Source of the DNA: Actinomycetota bacterium
Lineage (GTDB): Bacteria > Actinomycetota > Actinomycetes > Actinomycetales > Dermatophilaceae
Direction: 5' to 3'
Assembly (NCBI GenBank): GCA_020161845.1
Contig: JAIUNK010000004.1
Coordinates: 1 to 64,000, forward strand
DNA length: 64,000 nucleotides
Shown here: positions 1 through 64,000 of the stretch, piece by piece
How the letters are laid out: every line of letters starts with the position of its first letter
Position numbering within the stretch: the stretch's first letter is position 1
Notes under the pieces: model-generated
What the model was told of the DNA's origin: nothing
Database searches by the model: none
What the model saw: only the letters and a program-made list of their open reading frames with translations
Position numbers and translations under genes: made by a program

Positions 1-111
1 CGCGCCTGGCTCCACATCATCTGGCACTGCTGGCAAGACCACCAGACCTACGACCCCGCCCAGCACCGCGCACTCCAGCGCGTCCTGGCCACCCAAACCC
101 AGGCGGCTTGA
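1..111 (+). mobile_element. C-terminal end of an IS110-family-like transposase (partial)
   Basis: An open frame enters from the left edge and stops at TGA 109-111, giving the last 36 residues of a protein. The stretch IWHCWQDHQTYDP followed by a short helix-like tail looks like the C-terminus of IS110/IS116/IS902 transposases, which end with an aromatic-rich segment and a conserved Tyr-Asp. Only this tail is visible, so neither the DEDD catalytic domain nor the catalytic serine can be checked. The gene converges on the oligopeptide transporter operon, ending 11 bases from the stop of its ATPase gene. The family call rests on a short motif and is moderate. Confidence 0.55.
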
Positions 112-136
112 CATAGGGCTTCTCATGGGCGCTCCT
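112..136 (-). other. Orphan start of a lost downstream gene (expected second opp ATPase) at the IS junction
   Basis: On the minus strand the oligopeptide ATPase gene ends in TGA (125-123) overlapped by ATG (126-124), an ATGA junction. A Shine-Dalgarno AGGAGC (136-131) sits five bases before that ATG. This is the usual layout for a translationally coupled next gene, which in Opp/Dpp operons would be the F-type ATPase. Here the frame runs within about 15 bases into sequence antisense to the transposase and encodes nothing recognisable. I infer an insertion into, or just at, the start of oppF. Confidence 0.4.
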
Positions 137-1271
137 CAGGCTCGGGCTGCGGCGGGTGGGCCGAGCCGGCGGGTACGTCGAGCGCGGCCGGCGCCATCGG
201 GTGGTGGCAGCGCAGGGCCCGTCCCGGTGCGGGTTCGGGCAGCTCGGAGACCAGCTCCGGCGTCGTGGTGACGCACTCGTCGATCGGCTGGCTGCATCGC
301 GGGGCGAAGGCGCAGGCGTCGGCCCAGGGGAGGTTGTCCGCGACCGACCCGGGCACGGGCGTGAGCCGGGCGCCGCGCGGTGCGTCGAGCCGGGGGATCG
401 AGGCGAGCAGTCCCGCCGTATAGGGATGCCGCGGCTGCGCGAACAGCTCGTGCCGGTCGGCGCGTTCGACGATCTTGCCGCCATAGAGCACGTTGATCCG
501 GTCGCACAGCCCGGCGACGACGCCGAGGTCGTGGGTGATCATCAGCAGCGCGGTCCCCGAGTCCTCGACGAGCTCCTTGAGCAGGGCGAGGATCTGCGCC
601 TGGATCGTCACGTCCAGGGCCGTCGTCGGCTCGTCCGCGATGAGCAGGCGCGGCTCGCAGGCCAGGGCCATCGCGATAAGGGCGCGCTGCCGCATCCCGC
701 CGGAGAGCTGATGCGGATACTCCTTGAGCCGACGGTTCGGGTCCGGAATGCCCACCTTCTTCAGCAGCTCGCCCGCCAACGGCATCGCCTCGCTGCGGGA
801 CTTGCCGCGGTGTCGCTCGATGACCTCGGTGACCTGAATCCCGATCGGCAGCACCGGGTTCAGCGAACTCAGCGGGTCCTGGAAGATCATCGCGAGGTCG
901 CGACCGCGGCGGTCGCGCATCTCCCCCTGCGACAGCGTGAGCAGGTTGGTGCCGGCCATCTCGACCGTTCCGGTCACCCGGTTGCCGCGCCGGGGGAGCA
1001 GCCCCATGATCGCCAGCGACGTCACCGATTTGCCGCAGCCGGATTCCCCGACGAGGCCGACGGTCTGCCCCGGGAAGATGTCGAAGCTGACGTCCTCGAC
1101 GGCCGGGAACGGCTCCTGACCCTGTCGGGTGAACGTGACGGAGAGGTTGCGCACCCGGACGAGAGCCTCGTCGCGGTGCAGCGGGTGGGCCGGCCGACTG
1201 AACGCCGGGCCGGTCTTCCCCGTTCCCCCCGTTGCCCCCGTTGCCCCGGACGCCCCAGGTGTCGAAGTCAT
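123..1271 (-). CDS. Oligopeptide/dipeptide ABC transporter ATP-binding protein (D type)
   Basis: ATPase subunit that would power peptide or nickel-type import with the permeases encoded just upstream. The 382-residue protein has Walker A GESGCGKS near residues 75-82, the signature LSGGMRQR near 189-196 and Walker B LLIADEP near 209-215. It also has the C-terminal oligo_HPY extension with HPYTAGLL and a cysteine cluster typical of OppD/DppD. I start at the ATG at 1271 because AGGAGG lies eight bases before it. A GTG nine bases upstream directly abuts that ribosome site. The first 25 residues are a low-complexity Gly/Ala/Thr tail. The start lies six bases after the C permease stop. The usual F-type partner is missing downstream. 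Confidence 0.9.
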
Positions 1272-1276
1272 GCCGC

Positions 1277-2266
1277 TCACCTCCTGGTCTTGGGGTCGAG
1301 GGCCTCGCGCAGGGACTCACCCATCAACGTGAATCCCAGCGCCACGGTGATGATGCAGGCCGCCGGGTAGAACGCCAGGTGCGGATAGCCCGCCAGGTAT
1401 TGCTGGGCCCGGCCCAGCATGGCCCCCCACTCGGGCACCGTCTCGTCGGGATTGCCCAGCCCGAGGAAGGACAGCGCGGCGGCGTCGATGATGGCCACGG
1501 CCAGGACCAGCGTGGCCTGGACGATGACCGGGCCCAGGGCGTTGGGAAGCATGTGCCGAAAGACGATCGCCTGGGGTCTGACGCCGAGTGCTCGGGCGGC
1601 CAGCACGTGATCGCTGTGCCGCTGCGCGAGCATCGTTCCGCGCAGGAGTCGGGCGAAGATCGGGATCTGCACGATGGCGATGGCGATGATGACCGTCCAC
1701 TGCGAGGGCTGCGCGGCGATGGCCGCGATGCTGAAGGCCATCAGCAGGGACGGGATGGACAGCATGACGTCCACGACCCGCATCACCAAGGAGTCCACCC
1801 ACCCGCCGAACGCGCCGGCCAGAGTGCCCAGGGTGAGCCCACCGAGCAGGCCGCCGAGGGTGGCGAAGACGCCGACGAAGAGCGTCTGGCGGCTGCCGAC
1901 GAGCAGCCGCGACAACAGGTCGCGTCCCTGCCAGTCCGCGCCGAGCGGGAAACCCTCGCGCGGCCCAGGGATCGGGTTGGTCTGCTGGCGGACCTCGCTC
2001 AGCAGCAGCGGCGCGCCCGGATCGTGCGGCGCGATGAACGGCGAGATCAAGGCCAACAGCAGGAACAGGGCCACGATCGTGGCGCCGATCAGAAACACCC
2101 CATTGCGGCGAAGGCGGCGCCAGGCCGAGGCCCACAGGCTGACCCCGACGGAGTCGTCCAGGTGGCCGGCCCCGTCGACCTGGAGGTCGTCGAGCACCGC
2201 GGCCCCCGCCCGGGGTGCCGAACGAGCCGCCAGGTCGTCGATCCGTTGCTTCTTCCCGGAGATCAT
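1277..2266 (-). CDS. Oligopeptide/dipeptide ABC transporter permease (C type)
   Basis: Inner-membrane permease subunit, 329 residues from ATG 2266. A soluble N-terminal segment of about 60 residues is followed by a first membrane helix (ATIVALFLLLALISPF). An extracytoplasmic loop with PLGADWQGRDLLSRLL is typical of OppC/DppC. The binding-protein-dependent transport domain carries the EAA-like loop ARALGVRPQAIVFRHMLPNA. The start is chosen by GAGG eight bases upstream; a GTG at 2275, overlapping the upstream permease stop as GTGA, is the alternative. It sits between the B permease and the ATPase gene in one operon. Confidence 0.9.
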   Translation of the reverse strand: MISGKKQRIDDLAARSAPRAGAAVLDDLQVDGAGHLDDSVGVSLWASAWRRLRRNGVFLIGATIVALFLLLALISPFIAPHDPGAPLLLSEVRQQTNPIPGPREGFPLGADWQGRDLLSRLLVGSRQTLFVGVFATLGGLLGGLTLGTLAGAFGGWVDSLVMRVVDVMLSIPSLLMAFSIAAIAAQPSQWTVIIAIAIVQIPIFARLLRGTMLAQRHSDHVLAARALGVRPQAIVFRHMLPNALGPVIVQATLVLAVAIIDAAALSFLGLGNPDETVPEWGAMLGRAQQYLAGYPHLAFYPAACIITVALGFTLMGESLREALDPKTRR

Positions 2267-2271
2267 TGCCT

Positions 2272-3276
2272 TCACCTCGTCCGGACTCGGGGATCGATCA
2301 CGGCGTACAGGACGTCCACGAGCAGGTTGACGAGGACGTAGACGACCGCGGCGGCCATGATGAGCACCTGCAGTACGGCGTAGTCGCGCTGCTCGAAGGC
2401 CAGCGCCAAGGCGTCCCCGATCCCGGGGAAGTTGAAGACCTTCTCGGTGAGCACCGCGCCCGCGAGCAGGGCGCCGATCTGCAGCCCGATGGTGGTCACG
2501 ACGGGGAGCATGGCGTTGCGCAGCACGTGCCGGCCGCGAATGACACGACTGGTCAGGCCCTTGGCCTCCGCGGTGCGCACATAGTCCTCGTCGAGGACCT
2601 CCAGGACCGCGGCGCGGGTGATGCGGAAGATCACCGCGAACGGAATCGTCGACAGGGCGATCGCCGGCAGGATCAGGTGCTTGAGGGCGTTGACGCTCGC
2701 GTCGAACTCGCGGGTCAGAATCCCGTCCAGGACGAAGAAGTTGGTCACGTGCGTGGCGAACACGCTTTGCCGCCCGCCGTCGGGCAGCCAATGCAGCTTG
2801 ATGGCGAAGCCCCACTTGAGCAGGAACGCCAAGAAGAAGACGGGGACCGCGACCCCCACCAGCGAGGTGAGGATGCCGGCCGTGTCCAGCGGCGAGCCCC
2901 GGTGCCGCGCTGCGAGATAGCCCAGCGGGATGGCCAGGAGGACGGCGATGGCGATCGCGCAGAAGCTGAGTTCGATGGTCGCCGGGAGTCGGTTCAGCAG
3001 GATGGTCAGCGCGTCCGTGCCGGGCAGGACGCCCGTGGAGGCGCCGAACTCACCGCGCAGCGCGCGAGACAGGAACGCGCCGTATTGCACCCAGATCGGT
3101 CGGTCCAGGCCGAGCGCCTCTTCCAGCGCGGCGCGGGTTTCGGGGGTCGCGCGGTCCCCCAAGAGGGCCGAGACGGTTCCGCCCGGCAAGGAATGCAGCC
3201 AGACGAACAGCAGCATGGACAACACCACGACAACTCCGACCATCTGGAGTAGTCGTCGCACGATGAAGCGCAGCAC
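2272..3276 (-). CDS. Oligopeptide/dipeptide ABC transporter permease (B type)
   Basis: Inner-membrane permease subunit of 334 residues with the OppB/DppB layout. An N-terminal helix starts at MLRFIVRRLLQMVGVVVVLS. The periplasmic segment contains LGLDRPIWVQYGAFLSRALRG, five more hydrophobic helices follow, and the cytoplasmic coupling loop reads RTAEAKGLTSRVIRGRHVLRNA. It is the first permease gene after the solute-binding protein gene, from which it is separated by a strong hairpin at 3301-3336. It should pair with the C-type permease to form the transmembrane pore. Confidence 0.9.
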   Translation of the reverse strand: MLRFIVRRLLQMVGVVVVLSMLLFVWLHSLPGGTVSALLGDRATPETRAALEEALGLDRPIWVQYGAFLSRALRGEFGASTGVLPGTDALTILLNRLPATIELSFCAIAIAVLLAIPLGYLAARHRGSPLDTAGILTSLVGVAVPVFFLAFLLKWGFAIKLHWLPDGGRQSVFATHVTNFFVLDGILTREFDASVNALKHLILPAIALSTIPFAVIFRITRAAVLEVLDEDYVRTAEAKGLTSRVIRGRHVLRNAMLPVVTTIGLQIGALLAGAVLTEKVFNFPGIGDALALAFEQRDYAVLQVLIMAAAVVYVLVNLLVDVLYAVIDPRVRTR

Positions 3277-3300
3277 CGGACGGCCTCCTCGCCATCACAC

Positions 3301-3336
3301 GGGCCGGTGCTGCGCGAAAAACCGCAGCACCGGCCC
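3301..3336 (-). terminator. Strong hairpin between solute-binding protein and permease genes
   Basis: A perfect 14-bp inverted repeat (GGGCCGGTGCTGCG and its complement) flanks an 8-base loop rich in A. It lies 23 bases downstream of the binding-protein stop and upstream of the first permease. No run of T follows on the minus strand. Such hairpins in ABC operons usually give partial termination or mRNA protection, so that the binding protein is made in excess. Confidence 0.6.
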
Positions 3337-3359
3337 GGTCATCGGATCAGTCCGGTCGG

Positions 3360-5033
3360 TCAGCCGACCGTGACGTCGGCGAACTTCTCGTCGGTGAGAG
3401 GGCTCGGCGTGATGCCCTTGACGGTGTTCTTCACCACGATCGCCGGCGGGGAGTGGCTCACCGGCACCGCCGGCAAGTATTGCTCCACGAGCTTCTTGTT
3501 GATGTCCTCGTACTTCTTCACCCGGGCCGCCTCGTCCGGCGTCGAGTCGGCATCCTTGAGCGACTGCACCAGCTCGGGACCCCATTCGTAATTCTTGAGA
3601 CCGAACCGGTTGTCCAGGCTGGAGAAGAACGTGCCGATGAAGTTGTCGGCGGTGTTGTAGTCACCAGTCCAGCCGAGGATGAACATGGCGGCCTTGCCCG
3701 CGTCCACCTGGTCGAGGTAGCCGCCGTTCCAGGGCTTGGTGGTGGTGTTGACCTTGATGCCGACCTTCTCCAGGTCGGCCTTGGCCGCCTCGTAGATCTT
3801 CACCGGCGCGGGCATGTAGGGCCGGGTCACCTCGGAGGGATACCAGAAGTCCAGCGTCATCCCGGTCGCGCCCGCCTCGGCGAGCAGCTGCTTGGCCTTG
3901 TCGGGGTTGTACTCGGGGACCTTGAGATCCTTGTTGTAGCCCGCGACCGTCTCCGGGATGAATTGGCTGGCCGCCTTGGCCGCCTCGGGGAGCTGGGTCT
4001 TGACGATCTGCTCCCGGTTGATGGCCAACATGATCGCCTGCCGGACCTTGAGGTCCTTCAGCTTGGGGTTGCTGTTGGGGTTGAACCCGAAGTACATGAT
4101 GTTGAACGCGGGCCGCACCATGACGGTGTTGCCGCCGTCCTTGAGCTGGGCCCAGTCGACCGGGTTGGGGAAGTCGTAACCCTGGATCGATCCGGACTGC
4201 AGCGCCTGCCGGCGCGCGACCTCGTCGGGGATGATCTTGAAGATCAGCTTGGCGATCTTCGGCTTGGTCCCCCAGTAGTTGTCATTGCGCTTGAGGGTCA
4301 CGGTCTTGTTGGCCTGGTCGTAGTTCTCCAGGACGAACGGGCCGGTGCCGGTCGGGTGGGCGGTGGCGTATTCGGAGAAGGTGAAGCCCTGCCCGGCCGG
4401 GGTGACCTTGTTGGCGTCGTACTTCTCCATCGCCGTCGGCGACTGCATGTAGAACGACGGCAGGCCGAGGATGGCCGGGAACTTGCTCGTCACCCGGGTG
4501 AGCTTGATGTCGACGGTCTTGGCGTCCTTGGCGGTGCACCCGGCGTACAGGGACTTCTCCTTGCCGTCCTTGAACCCACCGAAGTTCTCCGACCAGTACA
4601 GCGCCGACGTCTGGCCGCCGGTCTGGTTGAACATCCGCTCGAAGTTCTTGCAGACGGCCTCGGCGTTGAAGGCGGTGCCGTCGGAGAACTTGACGCCCTC
4701 GCGGAGGGTGAAGGTCCAGGTCAGGCCATCGTCGCTGGCCTTCCAGTCGGTCGCCAGGGACTGCCCGCCCTTCTCGGGGTCGGCGGTGCCGGGCTTGAAC
4801 ATGACCAGGCCCTCGAACTGCTGGCGGGCGACGCGGAAGGTCTCGCCGTCCGTCGCGTAGTACGGGTCGAGCACCTTGGGAGCGCCGGCGGCGCCGAACG
4901 TGAACGTGTCCCCGCCACCGCCGCCCGTGGTGCCGGTCGTGCCGGCGTCGCGCGCGGACTCGGCGCAGGCGGACAGGCCAACGGTCAACAGGGACGCGGC
5001 GGCGAGCGCCGCGAAGGTACGACGTGCAGACAT
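3360..5033 (-). CDS. Oligopeptide/dipeptide ABC transporter substrate-binding lipoprotein
   Basis: Extracytoplasmic solute-binding protein of the OppA/DppA family (SBP_bac_5), 557 residues. A signal peptide ends in the lipobox LSAC with Cys23, so it should be lipid-anchored. A Gly/Thr-rich linker follows. The body has family landmarks such as LATDWKASDDGLTWTFTLRE, YWGTKPKIAKLIFKII and RQAIMLAINREQIV. I start at ATG 5033, preceded by GGAGAAAGG; upstream in-frame codons would precede the signal peptide and are rejected. It is the first gene of the operon with the B, C and D subunits. The ligand cannot be told from sequence alone. Confidence 0.9.
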   Translation of the reverse strand: MSARRTFAALAAASLLTVGLSACAESARDAGTTGTTGGGGGDTFTFGAAGAPKVLDPYYATDGETFRVARQQFEGLVMFKPGTADPEKGGQSLATDWKASDDGLTWTFTLREGVKFSDGTAFNAEAVCKNFERMFNQTGGQTSALYWSENFGGFKDGKEKSLYAGCTAKDAKTVDIKLTRVTSKFPAILGLPSFYMQSPTAMEKYDANKVTPAGQGFTFSEYATAHPTGTGPFVLENYDQANKTVTLKRNDNYWGTKPKIAKLIFKIIPDEVARRQALQSGSIQGYDFPNPVDWAQLKDGGNTVMVRPAFNIMYFGFNPNSNPKLKDLKVRQAIMLAINREQIVKTQLPEAAKAASQFIPETVAGYNKDLKVPEYNPDKAKQLLAEAGATGMTLDFWYPSEVTRPYMPAPVKIYEAAKADLEKVGIKVNTTTKPWNGGYLDQVDAGKAAMFILGWTGDYNTADNFIGTFFSSLDNRFGLKNYEWGPELVQSLKDADSTPDEAARVKKYEDINKKLVEQYLPAVPVSHSPPAIVVKNTVKGITPSPLTDEKFADVTVG

Positions 5034-5273
5034 GGGGTGCCTTTCTCCGGTGGACGCGCAACGCCACCCCCGGAGGGCAGCGATGCACCAGTGAGGTCCA
5101 GGTGACAGGCAACCTAACCGACCGTCCGGGGGCCTGTCAGGAAGACCACCGGGGTTTCTCGCCGGGAATGGGCACAGTTCGGCCACAGTCCGACCGTCGG
5201 CTTGGGACCGACCTAACGCCGCGTTATCCCAGGTGGGATGGAGTCGCGGCGGCGTGCCGATGGGACCGCTGGA

Positions 5274-5702
5274 TTACTGGTGGATGTAGCCCGCTAGGTG
5301 GGCGGCCTCGTCCTGGAGCTGACCGATCCGGTGCTTCACGACGTCACCGATGCTGACCAGCCCGATCATCGCCCCGTCGCGCACGACCGGAACGTGCCGG
5401 ATGCGGTGCTCCGTCATCTCCCCGGAGAGCTTCTCGACCGTCTCTTCCGGCACGCACGTGATGACCTCGACGGTCATGATCTCGCGGACGGCGGCGCGCA
5501 GGGTGTCCGGCTGGTCGGCCAGGTGGCGCACGACGTCACGCTCGCTGACGATGCCGGCGATCGTCGTGCCGTCCTCGCTGACGACCACCGCTCCGATCTT
5601 GCGGTTCGCGAGCAGCGCGAGCAGGTCGGACACCGAGGCGTCCGGCCTGATGGTCGCCACGGTCGAATCGCCCTTGCCCTTGAGAACATCAGAAATGCGC
5701 AT
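5274..5702 (-). CDS. Two-CBS-domain protein
   Basis: A 142-residue soluble protein made almost entirely of two CBS motifs (about residues 8-65 and 75-132). Paired CBS domains bind adenosyl nucleotides or NAD(P)H and act as energy or redox sensors. The internal pieces IGAVVVSEDG..IAGIVSERDVVRHL and IRHVPVVRDG..IGLVSIGDVVKH are typical of single-module CBS proteins of bacteria. The start ATG 5702 matches the conserved M-x-I-x-D-V-L opening; no clear Shine-Dalgarno precedes it, so it may be leaderless. It follows the membrane pyrophosphatase gene on the same strand but is separated from it by a strong hairpin. Confidence 0.85.
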   Translation of the reverse strand: MRISDVLKGKGDSTVATIRPDASVSDLLALLANRKIGAVVVSEDGTTIAGIVSERDVVRHLADQPDTLRAAVREIMTVEVITCVPEETVEKLSGEMTEHRIRHVPVVRDGAMIGLVSIGDVVKHRIGQLQDEAAHLAGYIHQ

Positions 5703-5733
5703 GTGGGAACGGTAGAGAGCCGGGGAAAGAAGG

Positions 5734-5768
5734 CGGAAGGGGTGTCCGTGTGCTGGACACCCCTTCCG
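5734..5768 (-). terminator. Terminator hairpin after the membrane pyrophosphatase gene
   Basis: A perfect 14-bp stem (GGAAGGGGTGTCC core plus one flanking C-G pair) with a 7-base loop lies between the pyrophosphatase stop and the CBS gene. The spacing and stem strength fit an intrinsic terminator of the high-GC, U-poor actinobacterial type. Confidence 0.65.
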
Positions 5769-5805
5769 GCCCACCGCGTGCGGAGGCGAATCCCGCTGCT
5801 GGCGA

Positions 5806-8250
<2,445 letters not shown>

Positions 8251-8371
8251 GGGGGTCCTTGCTAGGCGTCGTGCGTTCGCACTGCTGTCCGCGTCGCCGT
8301 TGACGCCCTTCCATTTCAATCCGCCGCACGCCGGGCCTGAAGGGACCTAGGTCCCCGCCTGACCAGGGCGA

Positions 8372-8905
8372 ATGTCCCACCGCCGGCACTGGCACACTGT
8401 CCTGGTGAGCGGTAGCGGGACGGCAGGGGATGATCACGCCGATGCGGCGTCGGCGCCGACCGTGCCCGGCCATCGGCCGTACGGCGACGCGGTGATCGGC
8501 GTCGTCGGCGTGGCCGTCGTCGACCGGCTGCAGGGGCCGAGCCGGCTCCTCGCCGCCCGTCGCACCGGCCCCGGCGCATTGGCCGGGGGCTGGGAACTGC
8601 CTGGTGGCAAGGTCAAGCCGGGGGAGGGCTGGCAGGAAGCGGCCCGTCGGGAGCTGTGCGAAGAGCTGGGCGTCGAGGTGCGGCTGGGGGCGTTTCTGCC
8701 CGGCCCGGGCCGGGGCCTGTTGTATCCGCTCGGCCCGCAGCACGCGATGGCCGTGTGGCTGGCCGAGGTGGCGCGTGGGGTCGCGGCGACGGGTCCGGAC
8801 CACGACGAGCTGCGCTGGCTGGAGCGGGCCGAGCTCTACGACGTCACGTGGCTGCCCGGCGACCTGCCGGTCGTGCGTGCCTTGGAGCCGCTGCTGGGGT
8901 CCTAG
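8372..8905 (+). CDS. NUDIX hydrolase (MutT-like)
   Basis: A 177-residue hydrolase of nucleoside diphosphate-linked substrates. A full Nudix box spans residues 79-101: G79-x5-E85-x7-R93-E-L-x-E97-E98-L-G-V, which supplies the Mg2+-binding glutamates. The context LPGGKVKPGE and an ending in W-L-P-G-D-L-P-V are typical of MutT/8-oxo-dGTPase-like proteins. The first 35 residues are low-complexity and not needed for the domain, so translation might begin at the GTG at 8405 instead. It lies alone between the divergent pyrophosphatase and typA, with a strong palindrome after it. Confidence 0.85.
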   Translation: MSHRRHWHTVLVSGSGTAGDDHADAASAPTVPGHRPYGDAVIGVVGVAVVDRLQGPSRLLAARRTGPGALAGGWELPGGKVKPGEGWQEAARRELCEELGVEVRLGAFLPGPGRGLLYPLGPQHAMAVWLAEVARGVAATGPDHDELRWLERAELYDVTWLPGDLPVVRALEPLLGS

Positions 8906-8935
8906 CGCCGGGGCGTCGGCCGGCGAGCTTGCGGT

Positions 8936-8975
8936 GTGCCGAGTTACCCACCGAACTCGGTGGGTAACTCAGCAC
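8936..8975. terminator. Long perfect palindrome between NUDIX gene and typA
   Basis: Arms of 14 bp (GAGTTACCCACCGA and its complement) are separated by only two bases. After one mismatch they extend by four more pairs (GTGC/GCAC). It begins 31 bases after the NUDIX stop and ends 78 bases before the typA start. It could be a terminator, an operator or a mobile short palindromic repeat. No T-run follows on either strand. Confidence 0.5.
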
Positions 8976-9052
8976 AGCTCTGGCGCCTCGGGTCGGCCTC
9001 GCGAGGCGTCGACGTGCCGGGGCATCCCCTCCGGGCTGCGAGAATGGGGCAT

Positions 9053-10981
9053 ATGGCTTTGAAGACCCGCGCCGACATCCGCAACGTCGCCATCGTGGCG
9101 CACGTCGACCACGGCAAGACCACCCTCGTCGACAAGATGCTCTGGCAGGGCGGGGCCTTCGGAGCCCACGATCACGTGCAGGAACGCGCGATGGACAGCG
9201 GCGACCTGGAGCGCGAGAAGGGCATCACGATCCTCGCCAAGAACACCGCGATCCACTACAACGGGCCCTCGGCGCGGGCCGCGGGCTGTGCCGACGGCGT
9301 GACGATCAACATCATCGACACCCCGGGCCACGCCGACTTCGGCGGCGAGGTGGAGCGCGGCCTGTCGATGGTCGACGGCGTGGTGCTCCTCGTCGACGCC
9401 TCCGAGGGGCCACTGCCGCAGACCCGGTTCGTGCTGCGCAAGGCCCTGGCCGCGCAACTGCCGGTCGTGTTGTGCATCAACAAGGTGGACCGCCCCGATA
9501 GTCGGATCGCCGAGGTCGAGGACGAGGTCTATGAGCTGTTCATGGACCTCATCGAGGACAGCTTCGACCGGACGCAGCACTCCGCCGCGCTGGAGTTTCC
9601 GATCGTCTACGCCTCCGCCAAGGCCGGCAAGGCCTCCCTGACGCGCCCGGCCGACGGCGGGCTGCCGGACAGCCCCGACCTGGAGCCCCTGTTCGCCACG
9701 ATCATGGCGACGATCCCCGCGCCCACCTATGACGACGGCGCCCCCCTGCAGGCGCACGTGACCAACCTCGACTCGTCGGCCTATCTGGGTCGGCTCGCGC
9801 TGCTGCGGGTGCACAACGGGGAGATCCGCAAGGGCCAGCAGGTCGCCTGGTGCAAGCACGACGGGTCGCAGGAGAAGGTGAAGGTCACCGAGCTGCTGAT
9901 CACCGAGGGCCTGGAACGCAAGCCGCTGGAGGTGGACCGTGCGGCCGGTCCGGGCGACATCATCGCGATCGCCGGCATCCCGGAGATCATGATCGGCGAC
10001 ACCCTGGCCGACGCCGACGACCCCCGCCCGCTGCCGCTCATCACCGTCGACGAGCCGGCCATCTCCATGACGATCGGGACGAACACCTCACCGCTGGCCG
10101 GTCGGGTGCGCGGCGCGAAGGTCACGGCGCGTCTGGTCAAGGACCGGCTCGACCGGGAGCTCGTCGGGAATGTGTCGCTGCGGGTGCTGCCGACGGCTCG
10201 ACCCGACGCGTGGGAGGTGCAGGGCCGCGGCGAGTTGGCCCTGGCGATTCTCGTCGAGCAGATGCGGCGGGAGGGCTTCGAGCTGACCGTCGGCAAGCCG
10301 CAGGTGGTCACCCGCGAGGTCGACGGGAAGATGCACGAGCCGGTCGAGCGGCTCACGATCGACACCCCCGAAGAGTTCCTCGGCACGATCACCCAGCTCA
10401 TGGCCGCCCGCAAGGGTCGCATGGAGCAGATGGTCAACCACGGCACCGGCTGGGTGCGCATGGAGTTCCTGGTGCCCTCGCGCGGGATGATCGGGTTCCG
10501 GACCGAGTTCCTCACCGAGACCCGGGGCACGGGGATCGCGCATCACGTGTTCGAGGGGTACGAGCCGTGGTTCGGCCCGATCATCACCCGGCTGACCGGT
10601 TCGCTGGTGGCGGACCGGACGGGGGCCGCCACGACGTACGCCATGTTCAACCTGCAGGAGCGCGGCACCCTCTTCGTGGAGCCGACCACCGAGGTGTACG
10701 AGGGGATGATCGTCGGGGAAAACTCCCGCGCCGAGGACATGGACGTCAACATCACCAAGGAGAAGAAGCTCACCAACGTGCGGTCCTCGACGGCCGATGT
10801 GTTGGAGCGGCTGATCCCGCCGCGGCGGCTGTCGCTGGAGCAGTCCCTGGAGTTCTGCCGCGAGGACGAGTGCGTGGAGGTCACCCCCGAGGCGGTGCGG
10901 CTGCGCAAGGTGGTCCTGGATTCGACGGAACGGGCGCGTACGGCGGCGCGGGTGCGCAGCGAGGCCCGCCGCGACGGCTGA
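9053..10981 (+). CDS. typA: Translational GTPase TypA/BipA
   Basis: Ribosome-associated GTPase of the elongation-factor family, needed for ribosome assembly and stress or cold adaptation; 642 residues. G1 AHVDHGKTT and G3 [10 protein letters not shown], with the NKVD box, mark the GTPase domain in the first 200 residues. An EF-Tu-like barrel and the two EF-G-like alpha/beta domains with the TypA C-terminus follow ([36 protein letters not shown]). I start at ATG 9053, where similarity begins; the longer upstream frame runs through the palindrome and has no homology. An ATG nine bases upstream (9044) is possible. It stands alone in its strand context. Confidence 0.97.
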
Positions 10982-11187
10982 CCCCGCTTGTCGGAGGCGG
11001 GTACCCCAGCCGCGGGTGATGCCACCCCGGCGGGCGCTCTCCGAACCAGGCCGTGGGCCAGGCCCTTATCGCTCGGAGACCGGCTCTGTCTTGCGCTTGC
11101 GGTCCGAACGCCGAACGAACGGAGCCTCACTGGTGACCGCGCCTGGGCCGCCTGCGATCTGCCCGTGCAGCTCGTGCTCATCCGCGA

Positions 11188-12633
11188 CTAACGTCTCGGC
11201 GTCAACGGGGGCGGCGCGCCCCATGGCAGCAGGCGTTCCAGCTGGGCCGCTAACGGCAGCAAGCGGGTCTCGTCGCCGCCGGGGGCATAGAGCTGCACGC
11301 CGACGGGCAGGCCGCCGATGACCCCGGCGGGCACCGAGATCGCGGCGTGCCCGGTGACATTGGCCAGCGTCGTGAACGCGACCATCGGCAGCGAGCGCAG
11401 CAGGGCCCGGGTCGAGCCGGTCGCGTCGAGCCGGCCGAGGCGCGGCGGCAAGCAGGCGATCGTCGGGGTGAGCACCACGTCGTACGCCGCGAACCGCCGC
11501 TGCACCCCCGCCGCCATCCGGTCCGCCAGGCGGATCGCCTGCAGTCGCACCTGCGGCCCGGCCCAGACGCCCGCGCGCAGGCTGGCCCGGGTGCGCGCCT
11601 CCAGCAGGTCGGGACGTTCGACCCGGGCGGCCTCGCCCCGCAACGCCGCGTAGAACAGCGGCAGGAACGCGGGCTGGGCGTCCGGCCACCGGCCCGGCAG
11701 CTCCTCGACGCGATGCCCGGCGGCGGCGAGGGCGCGCGCCACCGCGGCGATGCAGGCGCGCACGTGCCGGTCGGTCCGGACCGCCGCCCAGGGGGCCGCG
11801 GTGAGCCAGCCGATCCGCAGCGGGCCGGGCTCCCGGGCGGCGGCCGCCACAAGGGTCTCCGCCGGCTCGGGTGCCGCGTACCGGTCCGCCCGGGTCGCGC
11901 CGCGCAGCACGTCGTGCGTCGTGGCGCAGTCGGCCACCGTGCGGGTCAGCGCTCCCACGGTGCCCAGCGGGCCCCACAGGTCGGGGTACGGCGCGGTGCT
12001 CACCCGGCCGCGCACGGGTTTGAGCCCGACGAGACCACAGCAGGACGCCGGGATCCGGATCGAGCCGCCGCCGTCCCCGCCCAGCGCCACGGGCACGCAA
12101 CCTGCGGCCACCAGCGCCGCCGAACCGCCGCTGGAGCCGCCGGGGGAGCGGGTGCGGTCCCAGGGGTTGGCCGTCGCGCCCCACGCGGCACCCTCGGTGA
12201 ACGGGAACTGGCCGAACTCCGGCATGTGGGTGGTCGCCACGACGATCGCGCCGGCGGCCCGCAGGCGCCGGACCACCTCGCTGTCGGCCTCGGCCGGGGT
12301 GGCGTTGGCGCGACCGCCGTGCGTCGTGACCAGGCCGGCCACGTCGTACTCCGCCTTGACCGCCACCGGCACCCCGGCCAACGGCAGGTCCGCGAGGTGG
12401 GCCCCCGGCCGGCGGCCCGGCGGATCCGCGGCGCCACGCGCCTCCAGCCGGTCGTCCAAGGCCTTGGCCTCGGCCATCGCGGCGTCGTCCCGGATGACGT
12501 CGGCCGCGGTCAGCAGGGGGTTGGCCGCGTGGATGGCGGCGAGGGCGGCGCCCGTGGCGGCTACCGCGGTGTGCCGTCCGGCGCGGACGTTCGCGGCGAT
12601 CTGGTCGGCGCCGGCGGGGGCGGACTCCGTCAT
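11188..12633 (-). CDS. Amidase (amidase signature family)
   Basis: Hydrolase of amide bonds with the Ser-cisSer-Lys triad; 481 residues. The likely triad is Lys93 (PVAVKAEYD), the cis-Ser in GGSSGGS (Ser167) and the nucleophile Ser191 in GGDGGGSIRIPAS. The family's glycine-rich signature is intact. It resembles generic amidases acting on small or aryl amides rather than GatA, as no gatB/gatC is nearby. The start ATG 12633 opens a compact domain; the frame is open further upstream but only as antisense of the divergent neighbour. It is transcribed divergently from the RraA-like gene, with 57 bases between. Confidence 0.9.
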   Translation of the reverse strand: MTESAPAGADQIAANVRAGRHTAVAATGAALAAIHAANPLLTAADVIRDDAAMAEAKALDDRLEARGAADPPGRRPGAHLADLPLAGVPVAVKAEYDVAGLVTTHGGRANATPAEADSEVVRRLRAAGAIVVATTHMPEFGQFPFTEGAAWGATANPWDRTRSPGGSSGGSAALVAAGCVPVALGGDGGGSIRIPASCCGLVGLKPVRGRVSTAPYPDLWGPLGTVGALTRTVADCATTHDVLRGATRADRYAAPEPAETLVAAAAREPGPLRIGWLTAAPWAAVRTDRHVRACIAAVARALAAAGHRVEELPGRWPDAQPAFLPLFYAALRGEAARVERPDLLEARTRASLRAGVWAGPQVRLQAIRLADRMAAGVQRRFAAYDVVLTPTIACLPPRLGRLDATGSTRALLRSLPMVAFTTLANVTGHAAISVPAGVIGGLPVGVQLYAPGGDETRLLPLAAQLERLLPWGAPPPLTPRR

Positions 12634-12690
12634 GACAGCACTCTGCCCTAGGCTCGCCTGGCCCGCCGCCGACGACAGAGGACGACCGCC

Positions 12691-13404
12691 ATGACCGATC
12701 CGACCCCGGCCCCCACGGCCTCGTCGCAGCCCCCGATCACCGCCGACCTGGCGGTCCGGCTGCGGGAGCGCCTCGCGGGCATCGACACCACGGCGATCAG
12801 CGACCGCGCCGGGCTGACCCGCGTCGTCACCAGCGCGATCACCCTCCGGTCCGCCACCGCCGCCATCTGCGCCCCGGCCTACCCCGTGCGGGCCCGCCGC
12901 GACTTCTTCCCCGCCGCCTGGGCGGTCGAGCACGCGCCGCCCGGCAGCGTCATCGTGCTGGACGGCGGCGGCGAGGAGTTCGCGTATGCCGGTGAGATCA
13001 TCGCCCGCGGCGCCCTGGCGCGCGGGCTCGCGGGGATCGTGGTGGACGGCGGCTTTCGCGACATCGGCTACATCAGCGAGTGCGAGCTGCCGGTGTATTC
13101 GCGGTGGATCACGCCGTTCTCGCGCAGCGGGACGGAGCCGGGGGAGTACGGCGTGCCGGTCACCTGCGGCGGGGTCACGGTCAACCCGGGCGATCTGGTC
13201 ATCGCCGACGCAGAGGGCATGATCGTGCTCGACCCCGCGCAGGCGGAGGCGGCGATCGAGGGGGCGCACGAGGTCAAGGCGGCCGAGCAGCGGGTCCTGG
13301 ACCGGCTCGCCGCCGGCGCCACCCTGTCGCAGGTCGTCGCGCTCGACGAGCACGCCGCCGCGCTGCGGGCCGGCGTCAGCCACAAGCTCGGCTTCTCCGT
13401 CTGA
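12691..13404 (+). CDS. RraA-like / HMG-aldolase-type protein
   Basis: A 237-residue protein of the RraA/dimethylmenaquinone-methyltransferase-like fold. It includes true 4-hydroxy-4-methyl-2-oxoglutarate aldolases and oxaloacetate decarboxylases. The active-site pattern GEIIARGALARG and VVDGGFRD (Arg123, Asp124) is present, as is the conserved P-V-Y-S-R turn. This indicates an intact metal-dependent lyase site rather than a pure RNase E inhibitor. It is divergent from an amidase, a pairing often seen in catabolic loci, so a role in breakdown of a keto-acid or amide is plausible but unproven. The ATG at 12691 gives a product of typical family length. Confidence 0.8.
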   Translation: MTDPTPAPTASSQPPITADLAVRLRERLAGIDTTAISDRAGLTRVVTSAITLRSATAAICAPAYPVRARRDFFPAAWAVEHAPPGSVIVLDGGGEEFAYAGEIIARGALARGLAGIVVDGGFRDIGYISECELPVYSRWITPFSRSGTEPGEYGVPVTCGGVTVNPGDLVIADAEGMIVLDPAQAEAAIEGAHEVKAAEQRVLDRLAAGATLSQVVALDEHAAALRAGVSHKLGFSV

Positions 13405-13447
13405 ACCGACGGCCGGCGGGGTGAGCCGGCGGGGTCGGCCGGCGGCG

Positions 13448-15259
13448 TCAGCTCGCGTTGTCCGCCGCGGCCAGCACCTGCGCCCAGGTGAGGACCACGG
13501 CGCTCTCCCCAGGGGGGACGTGCACCCGGCTCAGGGCCCGGCGGCGCTCGTCGCCGCGCAGCTCGTCCCCGAAGCGGTCCACGACCAGGAACAGCTTGGG
13601 GCAGGCCAGCCCGCCGAGGATCTCCCGGACGCTGCTGCTCAGCTCGCGGACGAGGTGATCCCGGTCGTCCTGAGGCGCGGCGGCGCTGACGACGACCGCT
13701 GCCGCCACATAGCGCGAGCCGTCGAGTCCGCCGCGTTCCAGCACGTCCACCGACGCCGTGAAGGGGTGCTCGGCGAGCAGCGCTCGCACCTCGCCGAGCG
13801 AGACCAACTGGCCGGATACCGAGACGATCTGGTCGATCCGGCCCAGGAACTCCAGCTCCCCCGCGGCGGTGCGGCGCGCCCGGTCCCCGGTGACGTACGG
13901 CCCGTCGGGGCGGGGCCAATGGACCTGCAGCAGCGCCGGGTCCCCGCCGGCCGAGAGCATCATGCCCGCCCACATCCGCGTCAGAATCAGCTGTCCGGGG
14001 CGCTGCTCACCCGCGAGCCGTCCCTCGTCGTCGACGATGCACATGCCGATGTCCGGCAGATACCCGGAATCCAGGGGATGATCGACGCCCACCACGCCGC
14101 CGAGCTCGATCTGTCCCCATCCGTCGGCGGTGGTCACCGGCCGCCCCGCGAGGTCGCGCTCGAGCCAGCCGCGCAGCTCGGCGTCGAGGGGCTCGCCCAC
14201 GGAGACCACGCGCCGCAGCTGCGGCACGGGGGGCACCTGGGGCAACTCCCTGGACCAGGTGCGCATCCGCCGCAGGATCGAGGGCACGGTCACGAAGGTG
14301 GTGACCTCGTGCCGCACCAGCAGGTCCCACGCCCGCACCGGACTTGGTTCGTCCAATGTCCCCTCGACGAGCAGCTGGGTCTCGCCGAGCGCGAGTGGCC
14401 CCAGGATGCCGTGGAATTGGGTGCCCGGCCAGGACATCTCCCCGGCGACCCAGGTCACGGCACCGTCCGCCATGGCCCCGCGATGCAGCGCGGCGGCGGC
14501 GAGCACGCTGCCCGGGCCGAGCGCCGCCGTGACCGGGCCTCGACCGCGGTGCGGCAGGCTCGTCAGGGTCAGCCGGTCCCCGATCGCGAAGAGCTCGGCG
14601 GGCGGTTCCGGCCCCGACAAGGATCCCTCGGGGGCGAGAAGCTCGTGGTACCAGTGATCGCCCTCGAACCAGGCGACGCTCATCCCCGTGCGCCGGACCA
14701 CGACGGTGTGCTCGACGCCGGCCACCGCGGACAGAGCGTCGTCCACCCGCGCCTTCAGCGGCAGGACGACGCCGCGCCGCCATGCACCGTCCTGAGTGAA
14801 CAGCACGCGCGGGGCGATCACCTCGAGGCGTTCGATCAGGCCGTCGACCGGCAGGGGCGTGGGGATCACGACGTACGTCGCCCCCAGGCCCGCGCACGCG
14901 ACCATGGCCACGACGGTCTCCGGGATCGCCCCCAGGTGCAGGGCCACCACGTCGCCGCGCCGCACGCCCAGGCGGCGCAACCCCCGGATCAGCTGCGTCG
15001 TCTCCCGCGCCAGGTCACCGAAGGTCACGGTGCGGGCGTCGCCCGGCTCGCCCGCCCAGGCCAGGGCGGCGGCTTCGGGCGTGCTCCGGGCATGCCGGGA
15101 GACCAGGTTCTCCAGGAGATCGATCCGGCCGCCAGGGAACCAACGGCCCTCCCACGGGCCCTCCTGCCACACGCAGCGGTAGGGCTGCGCCCAGTCGACC
15201 AGCGCCGCGGCGCGAGTCCAGGCGGCCTCGTCGACGGCGGACCGCTGTGGCCTAGCCAT
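13448..15259 (-). CDS. Degenerate acetyl-CoA-synthetase-like protein lacking core motifs
   Basis: A 603-residue member of the acyl-adenylate superfamily with an N-terminal ACAS-like segment (WAQPYRCVWQEGPWEGRWFPGG). Recognisable are A5-like GWGQIELGG, A7 YVTGDRAR and A8 FLGRIDQIVSVSGQ. The A3 phosphate-binding loop (normally TSGSTGxPKG) is replaced by TSLPHRGRGPVTAALG. The A10 catalytic lysine region (normally SGKIxRR) reads LRGDERRRALSRV, with no lysine. It is therefore probably not a normal acyl-CoA synthetase. Its ATG at 15259 overlaps the end of the IclR gene by 8 bases, so the two are translationally coupled. It lies beside, but opposite to, the Liv transporter island. Confidence 0.75.
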   Translation of the reverse strand: MARPQRSAVDEAAWTRAAALVDWAQPYRCVWQEGPWEGRWFPGGRIDLLENLVSRHARSTPEAAALAWAGEPGDARTVTFGDLARETTQLIRGLRRLGVRRGDVVALHLGAIPETVVAMVACAGLGATYVVIPTPLPVDGLIERLEVIAPRVLFTQDGAWRRGVVLPLKARVDDALSAVAGVEHTVVVRRTGMSVAWFEGDHWYHELLAPEGSLSGPEPPAELFAIGDRLTLTSLPHRGRGPVTAALGPGSVLAAAALHRGAMADGAVTWVAGEMSWPGTQFHGILGPLALGETQLLVEGTLDEPSPVRAWDLLVRHEVTTFVTVPSILRRMRTWSRELPQVPPVPQLRRVVSVGEPLDAELRGWLERDLAGRPVTTADGWGQIELGGVVGVDHPLDSGYLPDIGMCIVDDEGRLAGEQRPGQLILTRMWAGMMLSAGGDPALLQVHWPRPDGPYVTGDRARRTAAGELEFLGRIDQIVSVSGQLVSLGEVRALLAEHPFTASVDVLERGGLDGSRYVAAAVVVSAAAPQDDRDHLVRELSSSVREILGGLACPKLFLVVDRFGDELRGDERRRALSRVHVPPGESAVVLTWAQVLAAADNAS

Positions 15260-15995
15260 GGCTGCCCGTTCGCATCGCGGCCTGCGCCGCCCGGACGAGG
15301 TGCCCGCCGATCGCCGCAGTGTCGGCGTCTGGGTCGGGAACCAGCGCGACCAGGGCACCCTCGCAGCCGCCGGTCGCCGACACGAGGGGGACCGCGACCT
15401 CGCCGGGGCGACCCGCGGAGCCCTCCGGGACGTGCAGCCACGCGGCCTCGGCCCACCCCGCGCGCGAGGCGATGGCGAGGCCGCGCAGCTCCTCGGGGGA
15501 CTGGGCGAGCAGTGCGGTCCAGGTCTCGTCGGGGCCCCGGGCCGCAAGGATCCGGCCGCCGGCTCCCTGCAACGGCGCCAGGACCGAATGGGCGCGCCGG
15601 TAGGTGCCCATCTCGGAACCATCGACCTGGTCGAGCACGACGAGACGATGCCCGACGAGCTGGTGCACTTCGACGGTGGTGCTCAGGTTGTCCCGGAGCT
15701 CGACCAGATAGGGGGCAAGCGCCGTCACGACGGGCAACCGCGCGAGGTAGCGATGCGACAGCCTGGTCAGTTCCGGGCCCAGCCCATACCGGGAGGTGCG
15801 GGGGTCCTGGCTGACGAACCCGGCCAGCGCCAACGACCGCAGCAACCGGTGAGTGGTGGGCAGCGACAGACTCGAGCGCTCGGCCAGATCGGTGAGGGCC
15901 TGGTAGCCCGGGCCCTCCGCCAACAGCTCCAGCAGGACCACGGCGTTGCGGACGGTGCCCAACCCACCTCGGGCATCGCTGCGATGCTCCGGCAC
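15252..15995 (-). CDS. IclR-family transcriptional regulator
   Basis: A 247-residue regulator with an N-terminal winged helix-turn-helix (about residues 12-70, L-S-L-P-T-T-H-R-L-L-R-S-L). The C-terminal IclR effector domain contains VLDQVDGSEMGTYR and the GAGGRILAA region where family members bind small aromatic or keto acids. The GTG start at 15995 has GAGGGGG nearby. It is divergent from the Liv transporter genes across a 138-base region holding a candidate operator. It is the first gene of a two-gene unit with the synthetase-like protein. The likely targets are this unit and the Liv island; the effector is unknown. Confidence 0.9.
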   Translation of the reverse strand: MPEHRSDARGGLGTVRNAVVLLELLAEGPGYQALTDLAERSSLSLPTTHRLLRSLALAGFVSQDPRTSRYGLGPELTRLSHRYLARLPVVTALAPYLVELRDNLSTTVEVHQLVGHRLVVLDQVDGSEMGTYRRAHSVLAPLQGAGGRILAARGPDETWTALLAQSPEELRGLAIASRAGWAEAAWLHVPEGSAGRPGEVAVPLVSATGGCEGALVALVPDPDADTAAIGGHLVRAAQAAMRTGSHG

Positions 15996-16070
15996 AGCAC
16001 CCCCTCGGTTGCGTCGGTGAACGGGCTCACTCTAAGACGCGGATACGGTTTTCACCAGTACACCCTTGCC

Positions 16071-16086
16071 TTTCATATAGCGGAAT
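16071..16086. promoter_or_regulatory. Candidate IclR-type operator in the divergent IclR/Liv region
   Basis: The sequence TTTCATATAGCGGAAT has the TTC..GAA inverted-repeat look of IclR-family sites. It lies 75 bases after the regulator start and 48 bases before the first Liv gene. A TATAG within it could be part of the -10 element for the Liv genes. This is a motif judgement only. Confidence 0.3.
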
Positions 16087-16133
16087 CGTAGAGTCCCCTG
16101 ACATCAGCGGCACCCCCAGTCAGGAGGCTGCTC

Positions 16134-16970
16134 GTGCTCACTCGCGCCTACCAACACACCCTCAACTCCTCCACCGTTCTGCTGGGCTCGCCCCTGCTGC
16201 GCGTCGCCGAGGTCTCCTTGCGCTTCGGTGGGGTCCTCGCCCTGTCCGAGGTGTCGTTGACGGTGCACCAGGGCGATATCCACGCGATCATCGGGCCCAA
16301 CGGCGCGGGGAAGTCGAGCCTGCTGAACTGCATCAGCGGGATCTACCGTCCCCAGCACGGGGAGGTGCTGCTGCACACCGGGGCCGGCTCGGCCAGCACG
16401 CGGTTGACCGACCTGCCGCCGCACCGCATCGCGCGCCTGGGCGTGGCCAGGTCGTTCCAGAACATCGAGCTGTTCGCCAACCTGACGGTGCTGGAGAACC
16501 TCATGCTCGGACGGCACATCCACATGCGGCACGGGGTGCTCGCCTCGATGGCCTGGTTCGGCCCCGCACGACGGCAGGAGATCGAGCATCGCGGACTGGT
16601 CGAGGAGGTCATCGACCTGCTGGGCCTGCAGGCCTACCGCCACCGCCACGTCGGTTCGCTCGCCTACGGGATCCAGAAGCGCGTCGAACTGGGCCGTGCC
16701 CTGTGCTTGCAGCCCGCGCTCCTGCTGCTGGACGAACCCATGGCCGGCATGAACACCGAGGAGAAGGAGGACATGGCCCGCTATGTCCTCGACGTGCACG
16801 AACTCGCCGGCGTGACGGTGATCCTCATCGAGCACGACATGGCCGTCGTGATGGACGTCAGCGACCGGGTCAGCGTCCTCGACTTCGGGCGGTTGATCGC
16901 CGACGGCACCCCGGAGCAGGTCCGTGCCGACCCCGACGTGATCCAGGCCTACCTCGGGGACGACGCATGA
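16134..16970 (+). CDS. livG: Branched-chain amino acid-type ABC transporter ATPase (LivG)
   Basis: One of two ATPase subunits of the HAAT-type uptake system encoded here; 278 residues. Walker A is GPNGAGKSS (about residues 61-69). The ABC signature is the LivG-style LAYGIQKRVELGRAL, Walker B is LLLLDEPMAGM, and the switch histidine is in EHDMAVVMDV. The GTG start has GGAGG seven bases before it. Residues 1-20 form a non-conserved lead. Its TGA overlaps the next ATG (ATGA), so the acyl-CoA ligase behind it is translationally coupled. LivG-type subunits transport amino acids, but also aromatic acids, urea or short-chain amides in related systems. Confidence 0.93.
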   Translation: MLTRAYQHTLNSSTVLLGSPLLRVAEVSLRFGGVLALSEVSLTVHQGDIHAIIGPNGAGKSSLLNCISGIYRPQHGEVLLHTGAGSASTRLTDLPPHRIARLGVARSFQNIELFANLTVLENLMLGRHIHMRHGVLASMAWFGPARRQEIEHRGLVEEVIDLLGLQAYRHRHVGSLAYGIQKRVELGRALCLQPALLLLDEPMAGMNTEEKEDMARYVLDVHELAGVTVILIEHDMAVVMDVSDRVSVLDFGRLIADGTPEQVRADPDVIQAYLGDDA

Positions 16971-18946
16971 GTGGCCAAACCACCTTTCCACGGCTGCTCC
17001 TGGATCACGCCGCGCGCCAGCCGAACGCCGTCGCGCTGCAGGAGAAGCGATACGGGATCTGGATGCCCATCACCTGGCGGGAGTACGCCGACCGGGTGCG
17101 GGACGTCGCGCACGGGTTCGCCTCGCTCGGGGTCTCCCGTGGCGACCTCGTCGCCGTGCTCGGCGACAACCGGCCCGAGTGGCTCATCGCCGAGCTGGCC
17201 GCCCAGAGCATCGGGGCGGCCGTCGTCGGGATCTACCCGACCAGCATAGGCGCCGAGCTGCGGCACATCCTGCACCAGGGCTCCGTGGCGGTCGTGGTCG
17301 CCGAGGACCAGGAACAGGTGGACAAGCTCATCAAGCTCCTCCAGGAGGATCAGGCCGCGGGGGCCGCGCCGGCCGGCGAACCACTGTCGGTGCACACCGT
17401 CGTCTACTACGACCCGCACGGTCTGGAGAAGTATGCGGAGGACTACCTCCTTGACTTCGCCGAACTGGAGGAGCGCGGCCGGTCCCGGGGGACCGGCTGG
17501 CCGGGCTGGTATGAGGACCAGGTCCAGCGGGGAGCTGCGCAGGACCTGGCGGTCGTCTGCACCACGTCGGGGACGACGAGCCTGCCCAAGCTCGCCGAGC
17601 TGAGTCACGCGAATCTGCTGGCCATGGCCGGGCACCTGACCCAGATCGACCCGATCGGCCAGGGCTACCGGTATGTGTCCTTCCTGCCGTTGGCCTGGAT
17701 CGGGGAGCAGATGCTCGCGGTGGCGTGTGGGCTGGCGAACGGCCTGACCCTGTCCTTCCCCGAGGACTCGGCGACGCAGCGCAGCGACCTGCGCGAGATC
17801 GGTCCGGACGTGATGTTCTCGCCACCGCGAATCTGGGAATCGATGCTCACCGAGGTCCAGGTCCGGATCGACGAGGCGGGCCGGCTCAAACGCGGGCTGT
17901 TCCGGTGGGGCTACGACATCGGAGAGAAGGCCGCGGCCCGGCGGGTGCACGGCCGATCGCTGGGCGGGTTGCGGCTGCTGTTGCCGCTCGCCGATCTGGT
18001 GGCCCTGCGGCCGGTTCGCGACCAGCTGGGCATCGCACGAATCCGGCACTGCTACACGGGCGGGGCCCCGCTCGGCCCCGACGTCTTCGGTTTCTTCCAC
18101 GCGATCGGCGTCAACCTCAAACAGATCTACGGTCAGACCGAGATCTGCGGGATTGCGGTGGTGCATCGCGACGGCGACATCTCCTTCCACACCGTCGGGG
18201 TGCCGCTGCCCGGGACCGAGATCCAGATCGCCGACGATGGGGAGATCCTGCTCCGCTCGGGATCGGTCTTCCGCGGCTACCACCGGGACGCGCAGGCCAC
18301 CCGGGCGGCGGTCGACGGCGAGGGCTGGTTGCACACGGGGGACGCGGGGTTCCTGGAGGACAACGGCCACCTGGTCGTGATCGACCGGGCCAAGGACGTC
18401 CTCTCGGCCCCCGACGGCACCCGCTACTCCAGCGCGTTCATCGAGAACAAGCTGAAGTTCTCCCCGTACGTCGAGGAGGCCGTGGCGCTCCCGGCTGGGG
18501 CGACCATGACCGCGTTGATCACCCTCGACCCCACCACGACCGGGGCGTGGGCGGAGTCCGCCCGGCTGGCCTACACGACGTACCAGGACTTGGCCACCAA
18601 GGCCGAGGTGCGCGAGCTGATCGCCGAGGAAGTGCACCGGGCGAACGAGGACCTCCCCGAGACGATCCGGGTGCAGCGGTTCGTGCTGCTGCACAAGCAA
18701 TTCGACCCCGACGACGACGAGATCACCCGGACCCGAAAGGTGCGCCGCGGGGTCATCGGGCAGCGGTACGGCGACATCATCACCGCCCTGGCCCGCGGCG
18801 ATGCGGACGTTTCGGTGCGCACGAATGTCACCTACCAGGACGGCAGCACCGTCGAGCGGGTCGTCCGCCTCGACATCGTCGACCTCGCCCATCATGCCCG
18901 CCGCGCCGACCAGCGGCGCCGACCCGTCTGGAGCGGTCGCCTATGA
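16967..18946 (+). CDS. AMP-dependent long-chain-type acyl-CoA ligase
   Basis: Adenylate-forming ligase of 659 residues, expected to activate a carboxylic acid with ATP and CoA. The motifs are TTSGTTSLPKLAELSH (A3, with Ser where Gly is usual), YGQTEICG (A5), LHTGDAG (A7), VIDRAKDVLSAPDGTRYS (A8) and the catalytic-lysine region TRTRKVRRGVI (A10). The sequence is closest to FadD15/ACSL-type ligases that occur inside Liv-type transporter operons. It overlaps livG (ATGA) and livH (ATGA), so uptake and activation are made together. The longer upstream frame is antisense-like and rejected. The substrate may be an aromatic or branched fatty acid, which sequence alone cannot settle. Confidence 0.9.
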   Translation: MSGQTTFPRLLLDHAARQPNAVALQEKRYGIWMPITWREYADRVRDVAHGFASLGVSRGDLVAVLGDNRPEWLIAELAAQSIGAAVVGIYPTSIGAELRHILHQGSVAVVVAEDQEQVDKLIKLLQEDQAAGAAPAGEPLSVHTVVYYDPHGLEKYAEDYLLDFAELEERGRSRGTGWPGWYEDQVQRGAAQDLAVVCTTSGTTSLPKLAELSHANLLAMAGHLTQIDPIGQGYRYVSFLPLAWIGEQMLAVACGLANGLTLSFPEDSATQRSDLREIGPDVMFSPPRIWESMLTEVQVRIDEAGRLKRGLFRWGYDIGEKAAARRVHGRSLGGLRLLLPLADLVALRPVRDQLGIARIRHCYTGGAPLGPDVFGFFHAIGVNLKQIYGQTEICGIAVVHRDGDISFHTVGVPLPGTEIQIADDGEILLRSGSVFRGYHRDAQATRAAVDGEGWLHTGDAGFLEDNGHLVVIDRAKDVLSAPDGTRYSSAFIENKLKFSPYVEEAVALPAGATMTALITLDPTTTGAWAESARLAYTTYQDLATKAEVRELIAEEVHRANEDLPETIRVQRFVLLHKQFDPDDDEITRTRKVRRGVIGQRYGDIITALARGDADVSVRTNVTYQDGSTVERVVRLDIVDLAHHARRADQRRRPVWSGRL

Positions 18947-19815
18947 GCACCTTCGTCGCCCTGCTCGTCTACGGCCTCGCCGACGGGGCCATCCTGGCCG
19001 TGGCTGCGCTCGGCTTCGTGTTGATCTACAAGGCGACCCGGGTAATCAACTTCGCCCAGGGCGAGTTTCTCCTGGTCGGGGCCTACACCTTTTACACCGC
19101 CTTCGTGCTGCTGCGGCTCCCGCTGGTGCTCGCGGCGGTGGTCGGCGTCCTGTTCGCCACGGTCCTCGGCGTCCTCGTCGAGCGGTTCGTGCTGCGGCCA
19201 CTCATCGGCGAGAGCGCGATCAGCGTCATCATGGTGACGATCGGGCTGTCCACGGTGCTGCGCGCCGCGGTGCAGCTCTTCTTCGGCACCGCCGTCCGCG
19301 AACAGCCGGACATCCTGCCCACCGGGTCGATCGAGCTGGGCGGCGTCACGGTGCCGCTCAACCGGCTCCTGGTCGTCCTCATCGCCGGGGCGGTGCTCGC
19401 CGGCTTCGCGCTCTTCTACTCGCGCTCCCGGCACGGGGTGGCGATGCGCGCCGTGGCGGACGACCAGCAGGCGGCACTGACGATGGGCATCTCGGTGGCG
19501 CGGGTCTTCGCGTTGGCCTGGGTGCTTGCTGCGGTAAGCGCGCTGGTCGCGGGCGTGCTGCTCGCCGACCTCGCCGCGGTCGAGCAGAACATCGCCGCTT
19601 TCGGTCTCATCGTGTTCCCGGTCGTCATCCTCGGGGGCCTGGACTCCATCCCCGGCACCGTGGCCGGGGGCCTGACCATCGGCCTGCTCAAGCAGTTCGT
19701 CTCGGGTTATGCCGACCCCGGCCTCGCCGAGGTGGTGCCCTACCTCGTGCTGGTCGGCATCCTGATGGTCCGCCCGTACGGCCTGTTCGGCGAGACCCGG
19801 ATCGAGCGGGTGTGA
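18943..19815 (+). CDS. livH: Branched-chain amino acid-type ABC transporter permease (LivH)
   Basis: Membrane subunit of 290 residues with about eight hydrophobic helices. The LivH landmarks are clear: GLADGAILAVAALGFVLIYKATRVINFAQGE at the N-terminus (the NFAQG box), the MRAVADDQQAALTMGI coupling helix, and FPVVILGGLDSIPGTVAGG near the C-terminus. The ATG overlaps the ligase stop as ATGA. It forms the transmembrane pore with LivM, encoded one base downstream. Confidence 0.93.
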   Translation: MSTFVALLVYGLADGAILAVAALGFVLIYKATRVINFAQGEFLLVGAYTFYTAFVLLRLPLVLAAVVGVLFATVLGVLVERFVLRPLIGESAISVIMVTIGLSTVLRAAVQLFFGTAVREQPDILPTGSIELGGVTVPLNRLLVVLIAGAVLAGFALFYSRSRHGVAMRAVADDQQAALTMGISVARVFALAWVLAAVSALVAGVLLADLAAVEQNIAAFGLIVFPVVILGGLDSIPGTVAGGLTIGLLKQFVSGYADPGLAEVVPYLVLVGILMVRPYGLFGETRIERV

Positions 19816-19816
19816 C

Positions 19817-20875
19817 ATGGCGACCTCGACCGGTATCTACCACCGCAATTACGCCGCGGAGCTGCGGCTGCGGCACACCAAGGCCGAGAAGGCCCGCCTG
19901 GCCCTCATGGCGGTTCTCCTCCTGTCCCTGCCCTACATCCTCAACGTCTATTGGCTGGGCATCGTCAACACCATCCTCATCGCGGTCGTCGGCGCTGTCG
20001 GGCTGAACATCCTGGTCGGATACACGGGGCAGATCTCCCTGGGCCAGGGCGGCTTCCTCGCCGTCGGCGCCTACACCTCCGGCATCCTCGCCACCCGGTC
20101 CGGCCTGCCGGTGCCCCTGGCGATCCTCGCCGCGGTGCTGGTCACTGCCGGCGTCGGGGCGTTCTTCGGCCTGCCCGCGCTGCGGCTGAAGGGCCTCTAT
20201 CTGGCCATCGCCACGCTGGCCTCGCAAGAGATCATCCTGTTCGTGGTCCGGCGGTGGACCTGGCTCACGGAGGGCAAGGGCTACGTCGAGGTGCATCGCC
20301 TGGAGCTGTTCGGCTGGCGGGTGGACCGCACCATGTTCGAGGTCCAGTGGTATTGGATCCTGCTCGTCGTCGCGGCGCTCGCGGTCTACGCCGCGCGCAA
20401 CCTGTTCCGCACCTCGCTGGGCCGCTCGTTCATGGCGGTCCGGGACCAGGACATCGCCGCCGAGGCGATCGGCGTCAACCTGACCCGCGCCAAGGTCACC
20501 GCGTTCGCGGTGTCCTCGGGCTTCGTCGGTCTCGCCGGAGCCCTGCTGGCGCACTACACGGAGACCGTGACCTGGGAGCGGTTCACGCTCGACGTCTCGG
20601 TGCTCTACCTCGCCATGATCATCGTCGGCGGCCTCGGACGGGTCGCCGGATCCGTCTACGGAGCGGCGTTCATGATGCTGCTGCCCGCCGTGCTCACCGA
20701 GGTCGCCCAACGCCTCTCGACCGTGGCGCCGTTCCTCGTGGAACAGCTCCCCGCGGTCAAGAACGCGACCTTCGGATTGGCCATCATCGCCTTCCTGCTC
20801 ATCGAGCCCCGCGGCCTGGACCGGATCTGGACCCGTATCAAGGACTACGTGCGATGTTGGCCATTCCGGTACTGA
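19817..20875 (+). CDS. livM: Branched-chain amino acid-type ABC transporter permease (LivM)
   Basis: Second membrane subunit, 352 residues with about nine helices. The LivM signature GYTGQISLGQGGFLAVGAY is present after a 35-residue cytoplasmic lead. The coupling segment FMAVRDQDIAAEAIGVNLTRAKV and the conserved MIIVGGLGRVAGSVYGA also fit. It starts one base after the livH stop. A gap of 82 bases separates it from the binding protein gene, the only loose joint in this operon. Confidence 0.93.
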   Translation: MATSTGIYHRNYAAELRLRHTKAEKARLALMAVLLLSLPYILNVYWLGIVNTILIAVVGAVGLNILVGYTGQISLGQGGFLAVGAYTSGILATRSGLPVPLAILAAVLVTAGVGAFFGLPALRLKGLYLAIATLASQEIILFVVRRWTWLTEGKGYVEVHRLELFGWRVDRTMFEVQWYWILLVVAALAVYAARNLFRTSLGRSFMAVRDQDIAAEAIGVNLTRAKVTAFAVSSGFVGLAGALLAHYTETVTWERFTLDVSVLYLAMIIVGGLGRVAGSVYGAAFMMLLPAVLTEVAQRLSTVAPFLVEQLPAVKNATFGLAIIAFLLIEPRGLDRIWTRIKDYVRCWPFRY

Positions 20876-20957
20876 CCTGCGCCCCAGCGGGTCCACCCGC
20901 CCGAATCATCGTCATCTCCGGACAACCCTCGCCGCCGCCTCCACGAAGGGAATCACC

Positions 20958-22175
20958 ATGAACCACCCGACGCGTACCCGGACCACCCTGATCGGCCTTT
21001 CGGCCGTCACGGCCCTGACCCTTGCCGGATGTGGCGGCGCCGCCACCCAGGGAGGTGGTGGCGGCGGCGGTGCCACGGGCGGCCCGATCAAGATCGGTGT
21101 CCTGGCCGACCTCACCGGCGCGACCGGCGACGTCGGGACGCCGTACAACGAGGGGATGCTGGCCTACATCGACTGGATCAACGCCAAGGGCGGGATCTCC
21201 GGGCGCAAGATCGAGGCCGACAGCAACGACTACGCCTACAAGGTGCCCACGGCCGAGGAGCTCTACAAGAAATACGTCTCCTCCGGCGCGGTCGCCATCC
21301 AGGGGTGGGGCACCGGCGACTCCGAGGCGCTGCGCACCAAGGTGGCCCAGGACAAGCTCCCGTTCATGTCGGCCTCGTACGCCGAGGTGCTGACCGACCC
21401 CAAGGCCTCGCCGTACAACTTCGTCGTCGCACCCACCTACTCCGACCAGATGCGGGTGGCGCTGAACTGGATCGCCAAGGACGCCGGGGGGCCCGCCGAG
21501 GTGGCGGTCTTCCACAACGACAGCCCGTTCGGCACGGCGCCGATCGGCGACGGCCAGAAGTGGCTGACCGAGAAGAAGCTCGGCCTGACGATGTCGGCCT
21601 ACCCGATGCCGAAGACGCCCAACTTCGTCGGTCTGCTGAGCCAGGCCAAGGCCAAGAACGCGAAGTACGTCGTGATCCAGAACGTCTCCTCGCCCGCGGC
21701 GCAGGTGGCCAAGGACATCAAGGCGCAGAACCTGCCGATGAAGATCGTCTGCCTCAACTGGTGCGCCGATGAGTTGTTCATCAAGACGGCCGGCGCCGAC
21801 AACGCCGAGGGCCATGTGCTTGTCCAGCCGTTCGCGCCGGCCTCGGCGAACAAGCCGGGCAACAAGGACATCGAGGACTACCTCAAGGGCAAGGGTTCCT
21901 CGCTGGAGGCCAAGGGTCTGCACTTCGGGCAGGGGTGGTGGACCATGGCCATCATGGCCAAGGGGATCGAGAAGGCCATCAAGGACGGCGGCAACCTGAC
22001 CGGGGAGAGCATTCGCAAGGGCCTGGAGACCATGGACAAGGTGGACACCGGCGGCGTGGTCGGCACCGGTGAGGTGAAGTTCTCCGAGACCAGCCACCGC
22101 GGTTCGTCCGGGTCGAGCATCTACCAGGTCAAGGGCGGCAAGATGGTCGAGATCGCCGCCAACCAGGTGCCGTGA
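20958..22175 (+). CDS. Liv-type ABC transporter substrate-binding lipoprotein
   Basis: A 405-residue extracytoplasmic binding protein of the periplasmic-binding-type-1 fold (LivJ/LivK family). A signal peptide ends in LAGC with Cys25, followed by a Gly-rich linker. The mature part begins IKIGVLADLTGATGDVGTPY, as expected for the first strand and substrate loop. AAGGGA seven bases upstream supports the ATG. Unlike true leucine binders it carries ALNWIAKDAGG and FHNDSPFGTAP, the wording seen in binding proteins of aromatic-acid or unknown-ligand clusters. It overlaps livF by GTGA. Confidence 0.92.
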   Translation: MNHPTRTRTTLIGLSAVTALTLAGCGGAATQGGGGGGGATGGPIKIGVLADLTGATGDVGTPYNEGMLAYIDWINAKGGISGRKIEADSNDYAYKVPTAEELYKKYVSSGAVAIQGWGTGDSEALRTKVAQDKLPFMSASYAEVLTDPKASPYNFVVAPTYSDQMRVALNWIAKDAGGPAEVAVFHNDSPFGTAPIGDGQKWLTEKKLGLTMSAYPMPKTPNFVGLLSQAKAKNAKYVVIQNVSSPAAQVAKDIKAQNLPMKIVCLNWCADELFIKTAGADNAEGHVLVQPFAPASANKPGNKDIEDYLKGKGSSLEAKGLHFGQGWWTMAIMAKGIEKAIKDGGNLTGESIRKGLETMDKVDTGGVVGTGEVKFSETSHRGSSGSSIYQVKGGKMVEIAANQVP

Positions 22176-23014
22176 CCGTCAGCGAGTCGGCCGTCAGCTC
22201 CCCGTCGGCGCAGGCCGGCGGGGACCTGCTGACCGTCGCCAACATCGAGGTCATCTATGACGACGTGATCCTGGTGCTGCGCGGCATGTCGCTGAGCGTG
22301 CCGGAGGGCGCGATCGTGGCCCTGCTGGGGTCCAACGGGGCGGGGAAGTCCACCACGCTCAAGGCGATCTCCGGGTTGCTGCCGACCGAACACGGGGCTG
22401 TCACCGACGGAACGATCATGTTCGGCGGCCGGGACATCACCCGCCTGGACGCCGCCGCTCGGGTCAGGCTCGGGCTGAGCCTGTGCATGGAGGGTCGGCA
22501 CGTCTTCGAACACCTCACGGTCGCGGAAAACCTCATCGCCGGTGCGTACTTCCGGGGCCGAGTCGATATCGGCGCGGAGCTGGAGCAGGTCTACGGGCTG
22601 CTGCCGAAGCTGGCCGACATGCGGGCCAGGGTCGCGGGCTACCTGTCCGGGGGCGAGCAGCAGATGTTGGCGATCGGCCGCGCGTTGATGGCCAAGCCGA
22701 AGCTGCTCATGCTCGACGAGCCCTCGCTGGGACTCGCACCGATTCTGGTCGACGACATCTTCGCGTTCATTCAGCGGCTCAACACGGAGATGGGCCTGAC
22801 CGTGCTCGTGATCGAGCAGAACGCCCGGCGGGCGCTGGAGATTGCGCACCACGCCTACATCCTGGAGCACGGCCGAATCGTCCTCGCCGGCGAGGCCGGG
22901 GAGCTCCTGGGGAATCCGGATGTCAAGGAGTTCTACCTCGGCCTCGGCGAGGCCGGCGGTCGCAAGAGCTTCCGCGACGTCAAGCACTACAAGCGCCGCA
23001 AGCGCTGGCTGTAG
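22172..23014 (+). CDS. livF: Branched-chain amino acid-type ABC transporter ATPase (LivF)
   Basis: Second ATPase subunit of the system, 280 residues. Walker A GSNGAGKST, signature YLSGGEQQMLAIGRALM and Walker B LLMLDEPSLGLAP are all canonical for LivF. The GTG start overlaps the binding-protein stop as GTGA. The C-terminus is longer than usual and highly basic (SFRDVKHYKRRKRW), a tail I have seen in LivF proteins of PaaK-associated clusters. It is followed after 13 bases by a PaaK-like gene. Confidence 0.93.
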   Translation: MTVSESAVSSPSAQAGGDLLTVANIEVIYDDVILVLRGMSLSVPEGAIVALLGSNGAGKSTTLKAISGLLPTEHGAVTDGTIMFGGRDITRLDAAARVRLGLSLCMEGRHVFEHLTVAENLIAGAYFRGRVDIGAELEQVYGLLPKLADMRARVAGYLSGGEQQMLAIGRALMAKPKLLMLDEPSLGLAPILVDDIFAFIQRLNTEMGLTVLVIEQNARRALEIAHHAYILEHGRIVLAGEAGELLGNPDVKEFYLGLGEAGGRKSFRDVKHYKRRKRWL

Positions 23015-23027
23015 GCAGGGGGTCACG

Positions 23028-24254
23028 ATGAGCGCGTCGATTGCGCAAGCCGTCGCGAGGTACGCCGAGCACGCCGGGCCGCCCGTCGCCCGAGCGGTCA
23101 GGGATGCCGCCGCCAAGGTGCCCGCCCTGGCGGCGCGCCTGGCGGACGCCGGCCTGGATCCCCGGGGGCTGACGCACGCGGATCTTGCCCGGCTGCCGGT
23201 GCTGGCCAAGGACGAGGTCATCGCCCTGCAGCGGCAGCGGCCCCCCTGGGGTGGTCTGTTGGCGCCGCACGCCTGCGTGGATCGGGTGTTCCAATCCCCA
23301 GGGCCGCTGTATGAGCCGCAGCTTGCCGGCCCCGACCCGTGGCGTTGGGTCGAGGCGCTGCGGGCCGCCGGGTTCAGCCAGGATGATCTGGTTCTGAACT
23401 GTTTCGGCTATCACCTCAGTCCGGCCGGGGCGATGTTCGACGAGGGCTGTCTCGCGGTCGGTGCGACGGTCCTGCCGGGCGGGATCGGCAGCCAGGATCT
23501 GCAGGCGGCCGCCATCGCCGATCTGGGGGTCACCGCCTACACCGGACTGCCGAGCTATCTTCGGGCCGTCATCGAGCGGTACGACGCGGCCGGGTTGCCG
23601 CCCGAAGCCTGGCGACTGTCCCGCGCGTTGGTCACGGCCGAACCGCTGCCGGACTCGCTGCGCGCGGAGCTGCAGCAGCGGGTGCCGACCGTGTTGATGG
23701 CCTATGGCACCGCCGAGGCCGGACTCATCGGCTACGAGACCCAGCCGAATTCCGGCCTGCGCCCGGCGCAGGACGTGCTCGTGGAGGTCTGCGATCTCGA
23801 CACCGGGATGCCGCTGACCGAGGGGGAGGGCCAGGTGGTCATCACCCTGGCGCGGTCCGACTACCCCCTGGTCAGGTTCGGCACCGGGGATCTGTCCGCA
23901 TGGACCCTCGACGCGGCCGGCCAACCCCGGCTGGTGGGGGTGCTCGGCCGGGTCGGGGCGGCCGTCAAGGTGCGGGGAATGTTCCTGCACCCGCGCCAGG
24001 CGGCCCAGGCCCTGGCCGACACCCCCGGTGTCGCCGCGTGGCGACTCGTGATCGATCGGGTGGCCCATCGGGACGAACTGGCCTGCGAGATCATCCTGAG
24101 CGCGGGTCATGATCGTGCGGCCGACGCAGAGCGGGTCGTCGCCGAGGTCACCCGCCGGCTGCGGGATCGGCTACGGTTCGGCGCAGCCGTGCGGATCGTC
24201 TCGCAGATCGAGGACGGCGACCAGGGCCTGATCGATCGGCGCCGCTGGGACTGA
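23028..24254 (+). CDS. Phenylacetate-CoA ligase (PaaK)-like protein
   Basis: A 408-residue member of the PaaK family of adenylate-forming enzymes. Landmarks include RVFQSPGPLYEPQ, MAYGTAEAGLIGYETQ, the LVRFGTGDLSAW hinge region, GRVGAAVKVRGMFLHPRQ and the end LIDRRRWD. It lacks the glycine-rich TSGTTG loop of classical PaaK, as do the short PaaK-like proteins of Liv-type operons. So phenylacetate is not implied. AGGGGG six bases upstream fixes the ATG at 23028; the longer frame runs inside livF. Being last of the tightly packed transporter genes, it should act on the imported acid. The substrate is unknown. Confidence 0.85.
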   Translation: MSASIAQAVARYAEHAGPPVARAVRDAAAKVPALAARLADAGLDPRGLTHADLARLPVLAKDEVIALQRQRPPWGGLLAPHACVDRVFQSPGPLYEPQLAGPDPWRWVEALRAAGFSQDDLVLNCFGYHLSPAGAMFDEGCLAVGATVLPGGIGSQDLQAAAIADLGVTAYTGLPSYLRAVIERYDAAGLPPEAWRLSRALVTAEPLPDSLRAELQQRVPTVLMAYGTAEAGLIGYETQPNSGLRPAQDVLVEVCDLDTGMPLTEGEGQVVITLARSDYPLVRFGTGDLSAWTLDAAGQPRLVGVLGRVGAAVKVRGMFLHPRQAAQALADTPGVAAWRLVIDRVAHRDELACEIILSAGHDRAADAERVVAEVTRRLRDRLRFGAAVRIVSQIEDGDQGLIDRRRWD

Positions 24255-24352
24255 GGGCCCGGCCGGCCGACCCGATCGCCCCGAAGGGCCGCTGAGCGCA
24301 GCGAGCGCGGCAACCGCGCTGCCGATGCGCCGAGGATGAAGGAGGACCCCCC

Positions 24353-24739
24353 GTGACCGTGCTCGTCGGCTATATCGCCAACCCGTTGGGCCGAGCCGCC
24401 CTGCTCTTCGCCGTCGCCGAGGCGCAGCGCCGCGGCAGCAGCCTGATCGTCGTCAACTCCCAGCACGGGGGCCACGGGCGAGAGGGCGTGCACGTGGACG
24501 AGGTGCTCGCATCGGCCCAGGCCGATCTGCTCGCCGCCGGTGTCCCGCACGAGATCCGCGGCTTGGTGCGCGACAAGGATCCCTCCGATGATCTCCTGGA
24601 CGTCGCGCAGGAGATCGGCGCCGAGTGCATCGTCATCGGGGTGCGGCGGCGCTCGCCGGTCGGCAAGTTGATTCTCGGTTCCAACGCCCAACGCATCATC
24701 CTGGAGGCGGACTGCCCGGTGATCGCCGTCAAGGCGTAG
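24353..24739 (+). CDS. Universal stress protein (UspA family)
   Basis: A 128-residue single-domain Usp. It opens with the beta strand TVLVGYIANPLG and ends with the ATP-binding type loop G-x2-R-x5-G-x9-[N] (GVRRRSPVGKLILGSNAQRI) and CPVIAVKA. A good GGAGG precedes the GTG start. It follows the PaaK-like gene after 98 bases and may be the last member of the island; stand-alone Usp genes often follow transporter and ligase genes of this type. It probably binds ATP and acts in stress survival. Confidence 0.88.
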   Translation: MTVLVGYIANPLGRAALLFAVAEAQRRGSSLIVVNSQHGGHGREGVHVDEVLASAQADLLAAGVPHEIRGLVRDKDPSDDLLDVAQEIGAECIVIGVRRRSPVGKLILGSNAQRIILEADCPVIAVKA

Positions 24740-24936
24740 CGACCCGGCGCACGACGTACCGGTGGTCGCCCGCGCTCTTCCTCCCGCCGCGCTCCGGTCG
24801 GCGCCGCGCACCGAGAGGTGCCCGCGCGGCGCCGCTGTCCGAGAGGCGAGACCGGCCCGGCCGGGTGCCGGGGCGCGCCCCCGCGGTGGGTAGCGTGTCG
24901 CTGACACCCCAGCCCAGTCTCGATGGGAGACAGCCC

Positions 24937-26202
24937 ATGTCGCAGGTCGACACCCAGGCCCTCGCCGCGGTCGCGCCGCTGGCCCGGACCCGCTACGCCG
25001 AGTACGTCGCAGCCGGCCTGGCCCTCGACATCACCCGCGGCAAACCGTGTGCGGCGCAGCTCGATCTCGCCGAGCCGATGCTGGCGCTGCCGGGTGCCGG
25101 GGAGCACGCCACCGCGCAGGAGGGCGACCTGCGCAACTACGGCGGAGCGCCGAAGGGCCTGCAGGACCTCCGCGAGATCTTCGCCCCGCTGCTCGACGCG
25201 CCGGTGGACCAGATCGTGGTGCGTGACAATGCCTCGCTGGCTCTGATGCACCTGTGCGTGGCCAGCTCGTTCTTCCACACGCTGCCCGGCGGCGTCGCCC
25301 CGTGGCGCCCCGGCGAGGTGACCTTCCTGGCGCCGAGTCCGGGCTACGACCGACACTTCGGCGTCTGTGCCGAACTCGGCGTCAAGCTGCGGGCCGTGGC
25401 CATGACCCCCACCGGACCCGACATGGACGAGGTCGAGGCCCTGGTGGCCGAGGATGCGTCGATCAAGGGCATCTGGTGTGTGCCGAAATACAGCAATCCG
25501 ACCGGGGTCACCTATGCGGACGAGACGGTCCGCCGGCTGGCCGCGATGCCCACTGCGGCCGGCGACTTCCGGATCTACTGGGACAACGCCTACGCCATCC
25601 ACCATCTCGCCCCGGAGCACGACGAACTGCTGCCGATCCTGCCGGAGTGCGAGGCGGCCGGGCACCGGGACCGCGTCTTCATGTTCGCCTCGACGTCGAA
25701 GGTGACCCTGGCCGGAGCCGGCGTCTCGTTCTTCGCCTCCTCCCCGGCGAACGTGGCCTGGTTCCTGAAGCGGGACGATGCCCGCTCGATCGGTCCCGAC
25801 AAGATCAACCAGCTCCGTCACCTGCGCTTCTTCGGCGACACCGCGGCGGTGGTGGCGCACATGGAGCGGCACCGCGAGATCCTGGCGCCCAAGTTCGAGA
25901 CGGTCGGCAAGATGCTGGCCGCCGACCTGGGCGCGTTGGGGGTCGCCAGCTGGACCGACCCCAAGGGCGGCTACTTCGTCAGCCTCGATGTCGTCCCCGG
26001 CACGGCCAAGCGGGTCGTCGAGCTCGCCAAGGCGGCGGGCGTCGCGCTCACCCCGGCGGGGGCGACCTATCCCGGCGGTGTCGACCCGCAGGACCAGAAC
26101 ATCCGCATCGCGCCGACGTTTGCGACCGAGCAGGATCTGGAGCGCGCGATGGCGGTGCTGACGACCTGCGTCATCGTGGCCGCGGCCGACGCCGTGCTCT
26201 GA
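24937..26202 (+). CDS. PLP-dependent aminotransferase (aspartate aminotransferase-like, type Ic)
   Basis: A fold-type I aminotransferase of 421 residues from the stand-alone MocR-like group that includes corynebacterial AspT. It likely interconverts aspartate or a related amino acid with its keto acid in the cytosol. The PLP lysine is Lys255 in STSKVTLAGAG. Other landmarks are DNAYAIHHL (PLP-ring Asp and Tyr), KYSNPTGVTY and QNIRIAPTF (carboxylate-binding Arg). The ATG at 24937 is set by GGGAGA seven bases before it. It stands between a Usp gene and the second pyrophosphatase, with no obvious operon. Confidence 0.88.
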   Translation: MSQVDTQALAAVAPLARTRYAEYVAAGLALDITRGKPCAAQLDLAEPMLALPGAGEHATAQEGDLRNYGGAPKGLQDLREIFAPLLDAPVDQIVVRDNASLALMHLCVASSFFHTLPGGVAPWRPGEVTFLAPSPGYDRHFGVCAELGVKLRAVAMTPTGPDMDEVEALVAEDASIKGIWCVPKYSNPTGVTYADETVRRLAAMPTAAGDFRIYWDNAYAIHHLAPEHDELLPILPECEAAGHRDRVFMFASTSKVTLAGAGVSFFASSPANVAWFLKRDDARSIGPDKINQLRHLRFFGDTAAVVAHMERHREILAPKFETVGKMLAADLGALGVASWTDPKGGYFVSLDVVPGTAKRVVELAKAAGVALTPAGATYPGGVDPQDQNIRIAPTFATEQDLERAMAVLTTCVIVAAADAVL

Positions 26203-26256
26203 GCGGGTCGAGCCGGCGCGACGCGCGCTGACGGCGGTACGCCCGCGCCGACGCAG

Positions 26257-26310
26257 TGGCCGCTCGGCTCCGGGCGGGTGGCCGTTCGGCTCCGGGCGGG
26301 TGGCCGCTCA
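26257..26310. repeat. 22-bp tandem repeat, about 2.5 copies
   Basis: The unit TGGCCGCTCGGCTCCGGGCGGG occurs at 26257-26278 and, with one change, at 26279-26300; a 10-base partial copy follows with one change. It lies in the 230-base gap between the aminotransferase and the second pyrophosphatase. No function is evident. Confidence 0.8.
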
Positions 26311-26432
26311 GCGCAGCCAGGATGACCGCCCGCCGCGGGGCCTGCGATAGTGCCCGGCCTCACGGTGTCCATAATCTCGACCGCATCCCCGAACGCCGAT
26401 ACTGTTCCCTCACTCGTACAGGAGGAGGGGCA

Positions 26433-28889
26433 ATGGCGCCCACAGTCGACACCGTCTCCGGGGTCACCCTCGGAACCGGCAGCTTGACCATCGTCGTGAT
26501 CGTGGGGATCGTGGCGCTCGCCGCGCTGGCCGTGGGGGCGGTATTCCGGCGCCAGGTGCTGGCCGCCCCCACCGGCACGCCGAACATGGTGCAGATCGCC
26601 CGCGCCATTCAGGAGGGCGCCTCCGCCTATCTGAACCGGCAGATGCGCACCCTGGCCGGATTCGTGCTGCTGGTCTTCCTGCTGCTGTTCGCGCTGCCCG
26701 CGGACGACCTGTCGATTCGCCTGGGCCGCAGCTTCTTCTTTGTCCTCGGCGCGGTCTTCTCCGCCGCGATCGGCTACATGGGCATGACCCTGGCGGTGCA
26801 AGCCAACGTCCGGGTGGCGGCGGCCTCCCGCGAGGGTGACCGCACCCCGGGGTTCCGGATCGCGGTGCGCACCGGCGGCGCGGTCGGGATGGTGACGGTG
26901 GGGCTGGGCCTGTTGGGTGCCGCGGTCGTCGTGTTGCTCTTCCGGCAGCAGGCCCCGGCCGTCCTGGAGGGCTTCGGCTTCGGCGCGGCGCTGCTCGCGA
27001 TGTTCATGCGGGTCGGCGGCGGCATCTTCACCAAGGCCGCCGACGTCGGCGCCGACTTGGTCGGCAAGGTCGAGCAGGGCATCCCCGAGGACGACCCCCG
27101 CAACGCCGCCACCATCGCCGACAACGTCGGCGACAACGTCGGCGACTGCGCCGGCATGGCCGCCGACCTGTTCGAGAGCTACGCGGTCACCCTCGTGGCC
27201 GCGCTGATCCTGGGCCGCGCCGCATTCGGCGAGCAGGGCTTGGTGTTCCCGTTGGTCGTCCCGGCGATCGGCGCGCTGACGGCCGTGTTGGGCGTGCTCG
27301 TCACGCGGGTGCGGCCGTCGGAGAACGGCCTGACCGCGATCAACCGCGGCTTCGTGATCGCGGCCGCCGTCTCGGCGGTGGCGTGCGCCGCGGCGTCATA
27401 CCTCTATCTTCCCGCCACCTTCGCGGGGCTGAACGGGATCAACGCCGACGTCGCCGCGCTGGGCCGGGACCCGCGCCTGCTCGCCGCGCTCGCGGTCATC
27501 CTCGGCATCCTGCTGGCCTTCGTCATCCTGCGGATCACCGGACACTTCACCGGCACCGACGGCGAACCCACTCGCAACGTCGCGCGCACCTCGGTCACCG
27601 GTCCCGCCACCGTCGTGCTGGCCGGCATCGGCGTCGGCTTCGAGTCCGCGGTCTACACCACCGCGATCATCGGCATCGCCGTCTACGCCGCCTACCTGCT
27701 CGGTGGGGGATCGATCATCGTCTCCCTCTTCCTCATCGCGCTCGCCGGCTGCGGCCTGCTCACCACCGTCGGCGTCATCGTCGCGATGGACACCTTCGGC
27801 CCGGTCAGCGACAACGCCCAGGGCATCGCCGAGATGTCCGGCGACGTCGACGAGGCCGGCGCTCAGGTGCTCACCGAACTGGACGCCGTCGGCAACACCA
27901 CCAAGGCGATCACCAAGGGCATCGCCATCGCGACGGCCGTGCTGGCCGCCACGGCGCTGTTCGGCTCCTACAACGACGCCGTCACCGAGGCGCTGCACAA
28001 GGCCGGCGGCGCCGCCGCGGACACCCTCTCGGAATACGCCATCGTCACCCCGTCCACCCTGGTCGGGCTCATGGCTGGCGCCGCCGTGGTCTTCCTGTTC
28101 TCGGGCCTGGCGATCGACGCCGTGACGCGCGCCGCGGGCGCGATCGTGCTGGAGGTACGTCGGCAGTTCCGCGAGCACCCCGGCATCATGGCCGGCACCG
28201 AGAAGCCCGAATACGGCCGCGTCGTCGACATCTGCACCCGGGACTCGCTGCGCGAACTCGCCACGCCCGGCCTGTTGGCCGCGTTCTCGCCGGTGGTCAT
28301 CGGGTTCGCCCTCGGCTTCGGCGCCCTGGCCGGATTCCTCGCCGGCGCGATCAGCTCCGGGGTGCTGATGGCCGTCTTCCTGGCCAACTCCGGCGGTGCA
28401 TGGGACAACGCCAAGAAGATCGTCGAGGACGGCGCCCACGGCGGCAAAGGCTCCGCGGCCCACGCCGCCACCGTCATCGGCGACACCGTCGGAGACCCGT
28501 TCAAGGACACCGCGGGCCCGGCCATTAACCCGCTCATCAAGGTGATGAACCTCGTGGCCGTCCTGATCGCGCCGGCCGTCGTGCAGCTGTCCGTCGGGTC
28601 GGGCGCCAACACCTGGGTCCGCCTCGGCATCGCCGCCGTGGCCGCGGTCATCGTGGTCGTCGCCGTGGACCGGTCGCGGTTCCGGGCCACCCAGAATCTC
28701 CCCCAGATCGAGAAGGTCGTCGACCCGGTCCACCCGGCGGTCGAGTCGGTGCATCCGGTGCCGACCCGGCCCATGCTCACGCCGTACTTCCCGATGAGTC
28801 GCGACGAGGAGGAACTCGACGATCTGCTGATCACGGCGATCCCCGGCCCGGCAGACGTGGGCAGCGGATCGGGGGACAGGCCGAGCTGA
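26433..28889 (+). CDS. hppA: Membrane-bound proton-translocating pyrophosphatase, K+-independent
   Basis: Canonical vacuolar-type H+-PPase, 818 residues with about 16 membrane helices. It hydrolyses cytosolic pyrophosphate and pumps protons outward. The substrate motifs DVGADLVGKVE, EDDPRN and DNVGDNVGDCAG are intact, and the second acidic cluster with DNAKK is present. Lys491 in GNTTKAITKG marks the K+-independent subfamily, as known from work on this position. The last 60 residues form a hydrophilic tail. Its ATG is preceded by GGAGGAGGGG. It converges with a polyphosphate kinase gene 24 bases away. This is the housekeeping-type enzyme compared with the divergent one at 5806-8250. Confidence 0.95.
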   Translation: MAPTVDTVSGVTLGTGSLTIVVIVGIVALAALAVGAVFRRQVLAAPTGTPNMVQIARAIQEGASAYLNRQMRTLAGFVLLVFLLLFALPADDLSIRLGRSFFFVLGAVFSAAIGYMGMTLAVQANVRVAAASREGDRTPGFRIAVRTGGAVGMVTVGLGLLGAAVVVLLFRQQAPAVLEGFGFGAALLAMFMRVGGGIFTKAADVGADLVGKVEQGIPEDDPRNAATIADNVGDNVGDCAGMAADLFESYAVTLVAALILGRAAFGEQGLVFPLVVPAIGALTAVLGVLVTRVRPSENGLTAINRGFVIAAAVSAVACAAASYLYLPATFAGLNGINADVAALGRDPRLLAALAVILGILLAFVILRITGHFTGTDGEPTRNVARTSVTGPATVVLAGIGVGFESAVYTTAIIGIAVYAAYLLGGGSIIVSLFLIALAGCGLLTTVGVIVAMDTFGPVSDNAQGIAEMSGDVDEAGAQVLTELDAVGNTTKAITKGIAIATAVLAATALFGSYNDAVTEALHKAGGAAADTLSEYAIVTPSTLVGLMAGAAVVFLFSGLAIDAVTRAAGAIVLEVRRQFREHPGIMAGTEKPEYGRVVDICTRDSLRELATPGLLAAFSPVVIGFALGFGALAGFLAGAISSGVLMAVFLANSGGAWDNAKKIVEDGAHGGKGSAAHAATVIGDTVGDPFKDTAGPAINPLIKVMNLVAVLIAPAVVQLSVGSGANTWVRLGIAAVAAVIVVVAVDRSRFRATQNLPQIEKVVDPVHPAVESVHPVPTRPMLTPYFPMSRDEEELDDLLITAIPGPADVGSGSGDRPS

Positions 28890-28913
28890 TCCGGATGCGA
28901 GGCAGCGGATCGG

Positions 28914-29810
28914 TCAGTCGCCGACCTCGTCCCGGCCGCGCATCACCAGCTTGGGATCGGCCTCGCCCACCACCGCGTGGTCCTTGCCCTCGTAGTCGAA
29001 TTGGGAGAGGAAGTAGCGCATCGCGTTGATGCGCGCGCGCTTCTTGTCGTTGGACTTGACGGTGATCCACGGGGCGGAGTCGGTGTCCGTGGCGCGGAAG
29101 ACCTCCTCCTTGGCCGCCGTGTAGATCTCCCACCGGTCCAGCGACTCGACGTCCATCGGCGAGAGTTTCCACTGCCGCACCGGGTCGATCTGGCGAATCG
29201 CGAACCGGGTGCGCTGCTCGGCGCTGGTGACCGAGAACCAGAACTTCGTCACCGATGTCCCCGCGTCGATCAGCATCTTCTCGAACACCGGCGCCTGCTC
29301 CAGGAAGAGGCGATGCTGCTCATCGGTGCAGAAGCCCATCACCCGCTCCACCCCGCCGCGGTTGTACCAGGACCGGTCGAAGAGCACGAGGTGGCCGGCG
29401 GTGGGCAGGTGCTGGACGTAGCGCTGGAAATACCACTGGCCCTGCTCGGTCGTGGTGGGGGTGCCGAGCGCCACGACGTGCGCCAGCCGCGGGTTGAGGT
29501 GCTCGGTGAACCGCTTGATCGTGCCCCCCTTGCCGGCGGCGTCCCGACCCTCGAACAGGATGACGTGGCGACCGCCCACGTCCTGGTTCCAGTACTGGAA
29601 CTTCAGCAGTTCCACCTGCAGGTCGTACTTGAGCTGTTCGTACTCCCCGCGGCCCATCCGCTCGTCGTACGGATAGCCCTCGCGCCAGGTGTCGACCGGC
29701 GAACCGCCGGGGTCGATCAGGTCGGGGTCCGATCCGGTGATGTCGTGGTCCACGGTGTAGCCCTGCTCGAGCAGGGCATCGAGGTACTCCCTGAAGTTCT
29801 GCGGCGACAT
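28914..29810 (-). CDS. ppk2: Polyphosphate kinase 2 (PPK2)
   Basis: P-loop kinase transferring phosphate between polyphosphate and nucleotides; 298 residues, single-domain, as in class I/III PPK2. Walker A GRDAAGKGG (88-96), Walker B-like LFDRSWYNRGG (about 142-152) and the lid segment RQWKLSPMD are intact. The N-terminal 45 residues are an extra acidic lead. Class I enzymes mainly phosphorylate NDP. The class cannot be decided with certainty here. The close convergence with the proton pyrophosphatase suggests shared phosphate-energy metabolism but not co-transcription. Confidence 0.93.
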   Translation of the reverse strand: MSPQNFREYLDALLEQGYTVDHDITGSDPDLIDPGGSPVDTWREGYPYDERMGRGEYEQLKYDLQVELLKFQYWNQDVGGRHVILFEGRDAAGKGGTIKRFTEHLNPRLAHVVALGTPTTTEQGQWYFQRYVQHLPTAGHLVLFDRSWYNRGGVERVMGFCTDEQHRLFLEQAPVFEKMLIDAGTSVTKFWFSVTSAEQRTRFAIRQIDPVRQWKLSPMDVESLDRWEIYTAAKEEVFRATDTDSAPWITVKSNDKKRARINAMRYFLSQFDYEGKDHAVVGEADPKLVMRGRDEVGD

Positions 29811-29927
29811 GGGCGCAGACTAGGGCGTCCCGGTGGCCGGGCGGGAGACTGGCGGCGACGACCGTTCCCTGGTAGGGATCAGCGGGGTCCGACACGGTGC
29901 CGGCGCACCGGTTACGGTGGAGTGGTT

Positions 29928-30818
29928 ATGACTGCCAACACCGGCCGCACGTTGCTCTTCGTGCACGCCCATCCGGATGACGAGACGCTGGCCACCGGGG
30001 TGACCCTGGCCCAGCGGGCGATCGACGGCGCCGACGTGCACGTGCTGACCTGCACCCTGGGCGACGAGGGCGAGGTCATCCCCGTCGAGCTGGCGCATCA
30101 CCTGTCCGCCATGGACGACACGCTGGGCCGCTACCGGCGCCTGGAGCTGCGGGCGGCGATGACCGCGCTCGGCGTGGTCGAGCACGTTCTCGGCGAGGAC
30201 GTGGGCGGCCCCGGGGCGGCGGCGTACCGCGATTCCGGCATGGCCGGCACCCCGACCATGCAGCATCCCCGCGCGCTGTCCGGGGTGCCCCTGCACGAGG
30301 TCGTCGACGCCATCGCCGAGCACCTGCGGGCGTTGGCCCCGGACGTGGTCGTCACCTACGACCCGCAGGGTGGCTACCAGCATCCCGACCACGTACGGGT
30401 GCACCGAGCCACCTGCGCCGCGGTGGCGCGGCTGCCGCGGCAGGCGCGGCCGGCGCTGTGGGCGGTGGTGGTACGCCGTAGCCGCGCGGCGGCCGACCGC
30501 GCCTGGCTGGCCGAGCATGTCCGCGACGATGGCCACCTGACGATCCCCGGACCCGGCGACCCCTACCCGGCGGGCGTGGTCGACGATGCGCTGATCGCCT
30601 GGGAGGTCACCGGCGACGCCGAGGCGCTGGCGCGGCGCGACGCAGCCCTGGCCGAGCACCGCACCCAGGTACACCTCGGGGACGGCTGGTATGCCTTGTC
30701 CAACGACATCGCCGCACGGTTGCCCACGACCGAGTCCTATGTGCCGCTCGACCCCGACACCGGAGCGCTGGCGCCGGTGGCGGCCGACCAGATCATCGAT
30801 GAGCGGAGGGCGCCGTGA
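29928..30818 (+). CDS. mshB: Mycothiol biosynthesis deacetylase MshB
   Basis: Zinc-dependent deacetylase that removes acetate from GlcNAc-inositol to give GlcN-inositol, the second step of mycothiol synthesis. The protein has 296 residues. Zn ligands fit His15 and Asp18 in HAHPDDE plus His155 in QHPDHVRVH, aligned with the known mycobacterial ligands. The pattern TLGDEGEVI and a Mtb-like length favour MshB over the conjugate amidase Mca. GGTGGAG lies just before the ATG. Its TGA overlaps the next GTG (GTGA). The organism is therefore expected to use mycothiol. Confidence 0.93.
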   Translation: MTANTGRTLLFVHAHPDDETLATGVTLAQRAIDGADVHVLTCTLGDEGEVIPVELAHHLSAMDDTLGRYRRLELRAAMTALGVVEHVLGEDVGGPGAAAYRDSGMAGTPTMQHPRALSGVPLHEVVDAIAEHLRALAPDVVVTYDPQGGYQHPDHVRVHRATCAAVARLPRQARPALWAVVVRRSRAAADRAWLAEHVRDDGHLTIPGPGDPYPAGVVDDALIAWEVTGDAEALARRDAALAEHRTQVHLGDGWYALSNDIAARLPTTESYVPLDPDTGALAPVAADQIIDERRAP

Positions 30819-31396
30819 CTTCGGAGCTGACCTCGGAGCTGAACTCGAAGCTGACCCAGGGCGTGCCCAGCGGCGTGCAGCCGCCGATCCAGGACACCCA
30901 GGGGCCGGCCGGGATCGACCCGCGGCTGTTCCGGCGGGTGTTCGGGCGGTTCGCGACCGGCGTCACCGTGATGACGACGACGGCCGACGGCCAGGACCAC
31001 GCCATGACCGCGAACTCGGTCACCTCGGTCTCCATCGAACCGCTGCAGGTGCTGGCCTGCGTCCACGTGGACTCGCGGTTCCACGACGCGGTCCTGGACG
31101 CCGGCGTCTGGGGCGTCAGCATCCTGCCCTCGGCCGCCCGCGGCATCGCGGACTGGCTCGCCACCCGGGGTCGTCCGGTGCAGGGGCAGCTGGACCGGGT
31201 GCCGCACACGCGCGGCCCGGTCACCGGCGTTCCCCTGCTCGACGACGCCCTGGCGCACCTGGAATGCCGCACGACGGCGGTGCACGCCGCCGGTGACCAC
31301 GCGATCATCGTCGCCGAGGTGGTCGGGTTGGAAGCCCCCGACGAGCCGGGTGCCGCGCTGGTCTTCTACCGGGGTGAATACCGGAGCCTGGAGTGA
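30815..31396 (+). CDS. Flavin reductase-like FMN-binding domain protein
   Basis: A 193-residue protein of the HpaC/flavin reductase family, which reduces FMN or FAD with NAD(P)H for two-component monooxygenases. The core begins at about residue 37: RVFGRFATGVTVMTT, AMTANSVTSVSIEPLQVLACV and FYRGEYRSL are family blocks. The first 30 residues are low-complexity, with a repeated TSEL. GTGA overlaps tie it to mshB in front and the VanW-like gene behind. No monooxygenase partner is visible in the window, so its client is unknown. Confidence 0.85.
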   Translation: MTSELTSELNSKLTQGVPSGVQPPIQDTQGPAGIDPRLFRRVFGRFATGVTVMTTTADGQDHAMTANSVTSVSIEPLQVLACVHVDSRFHDAVLDAGVWGVSILPSAARGIADWLATRGRPVQGQLDRVPHTRGPVTGVPLLDDALAHLECRTTAVHAAGDHAIIVAEVVGLEAPDEPGAALVFYRGEYRSLE

Positions 31397-33114
31397 GGGG
31401 CCGCGGCGGACCCGCCGCTGGCCCCGGAGGCTCTCCGGACCAGGTCGGACGTCCGTCGCGGCGATATCTCACCCGTCGTACGGCGGTTCTCGGGGCGGGC
31501 GTGCTCGCGATCCTGGGGTACGTCGTGCTGGGCTGGGCGACCGGCCGCGCGATCCCCGCGCACGCCATGGTCGGGACGGTGTCCGTCGGCGGGCTCTCCG
31601 AGCCGGAGGCCCGGCTGCGGGTTGCGGACGCCGCGCCACGGATCGAGGCCACCAAGGTGTCGATTCGGTGGGGGGCCACCGAGGGGGCGATCGACCCCGC
31701 CGCCTCCGGGCTGCGGATCGACCCCGATGCCTCCGTGGCCCAGCTCCTGGGACCGACGCTGGATCCGGTGCTGCTCTGGCGGCGATTGCGCGGCACGGTC
31801 GACGTACCCCTGCAGGCGCGCATCGACCAGGGCGCGCTCGCGACGTCGGTGCGCGCCGCCGCGGCCACGATCGAGCGCCCGGTCCGGGAGGGGTCGGTCA
31901 GCTTTCCCGGCGGGACCGTCGTGGCGCAGCGCCCGCAGGCCGGCCGCCGGGTCGACGTGGCCGCCACCGTGGCGGCGGTGGCCCGGAGCTGGCCCGGTGC
32001 AACGCCGGTCACCGGCAGCCTTGAGGAGGTCGCCCCGCGCATCGACCCCGCCGCCTTCGACGTGGCGGTGCGCGATCAGGCGGCCCGGGCGGTGGCCGGA
32101 CCGCTGGAGGTCGTGGCGGACGGCCGCCGAGCCACGCTGGCCCCGGCCCAGTTCGCGCCGGCGCTGGCGATGGTGCCCGATGCGGGCGCGCTGACCCTGC
32201 GGGTCGGCAGCCGGGAACTCCTGGCGGCCCTGCGCACGGTGGCCCCCGGACTGGAGATCCAGCCCGTCGACGCGACGATGCAGCTGCGCAACGGCACCCC
32301 GGCCCTGGTCGCGGCTCGACCTGGCCGGCTGATCGACGGTCCCACCAGCGCCGAGACGGTGTCTCGCGGGCTGGTCGACGGGTCGCGCACGGCTCAGCTC
32401 ACGCTGCTGGACGTCGCCCCCGCCGTGACCTCCGAGCAGGTCGCCGGCTACGGCATCACCGCCGAGATCGGCCGGGCCACCGTGACGATCGGCGGGGCCG
32501 GTGAGCCGGCCCGGCTGAGCAACGCGGCCTTGGCGGCCAAGAAGCTGACCGGCCGCTTGGTGACACCCGGTGGTCAGGTCTCGTTCAATCAGTCCGTCGG
32601 TCCGCGCACCCCTGCCGCCGGCTTCGCCGCCACGACGACTCGGCTGCCCGGGGTGGGCACCGAGGACGAGGGCGGGGTGGGGCAGGTGGCCTCGGCGCTG
32701 TACGAGGCGGCGTTTCGCGCCGGGTTGGTGGTGGGCCCGCGCACGGCGTACTCCGTCTACCTTCCCGGCACCGCGGCCGGCCTCGACGCGCGGGTCGCGA
32801 TCGGGGGGCCGGACGTGACCGTCACGGCCGACCGGGAGTACGGGGTGCTGATCTCCGCCCAGGTGAGCGGGGCGGCCGTCGAGGTGGTGCTGTACGGCCG
32901 GGCCGGGATCGCCAGCACGGTGACGGCGGGAACGCCGACGGGCGTCGTCCGGCCGGCCCCGGGGGTGGACCCGAGCCTGGCCTGCCGACCGAGTGCCGGC
33001 CAGCCCGGCTTCGAGATCAGCGTCGCCCGGATCGTCACCGCAGACGGGGTCGAGGTGCGGCGCGACAGCGTGTCCGCGCGGTATGCGCCGGTGCCCGGCG
33101 TGAGCTGCGGCTGA
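31393..33114 (+). CDS. VanW-like membrane-anchored protein with peptidoglycan-binding-type repeats
   Basis: A 573-residue protein with a single N-terminal anchor helix (about residues 31-50, AVLGAGVLAILGYVVLGW). Two YoaR/PG_binding_4-like regions and a C-terminal VanW domain follow, so it is likely exported and wall-associated. The VanW core NQSVGPRTPAAGF is clear. The usual G-G-G-I/V-C-Q-V cysteine motif reads EGGVGQVASALYEAA, with Gly in place of Cys. It is the third gene of a mshB-flavin reductase-VanW chain joined by GTGA overlaps. A cell-envelope role is inferred from the architecture only. Confidence 0.82.
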   Translation: MRGRGGPAAGPGGSPDQVGRPSRRYLTRRTAVLGAGVLAILGYVVLGWATGRAIPAHAMVGTVSVGGLSEPEARLRVADAAPRIEATKVSIRWGATEGAIDPAASGLRIDPDASVAQLLGPTLDPVLLWRRLRGTVDVPLQARIDQGALATSVRAAAATIERPVREGSVSFPGGTVVAQRPQAGRRVDVAATVAAVARSWPGATPVTGSLEEVAPRIDPAAFDVAVRDQAARAVAGPLEVVADGRRATLAPAQFAPALAMVPDAGALTLRVGSRELLAALRTVAPGLEIQPVDATMQLRNGTPALVAARPGRLIDGPTSAETVSRGLVDGSRTAQLTLLDVAPAVTSEQVAGYGITAEIGRATVTIGGAGEPARLSNAALAAKKLTGRLVTPGGQVSFNQSVGPRTPAAGFAATTTRLPGVGTEDEGGVGQVASALYEAAFRAGLVVGPRTAYSVYLPGTAAGLDARVAIGGPDVTVTADREYGVLISAQVSGAAVEVVLYGRAGIASTVTAGTPTGVVRPAPGVDPSLACRPSAGQPGFEISVARIVTADGVEVRRDSVSARYAPVPGVSCG

Positions 33115-33209
33115 GAATCGGCCGGGCAACCTGCGTGCCCAGCCCCCACAACCCGGCGGGCAACGCTAGGGTGTGGGTGGCGTCAGAGCTGCCCAGGAGG
33201 ACGGATCCC

Positions 33210-33530
33210 ATGACCTACATCATCGCCCAGCCCTGTGTCGACGTGAAGGACAAGGCCTGCATCGAGGAATGTCCGGTCGACTGCATTTACGAGGGTGAGC
33301 GCACTCTCTATATCCACCCCGACGAGTGCGTCGACTGCGGCGCCTGCGAGCCGGTGTGCCCGACCGAGGCGATCTTCTACGAGGACGACGTCCCGGAGCA
33401 GTGGTCCGACTACACGGCGGCCAACGCGGAGTTCTTCGAGGAGCTCGGCAGCCCCGGCGGTGCGGCCAAGCTCGGCAAGACCGGCAAGGACCACCCGCTG
33501 ATCGCTGCCCTTCCCCCGCAGGGCGAGTGA
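33210..33530 (+). CDS. fdxA: 7Fe ferredoxin FdxA
   Basis: A 106-residue low-potential electron carrier with one [3Fe-4S] and one [4Fe-4S] cluster. Cys9, Cys17, Cys21, Cys25, Cys40, Cys43, Cys46 and Cys50 follow the pattern of mycobacterial FdxA/FdxC-type ferredoxins, which carry an acidic C-terminal extension. AGGAGG sits ten bases before ATG 33210. A possible -10 (TAGGGT at 33167-33172) lies just upstream. It overlaps dapC by GTGA, the conserved actinobacterial fdxA-dapC arrangement. Confidence 0.95.
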   Translation: MTYIIAQPCVDVKDKACIEECPVDCIYEGERTLYIHPDECVDCGACEPVCPTEAIFYEDDVPEQWSDYTAANAEFFEELGSPGGAAKLGKTGKDHPLIAALPPQGE

Positions 33531-34741
33531 GCGATCCGACCCGACCGGCGGGCGGGACGCGCAGCGATGCGCGCCCGCCCGCCGAGCATTTCGCGCTGCC
33601 CGACTTCCCCTGGGACACCCTGGCGCCGTACAAGGCTCGCGCCGCCACCCACCCCGGTGGCCTCGTCGATCTGTCCGTCGGCACGCCCGTCGACCCGACC
33701 CCGCTCGTGGTTCGCCAGGCCCTGATCGCGGCGGCCGACGCGCCGGGTTACCCGCAGACCCATGGCACCGCGCCGCTGCGCGAGGCCGTGGCCGCCTGGT
33801 TCGAACGCCGCCGCGCGACCCCCGGCGTCGACCCCGCGGGGGTGCTGCCCACCATCGGCAGCAAGGAGCTGGTCGCCTGGCTCCCGACGCTGCTGGGGCT
33901 GGGGCCCGGTGACGCCGTAGCGTTCCCGGCGGTGGCCTACCCCACGTACGACGTCGGCACCCGCCTGGCCCGAGCCACCCCGCTACCGTTCACCGGGCTC
34001 ACCGAACTCGGCCCCGCCGGGGCGGCTACCGCGCCGCGCTTGGTGTGGGTGAACAGCCCCGGCAATCCGACCGGCACCGTGCTCGGCGTGGCGCATCTGC
34101 GCAAGGTCGTCGACTGGGCCCGCGCCCGCGGCGCCATCGTGGCGAGCGACGAGTGCTACGCCGAGCTGGACTGGCGCACCGAGAACCCCGACGATCCCGG
34201 CCGCTCAGCCGATGCCCCGGGGTCGGTCCCCAGCCTGCTCGACCCGCGCGTGTGCGACGGCGACCATCGCGGCCTGCTGGCGTGCTATTCGCTGAGCAAG
34301 CAGTCCAATCTGGCCGGCTACCGCGCGGCCTTCGTAGCCGGTGATCCGGTGCTGATCGCGCAGCTCCTGGAGGTCCGCAAGCACGCCGGGATGATGATGC
34401 CCTGGCCGGTGCAGGAGGCGATGCGGGTCGCCCTCGGTGACGACGCCCACGTGGCGGAGCAGAAGGAGCGGTACGCCGTGCGCCGTGCGCACCTGGTGCC
34501 CGCGCTGGCCGACGCCGGCTTCCGCATCGAGAACTCCGAGGCCGGCCTCTACCTGTGGGCGACCCGGGACGAGGACTGTGGGGATTCGGTCGGCTGGCTG
34601 GCCGCCCGCGGGATCCTGGCGGCGCCGGGGTCGTTCTACGGGCCGCGCTCGACCCGCTATGTGCGAGTCGCCCTGACCGCGACGGACGAGCGGATCGCGA
34701 CCGCCGCAGAGCGGTTGCGCTCCGCCCGGACCGCCGGCTGA
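33527..34741 (+). CDS. dapC: Succinyldiaminopimelate transaminase DapC
   Basis: PLP aminotransferase of the lysine/meso-DAP pathway that converts N-succinyl-2-amino-6-ketopimelate to N-succinyl-DAP with glutamate. It has 404 residues. Lys258 in YSLSKQSNLAGY is the PLP lysine; VNSPGNPTG and the C-terminal STRYVRVALT (substrate-carboxylate Arg) are present. The GTG start overlaps the ferredoxin stop. DapD and DapE are encoded 1-4 kb away, which supports this assignment over a generic aminotransferase. Confidence 0.92.
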   Translation: MSDPTRPAGGTRSDARPPAEHFALPDFPWDTLAPYKARAATHPGGLVDLSVGTPVDPTPLVVRQALIAAADAPGYPQTHGTAPLREAVAAWFERRRATPGVDPAGVLPTIGSKELVAWLPTLLGLGPGDAVAFPAVAYPTYDVGTRLARATPLPFTGLTELGPAGAATAPRLVWVNSPGNPTGTVLGVAHLRKVVDWARARGAIVASDECYAELDWRTENPDDPGRSADAPGSVPSLLDPRVCDGDHRGLLACYSLSKQSNLAGYRAAFVAGDPVLIAQLLEVRKHAGMMMPWPVQEAMRVALGDDAHVAEQKERYAVRRAHLVPALADAGFRIENSEAGLYLWATRDEDCGDSVGWLAARGILAAPGSFYGPRSTRYVRVALTATDERIATAAERLRSARTAG

Positions 34742-34760
34742 CCTCTGTGGTCCGCCGTGG

Positions 34761-35642
34761 TCAGCGGTGCACCAGCGTGATCCGTACCGCGGTATCGGGG
34801 TTGTTCGGGGCGCCCGCGGACCAGGCGGTCGCATCGGCCGAGGTGGCCCGGCGCCAGCTGCGCGACCCCCACGACACTTCGGCGATCCCGAGATCGTCGG
34901 CGGAGGCGACCGCCCAGCCGGCGGCGGTGGCAGCCGCCCGTCGGGTGCCGGCCTGTAGCACCAGCGAGCCGCCGGTGACCTCCGCTGTCAGCCCGGTCTC
35001 GGTCTCCAACTGGGCTCGGACCTGCTCGGGGGTGGGGCCGGTGGCTGCGTCGGCCAGGCGGCAGCCGACGCCCTCCGGGTGCGTGCCGGTGACCGCCGCC
35101 GCGTAGACGCTCGCCTCAGTCTCGTGCTGGGCATAGGCCAGGGGTGCTGCGCTGAGCTGCACCTTCTGCGCGGCCTCGGTCAGGGGCAGCGTTTGCCACC
35201 CGGGGACCTTGACCAGGGCGTCGTAGAACTTGCCGGTGGCATAGACGGTGTTGCGGATCTGCGCCGGCGTCCCCCACCCCTGGCTGGGCCGCTGCTGGAA
35301 GAGCCCGAGCGAGTCGCGGTCGCCGCCGGCAAGATTGCGCAGCTTCGACTCCTGCATCGCCGTCGCGACCCCGATGGTGGCGGCGCGCGGCGGGAGATCG
35401 CGCTTCGCGGCCAAGGCGCCGATGGTCGCGACATTGCGAGCCTGCTCCGGCGTGAGGTCGAAGCTGGTGCCGGCGGGGTTGGTGAAGGTGCACCGGGGCG
35501 GGCCACCCAGGCCGGGGCCGAGCAGCCGCTGCACCGCCAACCCCAGCACGACCACCAGGATGATCGCGCCGAGCGCGGCGATGACCCCGCGGGGGCGCGA
35601 CGACCCGCCGCGCCGTCGTCCGGGCCGATTAGTCGTTGGCAT
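34761..35642 (-). CDS. Membrane-anchored lysozyme-fold (transglycosylase-like) protein
   Basis: A 293-residue protein with a basic cytoplasmic lead and one N-terminal helix (about residues 19-41, [18 protein letters not shown]), so it should face outward. The central region [18 protein letters not shown] and [16 protein letters not shown] resembles the lysozyme-like fold of lytic transglycosylases, with the Glu of QESKL as probable acid. A C-terminal part rich in AT follows. Homologs are common in actinobacteria and often carry no firm function. Its ATG lies inside the end of dapD (14-base overlap). So lysine/DAP synthesis and a wall enzyme may be co-expressed. Confidence 0.75.
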
Positions 35643-36567
35643 GCAGTGCGGAGTTGAGCGTGATCCCGTGGCCGTCCCGGGCGCGCGCCTCGACCGCGCC
35701 GGTGACGGAGTTGCGCAGGAAGAGCAGGTTGTCCTGGCCCGACAACTCGCGGGCCTTGACGATCCGACCGTCGGCGAGCGTGACCTTGCTGCCCGCGGTC
35801 ACATACAGCCCCGCCTCCACGACGCAGTCGTCCCCGAGCGCGATCCCGATGCCGGCCTCCGCGCCGACCAGGCAGCGACGCCCGATGCGGACCCGTTGCG
35901 TGCCGCCCCCGGACAACGTCCCCATCGTCGAGGCCCCGCCGCCGATGTCGGAGCCGTCGTCGACGACGACGCCCTGGCTGATGCGGCCCTCCACCATGGA
36001 ATGGCCGAGCGTGCCGGCGTTGAAGTTCACGAAGCCCTCGTGCATCACCGTGGTGCCCTCGGCCAGGTGCGCCCCGAGTCGGACCCGGTCGGCGTCGGCG
36101 ATCCGGACGCCGGTGGGCATGACGTAGTCCACCATGCGCGGGAACTTGTCCACGCCGTAGATGGCCACCGGCCCGTCGGCCCGCAGCCGGCCACGCACGG
36201 TCTCGAAATCGTCGGGGGAGCAGGGGCCGGCGGAGGTCCACACGACATTGGGCAGCACCCCGAACAGCCCATCCAGGTTGACGGTGTTGGGGGCGCAGAG
36301 CCGGTGGCTGAGCACGTGCAGCCGCAGGTAGGCGTCCGAGGTTCCGGCCGGCGAGGCATCCAGGTCGATCGTCACCAGCACCAGCGTCGTGCGCACGCCG
36401 CGCCGCGGATCCGCACCCTCCAGGACCGCCAGGTCGGCGGGGGCGGCGTGCGGGCTGTCGGTGGGCGGTTCGCCGAGGGCGGGCGCCGGATACCACGTGT
36501 CGAGGACCGTGCCGTCCTCCCTGATCGTCGCCAGTCCCCAACCCCAGGCGGTCCGTTGCATGCTCAT
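35629..36567 (-). CDS. dapD: Tetrahydrodipicolinate N-succinyltransferase DapD
   Basis: Left-handed beta-helix acyltransferase that transfers succinyl from succinyl-CoA to tetrahydrodipicolinate in DAP/lysine synthesis. It has 312 residues, the actinobacterial (mycobacterial-type) DapD. The hexapeptide repeats run from about residue 160 ([19 protein letters not shown]), with [16 protein letters not shown] and [16 protein letters not shown] as hallmarks; the family is trimeric. The ATG at 36567 opens [13 protein letters not shown]. It overlaps the downstream lysozyme-fold gene and has an 11-bp tandem repeat in its upstream region. Confidence 0.93.
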
Positions 36568-36610
36568 GGCGCTCAGCCTAACGGCGGTGCCGCCCTGCGA
36601 ATTTCGGTCC

Positions 36611-36698
36611 GCCCGGTGGCCGCCCGGTGGCCGCCCGGTGGCCGCCCGGTGGCCGCCCGGTGGCCGCCCGGTGGCCGCCCCGCGGCCGCCCGGTGGCC
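36611..36698. repeat. 11-bp tandem repeat, eight copies, upstream of dapD
   Basis: Eight units of GCCCGGTGGCC stand head to tail; the seventh reads GCCCCGCGGCC and the rest are identical. The array begins 44 bases from the dapD start codon and ends 78 bases before the start of the divergent small gene. Because 11 is not a multiple of three, the array reads as an 11-residue repeat in every frame, which accounts for spurious ORFs there. Copy-number change could alter promoter spacing. Confidence 0.9.
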
Positions 36699-36775
36699 GC
36701 AGCGGGGACGCGCTCGGCTCGTCGGCACCGCAGGGGGGCTTGATCGAACGTCCAAGACGATCGCACTATGGTCGG

Positions 36776-37141
36776 GTGACGTTTCTTCCGCACGGTCTCG
36801 CCCGGGTGTTGGCCCCGGCCGCCTCGCTCGTGGCGGCCGCCAAGGTGCGGCAGGCGGTCACCGGCCACGGGGCCGTCGGCCCGGGCGCGCCGACCGCCAG
36901 CCGCGAGGTGCTCACGGCTCGAGTCGATCACCTGCAGTCCCGGTACGACGGGCTGCGCTCCCGGGGCTACGGCGCGACGTCGCCCCGGTTGAAGATGGTC
37001 TCGCTGGCCCTGGCCGACGCCAAGGACGACGTCTTCCGGCACGATGTCGCCGCGGAGTGCACCCGGCAGCCCGCGCGCACGCACTGGGTGCCGCGCCTGC
37101 TCACCCGCGGCGCCGCGGCACCGACCGGCTCCCGGGGCTGA
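36776..37141 (+). CDS. Conserved-looking small protein of unknown function
   Basis: A 121-residue protein I do not recognise. It has an Ala-rich N-terminal helix (LAPAASLVAAAKVRQAV) and a central basic helical stretch (REVLTARVDHLQSRYDGLRSRGYG, broken at Gly). A charged segment LKMVSLALADAKDDVFRHDVA and a short Arg/Ala tail follow. The reading frame continues upstream through the 11-bp repeats, but the protein-like part starts at GTG 36776. TTGATC and CACTAT, 18 bases apart, end six bases before it, suggesting a leaderless mRNA. Its 3' end overlaps the convergent C39-like gene by 41 bases. It might be a short helical cytosolic protein; function unknown. Confidence 0.5.
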   Translation: MTFLPHGLARVLAPAASLVAAAKVRQAVTGHGAVGPGAPTASREVLTARVDHLQSRYDGLRSRGYGATSPRLKMVSLALADAKDDVFRHDVAAECTRQPARTHWVPRLLTRGAAAPTGSRG

Positions 37142-38525
37142 TCGGCACCCTCGCCCCGGACGGGGTCGGCGGCGCGGCGATGGTGGTGCTGGGCCGGATG
37201 ACATAGGCGGTGCGTCCGGATTCCGCCCAGGCCCGTTCGAACTGGCCGCGCTGATAGGTCATCCGGACCCGCGCGTTGTCCGCGATCAGGTGCGAGGCAG
37301 GGTCGTTGACGACCGGGTTGCCGGCACCGTCGAAGCCCACCAGCACCATCAGATGGCCGCCGGTGCCATAACCGGCCCCGGTGAGCTGATCCGCGGAGAA
37401 CGAGAGGGACACCCCGAGCGGCACGCCCGCGCTCAGGTAGGACTCGGCGGCGGCGAGGTCCGCCAGCCTCGTGACGAATCCCTCGAGCGGAACGCCCGCC
37501 GTCGCGCGGGTCCCGGCGTACGCGGTGTTGAACGGCCAGTTGCCGGTCCCGCCGTACTCCGCGTCGTAGACCATCCGTGCGGCGACGTCGACCTGGGCGT
37601 CCGTGGCCGGCGACACCCAGGCCTTCTCTGCGGGTGTCGGCCCGGCGCCCCAGTAGTCGAGGATCATCGCGGTCGTCGTGGCCGAGCACCAGGCCTCACC
37701 GCCGCCGCCCCAGGCGGTGTAGTGCCCGGAGTGCACCTCCTGGGAGTAGGTCGGCACCGCCAGGGTGGTCACCGTTCCGCCGAAGCGGCTGGTGGCCTCG
37801 GCGGTCGACCCGGTCGCGGGGACGGCGGTGGCGACGGCGCCGGCCAGCCGAACGACGGGGGTCGCGGTCGTGCCGGCCGCGCGCAGCAGGACGACGCGCA
37901 GCTGCCAGGACCGGTACGCCGCAGCTGCGCCCGTCACCAGCGTGTCCGTGCTCACGGCGGCCCCAGCGGTGCGCTGTCCGTCCAGGCTGGCGCGGGTGAT
38001 CGCGGCACCGCCCGACACATCGGCCGCGGCCCACCGGCCCAGGACCAGCCAGGCCGTGGCGGTGCCGAGCGCGTCGATGCCGCGGACGAGGATCTGCACC
38101 CAGGTGCCGGGCGGGGTCTCGGCGTTCCATGAGGCGATCAGCTCGGTCCAGGCGAATCCGGGAGTGACCACGGGGGAGTCCCAGGTGGCCGTCTCATAGG
38201 TCACCGTCCCGGCGTTGCGGTGCGGGTCGCGGTAGTCGAACCGACCCGTCGGCTGGGCGATGCGCACCCCGGCCGCCCCGAGTGCCGTCCCGGCCCCGGT
38301 GCCGGCGCCCATGGTCGCGGGCCGCCAGAAGGACTCGGCGATCCGACGGGTCACGGCCGCCTGCGCGGTCGTCGGCGTCGCGACGGTGGCCGCCGCGACC
38401 GCCATTCCGCCGAGGGCGCCCAGGACCGCCCGGCGCGTCGGCGTGCGGCTGCGGTCAGTCCGGCCCGCGGTCGGTTCGGGTTCGGCGAGGTCCTGCAGGG
38501 ACCGGGGCATCGGGGTTGCGGTCAT
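37101..38525 (-). CDS. Tat-exported C39-like peptidase domain protein
   Basis: A 474-residue exported protein. A Tat signal (TRRAVLGALGGMAVAAATVA) is followed by AQA. A beta-rich N-terminal region leads into a Peptidase_C39-like domain. There the likely catalytic residues are Cys in GGEAWCSATTTAMIL, His in GTGGHLMVLVGFD and Asp in VVNDPA. The domain also contains the VPTYSQEVHSGHYTAWG entry loop. AGGAGT six bases upstream supports ATG 38525. Similar proteins are secreted papain-like hydrolases of actinobacteria with unknown substrates. It is divergent from dapE and tail-overlaps the small gene at 36776. Confidence 0.82.
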   Translation of the reverse strand: MTATPMPRSLQDLAEPEPTAGRTDRSRTPTRRAVLGALGGMAVAAATVATPTTAQAAVTRRIAESFWRPATMGAGTGAGTALGAAGVRIAQPTGRFDYRDPHRNAGTVTYETATWDSPVVTPGFAWTELIASWNAETPPGTWVQILVRGIDALGTATAWLVLGRWAAADVSGGAAITRASLDGQRTAGAAVSTDTLVTGAAAAYRSWQLRVVLLRAAGTTATPVVRLAGAVATAVPATGSTAEATSRFGGTVTTLAVPTYSQEVHSGHYTAWGGGGEAWCSATTTAMILDYWGAGPTPAEKAWVSPATDAQVDVAARMVYDAEYGGTGNWPFNTAYAGTRATAGVPLEGFVTRLADLAAAESYLSAGVPLGVSLSFSADQLTGAGYGTGGHLMVLVGFDGAGNPVVNDPASHLIADNARVRMTYQRGQFERAWAESGRTAYVIRPSTTIAAPPTPSGARVPISPGSRSVPRRRG

Positions 38526-38628
38526 GACCACTCCTTGCGGCAGACGTCGCCAGTCCGACCACGATAACCGCGCTGTCGGGGGCCGCTGAGAGGACGAGTG
38601 TCCAGGTCGGAGCGGGTACGGTGGGCCC

Positions 38629-39735
38629 ATGCCTGGTCTTGCACCGCCCCCGGGGCCGGCGCCCCTGCACCTGACGGCCGACATCGTCGACCTCACCGCA
38701 GCCCTGTGCGATATCGCCTCGGTCAGCGGCGCGGAGGACGCCCTGGCCGATGCCGTGGCCACGGCCCTGGCCCCCCTGCAGCATCTGCGGCTGCACCGGA
38801 TCGGCAACGTGCTGATCGCGCGCACCGAACTGGGCCGCCCCGAACGCGTGGTGCTGGCCGGACATCTGGACACGGTCCCGCTGACCGACCCGCCGAACCT
38901 GCCGACCCGCATCGATCCCACTCCGGACGGCGGTGCCGAGCTGTGGGGCCGCGGCACGGTGGACATGAAGGGTGGGGTGGCCGTCCAGCTGAGGCTGGCC
39001 GCCACCGTGGCCGCCCCCAGCCGCGACGTGACCTATGTCTTCTACGACTGCGAGGAGGTCGAGTCGGCCCGCAACGGGCTGGGCCGGATCGTGGCCTCGC
39101 ATCCCGACTTGTTGGCCGCGGACTTCGCGGTGTTGCTGGAGCCGACCTGCGCCCAGGTGGAGGGCGGTTGCAAGGGCACCCTGCGGGTGCGGCTGCGCAC
39201 GCGTGGGCGGGCCGCTCACTCGGGGCGGCCGTGGTTGGGGGAGAACGCGATCCACAAGCTGGCGCCGGCGTTGGCCACGCTCGCGGCGTACCGTCCGCGC
39301 ACGGTCGACGTCGACGGCCTCGTCTATCACGAGGGCCTGTCGGCGGTGGGGATCGCCGGCGGGGCGGGAAACAATGTGGTGCCCGACGCCGCCGAATTGC
39401 TCGTCAATTACCGATTCGCGCCGGACCGCTCCGGCGTCGAGGCGGTCGCGCACGTGGGGGAGATTTTCGCGGACTACGAGGTCGAGGTCGTCGACCTCGC
39501 GGACGGCGCGCGCCCGGGCCTGGACCTGCCGGCCGCCCAGGCCTTCGTCACCGCACTCGGCGTACGGGTGTCGGCCAAGGAGGGCTGGACCGATGTGGCC
39601 CGGTTCGCGGCCCTCGGCGTACCGGCGGTGAACTTCGGCCCCGGCGACCCCGCGCTGGCGCACAAGGACGACGAGCGGGTCCCGCTCGGTCAACTTCGGG
39701 ACGCCGAGGCGGCGCTGCGGCGCTGGCTGTCCTGA
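38629..39735 (+). CDS. dapE: Succinyl-diaminopimelate desuccinylase DapE
   Basis: Zn-dependent M20 hydrolase that removes succinate from N-succinyl-LL-DAP, the step after DapC; 368 residues. Metal and catalytic residues can be read: His79 and Asp81 in AGHLDTVP, Asp112 in GTVDMKGG, Glu142/Glu143 in YDCEEVES and the late His in PALAHKDDE. The dimerisation domain contains GRAAHSGRPWLGENAI. GGTGGG just before the ATG is a weak ribosome site. It is followed by the ahpC promoter region; in other actinobacteria the next gene is usually the LOG protein found here at 43313. Confidence 0.93.
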   Translation: MPGLAPPPGPAPLHLTADIVDLTAALCDIASVSGAEDALADAVATALAPLQHLRLHRIGNVLIARTELGRPERVVLAGHLDTVPLTDPPNLPTRIDPTPDGGAELWGRGTVDMKGGVAVQLRLAATVAAPSRDVTYVFYDCEEVESARNGLGRIVASHPDLLAADFAVLLEPTCAQVEGGCKGTLRVRLRTRGRAAHSGRPWLGENAIHKLAPALATLAAYRPRTVDVDGLVYHEGLSAVGIAGGAGNNVVPDAAELLVNYRFAPDRSGVEAVAHVGEIFADYEVEVVDLADGARPGLDLPAAQAFVTALGVRVSAKEGWTDVARFAALGVPAVNFGPGDPALAHKDDERVPLGQLRDAEAALRRWLS

Positions 39736-39791
39736 CTGCGCCGCGCCAGCCCGCAGCGGGCCGGCCGGAGCGGGTCGAACGGTCGTCCGCG

Positions 39792-39828
39792 ATAGCCGGA
39801 TCCTATGGTGAGGATGCACAGAAGCGAT
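39792..39828 (+). promoter_or_regulatory. OxyR-type operator upstream of ahpC
   Basis: The four-element OxyR pattern ATAG-N7-CTAT-N7-ATAG-N7-CTAT is matched as ATAG (39792-39795), CTAT (39803-39806), ATGC (39814-39817) and CGAT (39825-39828), each exactly seven bases apart. It ends ten bases before a TTGCCA element (39839-39844) that could be the -35, the normal position for OxyR activation. The oxyR gene is the third gene of this locus. Confidence 0.65.
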
Positions 39829-39853
39829 CGACGGCGCATTGCCAATTCAGCAG

Positions 39854-39878
39854 TTTCGATATAGAGTGTTTATCGAAA
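39854..39878 (+). promoter_or_regulatory. Inverted repeat over the ahpC promoter/leader
   Basis: TTTCGATA and its complement TATCGAAA are separated by nine bases. The repeat covers a TATAGA that could be the -10 of ahpC, 33-58 bases before its start codon. It may be a second redox- or metal-regulator site, or simply leader structure. Confidence 0.4.
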
Positions 39879-39911
39879 GCGCACCCCGAGACGTAAGGAG
39901 CAGCACCTCTC

Positions 39912-40475
39912 ATGTCGCTGATGAACACCCAGATTCTCCCGTTCAAGACGACGGCCTACAAGAACGGCGAGTTCGTCGAGGTCTCCGACGAGGACGTGAA
40001 GGGCAAGTGGGGGATCTTCTTCTTCTACCCCGCCGATTTCACGTTCGTCTGCCCCACCGAGCTGGGTGACCTGGCCGACCACTACGACGAGCTGCAGAAG
40101 ATGGGCGTCGAGGTCTACTCCGTCTCCACGGACACGCACTTCGTGCACAAGGCCTGGGCCGACACGACCCCCACCATCGGCAAGATCAAGTACTTCATGC
40201 TCGGCGACGCCAACGGCGAGATCACCAACAACTTCCAGAACATGCGCCCGGGCGCCGGCCTTGCCGACCGGGCGACCTTCCTGGTGGACCCCGAGGGCGT
40301 CATTCAGTACATCGAGTCCACCGCCGAGGGCATCGGTCGCGATGCCAGCGAGCTGATGCGCAAGGTCAAGGCGGCCCAGTACGTCGCCGCGCACCCCGGC
40401 GAGGTCTGCCCGGCCAAGTGGCAGGAGGGCGGCGAGTCCCTGAAGCCGTCCATCGACCTGGTCGGCAAGATCTGA
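39912..40475 (+). CDS. ahpC: Alkyl hydroperoxide reductase subunit C (peroxiredoxin)
   Basis: Typical 2-Cys peroxiredoxin of 187 residues that reduces H2O2, organic peroxides and peroxynitrite. The peroxidatic Cys47 (FTFVCPTE) and resolving Cys166 (EVCPAKW) match the enterobacterial AhpC (46 and 165), not the mycobacterial AhpC/AhpD type. The paired ahpF confirms this. The context has AAGGAG about ten bases before the ATG and an OxyR-type operator upstream. The gene is separated from ahpF by 233 bases with a hairpin, so subunit ratios may be uneven. Confidence 0.97.
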
Positions 40476-40569
40476 CCCGGCTCGCCTGACCCAGCTCGGC
40501 TGATCATGCTCGGCTGATCCTTCGAGCCGAGCTCGACAGCACCGCGTACGGCGGGCGGCCGCTCACCTC

Positions 40570-40599
40570 CCCACTCCTCATACCACGGTATGGAGTGGG
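40570..40599 (+). terminator. Hairpin between ahpC and ahpF
   Basis: CCCACTCC and ATACC pair with GGTAT and GGAGTGGG around a two-base loop, with a two-base bulge (TC) on the left arm: 13 paired bases in all. It lies 95 bases after ahpC and 110 before ahpF. It may act as an attenuator or RNA-processing site giving more AhpC than AhpF. Confidence 0.45.
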
Positions 40600-40614
40600 C
40601 TGCGACGAGCGGTC

Positions 40615-40653
40615 GCCCGCCGTATGCGCGCCCGCCGTATGCGCGCCCGCCGT
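40615..40653. repeat. 15-bp tandem repeat in the ahpC-ahpF leader
   Basis: GCCCGCCGTATGCGC occurs twice in tandem (40615-40629, 40630-40644), then its first nine bases once more. It lies 56 bases ahead of the ahpF start codon. No function is evident. Confidence 0.8.
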
Positions 40654-40708
40654 CCGACCACCCGGCCCGCCCGAGAACCTGGCCCGCCTGACACCGACGA
40701 GGAGAGAC

Positions 40709-42283
40709 ATGCTCGACAAGGAGCTGCTGGACCAACTGAAGAGCTACCTGGAGATGGTGACCGAGCCGATCGAGCTCGTCGCGACCCTGGGTGAGGGCCC
40801 CAAGTCGGAGGATATGCGGGCCATGCTGACCGAGATCGCCGAGCTGTCCGAGAAGGTCACCGCCCGCTTCGACGGCACGGGACCACGGCATCCCGCCTTC
40901 GACGTCACTCGCCCGGGCAGCGACATCCACGTCACCTTCGCCGGATTGCCCCTCGGCCACGAGTTCACCTCCCTGGTGCTGGCGCTGCTGCACGTGGGTG
41001 GCCACACGATCAAGGAGGACCCCGACGTGATGGCCGCGGTCGCCGCTCTGCCGGGGCCGCTGGAGTTCACCACGTACATGTCCTTGGAATGCCAGAACTG
41101 CCCCACCGTCGTCCAGGCGCTCAACGCGATGGCGGTGCTCAACCCGAGCATCCGGCACACCGCGGTCGAAGGCTCGCTGTTCCAGGACGAGGTCACCAAC
41201 AAGAACATCCTGGCGGTGCCCACGGTCTACCTGAACGGGGAGCTGTTCGGGCAGGGCCGGATGGACATGGCCCAGATCGTTGGCAAGCTGGACACCGGGG
41301 CCGGCGAGCGGGTGGCGGCCAAGCTCACCGAGAAGGAGCCCTTCGAGGTGCTCATCGTCGGCGGCGGGCCCGCCGGCGCGTCGGCCGCGGTCTACACCGC
41401 CCGCAAGGGAATCCGCACCGGCCTGGTGGCCGAGCGGTTCGGGGGCCAGGTGCTGGACACCATGTCGATCGAGAACTTCGTCTCGGTGCCCTACACCGAG
41501 GGTCCGACCTTCGCGGCCAACCTCGAGGAGCACGTCAAGCAATACGAGGTCGACCTCGTCAAGGGGCCGGTCGCCACCAAGCTGGTTCCCGCCACCGAGC
41601 CCGGCGGCCTGCACACCGTCGAGTTCGGTCCCGGCACCCTCAAGGCCCGCACGGTGGTCCTGGCCACGGGGGCCCGGTGGCGGCACATGGGTGTGCCTGG
41701 TGAGGAGGAGTACCGCAACAAGGGCGTGACGTTCTGTCCGCACTGCGACGGCCCACTGTTCAAGGGCAAGCGGATCGCCGTCATCGGCGGCGGCAACTCC
41801 GGCATCGAGGCCGCGATCGACCTGGCCGGCGTCGTCGGTCACGTCACGGTCATCGAGTTTCTCGATGTCCTGCGCGCGGACGACGTGCTGGTGGCCAAGC
41901 TCAAGAGCCTGCCGAATGTGGACATCATCATGTCCGCCAAGACCACGGAGGTGCTCGGCGACGGGACCGCGGTCACCGGCCTGAGCTACGAGGACCGTAC
42001 GTCGGGCGAGGTGAAGACCCTGGATCTGCAGGGCATCTTCGTTCAGATCGGCCTGCTGCCCAACACCGAATGGCTCAAGGGCGCCGTCGAACTGTCCCCG
42101 CGAGGCGAGATCGTCATCGACGGCCGAGGCGCGACCAACATCCCGGGGATCTTCGGCGCCGGCGATGCGACCACGGTGCCCTACAAGCAGATCGTCGTCG
42201 CGGAGGGATCCGGCGCGACCGCGGCCCTGTCGGCCTTCGACCACCTGATCCGCACCAGCGCGCCGGTGCCCCAGCCGGCGTGA
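40709..42283 (+). CDS. ahpF: Alkyl hydroperoxide reductase subunit F
   Basis: FAD-dependent NAD(P)H oxidoreductase of 524 residues that passes electrons to AhpC. The N-terminal thioredoxin-like double fold carries Cys128-Cys131 ([12 protein letters not shown]). The thioredoxin-reductase-like part has the FAD site [13 protein letters not shown] and the redox pair Cys343-Cys346 (CPHCDGPL), close to E. coli positions. The NAD-binding motif is [18 protein letters not shown] before ATG 40709 sets the start; the longer frame runs through the 15-bp repeats. Its TGA overlaps the oxyR GTG. Confidence 0.96.
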
Positions 42284-43185
42284 ATCTGCGGGACCTGGAG
42301 TACCTCGTCGCGCTGGCCGACCACCGGCACTTCGGCCGCGCCGCAGCGGCCTGCTATGTCAGCCAGCCGACATTGTCGACCCAGGTCAAGAAGCTGGAAG
42401 CCGAGCTCGGCGTCATGCTCGTCGAGCGCGGCTCCCGCTCGGTACTGCTGACGGCGGCGGGGCAGGAGGTCGTCACCCGAGCCCGGCATCTGCTCGACGA
42501 CGCCGATCAGATCCGGCGGATCGCCCGCTCGGTCGCCGACCCGGAGTCCGGGACGCTGCGGCTCGGCCTGTTCCCCACCCTCGCGCCGTACCTTCTCCCG
42601 CACGTCGTCGCAGGCGTGCGGGCCCGGTTCCCGCGTCTGGAGCTGCTCCTCGTCGAAGAGAAAAGCCCGGAACTGGTCGAGCGGCTGCGGGCCGGCACCC
42701 TCGACGCGGCGCTGTTGGCGCTGCCGTTGCTGGATGACTCGCTGGCGGCGGAGCCGCTCTTCCGAGAGGACTTCCTGCTCGCCCTGCCGGTCGATCATGA
42801 GCTGGCGGAGCGCGACGAGCCGCTGCCGCCCGACGTCCTCTCGGGGGCGGAGCTGCTGCTGCTCGAGGACGGCCACTGCCTGCGCGATCAAGCCCTGGCC
42901 GTCTGCACGATGGGCGGCGGTCACGAGCGCGACGGGTTCCGGGCCACCAGCCTGGAGACGCTGCGGCACATGGTGGCGACCGGGGCCGGACTCACCCTTC
43001 TGCCGGAACTGTCCGTCAGTCCGCCCGTGCCGAAGCACCCGGGCGTCGTGGTCCGCCGTCTCGCCGGCCCCGCCCCGCACCGGGACATCGCCCTGGCCCG
43101 GCGCGCCAGCCACGTCGACGTCCAGCTCCTGCATGACCTGGCTGAGGTCTTGCGGGCCGTGCCGGGCGTACGCCGGCTGCCCTGA
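42280..43185 (+). CDS. oxyR: Peroxide-sensing LysR regulator OxyR
   Basis: LysR-family activator of 301 residues: winged HTH in the first 60 residues ([24 protein letters not shown]) and an effector domain. The redox pair is conserved: Cys200 and Cys209 in [12 protein letters not shown], equivalent to E. coli Cys199/Cys208. It should therefore sense H2O2 by disulfide formation. The GTG start overlaps the ahpF stop (GTGA), an unusual same-strand coupling; in many bacteria oxyR is divergent from its target. It probably binds the ATAG-type operator at 39792-39828 and so autoregulates. Confidence 0.94.
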
Positions 43186-43312
43186 CGCCCCGCCGTCCGG
43201 TGGGGACCGCGGACCAGGATCGCCCGGAGGCCCGGACCGGCGCATCGCCCAGCCTGGATCGGGCGCTGCGGGCTATCCAGGGACTCGCTTGAGGCACGGG
43301 TACCGTGGCCCG

Positions 43313-44122
43313 GTGAGCCGACACCCGATCGACCCCGACCGCCCCGCCGTTGCCGACGTGGTCGCGGAACCTCCGCACCGGGCGTCGTACCATCGCGGCC
43401 CGGTCACCCTGCGCGACCACCAGATCCCGCACTCGACCACCGACCAGCGGTTGTTGGACTCGCCCAACCGCGCGGACTGGCTGCACACCGACCCCTGGCG
43501 GGTGCTGCGGATCCAGGCGGAGTTCGTCGAGGGGTTCGGGGCGCTCGCCGAGCTCGGTCCCGCCGTCAGCGTGTTCGGGTCGGCCCGGACGCCGCGGGAT
43601 ACCCCCGAATACGAGACCGGGGTGCGGCTGGGCCGCGCGCTGGTCGCCGCGGGGTACGCCGTGATCACCGGCGGCGGCCCCGGCACGATGGAGGCCGTGA
43701 ACTGCGGCGCGGCCGAGTCCGGGGGCACCTCCGTGGGTCTGGGCATCGAGTTGCCGTTCGAGCAGGGCCTGAACCGCTGGGTGAACCTCGGGGTCCACTT
43801 CCGCTACTTCTTCGCCCGCAAGACGATGTTCGTCAAGTACGCCGAGGGATTCGTCGTCCTCCCCGGCGGGATGGGCACCCTGGACGAGCTGTTCGAGGCC
43901 GTCACGCTGGTGCAGACGCACAAGGTCACCTCGTTCCCGATCGTGCTGCTCGGCTCCCACTACTGGGGTGGCCTGGTCGGCTGGCTGCGCGACGTCGCCG
44001 TACCGATGGGCACGATCAGCGCCCGCGATGTCGACCTGCTGCACGTCACCGACGATGTCGCCGACGCCGTGCGCCTGATCGGTGAGTCCCACGGCACGCA
44101 GCCCGGCCGCCGTCCGGAGTAG
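43313..44122 (+). CDS. LOG-family (cytokinin riboside phosphoribohydrolase-type) protein
   Basis: A 269-residue Rossmann-fold protein of the TIGR00730/LOG family. The signature pair GGGPGTMEAVNCGA and PGGMGTLDELFEA is intact, which is typical of nucleoside monophosphate phosphoribohydrolases once mis-annotated as lysine decarboxylases. The core starts near residue 85; the first 70 residues are an extension found in the actinobacterial branch next to dapE. GTG 43313 is the upstream-most protein-like start; no strong ribosome site is seen. It is followed by the DivIVA-like gene after 66 bases, the conserved order. Confidence 0.9.
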   Translation: MSRHPIDPDRPAVADVVAEPPHRASYHRGPVTLRDHQIPHSTTDQRLLDSPNRADWLHTDPWRVLRIQAEFVEGFGALAELGPAVSVFGSARTPRDTPEYETGVRLGRALVAAGYAVITGGGPGTMEAVNCGAAESGGTSVGLGIELPFEQGLNRWVNLGVHFRYFFARKTMFVKYAEGFVVLPGGMGTLDELFEAVTLVQTHKVTSFPIVLLGSHYWGGLVGWLRDVAVPMGTISARDVDLLHVTDDVADAVRLIGESHGTQPGRRPE

Positions 44123-44188
44123 GTCGCGGCCGACCCCGCCGCTGCGGGGGGTGCGGAGGTACCGGCGCATTCGTGGCACCATCGAGGC

Positions 44189-44539
44189 GTGATCGTCGTC
44201 CTCTCCGTCCTGGTGGTGCTCGTGGCCGGGGCCGTCGCCGCACTCGCGGTCGGCCGGCTCGGCTCCGGGATGACAGTCGCGATGCCGGACCCGGTGCACA
44301 CCACGGGCCACGACGTCCTGGGCCCGCAGGAGGTCACCCGAGCCGAGGTGACCGGCGTGCGGTTCGACCGGGCGCTGCGCGGCTACCGGATGGACCAGGT
44401 CGACGCCGTCCTGGACCGGCTGGGGCAGGAGCTCGCCCGCCGGGACGAGCGGATCGCCGCCCTGACGGCACGGCCCGACGACCCCCCGGCGGACCTCGAC
44501 GACACGTCCAGCATGCAGACCCCCGGCCCGGACTCGTGA
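44189..44539 (+). CDS. Small membrane protein with DivIVA-type domain
   Basis: A 116-residue protein with one N-terminal helix (IVVLSVLVVLVAGAVAALAVG). A DivIVA-like motif follows at about residues 55-90 (VRFDRALRGYRMDQVDAVLDRLGQEL), then an acidic tail. Such short DivIVA-domain proteins follow LOG genes in many actinobacteria. A role in polar growth or septation has been suggested for relatives; here it is inference. The GTG start is the first of the frame. It overlaps the next gene by GTGA. Confidence 0.82.
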   Translation: MIVVLSVLVVLVAGAVAALAVGRLGSGMTVAMPDPVHTTGHDVLGPQEVTRAEVTGVRFDRALRGYRMDQVDAVLDRLGQELARRDERIAALTARPDDPPADLDDTSSMQTPGPDS

Positions 44540-45783
44540 CCTCCGCGGAGGTCACCCATACGGCACGGCGGAAGTGGCGCAGGCCGCTGCCCGGCACCGC
44601 GGATCGGTTCGTGCTCGCCGTCCTGCTCGCGTACGCCGTGACCCGGCTGGTCAGCGGTGTCCTGCTGGTGATCCTCACGCGCTACCAGGTGCCCGTCGCT
44701 TGGACCGGGCCGCAGGTCAGCTACGGCACGATCGTGGGGCTGTGGGATGCCGGCTGGTATCGCGAGATCGCCGAGAACGGCTATCCCCACCAGCTGCCCC
44801 GAGACCCCGACACCGGCGACCTGCAGCAGAACCCCTGGGCCTTCTATCCGTTGTTCCCGGTCCTGGCCCGGGTCGGCATGGAACTCACGGGCGCGTCCTT
44901 CGCCGTCGCCGGGTCCACCCTGGCCCTCGGGTTCGGCGCCGCCGCCGCCGCCGTCATCGCGACGCTACTGCGGCCCCGGGTCGGACAACGAGTCGCGCTC
45001 GCTGCGGTCATCGTGTGGGCCACCTGCGCCAGCGCCCCGGTGCTGCAGGTGGCCTACACCGAGAGCCTGGCCATCCTGCTGCTGGCGTTGGTCCTGAAGT
45101 ACCTCGACGCGCGGCGCTGGTGGGCCGCCGCCGCCTGCGCCTTCCTGACCGGCCTGGCCCGCCCGATCGCCGTGCCGCTCGGCATCGTGGCTCTCGTCGC
45201 GGTGGTCGTGCGTTGGCGCCGCCGCGACGAACAACCGATCTCGGGCCGCGAATGGGCCGGCATGCTCGCGGCGCTCGCCGGGTGCGGGCTCGCCGGGCTG
45301 ATCTGGCCCACCATCGCCTGGCTCGGGACCGGCGTCCGTACGGCGTACACGGACACGATGGCCACCTGGCGGTACGGGCAGAACATCGTCCCGCTGCGAC
45401 CCTGGGTGGGGATCTCCGAGTGGTTCTTCCATGCCGCCGGCCGCACCGCAGCGATCGCCGCCCTGGTCGCCGTCGTCGCGCTCCTGCTCGCCCTGGCGCT
45501 CGGGCCGTGGTCCGCCCGGCTGGGTCCGGTGCTGCGGGCCTGGATCCTCGCCTACCCGTTCTACCTGGCCGTGGTCCTGGACCCCGGCACCAGCGCCATC
45601 CGCTACCTGCTGCCGTGCTTCCCGTGGGCCGTCATCGCCGTGGACGGCGCCTGGCGAAGAAGGGCCCCGGCGGCCAGAACGTGGGCCCTGACCGCCGGTT
45701 GGGTGCTCCTCGGGGTGGCCACCCAATGGTGGTGGCTCTACGAGCTGTGGCGATTCGTGCCGCCGAGCGACTTCCCCCCGTGA
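44536..45783 (+). CDS. Polytopic GT-C type glycosyltransferase (PIG-V/mannosyltransferase-like)
   Basis: A 415-residue membrane protein with about ten helices. The first outside loop has WDAGWYREIAENGY and then FYPLFPVLARVG. These are the acidic catalytic motif and the FYPLFP motif of PIG-V-like polyprenol-phosphate-sugar transferases. GTG 44536 overlaps the DivIVA-like stop (GTGA) and precedes a basic stretch and first helix. The donor and acceptor are unknown; mannose onto a lipid or protein is a guess from the family. It ends 63 bases before the convergent crotonase. Confidence 0.8.
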   Translation: MTSAEVTHTARRKWRRPLPGTADRFVLAVLLAYAVTRLVSGVLLVILTRYQVPVAWTGPQVSYGTIVGLWDAGWYREIAENGYPHQLPRDPDTGDLQQNPWAFYPLFPVLARVGMELTGASFAVAGSTLALGFGAAAAAVIATLLRPRVGQRVALAAVIVWATCASAPVLQVAYTESLAILLLALVLKYLDARRWWAAAACAFLTGLARPIAVPLGIVALVAVVVRWRRRDEQPISGREWAGMLAALAGCGLAGLIWPTIAWLGTGVRTAYTDTMATWRYGQNIVPLRPWVGISEWFFHAAGRTAAIAALVAVVALLLALALGPWSARLGPVLRAWILAYPFYLAVVLDPGTSAIRYLLPCFPWAVIAVDGAWRRRAPAARTWALTAGWVLLGVATQWWWLYELWRFVPPSDFPP

Positions 45784-45846
45784 CCCGCGGTGTCGTGGTC
45801 GGCGCTCGGTATCTGATGGCGCGCTTCCTCGCGCTGGCGCGCTTCG

Positions 45847-46641
45847 TCAGCGCCCGGTGAACTCCGGCTTCTCCTTCGCCAAGAACGCCTCCACCGCGGC
45901 GGCGTGATCCGCCGAGGAACCGGTCCGCTGCATCTGCTCGGCCTCGAACGCCAACGCCTCGGACAGATCGCGGCCCACGGCGTACGCCACGCTGCGCCGC
46001 ATCGCGCCGTACGACTTCGTCGGGCCCACCGCCAGCGCACCGGCGAGCTGCGCCACCACCCCGTCGAATTCGGCGTCCCCGACGACGTGCGTCGCCAACC
46101 CCAGCTCCAGGCACTCGGCGGCCTTGAGCGTGCGCGGGAAGAAGAGCAGCTCCTTGGCCTTGGCGGGACCCACGAGGCGCGGCAACCAGTACGACGTCCC
46201 GGAATCGCACGACAAGGCGATGCCGGAGAAGGCCAGATTCATGGCCGCCGCCTCGCTGAAGACCCGAGCATCGCAGGCCATCGCGAATGCGGCGCCCGCC
46301 CCGGCGGCCACCCCGTTCACGGCCGCGATCACCGGCTTGTCCATGGTCGCGAGCAGCTCGGCGATGGGGTTGTAGTGCTCGAAGACCGTCTGCGCCAGAT
46401 CGGCGTTGCCCGCCCGCAAGCCCGCGACGTGCTCCTTGAGGTCCTGACCCACGCAGAAGGCCCGACCCGATCCGGTCAGCACCACACACCGGACGCTCTC
46501 GTCCTGCGCCACCTCGGTCAACGCGTCCCGCAGCGCGTTCTTGGTGGCCACATCGAGGGAGTTCATCGCCTCCGGGCGGGACAGGCGGACGGTGGCGACG
46601 CCTCCCGCGCGGCTGACCTCGACCGGGCTGCTCGTGGACAT
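45847..46641 (-). CDS. Enoyl-CoA hydratase/isomerase family protein
   Basis: Crotonase-fold protein, 264 residues. The oxyanion-hole segments are AFCVGQDLKEH and NGVAAGAGAAFAMACD. The position that carries the second catalytic Glu in hydratases is in GIALSCDSGTSYWLP, with Asp, so isomerase (PaaG-like) or other crotonase activity is as likely as hydration. AGGAGGAG before the ATG is a strong ribosome site. It is alone and divergent from the DUF3117 gene. It could serve acyl-CoA breakdown together with the ligases of the Liv island, but linkage is not close. Confidence 0.87.
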   Translation of the reverse strand: MSTSSPVEVSRAGGVATVRLSRPEAMNSLDVATKNALRDALTEVAQDESVRCVVLTGSGRAFCVGQDLKEHVAGLRAGNADLAQTVFEHYNPIAELLATMDKPVIAAVNGVAAGAGAAFAMACDARVFSEAAAMNLAFSGIALSCDSGTSYWLPRLVGPAKAKELLFFPRTLKAAECLELGLATHVVGDAEFDGVVAQLAGALAVGPTKSYGAMRRSVAYAVGRDLSEALAFEAEQMQRTGSSADHAAAVEAFLAKEKPEFTGR

Positions 46642-46882
46642 CTGTGCTCCTCCTGTTCAGCCGGCAAAGACCGCACGACACCGGCAAGTTCGGGACCGGA
46701 CGGCGGACGAGCCCGAACCGCCCCCGATTTCGCATGCCACCAGCGAGCAGAGATAATGGGGTGACAGGTGTGCGTCATCGGCGTCGAAGACGGCGGTCGT
46801 ACCGCTGTTCGCAGCGTACGTGGTCCGACAGGGCCAGACGGCACATAGAGCGCAGTGGTAACGCCTGAGAAAGGGGCACTAC

Positions 46883-47059
46883 ATGGCCGCGATGAAGCCG
46901 CGTACCGGCGACGGGCCGCTGGAGGTCACCAAGGAGGGGCGTGCAATCATCGTCCGCATGCCGATCGAGGGTGGCGGTCGCCTGGTGGTCGAGATGACCC
47001 CCGACGAGGCTGCCGACTTGGGTCGTGCGATCCAGAGTTGCGAGAGCGTGCCGCTCTGA
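46883..47059 (+). CDS. DUF3117 small actinobacterial protein
   Basis: A 58-residue protein from ATG 46883, preceded by AAGGGG. The opening AAMKPRTGDGPLEVTKEGR and GGGRLVVEMTPDEAADLG match the highly conserved actinobacterial DUF3117 family (the type of mycobacterial Rv1211). No function is known for the family. It is too short for common length cut-offs and easily missed. Its genomic company (LOG, DivIVA-like, O-methyltransferase, sigE) matches the mycobacterial order. A strong hairpin follows its stop. Confidence 0.93.
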   Translation: MAAMKPRTGDGPLEVTKEGRAIIVRMPIEGGGRLVVEMTPDEAADLGRAIQSCESVPL

Positions 47060-47075
47060 CCTGTGCATCCCTCTC

Positions 47076-47114
47076 GTGGAGGGGGCGCGACCGCTGAGGT
47101 CGCGCCCCCTCCAC
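47076..47114. terminator. Bidirectional terminator hairpin after DUF3117
   Basis: A perfect 17-bp stem (GTGGAGGGGGCGCGACC and complement) has a 5-base loop. It lies 16 bases after the DUF3117 stop and 31 bases from the end of the convergent O-methyltransferase gene. It probably terminates both; neither side has a T-run, as is usual in this phylum. Confidence 0.8.
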
Positions 47115-47145
47115 GTGTGCCGGGCGCCTTCGCGGCCCGGCGCGC

Positions 47146-47778
47146 TCAGCGCTTGATCGCCACGAACAGGCCGTCCCCGACCGGCAGCAGCGTGGGGATC
47201 ACCCGCTCGTCGTCGCGCAGCCGTTTGCCCAGGTCCCGAATGATCCCGGTGACCTCGTCACGGGCCGCGGGATCGGCGACCTTGTCGTGCCAGAGCATGT
47301 TGTCGATCGCCAGGACCCCGCCGCGCCGCAGGATCCGGATCGCCTGCTCGACATAGCCGGGGTAGTCCTTCTTGTCACCGTCCACGTGCACCATGTCGTA
47401 CGCGCCATCGGTGAGCCGGGGGAGCACGTCGCGGGCGTCGCCGGTGATGATCCGGGTCCGGTTGGCGGGGACGCCCGCCTGGGCGAACGCCTGCTTCGCG
47501 GCTCGTCCGTGCTCGGGCTGGATCTCGATCGTGGTCAGTACGCCGTCCGCCGGCATGCCCTCCAGGATCCACAGACCCGAGACCCCAGCGCCGGAGCCGA
47601 TCTCCACGATCGTCTTGGCGTGACAGGCGGCGGCCAACATCCGCAGCGCCGCACCGGTTCCCGCCAGGACGGGTGTCGCGCCGAGCTGTTCTCCGCGGGC
47701 CCGCGCCGCATCCAGGGCGACGGTCTCACCGACGAAGTCCTCCGCGTAGGCCCAGGAGGCCACCTTCTGCCCGCTCAT
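47146..47778 (-). CDS. SAM-dependent O-methyltransferase
   Basis: A 210-residue class I methyltransferase of the catechol/caffeoyl-CoA O-methyltransferase family. The SAM loop is IVEIGSGAGVSGLWIL and the acidic motif is TTIEIQPEH. The metal- and substrate-linked VHVDGDKKDY and IDNMLWHDKV are typical of the divalent-metal type. It matches the place and size of mycobacterial Rv1220c, which also lies next to sigE. The ATG opens the conserved region directly. It is divergent from sigE, with 283 bases between. The natural substrate is not known. Confidence 0.9.
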   Translation of the reverse strand: MSGQKVASWAYAEDFVGETVALDAARARGEQLGATPVLAGTGAALRMLAAACHAKTIVEIGSGAGVSGLWILEGMPADGVLTTIEIQPEHGRAAKQAFAQAGVPANRTRIITGDARDVLPRLTDGAYDMVHVDGDKKDYPGYVEQAIRILRRGGVLAIDNMLWHDKVADPAARDEVTGIIRDLGKRLRDDERVIPTLLPVGDGLFVAIKR

Positions 47779-47830
47779 AGGCGAAGCCTAGTGGGGGTGT
47801 GCGTCGCTCGCGGATTCCCCGGCGACCCGG

Positions 47831-47883
47831 CGTGCCCCGGCGTGCCCCGGCGTGCCCCGGCGGGCCCCGGCGTGCCCCGGCGT
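47831..47883. repeat. 10-bp tandem repeat, five copies, in the sigE upstream region
   Basis: Units of CGTGCCCCGG repeat five times (47831-47880), the fourth reading CGGGCCCCGG. A partial copy stands on each side. The array lies in the 283-base divergent region between the O-methyltransferase and sigE genes, about 180 bases before the sigE start, where promoters of both would be expected. Confidence 0.88.
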
Positions 47884-48061
47884 TCTCCCGGTTGCGCTCG
47901 GGAGCCGGCGCCATCAGCCTGATGAAACAGTGCGGAGCCCAAGAACAACGTCAGAGAGCTGTCAGCCGGTTCCCAGGCAGCTGGGCGAGGATAAAGTCAG
48001 CCTCACCGCGCAGGTCCAGCCGGCCGCGTGGGACCACGACCGCACGACACCGAGGACCGCA

Positions 48062-48652
48062 GTGACCGCAACCCAACAGGCCGCCGTCGACACCACATGG
48101 GTGGCGCCGTCGTGGGAAGACGTGGTGCGCCAGCATTCGGCTCGGGTCTATCGGCTGGCCTATCGGCTCACCGGCAATCCGCACGACGCCGAGGACCTCA
48201 CCCACGACGTCTTCATCCGGGTGTTCCGCTCGCTGGACAGCTACCAGCCCGGCACCTTCGAAGGCTGGCTGCACCGGATCACGACCAACCTCTTCCTGGA
48301 CCGGATGCGTCGGCGCCAGCGGATCCGCTTCGATGCCCTCGCGGAGGACGCCGCGGCGCGGCTGCCCAGCAGGGAAATCGGGCCCGAGCAGTCCTATGAC
48401 GAGCGCACCTTCGACGACGACGTACAGCGGGCGTTGGATGCGCTGGCTCCCGAGTTCCGCGCCGCGGTGGTGCTGTGCGACATCGAGGGCCTGTCCTACG
48501 AAGAAGTCGCCGCCACGCTGGGCATCAAGCTCGGCACGGTGCGGTCCCGGATCCACCGGGGGCGGGCCCAGTTGCGGTCGGCGCTCGCGCATCGGGCGCC
48601 GACGACGAAGCGGTCCCGCGCGACGCGCATCCCCGGACTGCGCCCCGCCTGA
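48062..48652 (+). CDS. sigE: ECF RNA polymerase sigma factor SigE
   Basis: A 196-residue extracytoplasmic-function sigma factor. Region 2 spans about residues 22-90 ([27 protein letters not shown], the core-binding and -10 part). Region 4 spans about 128-180 ([36 protein letters not shown]). It fits the SigE group of envelope-stress sigma factors by sequence and by its place beside the O-methyltransferase, as in mycobacteria. The GTG start is set by GAGG six bases before. The anti-sigma gene that follows sigE in mycobacteria (rseA) is absent here; a convergent reductase gene follows instead. Confidence 0.92.
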
Positions 48653-48700
48653 GTCGCCGCTGCCGACCGCCGGTCGTCACGAGGGTGCTTGACAACGGGA

Positions 48701-48732
48701 GGAAGCGCCCCACCGAGGGGTGGGGCGCTTCC
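48701..48732. terminator. Terminator hairpin between convergent sigE and reductase genes
   Basis: A perfect 14-bp stem (GGAAGCGCCCCACC and complement) has a 4-base loop (GAGG), 49 bases after sigE and 54 bases from the end of the reductase gene. It probably serves both directions. Confidence 0.8.
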
Positions 48733-48785
48733 GCGTCGAGCCGGCGGGCGTCAGCCCCTGAACCGCTGCCGCGGCCCCCGGTGTC

Positions 48786-49646
48786 TCACATGTCCTGGCC
48801 GCCGTTGACGCCCCAGATCTGACCGGTGATGTAGCCCGAGTCATCCGAGCACAGGAAGTGCACGACCCGCGCGATCTCCGCGGGCGAGCCGATCCGGCGC
48901 ACCGGGATGCCGCCGGCGATCTTGTCCAGGACCTTCTGCGGAATCGTCGCGACCATCTCGGTCATGACGTATCCGGGGGTCACGGTGTTGACGGTGATTC
49001 CGATGGTGTTGCCCTCGAGCTTGCCGGCCCGCTCGAGGTGGAAGCAGGCCTCCTTGGCCAGGGTCTTGGTCAGGCCGAACTCGCCCGACTTCGACGCGGC
49101 GTAGTTGGCCTGGCCGATGTTGCCGTGCTCACCGATCAGCGAGCTGACGTTGACGATGCGGCCGGTGCCGCGCTCGATCATGTGCTTGAGGGCCTCTTGG
49201 GCCAGGAAGAAGGTCCCGGAGAGGTTCACGTTGATCACGTCATACCAGTCCTGGTCGGACATCTTGGTGATGACCTTGTCCTTGGTGATTCCGGCGTTGT
49301 TCACCAGGATGTCGAGCCGACCGTGCTGCTCGATGACTTCCTGGATCGTCCGGCGGCAGGATTCGGGGTCGCCGACGTTGCCCTGGTGCAGCGAGAAGCT
49401 CTGCTCGGGGAAGTGGTCCTTGAGCAGGGCCAAGTGCTGCTCTGCCTTCTCGGTGTTGCCCGAGAAGCCCATGGCCACGTGGGCGTGCTGGGAAGCCAGG
49501 CTCTCACTGATCGCGGCACCGATTCCGCGGGTCCCACCGGTGACGAAGGCGACGCGGCCGTTGAGCTTGTTGCCCTGGAGGTAGGACTGCATCTCTTTGG
49601 GGTTGGTCGGGGTGCTGGTGGCCGACTGATTGGGCGTGGTGGTCAT
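48786..49646 (-). CDS. Short-chain dehydrogenase/reductase (acetoacetyl-CoA reductase/FabG-like)
   Basis: NAD(P)H-dependent SDR of 286 residues. The cofactor motif is TGGTRGIG (about residues 36-43), NNAGITKD is present, and the catalytic Ser-Tyr-Lys are in SSLIGEHGNIGQANYAASK. The sequence style (DWYDVINVNLSGTFFLAQEAL) is that of 3-ketoacyl-reductases and PhaB-type acetoacetyl-CoA reductases. A 20-residue hydrophilic N-terminal lead and a family-atypical insert (ACFHLERAGKLEGNTI) are present. AAAGGAG before the ATG is strong. It is divergent from the XRE regulator, which may control it. Confidence 0.87.
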   Translation of the reverse strand: MTTTPNQSATSTPTNPKEMQSYLQGNKLNGRVAFVTGGTRGIGAAISESLASQHAHVAMGFSGNTEKAEQHLALLKDHFPEQSFSLHQGNVGDPESCRRTIQEVIEQHGRLDILVNNAGITKDKVITKMSDQDWYDVINVNLSGTFFLAQEALKHMIERGTGRIVNVSSLIGEHGNIGQANYAASKSGEFGLTKTLAKEACFHLERAGKLEGNTIGITVNTVTPGYVMTEMVATIPQKVLDKIAGGIPVRRIGSPAEIARVVHFLCSDDSGYITGQIWGVNGGQDM

Positions 49647-49991
49647 GTCGTGTCTCCTTTGACGACGGCACTACAGGGCCGGGGGTGTGTCTGTGGCTCT
49701 CGGAGGGTTGGGTCGCGGGGTTGGGCAGGTGTCGAACTCGTGAAGGCACCACCTAGTCGCTACGAGCGGCGAGCCACGCCGCGGGTTCGGCCGGATTTCC
49801 TTACGGGCCTTGGATCCTGCCATGAGCCCGAGGTCTCCGCCAGGGCGCCCGAGATCCTCCAGGTCGTGGGGCCCCGAGCGCCGGTCGGCGAGTGTGCTGA
49901 ACGTGACCAGGCCGAATCGGCCTCGGCCCTAGGATGGTTATAAGTGCGCCAGGTGCGTCTACTGTTGAGTAAGAGTAGGGGAATCTCCGCC
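49647..49991. other. 345-base divergent regulatory gap between reductase and XRE regulator
   Basis: No protein-like frame is seen. Near the regulator there are TAGGAT (49930-49935) and TTATAA (49938-49943), either of which could be its -10. An imperfect inverted repeat CTACT-N10-AGTAG (49959-49978) lies 13 bases before ATG 49992. It sits where an autoregulatory operator would be expected. The reductase side shows only its ribosome site. Confidence 0.4.
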
Positions 49992-50405
49992 ATGGCCAGA
50001 CGATCCGATGAGCAGCGGCGAGACTCTTCCCGGGATGGTGACGCCGGGAAGCAGCCACCCGCCGGCGCCCTCGGCTCGTTCATCCGCGCCCAGCGCCAGC
50101 TCGCGGACCTGTCGCTGCGTCAGCTGGCGTCGTTGAGCAATGTCTCCAACGCCTATCTCAGTCAGGTCGAGCGGGGCCTTCACCAGCCCTCGTTCAAGGT
50201 GGTCTCCTCGATCGCCGAGGCGCTCAACATCTCCACCGAATATCTGCTCAGTCAGTCCGGCTGGCTTCGCCCCGGGCAGGACAGCGAGCGCGAGTCGACC
50301 GGCGTCGAGGCCGCGATCCTGGCCGACCCGCTGCTCACCGCCGAGGAGAAGCAGGTCGTCATCGGCGTCTATCGCAGCCTGCGCCGCAGACACCTGGAGT
50401 CCTGA
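49992..50405 (+). CDS. XRE-type helix-turn-helix regulator
   Basis: A 137-residue regulator. After a charged lead of about 30 residues comes an XRE HTH (LGSFIRAQRQLADLSLRQLASLSNVSNAYLSQVERGLHQPS). A C-terminal helix region typical of the actinobacterial Rv0474-type group follows. The ATG at 49992 is preferred to the GTG at 49944, which would add residues before the charged lead. It is divergent from the FabG-like reductase, which is a likely target, and is followed by tatB after 104 bases. Confidence 0.86.
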   Translation: MARRSDEQRRDSSRDGDAGKQPPAGALGSFIRAQRQLADLSLRQLASLSNVSNAYLSQVERGLHQPSFKVVSSIAEALNISTEYLLSQSGWLRPGQDSERESTGVEAAILADPLLTAEEKQVVIGVYRSLRRRHLES

Positions 50406-50509
50406 CCCGCGCAGTGGCAGCCCGCGCGATCCGCCGGTGCGTGCCGCGCGGCCGCCCGAGGACCACCGCGTTTGGCAGGATGGGCCGCAGGTCGAGGAAG
50501 GGGTCGGGC

Positions 50510-50866
50510 GTGTTCGACATCAACGGTTGGGAGCTCGTGATCATCGCCGTGATCGCCATGCTGCTGATCGGCCCCGAGCGCCTGCCCGGCTATGTCGCCA
50601 AGCTTCGGGCGTGGATCCGCGACCTGCGCAGTCTCGCCGAAGGCGCCAAGGACCAGCTGCGCGAACAGATGGGTCCCGAGTTCGACGACGTCGACTGGAA
50701 GGCCTACGACCCGCGCCAATACGACCCGCGCCGCATCGTTCGCGAGGCCCTCTTCGAGGATCAGGAGGCCGGCGTCGCCCGGGCCGCCGGCTCGTCCGGG
50801 ATGCCCCCGGCGCCCGCGGTCTACGACCCCGCTCGGCCCACGCCGTACGACGACGACGCCACCTGA
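50510..50866 (+). CDS. tatB: Twin-arginine translocase subunit TatB
   Basis: A 118-residue membrane protein of the Tat export pathway that, with TatC, binds twin-arginine signal peptides. It starts MFDINGWELVIIAVIAMLLIGPERLP at GTG 50510: a single helix with the family's Glu and the conserved Gly-Pro hinge. An amphipathic helix (VAKLRAWIRDLRSLAEG) and an acidic and Pro-rich tail follow. GAGGAAGG upstream supports the start; the longer frame is rejected. TatA and TatC are not in the window. The C39-like and Mau-cluster proteins with Tat signals would be clients. Confidence 0.94.
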   Translation: MFDINGWELVIIAVIAMLLIGPERLPGYVAKLRAWIRDLRSLAEGAKDQLREQMGPEFDDVDWKAYDPRQYDPRRIVREALFEDQEAGVARAAGSSGMPPAPAVYDPARPTPYDDDAT

Positions 50867-50945
50867 CGGGCGTCGTACGGGATCGTGCCCCCACGGCGCA
50901 CGGGATCGGCGCGGTACGTCGTGCGGGGCGACCCGGCCGGGGAGG

Positions 50946-52073
50946 TCAGGTGAAGCTCAGCCCGAGCCGCTTGCCCGCCAGCCCCCGCGACCGAGAGGCC
51001 AGCTGACGGGCGATACCGCGCAGCGCCACACCGGCGGGGGAGTCGGGGGCGTGCACCGAGACCGGCCGGCCCTGGTCGCTGCCTTCCCGCAAGGAGGTGT
51101 CCAACGGGATCTGGCCGAGCAGCGGGACCGAGGCGCCGATGATCCGGGTCAGCGAGTCGGCCACGGCCTGGCCGCCGCCGCTGCCGAAGATCTCCTGCCG
51201 GGAGCCGTCCGGCAGCTCCAGCCAGGACATGTTCTCGATCACGCCGACAAGACGCTGGTGGGTCTGCACCGAGATCGAGCCCGCCCGCTCGGCCACCTCG
51301 GCGGCGGCCTGCTGCGGCGTGGTGACCACGATGATCTCCGATCCGGGAATGAGCTGGGCCACCGAGATGGCCACGTCCCCGGTGCCCGGGGGAAGGTCGA
51401 GCAACAGCACGTCGAGGTCGCCGAAGTAGACGTCGGAGAGGAACTGCTGCAGTGCCCGGTGCAGCATCGGCCCGCGCCACACCACCGGGGTGTTGCCGGG
51501 CACGAACATGCCCACCGAGATGACCTTCACCCCGTGCGCCTCCGGCGGCATGATCAGGTCGTCCACCTGAGTGGGCTCGCGCTCGACGCCCAGCATCCGC
51601 GGGATCGAGAAGCCGTAGACGTCGGCGTCGACCACGCCCACCTTCAGGCCCTCCTCGGCCAGCGCGGCGGCGAGATTCGCCGTGATCGAGGACTTGCCGA
51701 CGCCGCCCTTGCCGGAGGCGATCGCATAGACCCGGGTCAACGAGTCCGGCTTGGCGAAGGGGATCTCCCGCTCGGCGACCCCGCCGCGGATCGTCTCCTT
51801 CAGGCGCGCCCGCTGCTCATCCGTCATGACCCCGAGCTGTACGTCGACGGCGGTGACCCCCTCGACGCCCATGAGGGCCGCGGTCACATCGGTGGTGATC
51901 TTCTCCCGCAGCGGACAGCCCGCCACGGTGAGCAGGATGTGGGTGGAGACCCGGCCCGCTTCGTCGGCCGTCACCTCCTGGACCATGCCCAGGTCCGTGA
52001 TGGGCCGGTGGATCTCGGGGTCCTCGACTCCTGCGAGGGCGGCGAGCAGTGCATCACGCGTCGGGGCAGCCAT
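50946..52073 (-). CDS. mrp: Mrp/ApbC-type iron-sulfur cluster carrier ATPase
   Basis: P-loop scaffold that binds and delivers Fe-S clusters; 375 residues. An N-terminal MIP18 (DUF59) domain (about 1-95) carries Cys in VAGCPLRE. The deviant Walker A ASGKGGVGKSS follows and LLLDLPPGTGD is the switch region. The CxxC that holds the cluster in many Mrp proteins is absent; the place reads ENMSWLELPDGS, as is common in actinobacteria, so cluster binding may differ. The start ATG 52073 opens the MIP18 domain. It converges with tatB. Confidence 0.92.
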   Translation of the reverse strand: MAAPTRDALLAALAGVEDPEIHRPITDLGMVQEVTADEAGRVSTHILLTVAGCPLREKITTDVTAALMGVEGVTAVDVQLGVMTDEQRARLKETIRGGVAEREIPFAKPDSLTRVYAIASGKGGVGKSSITANLAAALAEEGLKVGVVDADVYGFSIPRMLGVEREPTQVDDLIMPPEAHGVKVISVGMFVPGNTPVVWRGPMLHRALQQFLSDVYFGDLDVLLLDLPPGTGDVAISVAQLIPGSEIIVVTTPQQAAAEVAERAGSISVQTHQRLVGVIENMSWLELPDGSRQEIFGSGGGQAVADSLTRIIGASVPLLGQIPLDTSLREGSDQGRPVSVHAPDSPAGVALRGIARQLASRSRGLAGKRLGLSFT

Positions 52074-52147
52074 GCGGCTCACTCTAACGGTCGCCCTGCC
52101 GGCGGTTCGCGCGGCCCGGACGGTCCTCGCGACCAGCCATGACACGG

Positions 52148-52840
52148 CTAGTTCGCGGGGTCCGACGAGCCGTCGCGGCGTTCGCCGGACAGGCGCGCCC
52201 GCGCCTCCTGGACGATGGGATCGGGCTCGGTGGGGCGGGGCGGGGTCGTCGTGGCCTCCTCGCGCTTGGCCTGCTTGGCCTGCTTGGCCTTCTTGGCCGG
52301 CGAGCGTCGGGCCTCGTCCGCGGCCCGGCCGCAGTGCGGACAGTGCTGGTGCCCGGCCTGCGCCAGTTCATCGACGAGATCGCGCAGCTCGGAACGCAGA
52401 AAGTCGCGGGTCGCCATGTCGCGCATCGCGATGCGCAGCGAGGCGACCTCCCGGGTGAGGTATTCGGTGTCGGCCAGGTTGCGTTCGTCGCGGGCGCGGT
52501 CCTGCTCCAGGCCGACGCGGTCGCGGTCGTCCTGCCGGTTCTGGGCCAGCAGGATGAGCGGCGCCGCGTACGAGGCCTGGAGCGACAGGATCAGCGTCAG
52601 CAGCGTGTAGTTGAGCTCGCGCGGGTCGAACTGCACATCCGGGGGCATCAGCGTGTTCCACGCCAACCACAGCGTGACGAAGATCGTCATGTAGATCAGG
52701 AACTGCGCCGTCCCCATGCCCCGCGCGAACTTCTCGGCGAGGACGCCGAAGTCCTCCGGGTCCAGCCGCGGCAGTCGGCGCCGACGATGGGCCTCGCGCG
52801 GCTGGTCGAGACGGAACTGGTCGCGGCGCGGGTCAGCCAT
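52148..52840 (-). CDS. DUF1003 membrane protein with a C-terminal zinc-ribbon-like motif
   Basis: A 230-residue protein with the DUF1003 core: two membrane helices (FLIYMTIFVTLWLAWN; TLLTLILSLQASYAAPLILL), then NRQDDRDR. A coiled-coil-like acidic helix and a C-terminal tail follow. The tail has HQHCPHCGRAAD, a possible metal-binding pair, and a Lys/Ala-rich repeat AKKAKQAKQAKR. DUF1003 proteins are widespread in actinobacteria beside mrp and the MgtE-like gene; no biochemical role is established. It ends 75 bases before the mrp start codon on the same strand. Confidence 0.9.
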   Translation of the reverse strand: MADPRRDQFRLDQPREAHRRRRLPRLDPEDFGVLAEKFARGMGTAQFLIYMTIFVTLWLAWNTLMPPDVQFDPRELNYTLLTLILSLQASYAAPLILLAQNRQDDRDRVGLEQDRARDERNLADTEYLTREVASLRIAMRDMATRDFLRSELRDLVDELAQAGHQHCPHCGRAADEARRSPAKKAKQAKQAKREEATTTPPRPTEPDPIVQEARARLSGERRDGSSDPAN

Positions 52841-52908
52841 GCCGACCGGTCCCGCTCGCGGGCCACGCGCCCTGGCTGCCCCGGACCCCGGGGGTCACGG
52901 CCCGACGC

Positions 52909-54192
52909 TCAGGCATCGGTGACCTCGTGCCGGTCCTCGCGCCAGTCGTCGGGCAGCAAGTGATCGAGCAGGTCATCCACGCTCACGGCGCCGAGCAGGT
53001 GGCCCTCGTCGTCGACCACCGGGACGGAGACGTTGTTGTACGTCGCCATCTCGCGGGTGATCTTGCCGATGGACGCCTCCGGGCGGACGGGTTCGACGCT
53101 CTTGTCAAGGATCGAGCCGACGGCCGCGTGCGGTGGTTCCCGCAGCAGTCGCTGGATGTGCACCATGCCGAGATAGCGGCCGGTGGGAGTCTCCAACGGG
53201 GACCGGCAGACGAAGACGGTCGCCGCGATGGCGGGCGAGATCTCCGCACGACGAACGACCGCCAGCGCCTCGGCGATCGTCGCCTCGGGGGGCAGAATCA
53301 CCGGTTCGGTGGTCATCAGACCGCCGGCGGTGTCCTCGTCGTACTCCAACAGGCGCCGCAGGTCGGCGGCCTCGTCGGGCTCCATCAGCTGCAGGTAGCG
53401 CTCCTGGGCTTCCGGGGTCAGCTCAAGGAGCAGGTCGGCGGCGTCGTCGGGCTGCATGGCCTCCAGCACGTCGGCGGCCCGGTCCGACTCCAAGGTCGCG
53501 AGGATCTCGACCTGGTCGTCCTCGGGCAACTCCTCCAGGACGTCGGCGAGCTTCTCGTCGTCGAGCGCGGCGGCGACCTGAATGCGGCGCTGCGGCTGCA
53601 GATCGTGGATCAGCTCGGCCAGATCCACGGCCTTGAGTTCGTCATAGTTGCCGAGCAGGAGGTCGGCGCCCTGATCGCTGTCGAGGGTGAGCAGCCCGGT
53701 GAGGTCCTCGATCGGCACCGTGAGCGTTTCCCCCCGGCGGCGGCGCAGGCCCAGCCCGCGCCGCAGGTCGAACCCGCGAGGTTCCCCGACGTCCTTGCGG
53801 ACGAAGGCCTTGACGACGGACCAGTCCCGGGCGCCCTCCTTCTCGATGGCGATGTCCTCGACCACGGCCCGGAACTCCCCGTCGGGATCGCGCACGGTCA
53901 CGGCGCGGTCGAACATCTCGGCCAGGACCAGCGTTTCATTCGGGCGCTGCTCGAACCGACGCATGTTGACGAGCCCGGTGGTGACGACCTGGCCGCCGTC
54001 CACGCTGGTCACCCTCGTCATCGGCACGAACACCCGGCGGCGCCCCGGCACCTCCACCGCCAGCCCGATGACGCGCGGACGGCGCCGCACGGCGCTGACC
54101 GTCACGACGACATCGCGCACCCGCCCTACCTGGTCACCGAGCGGGTCGAACACGCTCAGGCTGGCCAGGCGGCTGACGAACACACGGGTCAC
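52909..54192 (-). CDS. PRC-barrel/MgtE-N/CBS protein without a transport domain
   Basis: A 427-residue soluble protein. Order: an N-terminal PRC-barrel-like region (about 1-75, SVFDPLGDQVGRVRDVVV), a second small domain, an MgtE N-terminal helical domain (about 190-290, with LEELPEDDQVEIL and AMQPDDAADLL), and a CBS pair (about 290-425). In MgtE channels these parts gate Mg2+ flow, but the membrane part is missing here. It may sense Mg2+ or nucleotides for another transporter. The GTG at 54183, with GGAG six bases upstream, is an alternative start. It sits in the conserved mrp-DUF1003 neighbourhood. Confidence 0.85.
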   Translation of the reverse strand: MTRVFVSRLASLSVFDPLGDQVGRVRDVVVTVSAVRRRPRVIGLAVEVPGRRRVFVPMTRVTSVDGGQVVTTGLVNMRRFEQRPNETLVLAEMFDRAVTVRDPDGEFRAVVEDIAIEKEGARDWSVVKAFVRKDVGEPRGFDLRRGLGLRRRRGETLTVPIEDLTGLLTLDSDQGADLLLGNYDELKAVDLAELIHDLQPQRRIQVAAALDDEKLADVLEELPEDDQVEILATLESDRAADVLEAMQPDDAADLLLELTPEAQERYLQLMEPDEAADLRRLLEYDEDTAGGLMTTEPVILPPEATIAEALAVVRRAEISPAIAATVFVCRSPLETPTGRYLGMVHIQRLLREPPHAAVGSILDKSVEPVRPEASIGKITREMATYNNVSVPVVDDEGHLLGAVSVDDLLDHLLPDDWREDRHEVTDA

Positions 54193-54397
54193 TCCAGCAG
54201 GCTACCCGTCGTTTCGGGCCTTCTCCTGGCCACCCCGGGGCTCGGGGAGAGCCCGGCGCGACGACGTGAAGGCCGTCACAGCCGCCCGAGCCGTCTGTGG
54301 GGATCGCCGCTGCTAGCGTCACTGTCGACCCAGCCGGCCCGTCTGGTGAGGCTGGCGTGCCCGCCATCGCCGGACCGTCGATCAGGAGGATGTCGCC

Positions 54398-55498
54398 GTG
54401 CGCAGCGCCAAGGACTTCTTCGCCCCCCTCGCGGTGGGCGCCCCTGCACCCTTGCGGGAGATCCCCGCCCGGCCCAGCCGGGCCATTCACTTCTTCGACC
54501 CCAGCAACGAGAAGATGGCGGCCAAGATCCCCGCCATGGTCGGCACCGTCGACGTCCTGCTCGGCAACCTCGAGGACGCCGTCAAGGCCGAGAACAAGGA
54601 GAAGGCCCGGGCCGGCCTGGTCACCATCGGCAAGAACACCGACTTCGGGATGACCCAGCTGTGGACGCGGCTCAACGCCCTGGACAGCCCATGGTTCCTC
54701 GACGACGTCACCACGCTGGTCACCGAGATCGGCGACAAGCTCGACGTGGTGATGATCCCCAAGGTGCAGGGCGCCGAGGACATCCACTACGTGGATCGGA
54801 TCCTGGCGCAGCTGGAGGCGAAGGCCAAGCTGACCCGGCCGATCCTCGTCCACGCGATTCTGGAGACCGCCCGCGGCATGGTGAACGTCGAGGAGATCTG
54901 CGGCGCCTCGCCGCGCATGCAGGGCATCTCCCTCGGCCCCGCCGACCTCGCGGCCGATCGGCGGATGAAGACGACGCGCGTGGGCGGCGGGCACCCGGGC
55001 TATCTGGTGCGGGCGGACGCGGCCAAGGGCGCCGACGGCGCCTACGACTTCCACGGCGAGCGCACGATCTTCCAGCAGGATCTGTGGCACTACACGATCG
55101 CCCGGATGGTCGACGCCTGCGCGATGCACGGCATCTACGCCTACTACGGCCCGTTCGGGGACATCTCCGACGTGGTGGCCTGCGAGGACCAGTTCCGCAA
55201 CGCCTTCCTGCTCGGCTGCGTCGGCACCTGGACGCTGCACCCCAAGCAGATCGAGATCGCCAAGAAGGTGTTCAGCCCGGACCCCAAGGAGCTGATCCAC
55301 GCCTACGAGGTCGTCGAGGCGATGGGCGACGGCACCGGCGCGGTGATGGTCGACGGGAAGATGGAGGACGATGCCTCCTGCAAGCAGTGCCTCGTCGTGG
55401 TCAACCTCGCCGAGCAGCTCGCTGCGATCGACCCGGACCTCAAGGAGGCCTACGCGCAGGCCAAGGCAACGGCCCAGGCCAAGGTGAAGGGAGCCTGA
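54398..55498 (+). CDS. HpcH/HpaI-CitE superfamily lyase (malyl-CoA lyase-like)
   Basis: A 366-residue TIM-barrel lyase of the CitE/HpcH family. Recognised pieces are [26 protein letters not shown] (metal-binding Glu-Asp), [35 protein letters not shown] and [15 protein letters not shown]. It is longer than CitE and resembles L-malyl-CoA/beta-methylmalyl-CoA lyases or related thioesterases. GGAGG eight bases before GTG 54398 sets the start. A second CitE-like gene begins one base after its stop, a pairing reminiscent of Mcl1-Mcl2. Substrate is inferred only. Confidence 0.85.
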
Positions 55499-55499
55499 C

Positions 55500-56378
55500 A
55501 TGACCCAGACCAGCTTCCGGCCGCGCCGCTCGGTGCTCTACATGCCGAGTTCCAACGAGCGCGCGCTGGAGAAGGCCAAGGCCCTGCCGTGCGACGGCAT
55601 CCTGTTCGACCTGGAGGACGCGGTCGCGCCCGACGCCAAGCCGGCGGCCCGCGGCAACGCCTGCGCGGCGGTCGCTTCCGGCGAATACGGCCACCGCGAG
55701 CTCGTCATCCGCGTCAACGGGATGGACACCGAGTGGCACGAGGAAGACATGAAAGCAGCGTGCGCGGCAGGTCCTGACGCGATCGCGGTGCCCAAGGTGT
55801 CCTCGGCGCAGGCGGTGCTCGACCTGGTGGCCTCGATGGAGCGGTACGGCGCGCCGGCGAGCACCACGCTCTGGGCGATGGTGGAGACACCGATCGCGAT
55901 GCTGCAGGCCTACGAGATCGCCTCGGCCAGCCCCCGCCTGTCCGTGCTCGTGATGGGAACGAACGACCTGGTCAAGGAGCTGTACGCCGAGCACGTGCCG
56001 GGCCGAGCGCCCGTGCAGACGGGCCTGCAGCTGTGTTTGCTCGCCGCCCGGGCGGCCGGCAAGGCCATCCTCGACGGGGTCTACAACGACGTGAAGAACG
56101 AGGCCGGCTTCGAGGCGGAGTGTCAGCAGGGCCGCGAGTGGGGCTTCGACGGCAAGACCCTGATTCATCCCGGCCAGATCGCCCCGGCCAACGCGGCCTT
56201 CGCGCCCAGCGAGCAGGCTGTCGAGGACGCCCGCGGCATCCTGGCGGCTTGGGAGGAGGGCAAGGGTCGTGGGGTGGTCACCTACAAGAACAAGATGATC
56301 GAGAACCTGCACGTGGAGAGCGCGAAGCGGGCCTTGGAGATGCACGAGGCGATCACCGCCTTGGAGGCCCAGGCCTAA
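55500..56378 (+). CDS. CitE-like lyase/thioesterase (HpcH/HpaI superfamily)
   Basis: A 292-residue partner of the preceding lyase. The family motifs are RRSVLYMPSSNERALEKA, GILFDLEDAVAPDAK (metal Asp/Glu), ELVIRVNGMDTEW, ETPIAMLQA and FDGKTLIHPGQIAPAN. It starts one base after the upstream stop. In Rhodobacter-type pathways a similar second protein is a malyl-CoA thioesterase, and in others a citramalyl-CoA lyase; sequence alone does not decide. A strong hairpin follows the stop, closing a two-gene operon. Confidence 0.88.
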   Translation: MTQTSFRPRRSVLYMPSSNERALEKAKALPCDGILFDLEDAVAPDAKPAARGNACAAVASGEYGHRELVIRVNGMDTEWHEEDMKAACAAGPDAIAVPKVSSAQAVLDLVASMERYGAPASTTLWAMVETPIAMLQAYEIASASPRLSVLVMGTNDLVKELYAEHVPGRAPVQTGLQLCLLAARAAGKAILDGVYNDVKNEAGFEAECQQGREWGFDGKTLIHPGQIAPANAAFAPSEQAVEDARGILAAWEEGKGRGVVTYKNKMIENLHVESAKRALEMHEAITALEAQA

Positions 56379-56413
56379 CCGCCACATCACGGCCCCGGAT
56401 CCGGGCCGGCTGC

Positions 56414-56444
56414 CTCGGCCCCGTCGTCCTGCGACGGGGCCGAG
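56414..56444 (+). terminator. Terminator hairpin after the two lyase genes
   Basis: A perfect 13-bp stem (CTCGGCCCCGTCG and complement) with a 5-base loop lies 35 bases after the second lyase stop and about 105 bases before the next gene. Confidence 0.7.
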
Positions 56445-56548
56445 CCTGTGGCGCCACGGTCGGATGCTAAGACCCCTTCACGGTCGTGAGGGCGGGGACG
56501 ATGGGGGGCTAGGGTCCAACAGTCCGTGGTCCGACCAGGGGGTGGGTG

Positions 56549-57473
56549 GTGTCAGACGGTGTCGAGCAGTTCCACGAGGTGCTGCGTGCCGCCGTGATCA
56601 CCCGCGGGCTGTCGCTGGAACGCATCGCGGCGCACCTGCGCGCGCGCGGTCACACCGTCAGCATCGCCACGCTGAGCTACTGGCAGAGCGGACGCAGCCT
56701 GCCCTCGCGGGCCACCTCGCTTCGGGCGCTGGGCGCCCTGGAGACCGTTTTGGGCATTCCCCGCGGCGCGCTGGCCAGGCTCGCCCCTCTTCCGCCCGGA
56801 CAAGACACTGCCTCCGCCCCCAAGCCGGCGCTCACCGACATCCTGCGGCAGCGCTCTCGCATCGACGAGGTCTTGGCCTCGATGGGCCGCTCCCTCGACG
56901 CCGGCGTCGACCTCGTCGCCAATCACACCTGCGCCTACGTGGACCAGTCCGGCCAGGTACCCAGCGTCTTGTGCCGGGAAGTGCTCGTCGCCACCGACGA
57001 CCGGGTGGACAGCTACCTGCTCGCCGCCGGGCACCCCGTCAGCGGGATCGACGTGGTGTTTACGCCGGTGAGCGGGTGCCGCATGCACGGCCACATCGCC
57101 GATGCGGCGGACTCCTGGGGAATCGCGGACATGGCGCTGCCCCCCCCTGCGCCGCGGCGAGATCGGCGTCATCGAATACGAGATGGGCTTTCAGGGGCTG
57201 CCCGTGCAGGGCGTGGAGCGGTCGGACTCCTTCATCGGGTTGGTCTCGCCGATTCGCGAGATCTATCTCCAGGTGACCTTCGAGGCCGACGCCGCACCGC
57301 CCGAGATGACCCGCCTGGACGGGCTGGGGGACGACGTCGTACGCACCACAGCGCCGATGACGTCCCGCACCGTCACCGTGGCGCGCCAGAACGTGGGGCC
57401 GGGAACGCTCGGGTTCGAGTGGAGTACGACGTCACTGGGGCCCCTTCCGGAGCGCGGACCGCTCGAGCCCTGA
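56549..57473 (+). pseudogene. HTH protein frameshifted at a run of eight C; paralogue of the next gene
   Basis: A regulator-like gene whose frame is broken. The first frame gives an HTH (LSLERIAAHLRARGHTVSIA, then TLSYWQSGRSLPSRATSLR) and half of a C-terminal domain up to IADMALPPP. The rest, LRRGEIGVIEYEMGFQ to VGPGTLGFEWS, lies in another frame. Removing one C from the run at 57140-57147 would restore one 307-residue protein that aligns throughout with its 303-residue neighbour. AGGGGG six bases before GTG 56549 is a good ribosome site. The cause may be a real inactivating indel, slippage-based on/off switching, or a sequencing error. Confidence 0.75.
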
Positions 57474-57500
57474 TGTGACCGCCGGGGATGGGTCCGTGTC

Positions 57501-58412
57501 TCACGGCAGGGGAACATCCCATTCCAGTCCGACCTTGCCGGGCCCGAAGTGCAGGCGGGTCACGGTCATGACCTGCTGAATTTTCGGCACCGTGGTGCTC
57601 TGCGCGGCTTCGGCCGAGGCGCCCTCGACGAGTCGGACGATGTCCGGGAGTCGTCCGGGGGCGAAGTTGACCTCCAGACACAGCTCGCTGATCGGCGCCG
57701 TGGTGAAGGCCACGGCGGCATCCGTCGACGCGCCGGGCCGGTCGCTGAGAAAGGCGATCTCGTAGTCGAGGGCGTGCGTGCCGCCCTGCGCGAGTGGCGG
57801 GATGGCCAGCTCGGCGACGCAAACCGACTCCGCCAGGCGTCCCACGCAGCGGTTCAGGGCGCAGCCGTGCACCGGGGTGATGACGACCTCCTGATCGGCG
57901 ACCGGATGCCAGGCGGCCACCAGATACCGGGCGACCTGCGGTCGGGTGGCCCAAAAGACCTCGCGGACTTGGACGTATCGAATGGACAAGTCCGAGGCGA
58001 CGAAGCTGCGCGCGTGGGCCGAGACGAGGCGCAGCCCGTCGTCGAAGGTGGCGCCGAGCTCGGCCGTGAGTTCTTCGATCACTGCCGCGCGGGTCTCGCC
58101 GTCAGCCATCCGCGCCGGCCGGCTCACCCGGCGCCGGCTGCGCACCACCGGCACGCGCTGGGCCAGGTGTCCCCGTTCGACCCGCAAGATGGTCTCCAGG
58201 GCGCCGAGCGCCCGCAGGGACGTGGCGCGCGAGGGCACGCTGCGGCCGCTCTGCCAGTAGCTGAGCGTGCCGATGCTGACCGTGTGGCCGTGCCCGCGCA
58301 GGTGGGCGCTGACGCGTTCGAGGGGCAGACCGCGGGCGTCGATCGCCGCTCGGAGGGCCTCGTGGAAGGGGAGTTCGCGGGCGCCACGCGTGACGTCCTC
58401 GCGGGCCGACAT
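57501..58412 (-). CDS. HTH protein with an uncharacterised C-terminal domain (intact paralogue)
   Basis: A 303-residue protein. Residues 15-75 form an XRE-like HTH (LPLERVSAHLRGHGHTVSIG, then TLSYWQSGRSVPSRATSLR), almost the same as in the frameshifted neighbour. After a linker comes a 190-residue domain with VREVFWATRPQVARYLVAAWHP, EVVITPVHGCALNRCVGRL and a closing LHFGPGKVGLEWDVP, which I do not recognise. The ATG at 58412 has AGGAG five bases before it. It is 28 bases tail-to-tail from its paralogue and 94 bases downstream of dodecin. A DNA-binding regulator with a sensor domain is likely; ligand unknown. Confidence 0.75.
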   Translation of the reverse strand: MSAREDVTRGARELPFHEALRAAIDARGLPLERVSAHLRGHGHTVSIGTLSYWQSGRSVPSRATSLRALGALETILRVERGHLAQRVPVVRSRRRVSRPARMADGETRAAVIEELTAELGATFDDGLRLVSAHARSFVASDLSIRYVQVREVFWATRPQVARYLVAAWHPVADQEVVITPVHGCALNRCVGRLAESVCVAELAIPPLAQGGTHALDYEIAFLSDRPGASTDAAVAFTTAPISELCLEVNFAPGRLPDIVRLVEGASAEAAQSTTVPKIQQVMTVTRLHFGPGKVGLEWDVPLP

Positions 58413-58506
58413 GGGGGCTCCTTGGATGACTACGGCAGGGGCCCGGGACCGCGGCTGGCGAGACGCCTGCGGATGCACCGGGCAACCCGCGCCGGCGTAC
58501 GGGTGG

Positions 58507-58713
58507 CTACGCGCTGCGGTAGCCGACCTTCAGGGTGACCTGGGTGTGGGCCACCTGCTGGGCGTCGATGTGGCCGCGGATCTCGACGACCTGGAACCAG
58601 TTGAGGTTGCTCACCTCGGCGGCGACGGTCGCGATGCCGTTGCGGATGGCGTCGTCGACGCCCTCGGTGGAGGTCCCGACGATTTCCATCAAGCGGTAGG
58701 AGCGATCGGCCAT
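58507..58713 (-). CDS. Dodecin flavin-storage protein
   Basis: A 68-residue dodecin that forms a dodecameric shell and stacks flavins (or CoA in some bacterial forms). The family pieces YRLMEIVGTSTEGVDDAIRNGI and VSNLNWFQVVEIRGHI are present. Trp39 is the flavin-sandwiching residue, and the end is QVTLKVGYR. AAGGGA before ATG 58713 supports the start; the frame is open far upstream only as antisense of the acyl-CoA dehydrogenase. It may be co-transcribed with the HTH gene behind it. The nearby flavin enzyme (acyl-CoA dehydrogenase) is divergent. Confidence 0.95.
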   Translation of the reverse strand: MADRSYRLMEIVGTSTEGVDDAIRNGIATVAAEVSNLNWFQVVEIRGHIDAQQVAHTQVTLKVGYRSA

Positions 58714-58947
58714 GGGGGCAGTCCCTTCGGGTGGTGCGGCCGAGGCCGCACGGTCGTGGTCCGGACCCGGCCCATTCCACCATCTGACACCCGTGCTCCG
58801 GCAGGCTCGCGCTCGACCACTTCGAGCCGTCCTGCCCGGGGCCGTGGGGTGGTCCGATTCACCCGCCGTAACGGGCCGATGCTCCTGCTGGACGGGGGAT
58901 ACTCGCGCCAGGCACGACGCAGCAACCGACCACGAGACGAGGGTGAT

Positions 58948-60144
58948 ATGTCCCGACTGCAGCGCACCGAAGGCCTCAACGAGGAGCAGGCCGAACTCAT
59001 CAAGCTGGTTCGGGAGTTCGTCGAGGAGCAGATCATCCCCGTGGCCACGGAGATGGAGCACAGGGACGAATATCCGCAGGAGATCGTCGACGCCATGAAG
59101 GAGATGGGGATCTTCGGCCTGATGATCCCCGAGGAGTACGGCGGGTTGGGTGAGTCCCTGCTGACCTATGCGCTGACCGTCGAGGAGATCGCGCGCGGCT
59201 GGATGAGCGTGTCCGGGATCATCAACACCCACTTCATCGTGGCCTACATGCTGCTCCAGCACGGGACGGATGAGCAGAAGCAGAAGTACCTGCCCAAGAT
59301 GGCCACCGGGGAGATCCGCGGCTCCTTCTCGATGTCCGAGCCCGGTTGCGGCTCCGACGTCTCGGCGATCAAGTCCAAGGCCGTCAAGGACGGCGACGGG
59401 TGGCTCGTCAACGCCCAGAAGATGTGGCTGACCAACGGCGGGTCGTCGAACCTGACCGCGGTGCTGGTCAAGACCGACACCGGCGATGACAGCGTCTACA
59501 AGAACATGTCGACCTTCCTCATCGACAAGGAGTCGGGCTTCGGCGCCCAGGCCAACGGCATCACGGTGCCGGGCAAGATCGAGAAGATGGGCTACAAGGG
59601 CGTCGACACCACCGAACTCGTCCTGGAAAACCACCGGACCACCGACGCCCAGCTGCTCGGCGGGGTGCCCGGCAAGGGCTTCTACCAGATGATGGACGGC
59701 GTCGAGGTCGGCCGCGTCAACGTCGCGGCACGCGCCTGCGGGGTGGCCCGGCGGGGGTTTGAGCTGGGCATCGCCTACGCCCAGCAGCGCGAGACGTTCG
59801 GCAAGAAGCTCGTCGACCACCAGGCGATCCTGTTCCGGCTCGCCGACATGGCCACCAAGGTCGAGGCCGCGCACCAGATGATGGTGATGGCGGCCAAGCT
59901 CAAGGACTCCGGCAAGCGCAATGACGTCGAGGCCGGGATGGCCAAATACCTGGCCGCCGAATACTGCGCCGATGTCGTCGAGCAGAGCTTCCGGATTCAC
60001 GGCGGCTACGGCTACTCCAAGGAATACGAGATCGAGCGCCTCTACCGCGAGGCCCCGATGCTGCTGATCGGCGAGGGCACCGCGGAGATCCAGAAGATGA
60101 TCATCGGGCGGTCGCTGCTGAAGGACTACAAGCTCAAGGGCTGA
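58948..60144 (+). CDS. Acyl-CoA dehydrogenase
   Basis: FAD enzyme of 398 residues that introduces the alpha,beta double bond in acyl-CoA. It carries ACAD motifs MSEPGCGSDVSAI (FAD/substrate), AYAQQRETFGKKL and IHGGYGYSKEYEIERLYREA. The catalytic Glu is in LIGEGTAEIQ, as in short- and medium-chain types. GAGGG before ATG 58948 sets the start. The long upstream frame is antisense to dodecin and the regulator. A terminator-like hairpin follows. It might feed the crotonase and lyases of this region, or act on a branched acid from the Liv island. Confidence 0.93.
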   Translation: MSRLQRTEGLNEEQAELIKLVREFVEEQIIPVATEMEHRDEYPQEIVDAMKEMGIFGLMIPEEYGGLGESLLTYALTVEEIARGWMSVSGIINTHFIVAYMLLQHGTDEQKQKYLPKMATGEIRGSFSMSEPGCGSDVSAIKSKAVKDGDGWLVNAQKMWLTNGGSSNLTAVLVKTDTGDDSVYKNMSTFLIDKESGFGAQANGITVPGKIEKMGYKGVDTTELVLENHRTTDAQLLGGVPGKGFYQMMDGVEVGRVNVAARACGVARRGFELGIAYAQQRETFGKKLVDHQAILFRLADMATKVEAAHQMMVMAAKLKDSGKRNDVEAGMAKYLAAEYCADVVEQSFRIHGGYGYSKEYEIERLYREAPMLLIGEGTAEIQKMIIGRSLLKDYKLKG

Positions 60145-60185
60145 CGACGCGGGCGGCGTTGTCGCGCAGTCGTGCTCGGTAGTTT

Positions 60186-60222
60186 GGTGGCGACTCGACC
60201 CCTAGCGGGTCGGGTCGCCACC
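60186..60222 (+). terminator. Terminator hairpin after the acyl-CoA dehydrogenase
   Basis: GGTGGCGAC plus CGACCC pair with GGGTCG plus GTCGCCACC around a 5-base loop, giving 15 pairs and one T-G wobble. It starts 42 bases after the stop. Confidence 0.65.
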
Positions 60223-60388
60223 GTCGTTGGGGGTGACGGTTGCCAACCGGCATGGGGTCCTGCCATTCTTCGGGGCGACGCATCAGAACGGACGTCCGCG
60301 CAGCGCGTGATGGGGGCCGCTGCGGTATTCGGACCGGGACCGTTCGCCCGTGCGTCGAGAGCATCCAAACGACCTTCGTGGAGGACCC

Positions 60389-61105
60389 ATGCCCCCTCGC
60401 AGCACTGTCCGTCGCGCCCCCGGCGGCCATTACGTCACCGTTTCGTGGGAGGGGCCCGCGGTGGGTTCCCACGTGGCGGGCATCCGGTTCGCCGGCGGTT
60501 CGTATGGCCGCGCGTTTCAGATCCATCCCCTGGGCGCCCACGAGTTCGCCATGCAACACCTGGTGGACGCGGGGGCGACCAAGCGGCTTCTGGTCGGTCG
60601 CCGCGAGGTGAAGGTCACCTCGGCCGCGGACCGCTCATCGACGACGGCGACCCTGCTGGGCGCACATCACGAGCTGATGACCGTGTTCACCGGGCCGGCC
60701 CCCGACGAGCGCCGGATCAGTGACCTCTTCGGGGTGCTGGATATCGATGACGCGCCGGAGGGCATGGCGGTCCGGCCGCAGTCGGAGACCATGTTGACGC
60801 CGATGGGCGAGCACATCGTGCTGATCGCCGAGGACTTCACCTCGGTCGACGTACCGGGTCCGACGAACGCCTCCGAGATGGTGCCCAAGGGGCGCGGGCG
60901 CAAGACCCGCAACGGTGAGGTGTGGCGCAACCGGCTGCCCGGCCGCGCCGGCACCCGGGCCAACGACTTCTCCTACGTGGTGGGGACCCCGCGCGGGGCG
61001 GCCGAGGTCATCGCGAGCGATGAGAACCTCGTCTCCGAGGAGAACCTGCTGGCGATGGTCGATTCGCTCGATGTCGCCTGGTCGGCGGGCAAGGGCCGCC
61101 GGTGA
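60389..61105 (+). CDS. Unknown protein, first gene of a MauD/MauE-like redox cluster
   Basis: A 238-residue protein I do not recognise. It has no signal peptide or membrane helix. The N-terminal half has beta-like strands (GGHYVTVSWEGPAVGSHVAGI; FQIHPLGAHEFAMQHLVDAG). The second half has MGEHIVLIAEDFTSVDVPG, a basic loop KGRGRKTRNGEVWRNRLPGRAG and a C-terminal helix EENLLAMVDSLDVAWSAG. It has no cysteine, unlike the rest of the cluster. GGAGG before ATG 60389 is a strong ribosome site. The GTGA overlap with the MauD-like gene says it is made together with the redox proteins, perhaps as a cytosolic chaperone or assembly factor; this is inference. Confidence 0.6.
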   Translation: MPPRSTVRRAPGGHYVTVSWEGPAVGSHVAGIRFAGGSYGRAFQIHPLGAHEFAMQHLVDAGATKRLLVGRREVKVTSAADRSSTTATLLGAHHELMTVFTGPAPDERRISDLFGVLDIDDAPEGMAVRPQSETMLTPMGEHIVLIAEDFTSVDVPGPTNASEMVPKGRGRKTRNGEVWRNRLPGRAGTRANDFSYVVGTPRGAAEVIASDENLVSEENLLAMVDSLDVAWSAGKGRR

Positions 61106-61641
61106 GCGTACCCGTCGCGCTCGGGATCCTCACGTGGGTCGCGGTGCTCGTGCTCTACCTCGCCCTGGCTGCCGTGTTGCGGGAGGTCCGGCTGCTGCGG
61201 CGGCAGGTGGCCCGGCTCTCGGTGCAGGTGGCTCCGGGGGGAACCGGGGCGGAGGGTACGCCGACCGGGGCGGCGCCCGGCCTCCGGCGTACCGACCTGG
61301 CCCTGACCCCCGCGGCCGCCGGTCGCGGCGGGCCCGTCCTCGCGGCCACCAGCACCTGCCCGCTGTGTCGGGTGGCCCTGGATCGCCTGGCGCGCTGGGC
61401 GGTGGCCAGCGGCAGCCCGGCCACGCTGCTCACGTACGAACCGGATTCCGCCTGGGGCGAGCTGCCGGGCGGGGTGCGTGTCGTCCGGGACGACGCGGCC
61501 TGGTCCGGCATCGCCCACATCGATCCACCGCTGCTCATGGACGTCGCCGATGACGGCGCCGTCCGGGATATCGCCTTGCCGGCCACGGGTGCGGACGTCG
61601 ACGCCGCGCTCGCCCTGTGGCCCGCTTCCCAGACCCGCTGA
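61102..61641 (+). CDS. MauD-like membrane-anchored thioredoxin-fold protein
   Basis: A 179-residue protein with one N-terminal helix (PVALGILTWVAVLVLYLALAA), a basic helix REVRLLRRQVARLSV, and a small thioredoxin-like domain. Its TSTCPLCRVALDRLA holds a CxxC in the usual place. This is the layout of MauD, which is needed for disulfide formation in the methylamine dehydrogenase small subunit. The GTG overlaps the upstream stop and the next gene begins 17 bases later. It probably oxidises or isomerises disulfides in the six-cysteine Tat protein encoded next. Confidence 0.7.
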   Translation: MSVPVALGILTWVAVLVLYLALAAVLREVRLLRRQVARLSVQVAPGGTGAEGTPTGAAPGLRRTDLALTPAAAGRGGPVLAATSTCPLCRVALDRLARWAVASGSPATLLTYEPDSAWGELPGGVRVVRDDAAWSGIAHIDPPLLMDVADDGAVRDIALPATGADVDAALALWPASQTR

Positions 61642-61658
61642 CGACAAGGACAACCGTC

Positions 61659-62225
61659 ATGACTCTTCACTTCACCGACATTCCCGACGCCGACGCCACC
61701 GAGACCACCGAACGCACCCAGGCCCTGACCGCGCTCGGTGCGCTGGCCAAGCGCCGGACCGTGCTGCGCGGCATGGCGCTGGCCGGCGCCACGATCGGCG
61801 CCACCGCCCTCGGCTGGTCGCCGCTGGGTCGGTCCGACGCCGCGAGCGCCGAGACGTCGCCGAGCGGTCTGCTCGGCTGGGACGCCAACGACTGCAAGGA
61901 CGCCTACCCGAACGGCTACAACGAGCAGCCCGACAACGTCGGCGTCTACCAGAGCCAGCCGGGGGCCTGTTTCGGCGGCTACTACATGGGTTCGACGATG
62001 TGCGACAGCACCGGCTGGCACCGCGCGGACAGCGTGCGCAACAGCTGGATCCAGACCACGTCGTACCGCCCGATCTCGTCCGCCTGCGGGGCGACCACGA
62101 CGAAGAACGCCTGGCGGTGGACGGTGAACGGCGTCACCTACCGGTGTTCGGACGGGACGATGTCGATCAAGTACTGGGGGCTCACCTGGTACACCTACCT
62201 GACCATCTGCCGCGCTCGCGTCTGA
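61659..62225 (+). CDS. Tat-exported six-cysteine, Trp-rich small protein
   Basis: A 188-residue protein. A 32-residue lead precedes the Tat motif KRRTVLRGMALAGATIGATA, a placement also seen in the methylamine dehydrogenase small subunit. The mature part of about 125 residues has six Cys (NDCKD, GACFG, TMCDS, SACGA, YRCSD, TICRA) and seven Trp. It also has many Tyr and Gly, such as CFGGYYMGSTMC, KNAWRWTVNG and KYWGLTWYTY. It is shorter in Cys than MauA and no Trp-Trp cofactor can be claimed. AAGGA before ATG 61659 fixes the start. Its neighbours suggest that it is the client of the MauD/MauE-like pair. Function unknown. Confidence 0.7.
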   Translation: MTLHFTDIPDADATETTERTQALTALGALAKRRTVLRGMALAGATIGATALGWSPLGRSDAASAETSPSGLLGWDANDCKDAYPNGYNEQPDNVGVYQSQPGACFGGYYMGSTMCDSTGWHRADSVRNSWIQTTSYRPISSACGATTTKNAWRWTVNGVTYRCSDGTMSIKYWGLTWYTYLTICRARV

Positions 62226-62238
62226 GGTGGCGGTGTCG

Positions 62239-62439
62239 ATGACCACGGCGGCGCTGTCGTCGCGCGCCTGGCACCCGCTCACGGGGGCCTGGGCGGTCGC
62301 CGTTCCGGCGCTGGTCGCGGTGGCCGCCGCCGCGCTGTGGCGAGGCGCCGGTGCCGGTCCGGCGTGGGGCGGGATCGCGTTGACCACCTATCTCGCCATG
62401 GGCACGGTGGCCGGGTTTTCCGTCTCCGGCTCCACTTGA
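62239..62439 (+). CDS. Small two-helix membrane protein in the redox cluster
   Basis: A 66-residue hydrophobic protein with two likely membrane helices (AVAVPALVAVAAAALW and GIALTTYLAMGTVAGFSVSG). ATG 62239 has GAGGTGG eight bases upstream; two in-frame GTG codons closer to the previous stop are less likely. It starts 13 bases after the Tat protein and ends 18 bases before the next membrane gene. I do not recognise it. It could be a small partner of the larger membrane protein that follows. Confidence 0.5.
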   Translation: MTTAALSSRAWHPLTGAWAVAVPALVAVAAAALWRGAGAGPAWGGIALTTYLAMGTVAGFSVSGST

Positions 62440-62457
62440 AGCCGCAATTCAGCCTTC

Positions 62458-63009
62458 GTGCTGAACTCGCCCGTGTGGCGGGGCTGGCCGCAGTACGCGT
62501 TCGGGCTTGGGCTCGTCGTGGGTGGAGTGTTGGCCGCGGGGGTGGTCGTGACGGTGGGCTCGCTGGTTCGCCTGATCGCACCGCCCGTGGTGTGGGCCGT
62601 GGCGGTCGTCGCCTGGTTCGCGGTGATCGCGGTGCGCGAGGTCGGGCTGATCTCGTTCGGGTTGCCGCAGAACGCGCGGCTGGTGCCGGAGTCCGTCTTC
62701 CGGCATGGCCGGTTCTGGGGGCCGTTCGAGTTCGGCCTCGAGATGGGCACGGGGGTGCGCACGTATGTGACCTCGGGCTTGCCGTACGTCGTGGTGCCCG
62801 TGCTGGCCTTGCTGGCGGGCTGGGCTCCGGCCCTGGTGGCGGGTGTCGGCTTCGGGCTCGGGCGTGCCCTGATGACGGTGTCGGCCGTGCGGTACGGCCG
62901 GGATGCGGAGTGGGATCTGGCCTTCGATGCCTCGGCCGGGGTCATTCGTTTTGTCCTGCTGTCGGCCTTTGCGGCGGCGCTGGGCGTGGCGGTGGTGACG
63001 GCGCTGTAA
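62458..63009 (+). CDS. Polytopic membrane protein of the redox cluster
   Basis: A 183-residue protein with about five or six helices. A central loop has VREVGLISFGLPQNARLVPE, then FRHGRFWGPFEFGLEMGTGVRTY, wording I associate with actinobacterial membrane proteins of unknown role. It has no Cys pair, so it is not an obvious CcdA/DsbD. The GTG start has no good ribosome site, and a 6-bp stem (TTCAGC/GCTGAA) surrounds it. It may be translated by coupling to the preceding small gene. It converges with the MauE-like gene 15 bases on. Confidence 0.6.
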   Translation: MLNSPVWRGWPQYAFGLGLVVGGVLAAGVVVTVGSLVRLIAPPVVWAVAVVAWFAVIAVREVGLISFGLPQNARLVPESVFRHGRFWGPFEFGLEMGTGVRTYVTSGLPYVVVPVLALLAGWAPALVAGVGFGLGRALMTVSAVRYGRDAEWDLAFDASAGVIRFVLLSAFAAALGVAVVTAL

Positions 63010-63024
63010 TCCGGCGTGTTCCTC

Positions 63025-63561
63025 TCAGCGTTTCGGTGCGAGCAGCTGGGGGAGTAGCCAGGCGATGGCCGCGATGATGGCTGCGGCCGCCAGGGCAGCC
63101 AGTCGGCCAAGGGGCTCGGCGGGGGATGATCCGGCGCCGCCCCCAACCGACAGGCCCGCGGCGAGCCCCGAGGCCAGCGCGGCGATCGTCGCCCGGACAA
63201 TGGCCGGCACCCCGGTCGGGGAATCGTCCCCGAAACACCCACAGGGAGCCCCGGGGCGGCGCCGGAGCAGCACGGTCAGATAGCCGGCGAAGGCGGCGTA
63301 CAGGCCGGCCTGCGCGGCGAACGGCGCCCGCGTGGCCATGTCGAGCACCCAGGTCAGCAGGGCCGCCATGCCAATGATGAGCTGCCCTGGCCCGAGGACG
63401 GCCGCGAGCAGGCGCCGTGGGCGGGGCGCCAGCAGGCGCTGCGCGGCCAGCACGGCGGCCAGGTCGCGGGGTGCCCGCAGATGGGTCGCTCCGGCAGTCA
63501 CGAGCAGCAGCGAACCGGCGAGCGCCACGGCCGCGACGACGTCCGTCCCGGTGAGGACCAT
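63025..63561 (-). CDS. MauE/DoxX-like redox-associated membrane protein
   Basis: A 178-residue membrane protein with about five helices and the motif APCGCFGDD, the C-G-C-F-G pattern of MauE-type proteins that work with MauD in forming disulfides outside the membrane. The helices around ATRAPFAAQAGLYAAFAGYLTVLL fit the family. I start at ATG 63561, where the first helix begins; a GTG at 63591 would add ten polar residues. No clear ribosome site is seen. It faces the rest of the cluster and so must have its own promoter in the 63562-64000 region. Confidence 0.72.
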   Translation of the reverse strand: MVLTGTDVVAAVALAGSLLLVTAGATHLRAPRDLAAVLAAQRLLAPRPRRLLAAVLGPGQLIIGMAALLTWVLDMATRAPFAAQAGLYAAFAGYLTVLLRRRPGAPCGCFGDDSPTGVPAIVRATIAALASGLAAGLSVGGGAGSSPAEPLGRLAALAAAAIIAAIAWLLPQLLAPKR

Positions 63562-64000
63562 GCGATCAGCGTAAGTGTCGTGACCGGACACGATCGGACG
63601 TCAGGTGGGCGATCTGATTTAAAGGATGCCTTATCGCGGATGAATCATCGGTGTTAATGGTTGTACACCCTGCCTGAGCAGGACCGGTGTCGAACCGCCC
63701 GATCTACGGTCCGCGACCCGTGCGGCTGAACCCGTCAAACTAATCGACGAACGGTCACCGTGGGCCTTGATCTGGGCATTTAGTTCCTGCACTATCTGTG
63801 AAGACGCAGCTGGACGATCGTACTGCGCGGTCGAGCCCGCAGTTTGCGTCACGCCTTCTGCTCGATAGCGATGGCAAACCCTCGGAGTGCCCTAGGCGAT
63901 TCTGATGCTCAGTGGCACTCACCGTGAGCCCGCGTGATGCGCGGGTCGTGGTCGGCCGGTCAACGGCGCCCTGCCGACCACGATCCGGCACGGTGCGTGT
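63562..64000. other. 440-base region without a supported gene
   Basis: Two minus-strand frames of 73-78 codons exist but show no domain, no ribosome site and odd composition. The region is visibly poorer in GC than its surroundings in places (GATTTAAAGGATGCCTTATC). It holds one short hairpin (CCCGCG-N5-CGCGGG, about 63930-63946) and an 11-bp inverted repeat (TCGTGGTCGGC, 63946-63956, with 63973-63983). Promoters of the MauE-like gene should lie on its left side. It could be an integration or mobile-element flank. Confidence 0.5.
63946..63983. repeat. 11-bp inverted repeat near the right end
   Basis: TCGTGGTCGGC pairs with GCCGACCACGA across a 16-base loop. It could be a terminator of a gene beyond the window or a mobile-element end; context is lacking. 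Confidence 0.4.

Follow-up and report, generated by a model that had tools for sequence, protein, structure and literature searches.

The closest described counterpart of the locus studied here is the mau gene set of Paracoccus denitrificans, for which we used mauF-mauB-mauE-mauD-mauA of NZ_CP035092.1 as the reference. A second relative comes from Streptomyces, where MauE, in one family together with MauD, adjoins precursors with at least eight cysteines in clusters put forward as candidates for RiPP synthesis (Kloosterman et al., 2020; PMC7794033); MauF is not named in the excerpted text, and the word 'selenocysteine' occurs nowhere in that paper. MauF is absent from the 119 families in Table 1 of a 2026 catalogue of prokaryotic selenoproteins (PMC13188914), in which the nearest entries, judged by name only, are TsoB (a rhodanese/DsbD fusion) and the YeeE/YedE transporter.

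The window, a 64,000-nucleotide stretch of the actinobacterial contig JAIUNK010000004.1, resembles the P. denitrificans mau genes in that homologues of MauF, MauE and MauD have as their neighbour a small Cys-rich protein whose leader is of the twin-arginine type. It differs from them in an additional gene (gene 1), in a presumed client that is not detectably MauA, and in the absence of MauB, whose family PF06433 was found in none of 28 genomes (positive control P. denitrificans, 2.4e-212). No amicyanin or MauG gene is present among the open reading frames of positions 58000-64000, around the cluster. The features of the locus are as follows:

60389..61105, plus strand: gene 1, 238 residues, no assigned family; putative lineage-specific helper
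61102..61641, plus strand: gene 2, MauD-like membrane-anchored thioredoxin-fold protein with a CPLC motif
61659..62225, plus strand: gene 3, Cys-rich protein, exported, leader of twin-arginine type; presumed client
62227..63009, plus strand: gene 4+5, predicted MauF-like polytopic selenoprotein of 260 residues with Sec71; start GTG 62227 or ATG 62239
62437..62439, plus strand: UGA with predicted reading as Sec; TGA conserved across rows, Cys in two close homologues
62448..62465, plus strand: hairpin 1 (TTCAGC-CTTCGT-GCTGAA), starting 8 nt after the UGA
62466..62482, plus strand: hairpin 2, likely SECIS (CTCGCC-CGTGT-GGCGGG), with covariation and a fit to the published bacterial model
63025..63561, minus strand: MauE family membrane protein (PF07291)

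The cluster is real as a gene set, with genes 4 and 5 counted as one. An earlier note on this DNA had described six adjacent genes, and all of its open reading frames were found where it placed them and on the same strands; its fourth and fifth genes, a small two-helix and a polytopic protein, are however one gene, so that the MauF-like selenoprotein, the most informative part of the locus, had been missed. Standard reading of open reading frames splits this gene in two. The frames 62227-62439 and 62458-63009 are in the same phase, and between them lie only the TGA at 62437-62439 and six codons. All 30 aligned loci have TGA at this site with coding sequence on both sides, and a class-wide search in which the sites themselves were read added UGA at the same position in 23 further loci. 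The constancy of the TGA by itself is weak evidence, because TGA is the usual stop here, ending 30 of the 38 likely genes in the window. In two close homologues (G515 and G424, the only Cys forms seen) cysteine replaces the UGA and the gene runs uninterrupted. Excluded from the comparison were the rows G027:C2:588173 and G368, and also G187 and G278, which were weak and without the motif; one genome, G433 (L099), was entered as a UGA genome from the stop count of its split gene and not from the site itself.

Downstream of the codon, hairpin 2 agrees with the SECIS model published for bacteria in 29 of the 30 aligned rows and 21 of the 23 further rows, compared with 138 of 1356 background TGAs. 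Every cell of its stem is paired (168/168), and five of the six pairs show changes on both sides, indicative of covariation; behind the codon of both Cys forms the hairpin is absent. Three rows (L051, L091 and L097) do not reach the energy limit of the model, and folding energy alone is unremarkable (z 0.06). A further point against it is that the loop lies 32 nt past the UGA, close to the upper limit of 37 set by the model and more distant than that of the host formate dehydrogenase. Hairpin 1 forms five or six of its six pairs in 30/30 rows, taking the best among five loop lengths. Of the 23 further UGA rows, 14 entered alignment A11; L071 and L079 were omitted for a 3-nt gap, L097 for its poor hairpin fit, and L073, L083, L084, L088, L090 and L098 for their similarity to retained rows. 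Its covariation and its fit to the model make hairpin 2 the likely SECIS element.

The host genome encodes tRNA-Sec, SelA and SelB, as well as a formate dehydrogenase that contains a UGA. SelA is found in 26/26 genomes with the UGA form, in neither of the two with the Cys form and in 7 of 20 without a MauF-like gene; these are raw counts among related genomes, and the 20 are those listed by the gene search rather than a random sample. The SelB of one genome, G033, scores slightly below its cut-off (227 vs 242 bits). It is highly improbable that the TGA is an ordinary stop over which two genes, one for the two-helix and one for the polytopic protein, are coupled. Such an arrangement would agree with the frequency of TGA as a terminator in the window and with the GTG or ATG codons that many rows have shortly past it, but it does not account for a frame, spacing and NSA motif that are kept in distant rows, for the uninterrupted Cys forms, for a covarying hairpin that these forms have lost, or for the distribution of SelA. 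The locus thus combines a conserved in-frame UGA, Cys homologues, a downstream SECIS hairpin and Sec machinery in the genome, by which bacterial selenoproteins are recognized, and shares the UGA, the fit to the bacterial SECIS model and the Cys homologues with the families described in the excerpts of PMC13188914. On this comparative sequence evidence, genes 4 and 5 very probably encode a single membrane protein in which UGA is decoded as selenocysteine. No paper on a MauF selenoprotein was found among the matches listed for the open-access literature, and the terms Mau, CcdA, DsbD and methylamine do not occur in PMC9312934 and PMC12013277. The locus would add a selenoprotein family to those described, with 53 UGA sites read besides G433, in one class of bacteria.

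Profile comparison of the gene 4+5 family with MauF gave an hhalign match of 98.2% (E 3.8e-14, 193 columns) across the membrane domain, in which the Sec falls on a MauF cysteine; the protein of P. denitrificans has Cys where the one described here has Sec. When the site was masked the match stayed at 96%, but the motif was shifted by one column. The window-type rows alone match only in the C-terminal half, and a protein of the third locus type finds MauF by BLASTP (2e-7). The product is very probably a distant homologue of MauF. It is MauF-like and not MauF, since no MauB was found in 28 genomes, which speaks against a part in maturing methylamine dehydrogenase. MauF, a poorly understood maturation protein, thereby gains a candidate active residue.

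Membrane domains of the DsbD/CcdA type carry two redox cysteines. The window protein has one Sec and no Cys, with neither a CxxU nor a UxxC motif, and so differs from them; a third-type member comes close to these families with 22.1 bits for DsbD_2 (cut-off 24.9) and 19.1 for DsbD_TM (cut-off 27.1), both below the cut-offs. An LSPC-like site is a further resemblance to DsbD/CcdA.

The remaining Mau-like assignments of the earlier note held. The facing gene matches PF07291 (MauE) with E 1.9e-18 and 67.4 bits against a gathering cut-off of 27. Gene 2 reaches only 13.1 bits with TIGR02661 (MauD), far below the curated cut-off of 188.6, although an 18-row alignment of its family matches P. denitrificans MauD in hhalign (87.1%, E 4e-6, 149 columns), with CPLC aligned on the CPVC of MauD and with the Cys pair and a PP stretch conserved. 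Gene 2 is MauD-like only, as judged from these alignments.

Gene 3 encodes a leader with RR followed by six cysteines. Across 19 aligned rows the RR, five of the six cysteines, WxW and CSDG are invariant, and the conserved core is rich in Trp and Tyr. Pfam gave no known family for it and no match to MauA (PF02975) up to E 10, and window-type hhalign to MauA gave 3.3%; the second and third types gave 87.4% and 84.6%, aligned along the leader and, for the third type, onward as far as the CPPG stretch. The presumed clients are proteins of 170-330 residues with Tat-type leaders, and the peptidoglycan-binding or LGFP domains of some family members suggest that they act at the cell wall. Read by eye, the Trp of a GWH motif is Phe (GFH) in several members, and a conserved TTQ-like pair is therefore disfavoured; the Trp- or Tyr-derived cofactor raised in the earlier note is hypothetical.

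A Cys-rich neighbour stands beside the MauF-like gene in all 27 loci scanned. The MauD-like protein accompanies it in 30/30 loci and MauE in 21/30, a lower bound given that contig ends cut some loci. Gene 1 was found by BLAST in 18/18 window-type loci (L034-L051), in 0/9 of the second type (L052-L060) and in 0/2 of the third (L027, L028); co-occurrence of all six genes, raised in the earlier note, therefore breaks down only at gene 1 and, to some extent, at MauE. Gene 1 has no Pfam or NCBIfam family, and its AlphaFold2 model (pLDDT 93.1) gave no clear match in fold comparison; it may serve as a lineage-specific helper. The earlier proposal of a Mau-like set that serves a target other than methylamine dehydrogenase is supported by the missing MauB, by a gene 3 whose own profile gives no MauA match and by the wide company of MauD-like and MauE proteins.

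We consider it probable that the locus encodes a Mau-like machine that depends on selenium and matures an exported Cys-rich protein. There is good reason to think that the MauF-like set matures its Cys-rich neighbour, and the gene set probably finishes exported Cys-rich proteins in many actinobacteria. That the chemistry involves disulfides rather than another modification is somewhat the better guess. With the same selenoprotein, the set could instead modify a RiPP or cross-link the Cys-rich protein by a bond other than a disulfide, for which the Streptomyces clusters, the lack of a known family for gene 1 and the Trp/Tyr-rich core of gene 3 can be cited; this is unlikely given the size, leaders and domains of the clients, the Trp-to-Phe changes, and the finding that no further modifying enzyme is constant over the three locus types. 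A main role in general extracytoplasmic redox or in selenium or oxidant handling, with the Cys-rich protein as redox partner or reductant rather than client, would suit a protein with a single Sec, no Cys and neither CxxU nor UxxC, but is less likely still in view of the homology to MauF and of the fixed linkage to MauD-like and Cys-rich proteins in three divergent types.

In a disulfide-forming maturation machine, the Cys-rich protein would leave through Tat, and the membrane-anchored MauD-like protein would swap disulfides with it. Sec-MauF would donate or accept electrons by forming a selenenyl-sulfide with the MauD-like protein, or alternatively with MauE, and may couple this exchange to the membrane or to the cytoplasm. 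More tentatively, and with rather less than even confidence, we propose that Sec-MauF is a single-chalcogen conduit of the DsbD/CcdA kind that, with one Sec and no Cys, connects a thioredoxin outside the cytoplasm with the membrane or cytoplasm and passes electrons between the two sides via an intermolecular Se-S bond; the Cys-rich proteins it might serve, exported by Tat and in part bound to the wall, would form a large class that is uncharacterised, and in actinobacteria that have no Sec formate dehydrogenase it could contribute to keeping the Sec trait. The probable maturation machine would connect selenium with how exported Cys-rich proteins are finished. The genomes G552 (Sec form) and G515 and G424 (Cys form) belong to one bacterial family, and so offer a natural experiment on what Sec contributes.

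A Nonomuraea record in a plasmid collection also matches the MauF-like protein (E 4e-14).

The positions given in an earlier note for six open reading frames at this locus were borne out, and its observations are correct apart from the gene count: the fourth and fifth frames (62227-62439 and 62458-63009) lie in a common frame with a TGA and six codons between them, and reading through both yields a single polytopic protein of 260 residues. Its interpretation, a Mau-like disulfide-maturation cluster, is right in outline but missed the important part of the locus, a MauF-like selenoprotein family that is missing from a 119-family selenoprotein table (PMC13188914) and that matched no Pfam or NCBIfam entry at the thresholds used. 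The cluster comprises the following features.

60389-61105, plus strand: gene 1
61102-61641, plus strand: gene 2, a distant MauD homologue with a CPLC motif
61659-62225, plus strand: gene 3, a twin-arginine leader followed by six cysteines
62227-63009, plus strand: MauF-like gene, with UGA at 62437-62439
62466-62482: hairpin 2, the likely SECIS element
63025-63561, minus strand: facing MauE-like gene (PF07291, E 1.9e-18)

Genes 1 and 3 and frames 4 and 5 gave no believable family match in Pfam or NCBIfam.

The first relative found, G033, which belongs to the same taxonomic order, shows these five genes in identical arrangement; gene 3 is 58% identical, and the sequence around the TGA is one of the best conserved stretches in this comparison. 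An order-wide search of 396 genomes gave matches in 7. Four of the matches are strong (the host, G033 and two in G275), each with one in-frame TGA; those in G114 and G168 start downstream of a TGA that is itself in frame; weak rows from G027 and G368 were left aside. The two UGA genes of G275 are divergent copies in different clusters (G275:C20:263247-263906 and 313030-313683), and G582, G553 and G453 likewise have two copies.

A four-row alignment was then scanned against the genome collection with two patterns, one demanding cysteine at the site and the other blind to it; this returned 27 loci from genera including Mobilicoccus, Actinoplanes, Crossiella, Micromonospora, Amycolatopsis, Saccharothrix, Serinicoccus and Ornithinimicrobium. 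All 27 have TGA at the site, in the context SGSxU..NSA; three had already been met under G033 and G275, and adding the window, G114 and G168 to the 27 gives a set of 30 rows. At class level, a profile search of 394 genomes hit 26 of them, again in 30 rows: 25 with one TGA, two without a stop, one from G433 that represents the downstream part of a split gene, and weak, unrelated rows from G187 and G278. Of the TGA rows, 24 lie outside the window, and the site was read in 23 of these. Both stop-free rows, G515 and G424, have cysteine there (WSPC-GASML and WSPC-GISML; selenocysteine (Sec) counterpart WSPU-GESML).

Two hairpins lie downstream of the UGA. Hairpin 1 begins 8 nt past it in 30/30 rows; its loop length varies, and therefore a single common register pairs just 75.6% of cells. 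Hairpin 2 is paired in 168/168 cells over 28 distinct rows, with both sides changed in five of six pairs, and its covariation score of 0.590 compares with 0.199 (sd 0.031) for shuffles and at most 0.168 for slid versions, a comparison in which the stem is favoured over the slid versions by having first been revealed in some of these sequences. Across a more diverse 27 rows (14 picked from 23 new ones) pairing was 99.4% and covariation 0.563. Free of that bias is the comparison with the two cysteine homologues, whose best hairpins are weakened to -2.5 and -1.3 kcal/mol. The bacterial SECIS model, as set out in PMC13188914 (loop 3-9 nt with early G[G/U], stem 4-16 bp, spacing 16-37 nt, energy -7.5 kcal/mol or less), fits 29/30 aligned rows and 21/23 class-search rows, against a background of 138 of the 1356 TGAs on both strands of the window; L051, L091 and L097 fail it. 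Most loops contain GGUC, as do those of the host formate dehydrogenase (GGUCU) and E. coli fdhF; the window's own loop reads CGUGU.

The host encodes tRNA-Sec(tca), SelA and SelB together on one contig, as does G033, where SelB falls slightly below cut-off. SelA is above cut-off in 26/26 genomes with the UGA form, 0/2 with the cysteine form and 7/20 without the gene (Fisher test, 26/26 vs 7/20, 7.6e-7, the 20 being a non-random sample; 26/26 vs 0/2, 0.003; kinship ignored in both). The host formate dehydrogenase alpha subunit (G000:C10:847-3966; L061, L063) also has an in-frame TGA with a hairpin behind it. In G033 and G275, a search for formate dehydrogenases containing an in-frame TGA found none, and the MauF-like protein may therefore be one reason for these genomes to keep the Sec trait.

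MauF is itself needed for methylamine dehydrogenase. With third-type rows (L027/L028) included and Sec written as Cys, the family aligned over 193 columns to the MauF of Paracoccus denitrificans (98.2%, E 3.8e-14), placing Sec opposite the Cys of STWSPCG. Masking the site left matches of 96.3% and 96.4% (E 1.6e-9 and 1.2e-9), with the motif one column off, and a plain BLASTP comparison between the third type and MauF gave 2e-7. Ten rows of the window type (L034-L051) and second type (L052-L060) alone aligned in the C-terminal half only (93.0%). One third-type member touched DsbD_2 and DsbD_TM, under both cut-offs. In a 38-row tree whose inner forks are open and in which MauF is a long branch, both cysteine rows fall inside the Sec group of the third type (100/96), a placement that fits a change from Sec to Cys in G515 and G424.

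The expectation that the genes co-occur was borne out in part: with profiles seeded from BLAST hits in the same 30 loci, the MauD-like gene was present in 30/30 and MauE in 21/30. Gene 1 occurs in 18/18 window-type loci and 0/11 others. Homologues of the exported Cys-rich protein occur in 18/18 window-type and 9/9 second-type loci, and, with the third-type protein as BLAST query, in 7/30 class-search loci. Counted by eye, the window's protein has six cysteines, that of the second type ten and that of the third about 22. In G168:C1 (L021, L028) this gene is apparently frameshifted, possibly through sequencing error. Some relatives carry fused PG_binding_1 (L086:433-1413, 1e-28) or LGFP repeats (L087:953-1939, 4.5e-40), a hint at a cell-wall role for the clients.

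Both MauE and MauD are indispensable for methylamine dehydrogenase, and MauE has been speculated to function in disulfide formation (PMC7794033, with its reference 66 by title). MauB was found in 0/28 genomes, with a working positive control; this agrees with the earlier proposal of a different target, and methylamine dehydrogenase therefore does not appear to be what this set, working like the Mau set, serves. For MauE/MauD next to Cys-rich products in Streptomyces, Kloosterman et al. (PMC7794033) suggested RiPP processing, which is a less likely rival reading of the present set. For a Mau-like redox role, the window's membrane protein has one selenocysteine and no cysteine, so the Sec partner would have to sit in another protein; CPLC of the MauD-like protein would be the obvious candidate, and electron flow might either oxidise the client or correct its disulfides.

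On a Thermomicrobium roseum plasmid (L069), an unannotated stretch at 4001-4219 is similar to MauA (37% over 73 residues) and directly precedes a MauE/DoxX gene. Upstream of the cluster in the window lie, at approximate positions, 58930-60144 (plus strand), which from its translation we take to be an acyl-CoA dehydrogenase-like gene, and 58576-58783 (minus strand), presumably, again from its translation, a short dodecin-like frame.
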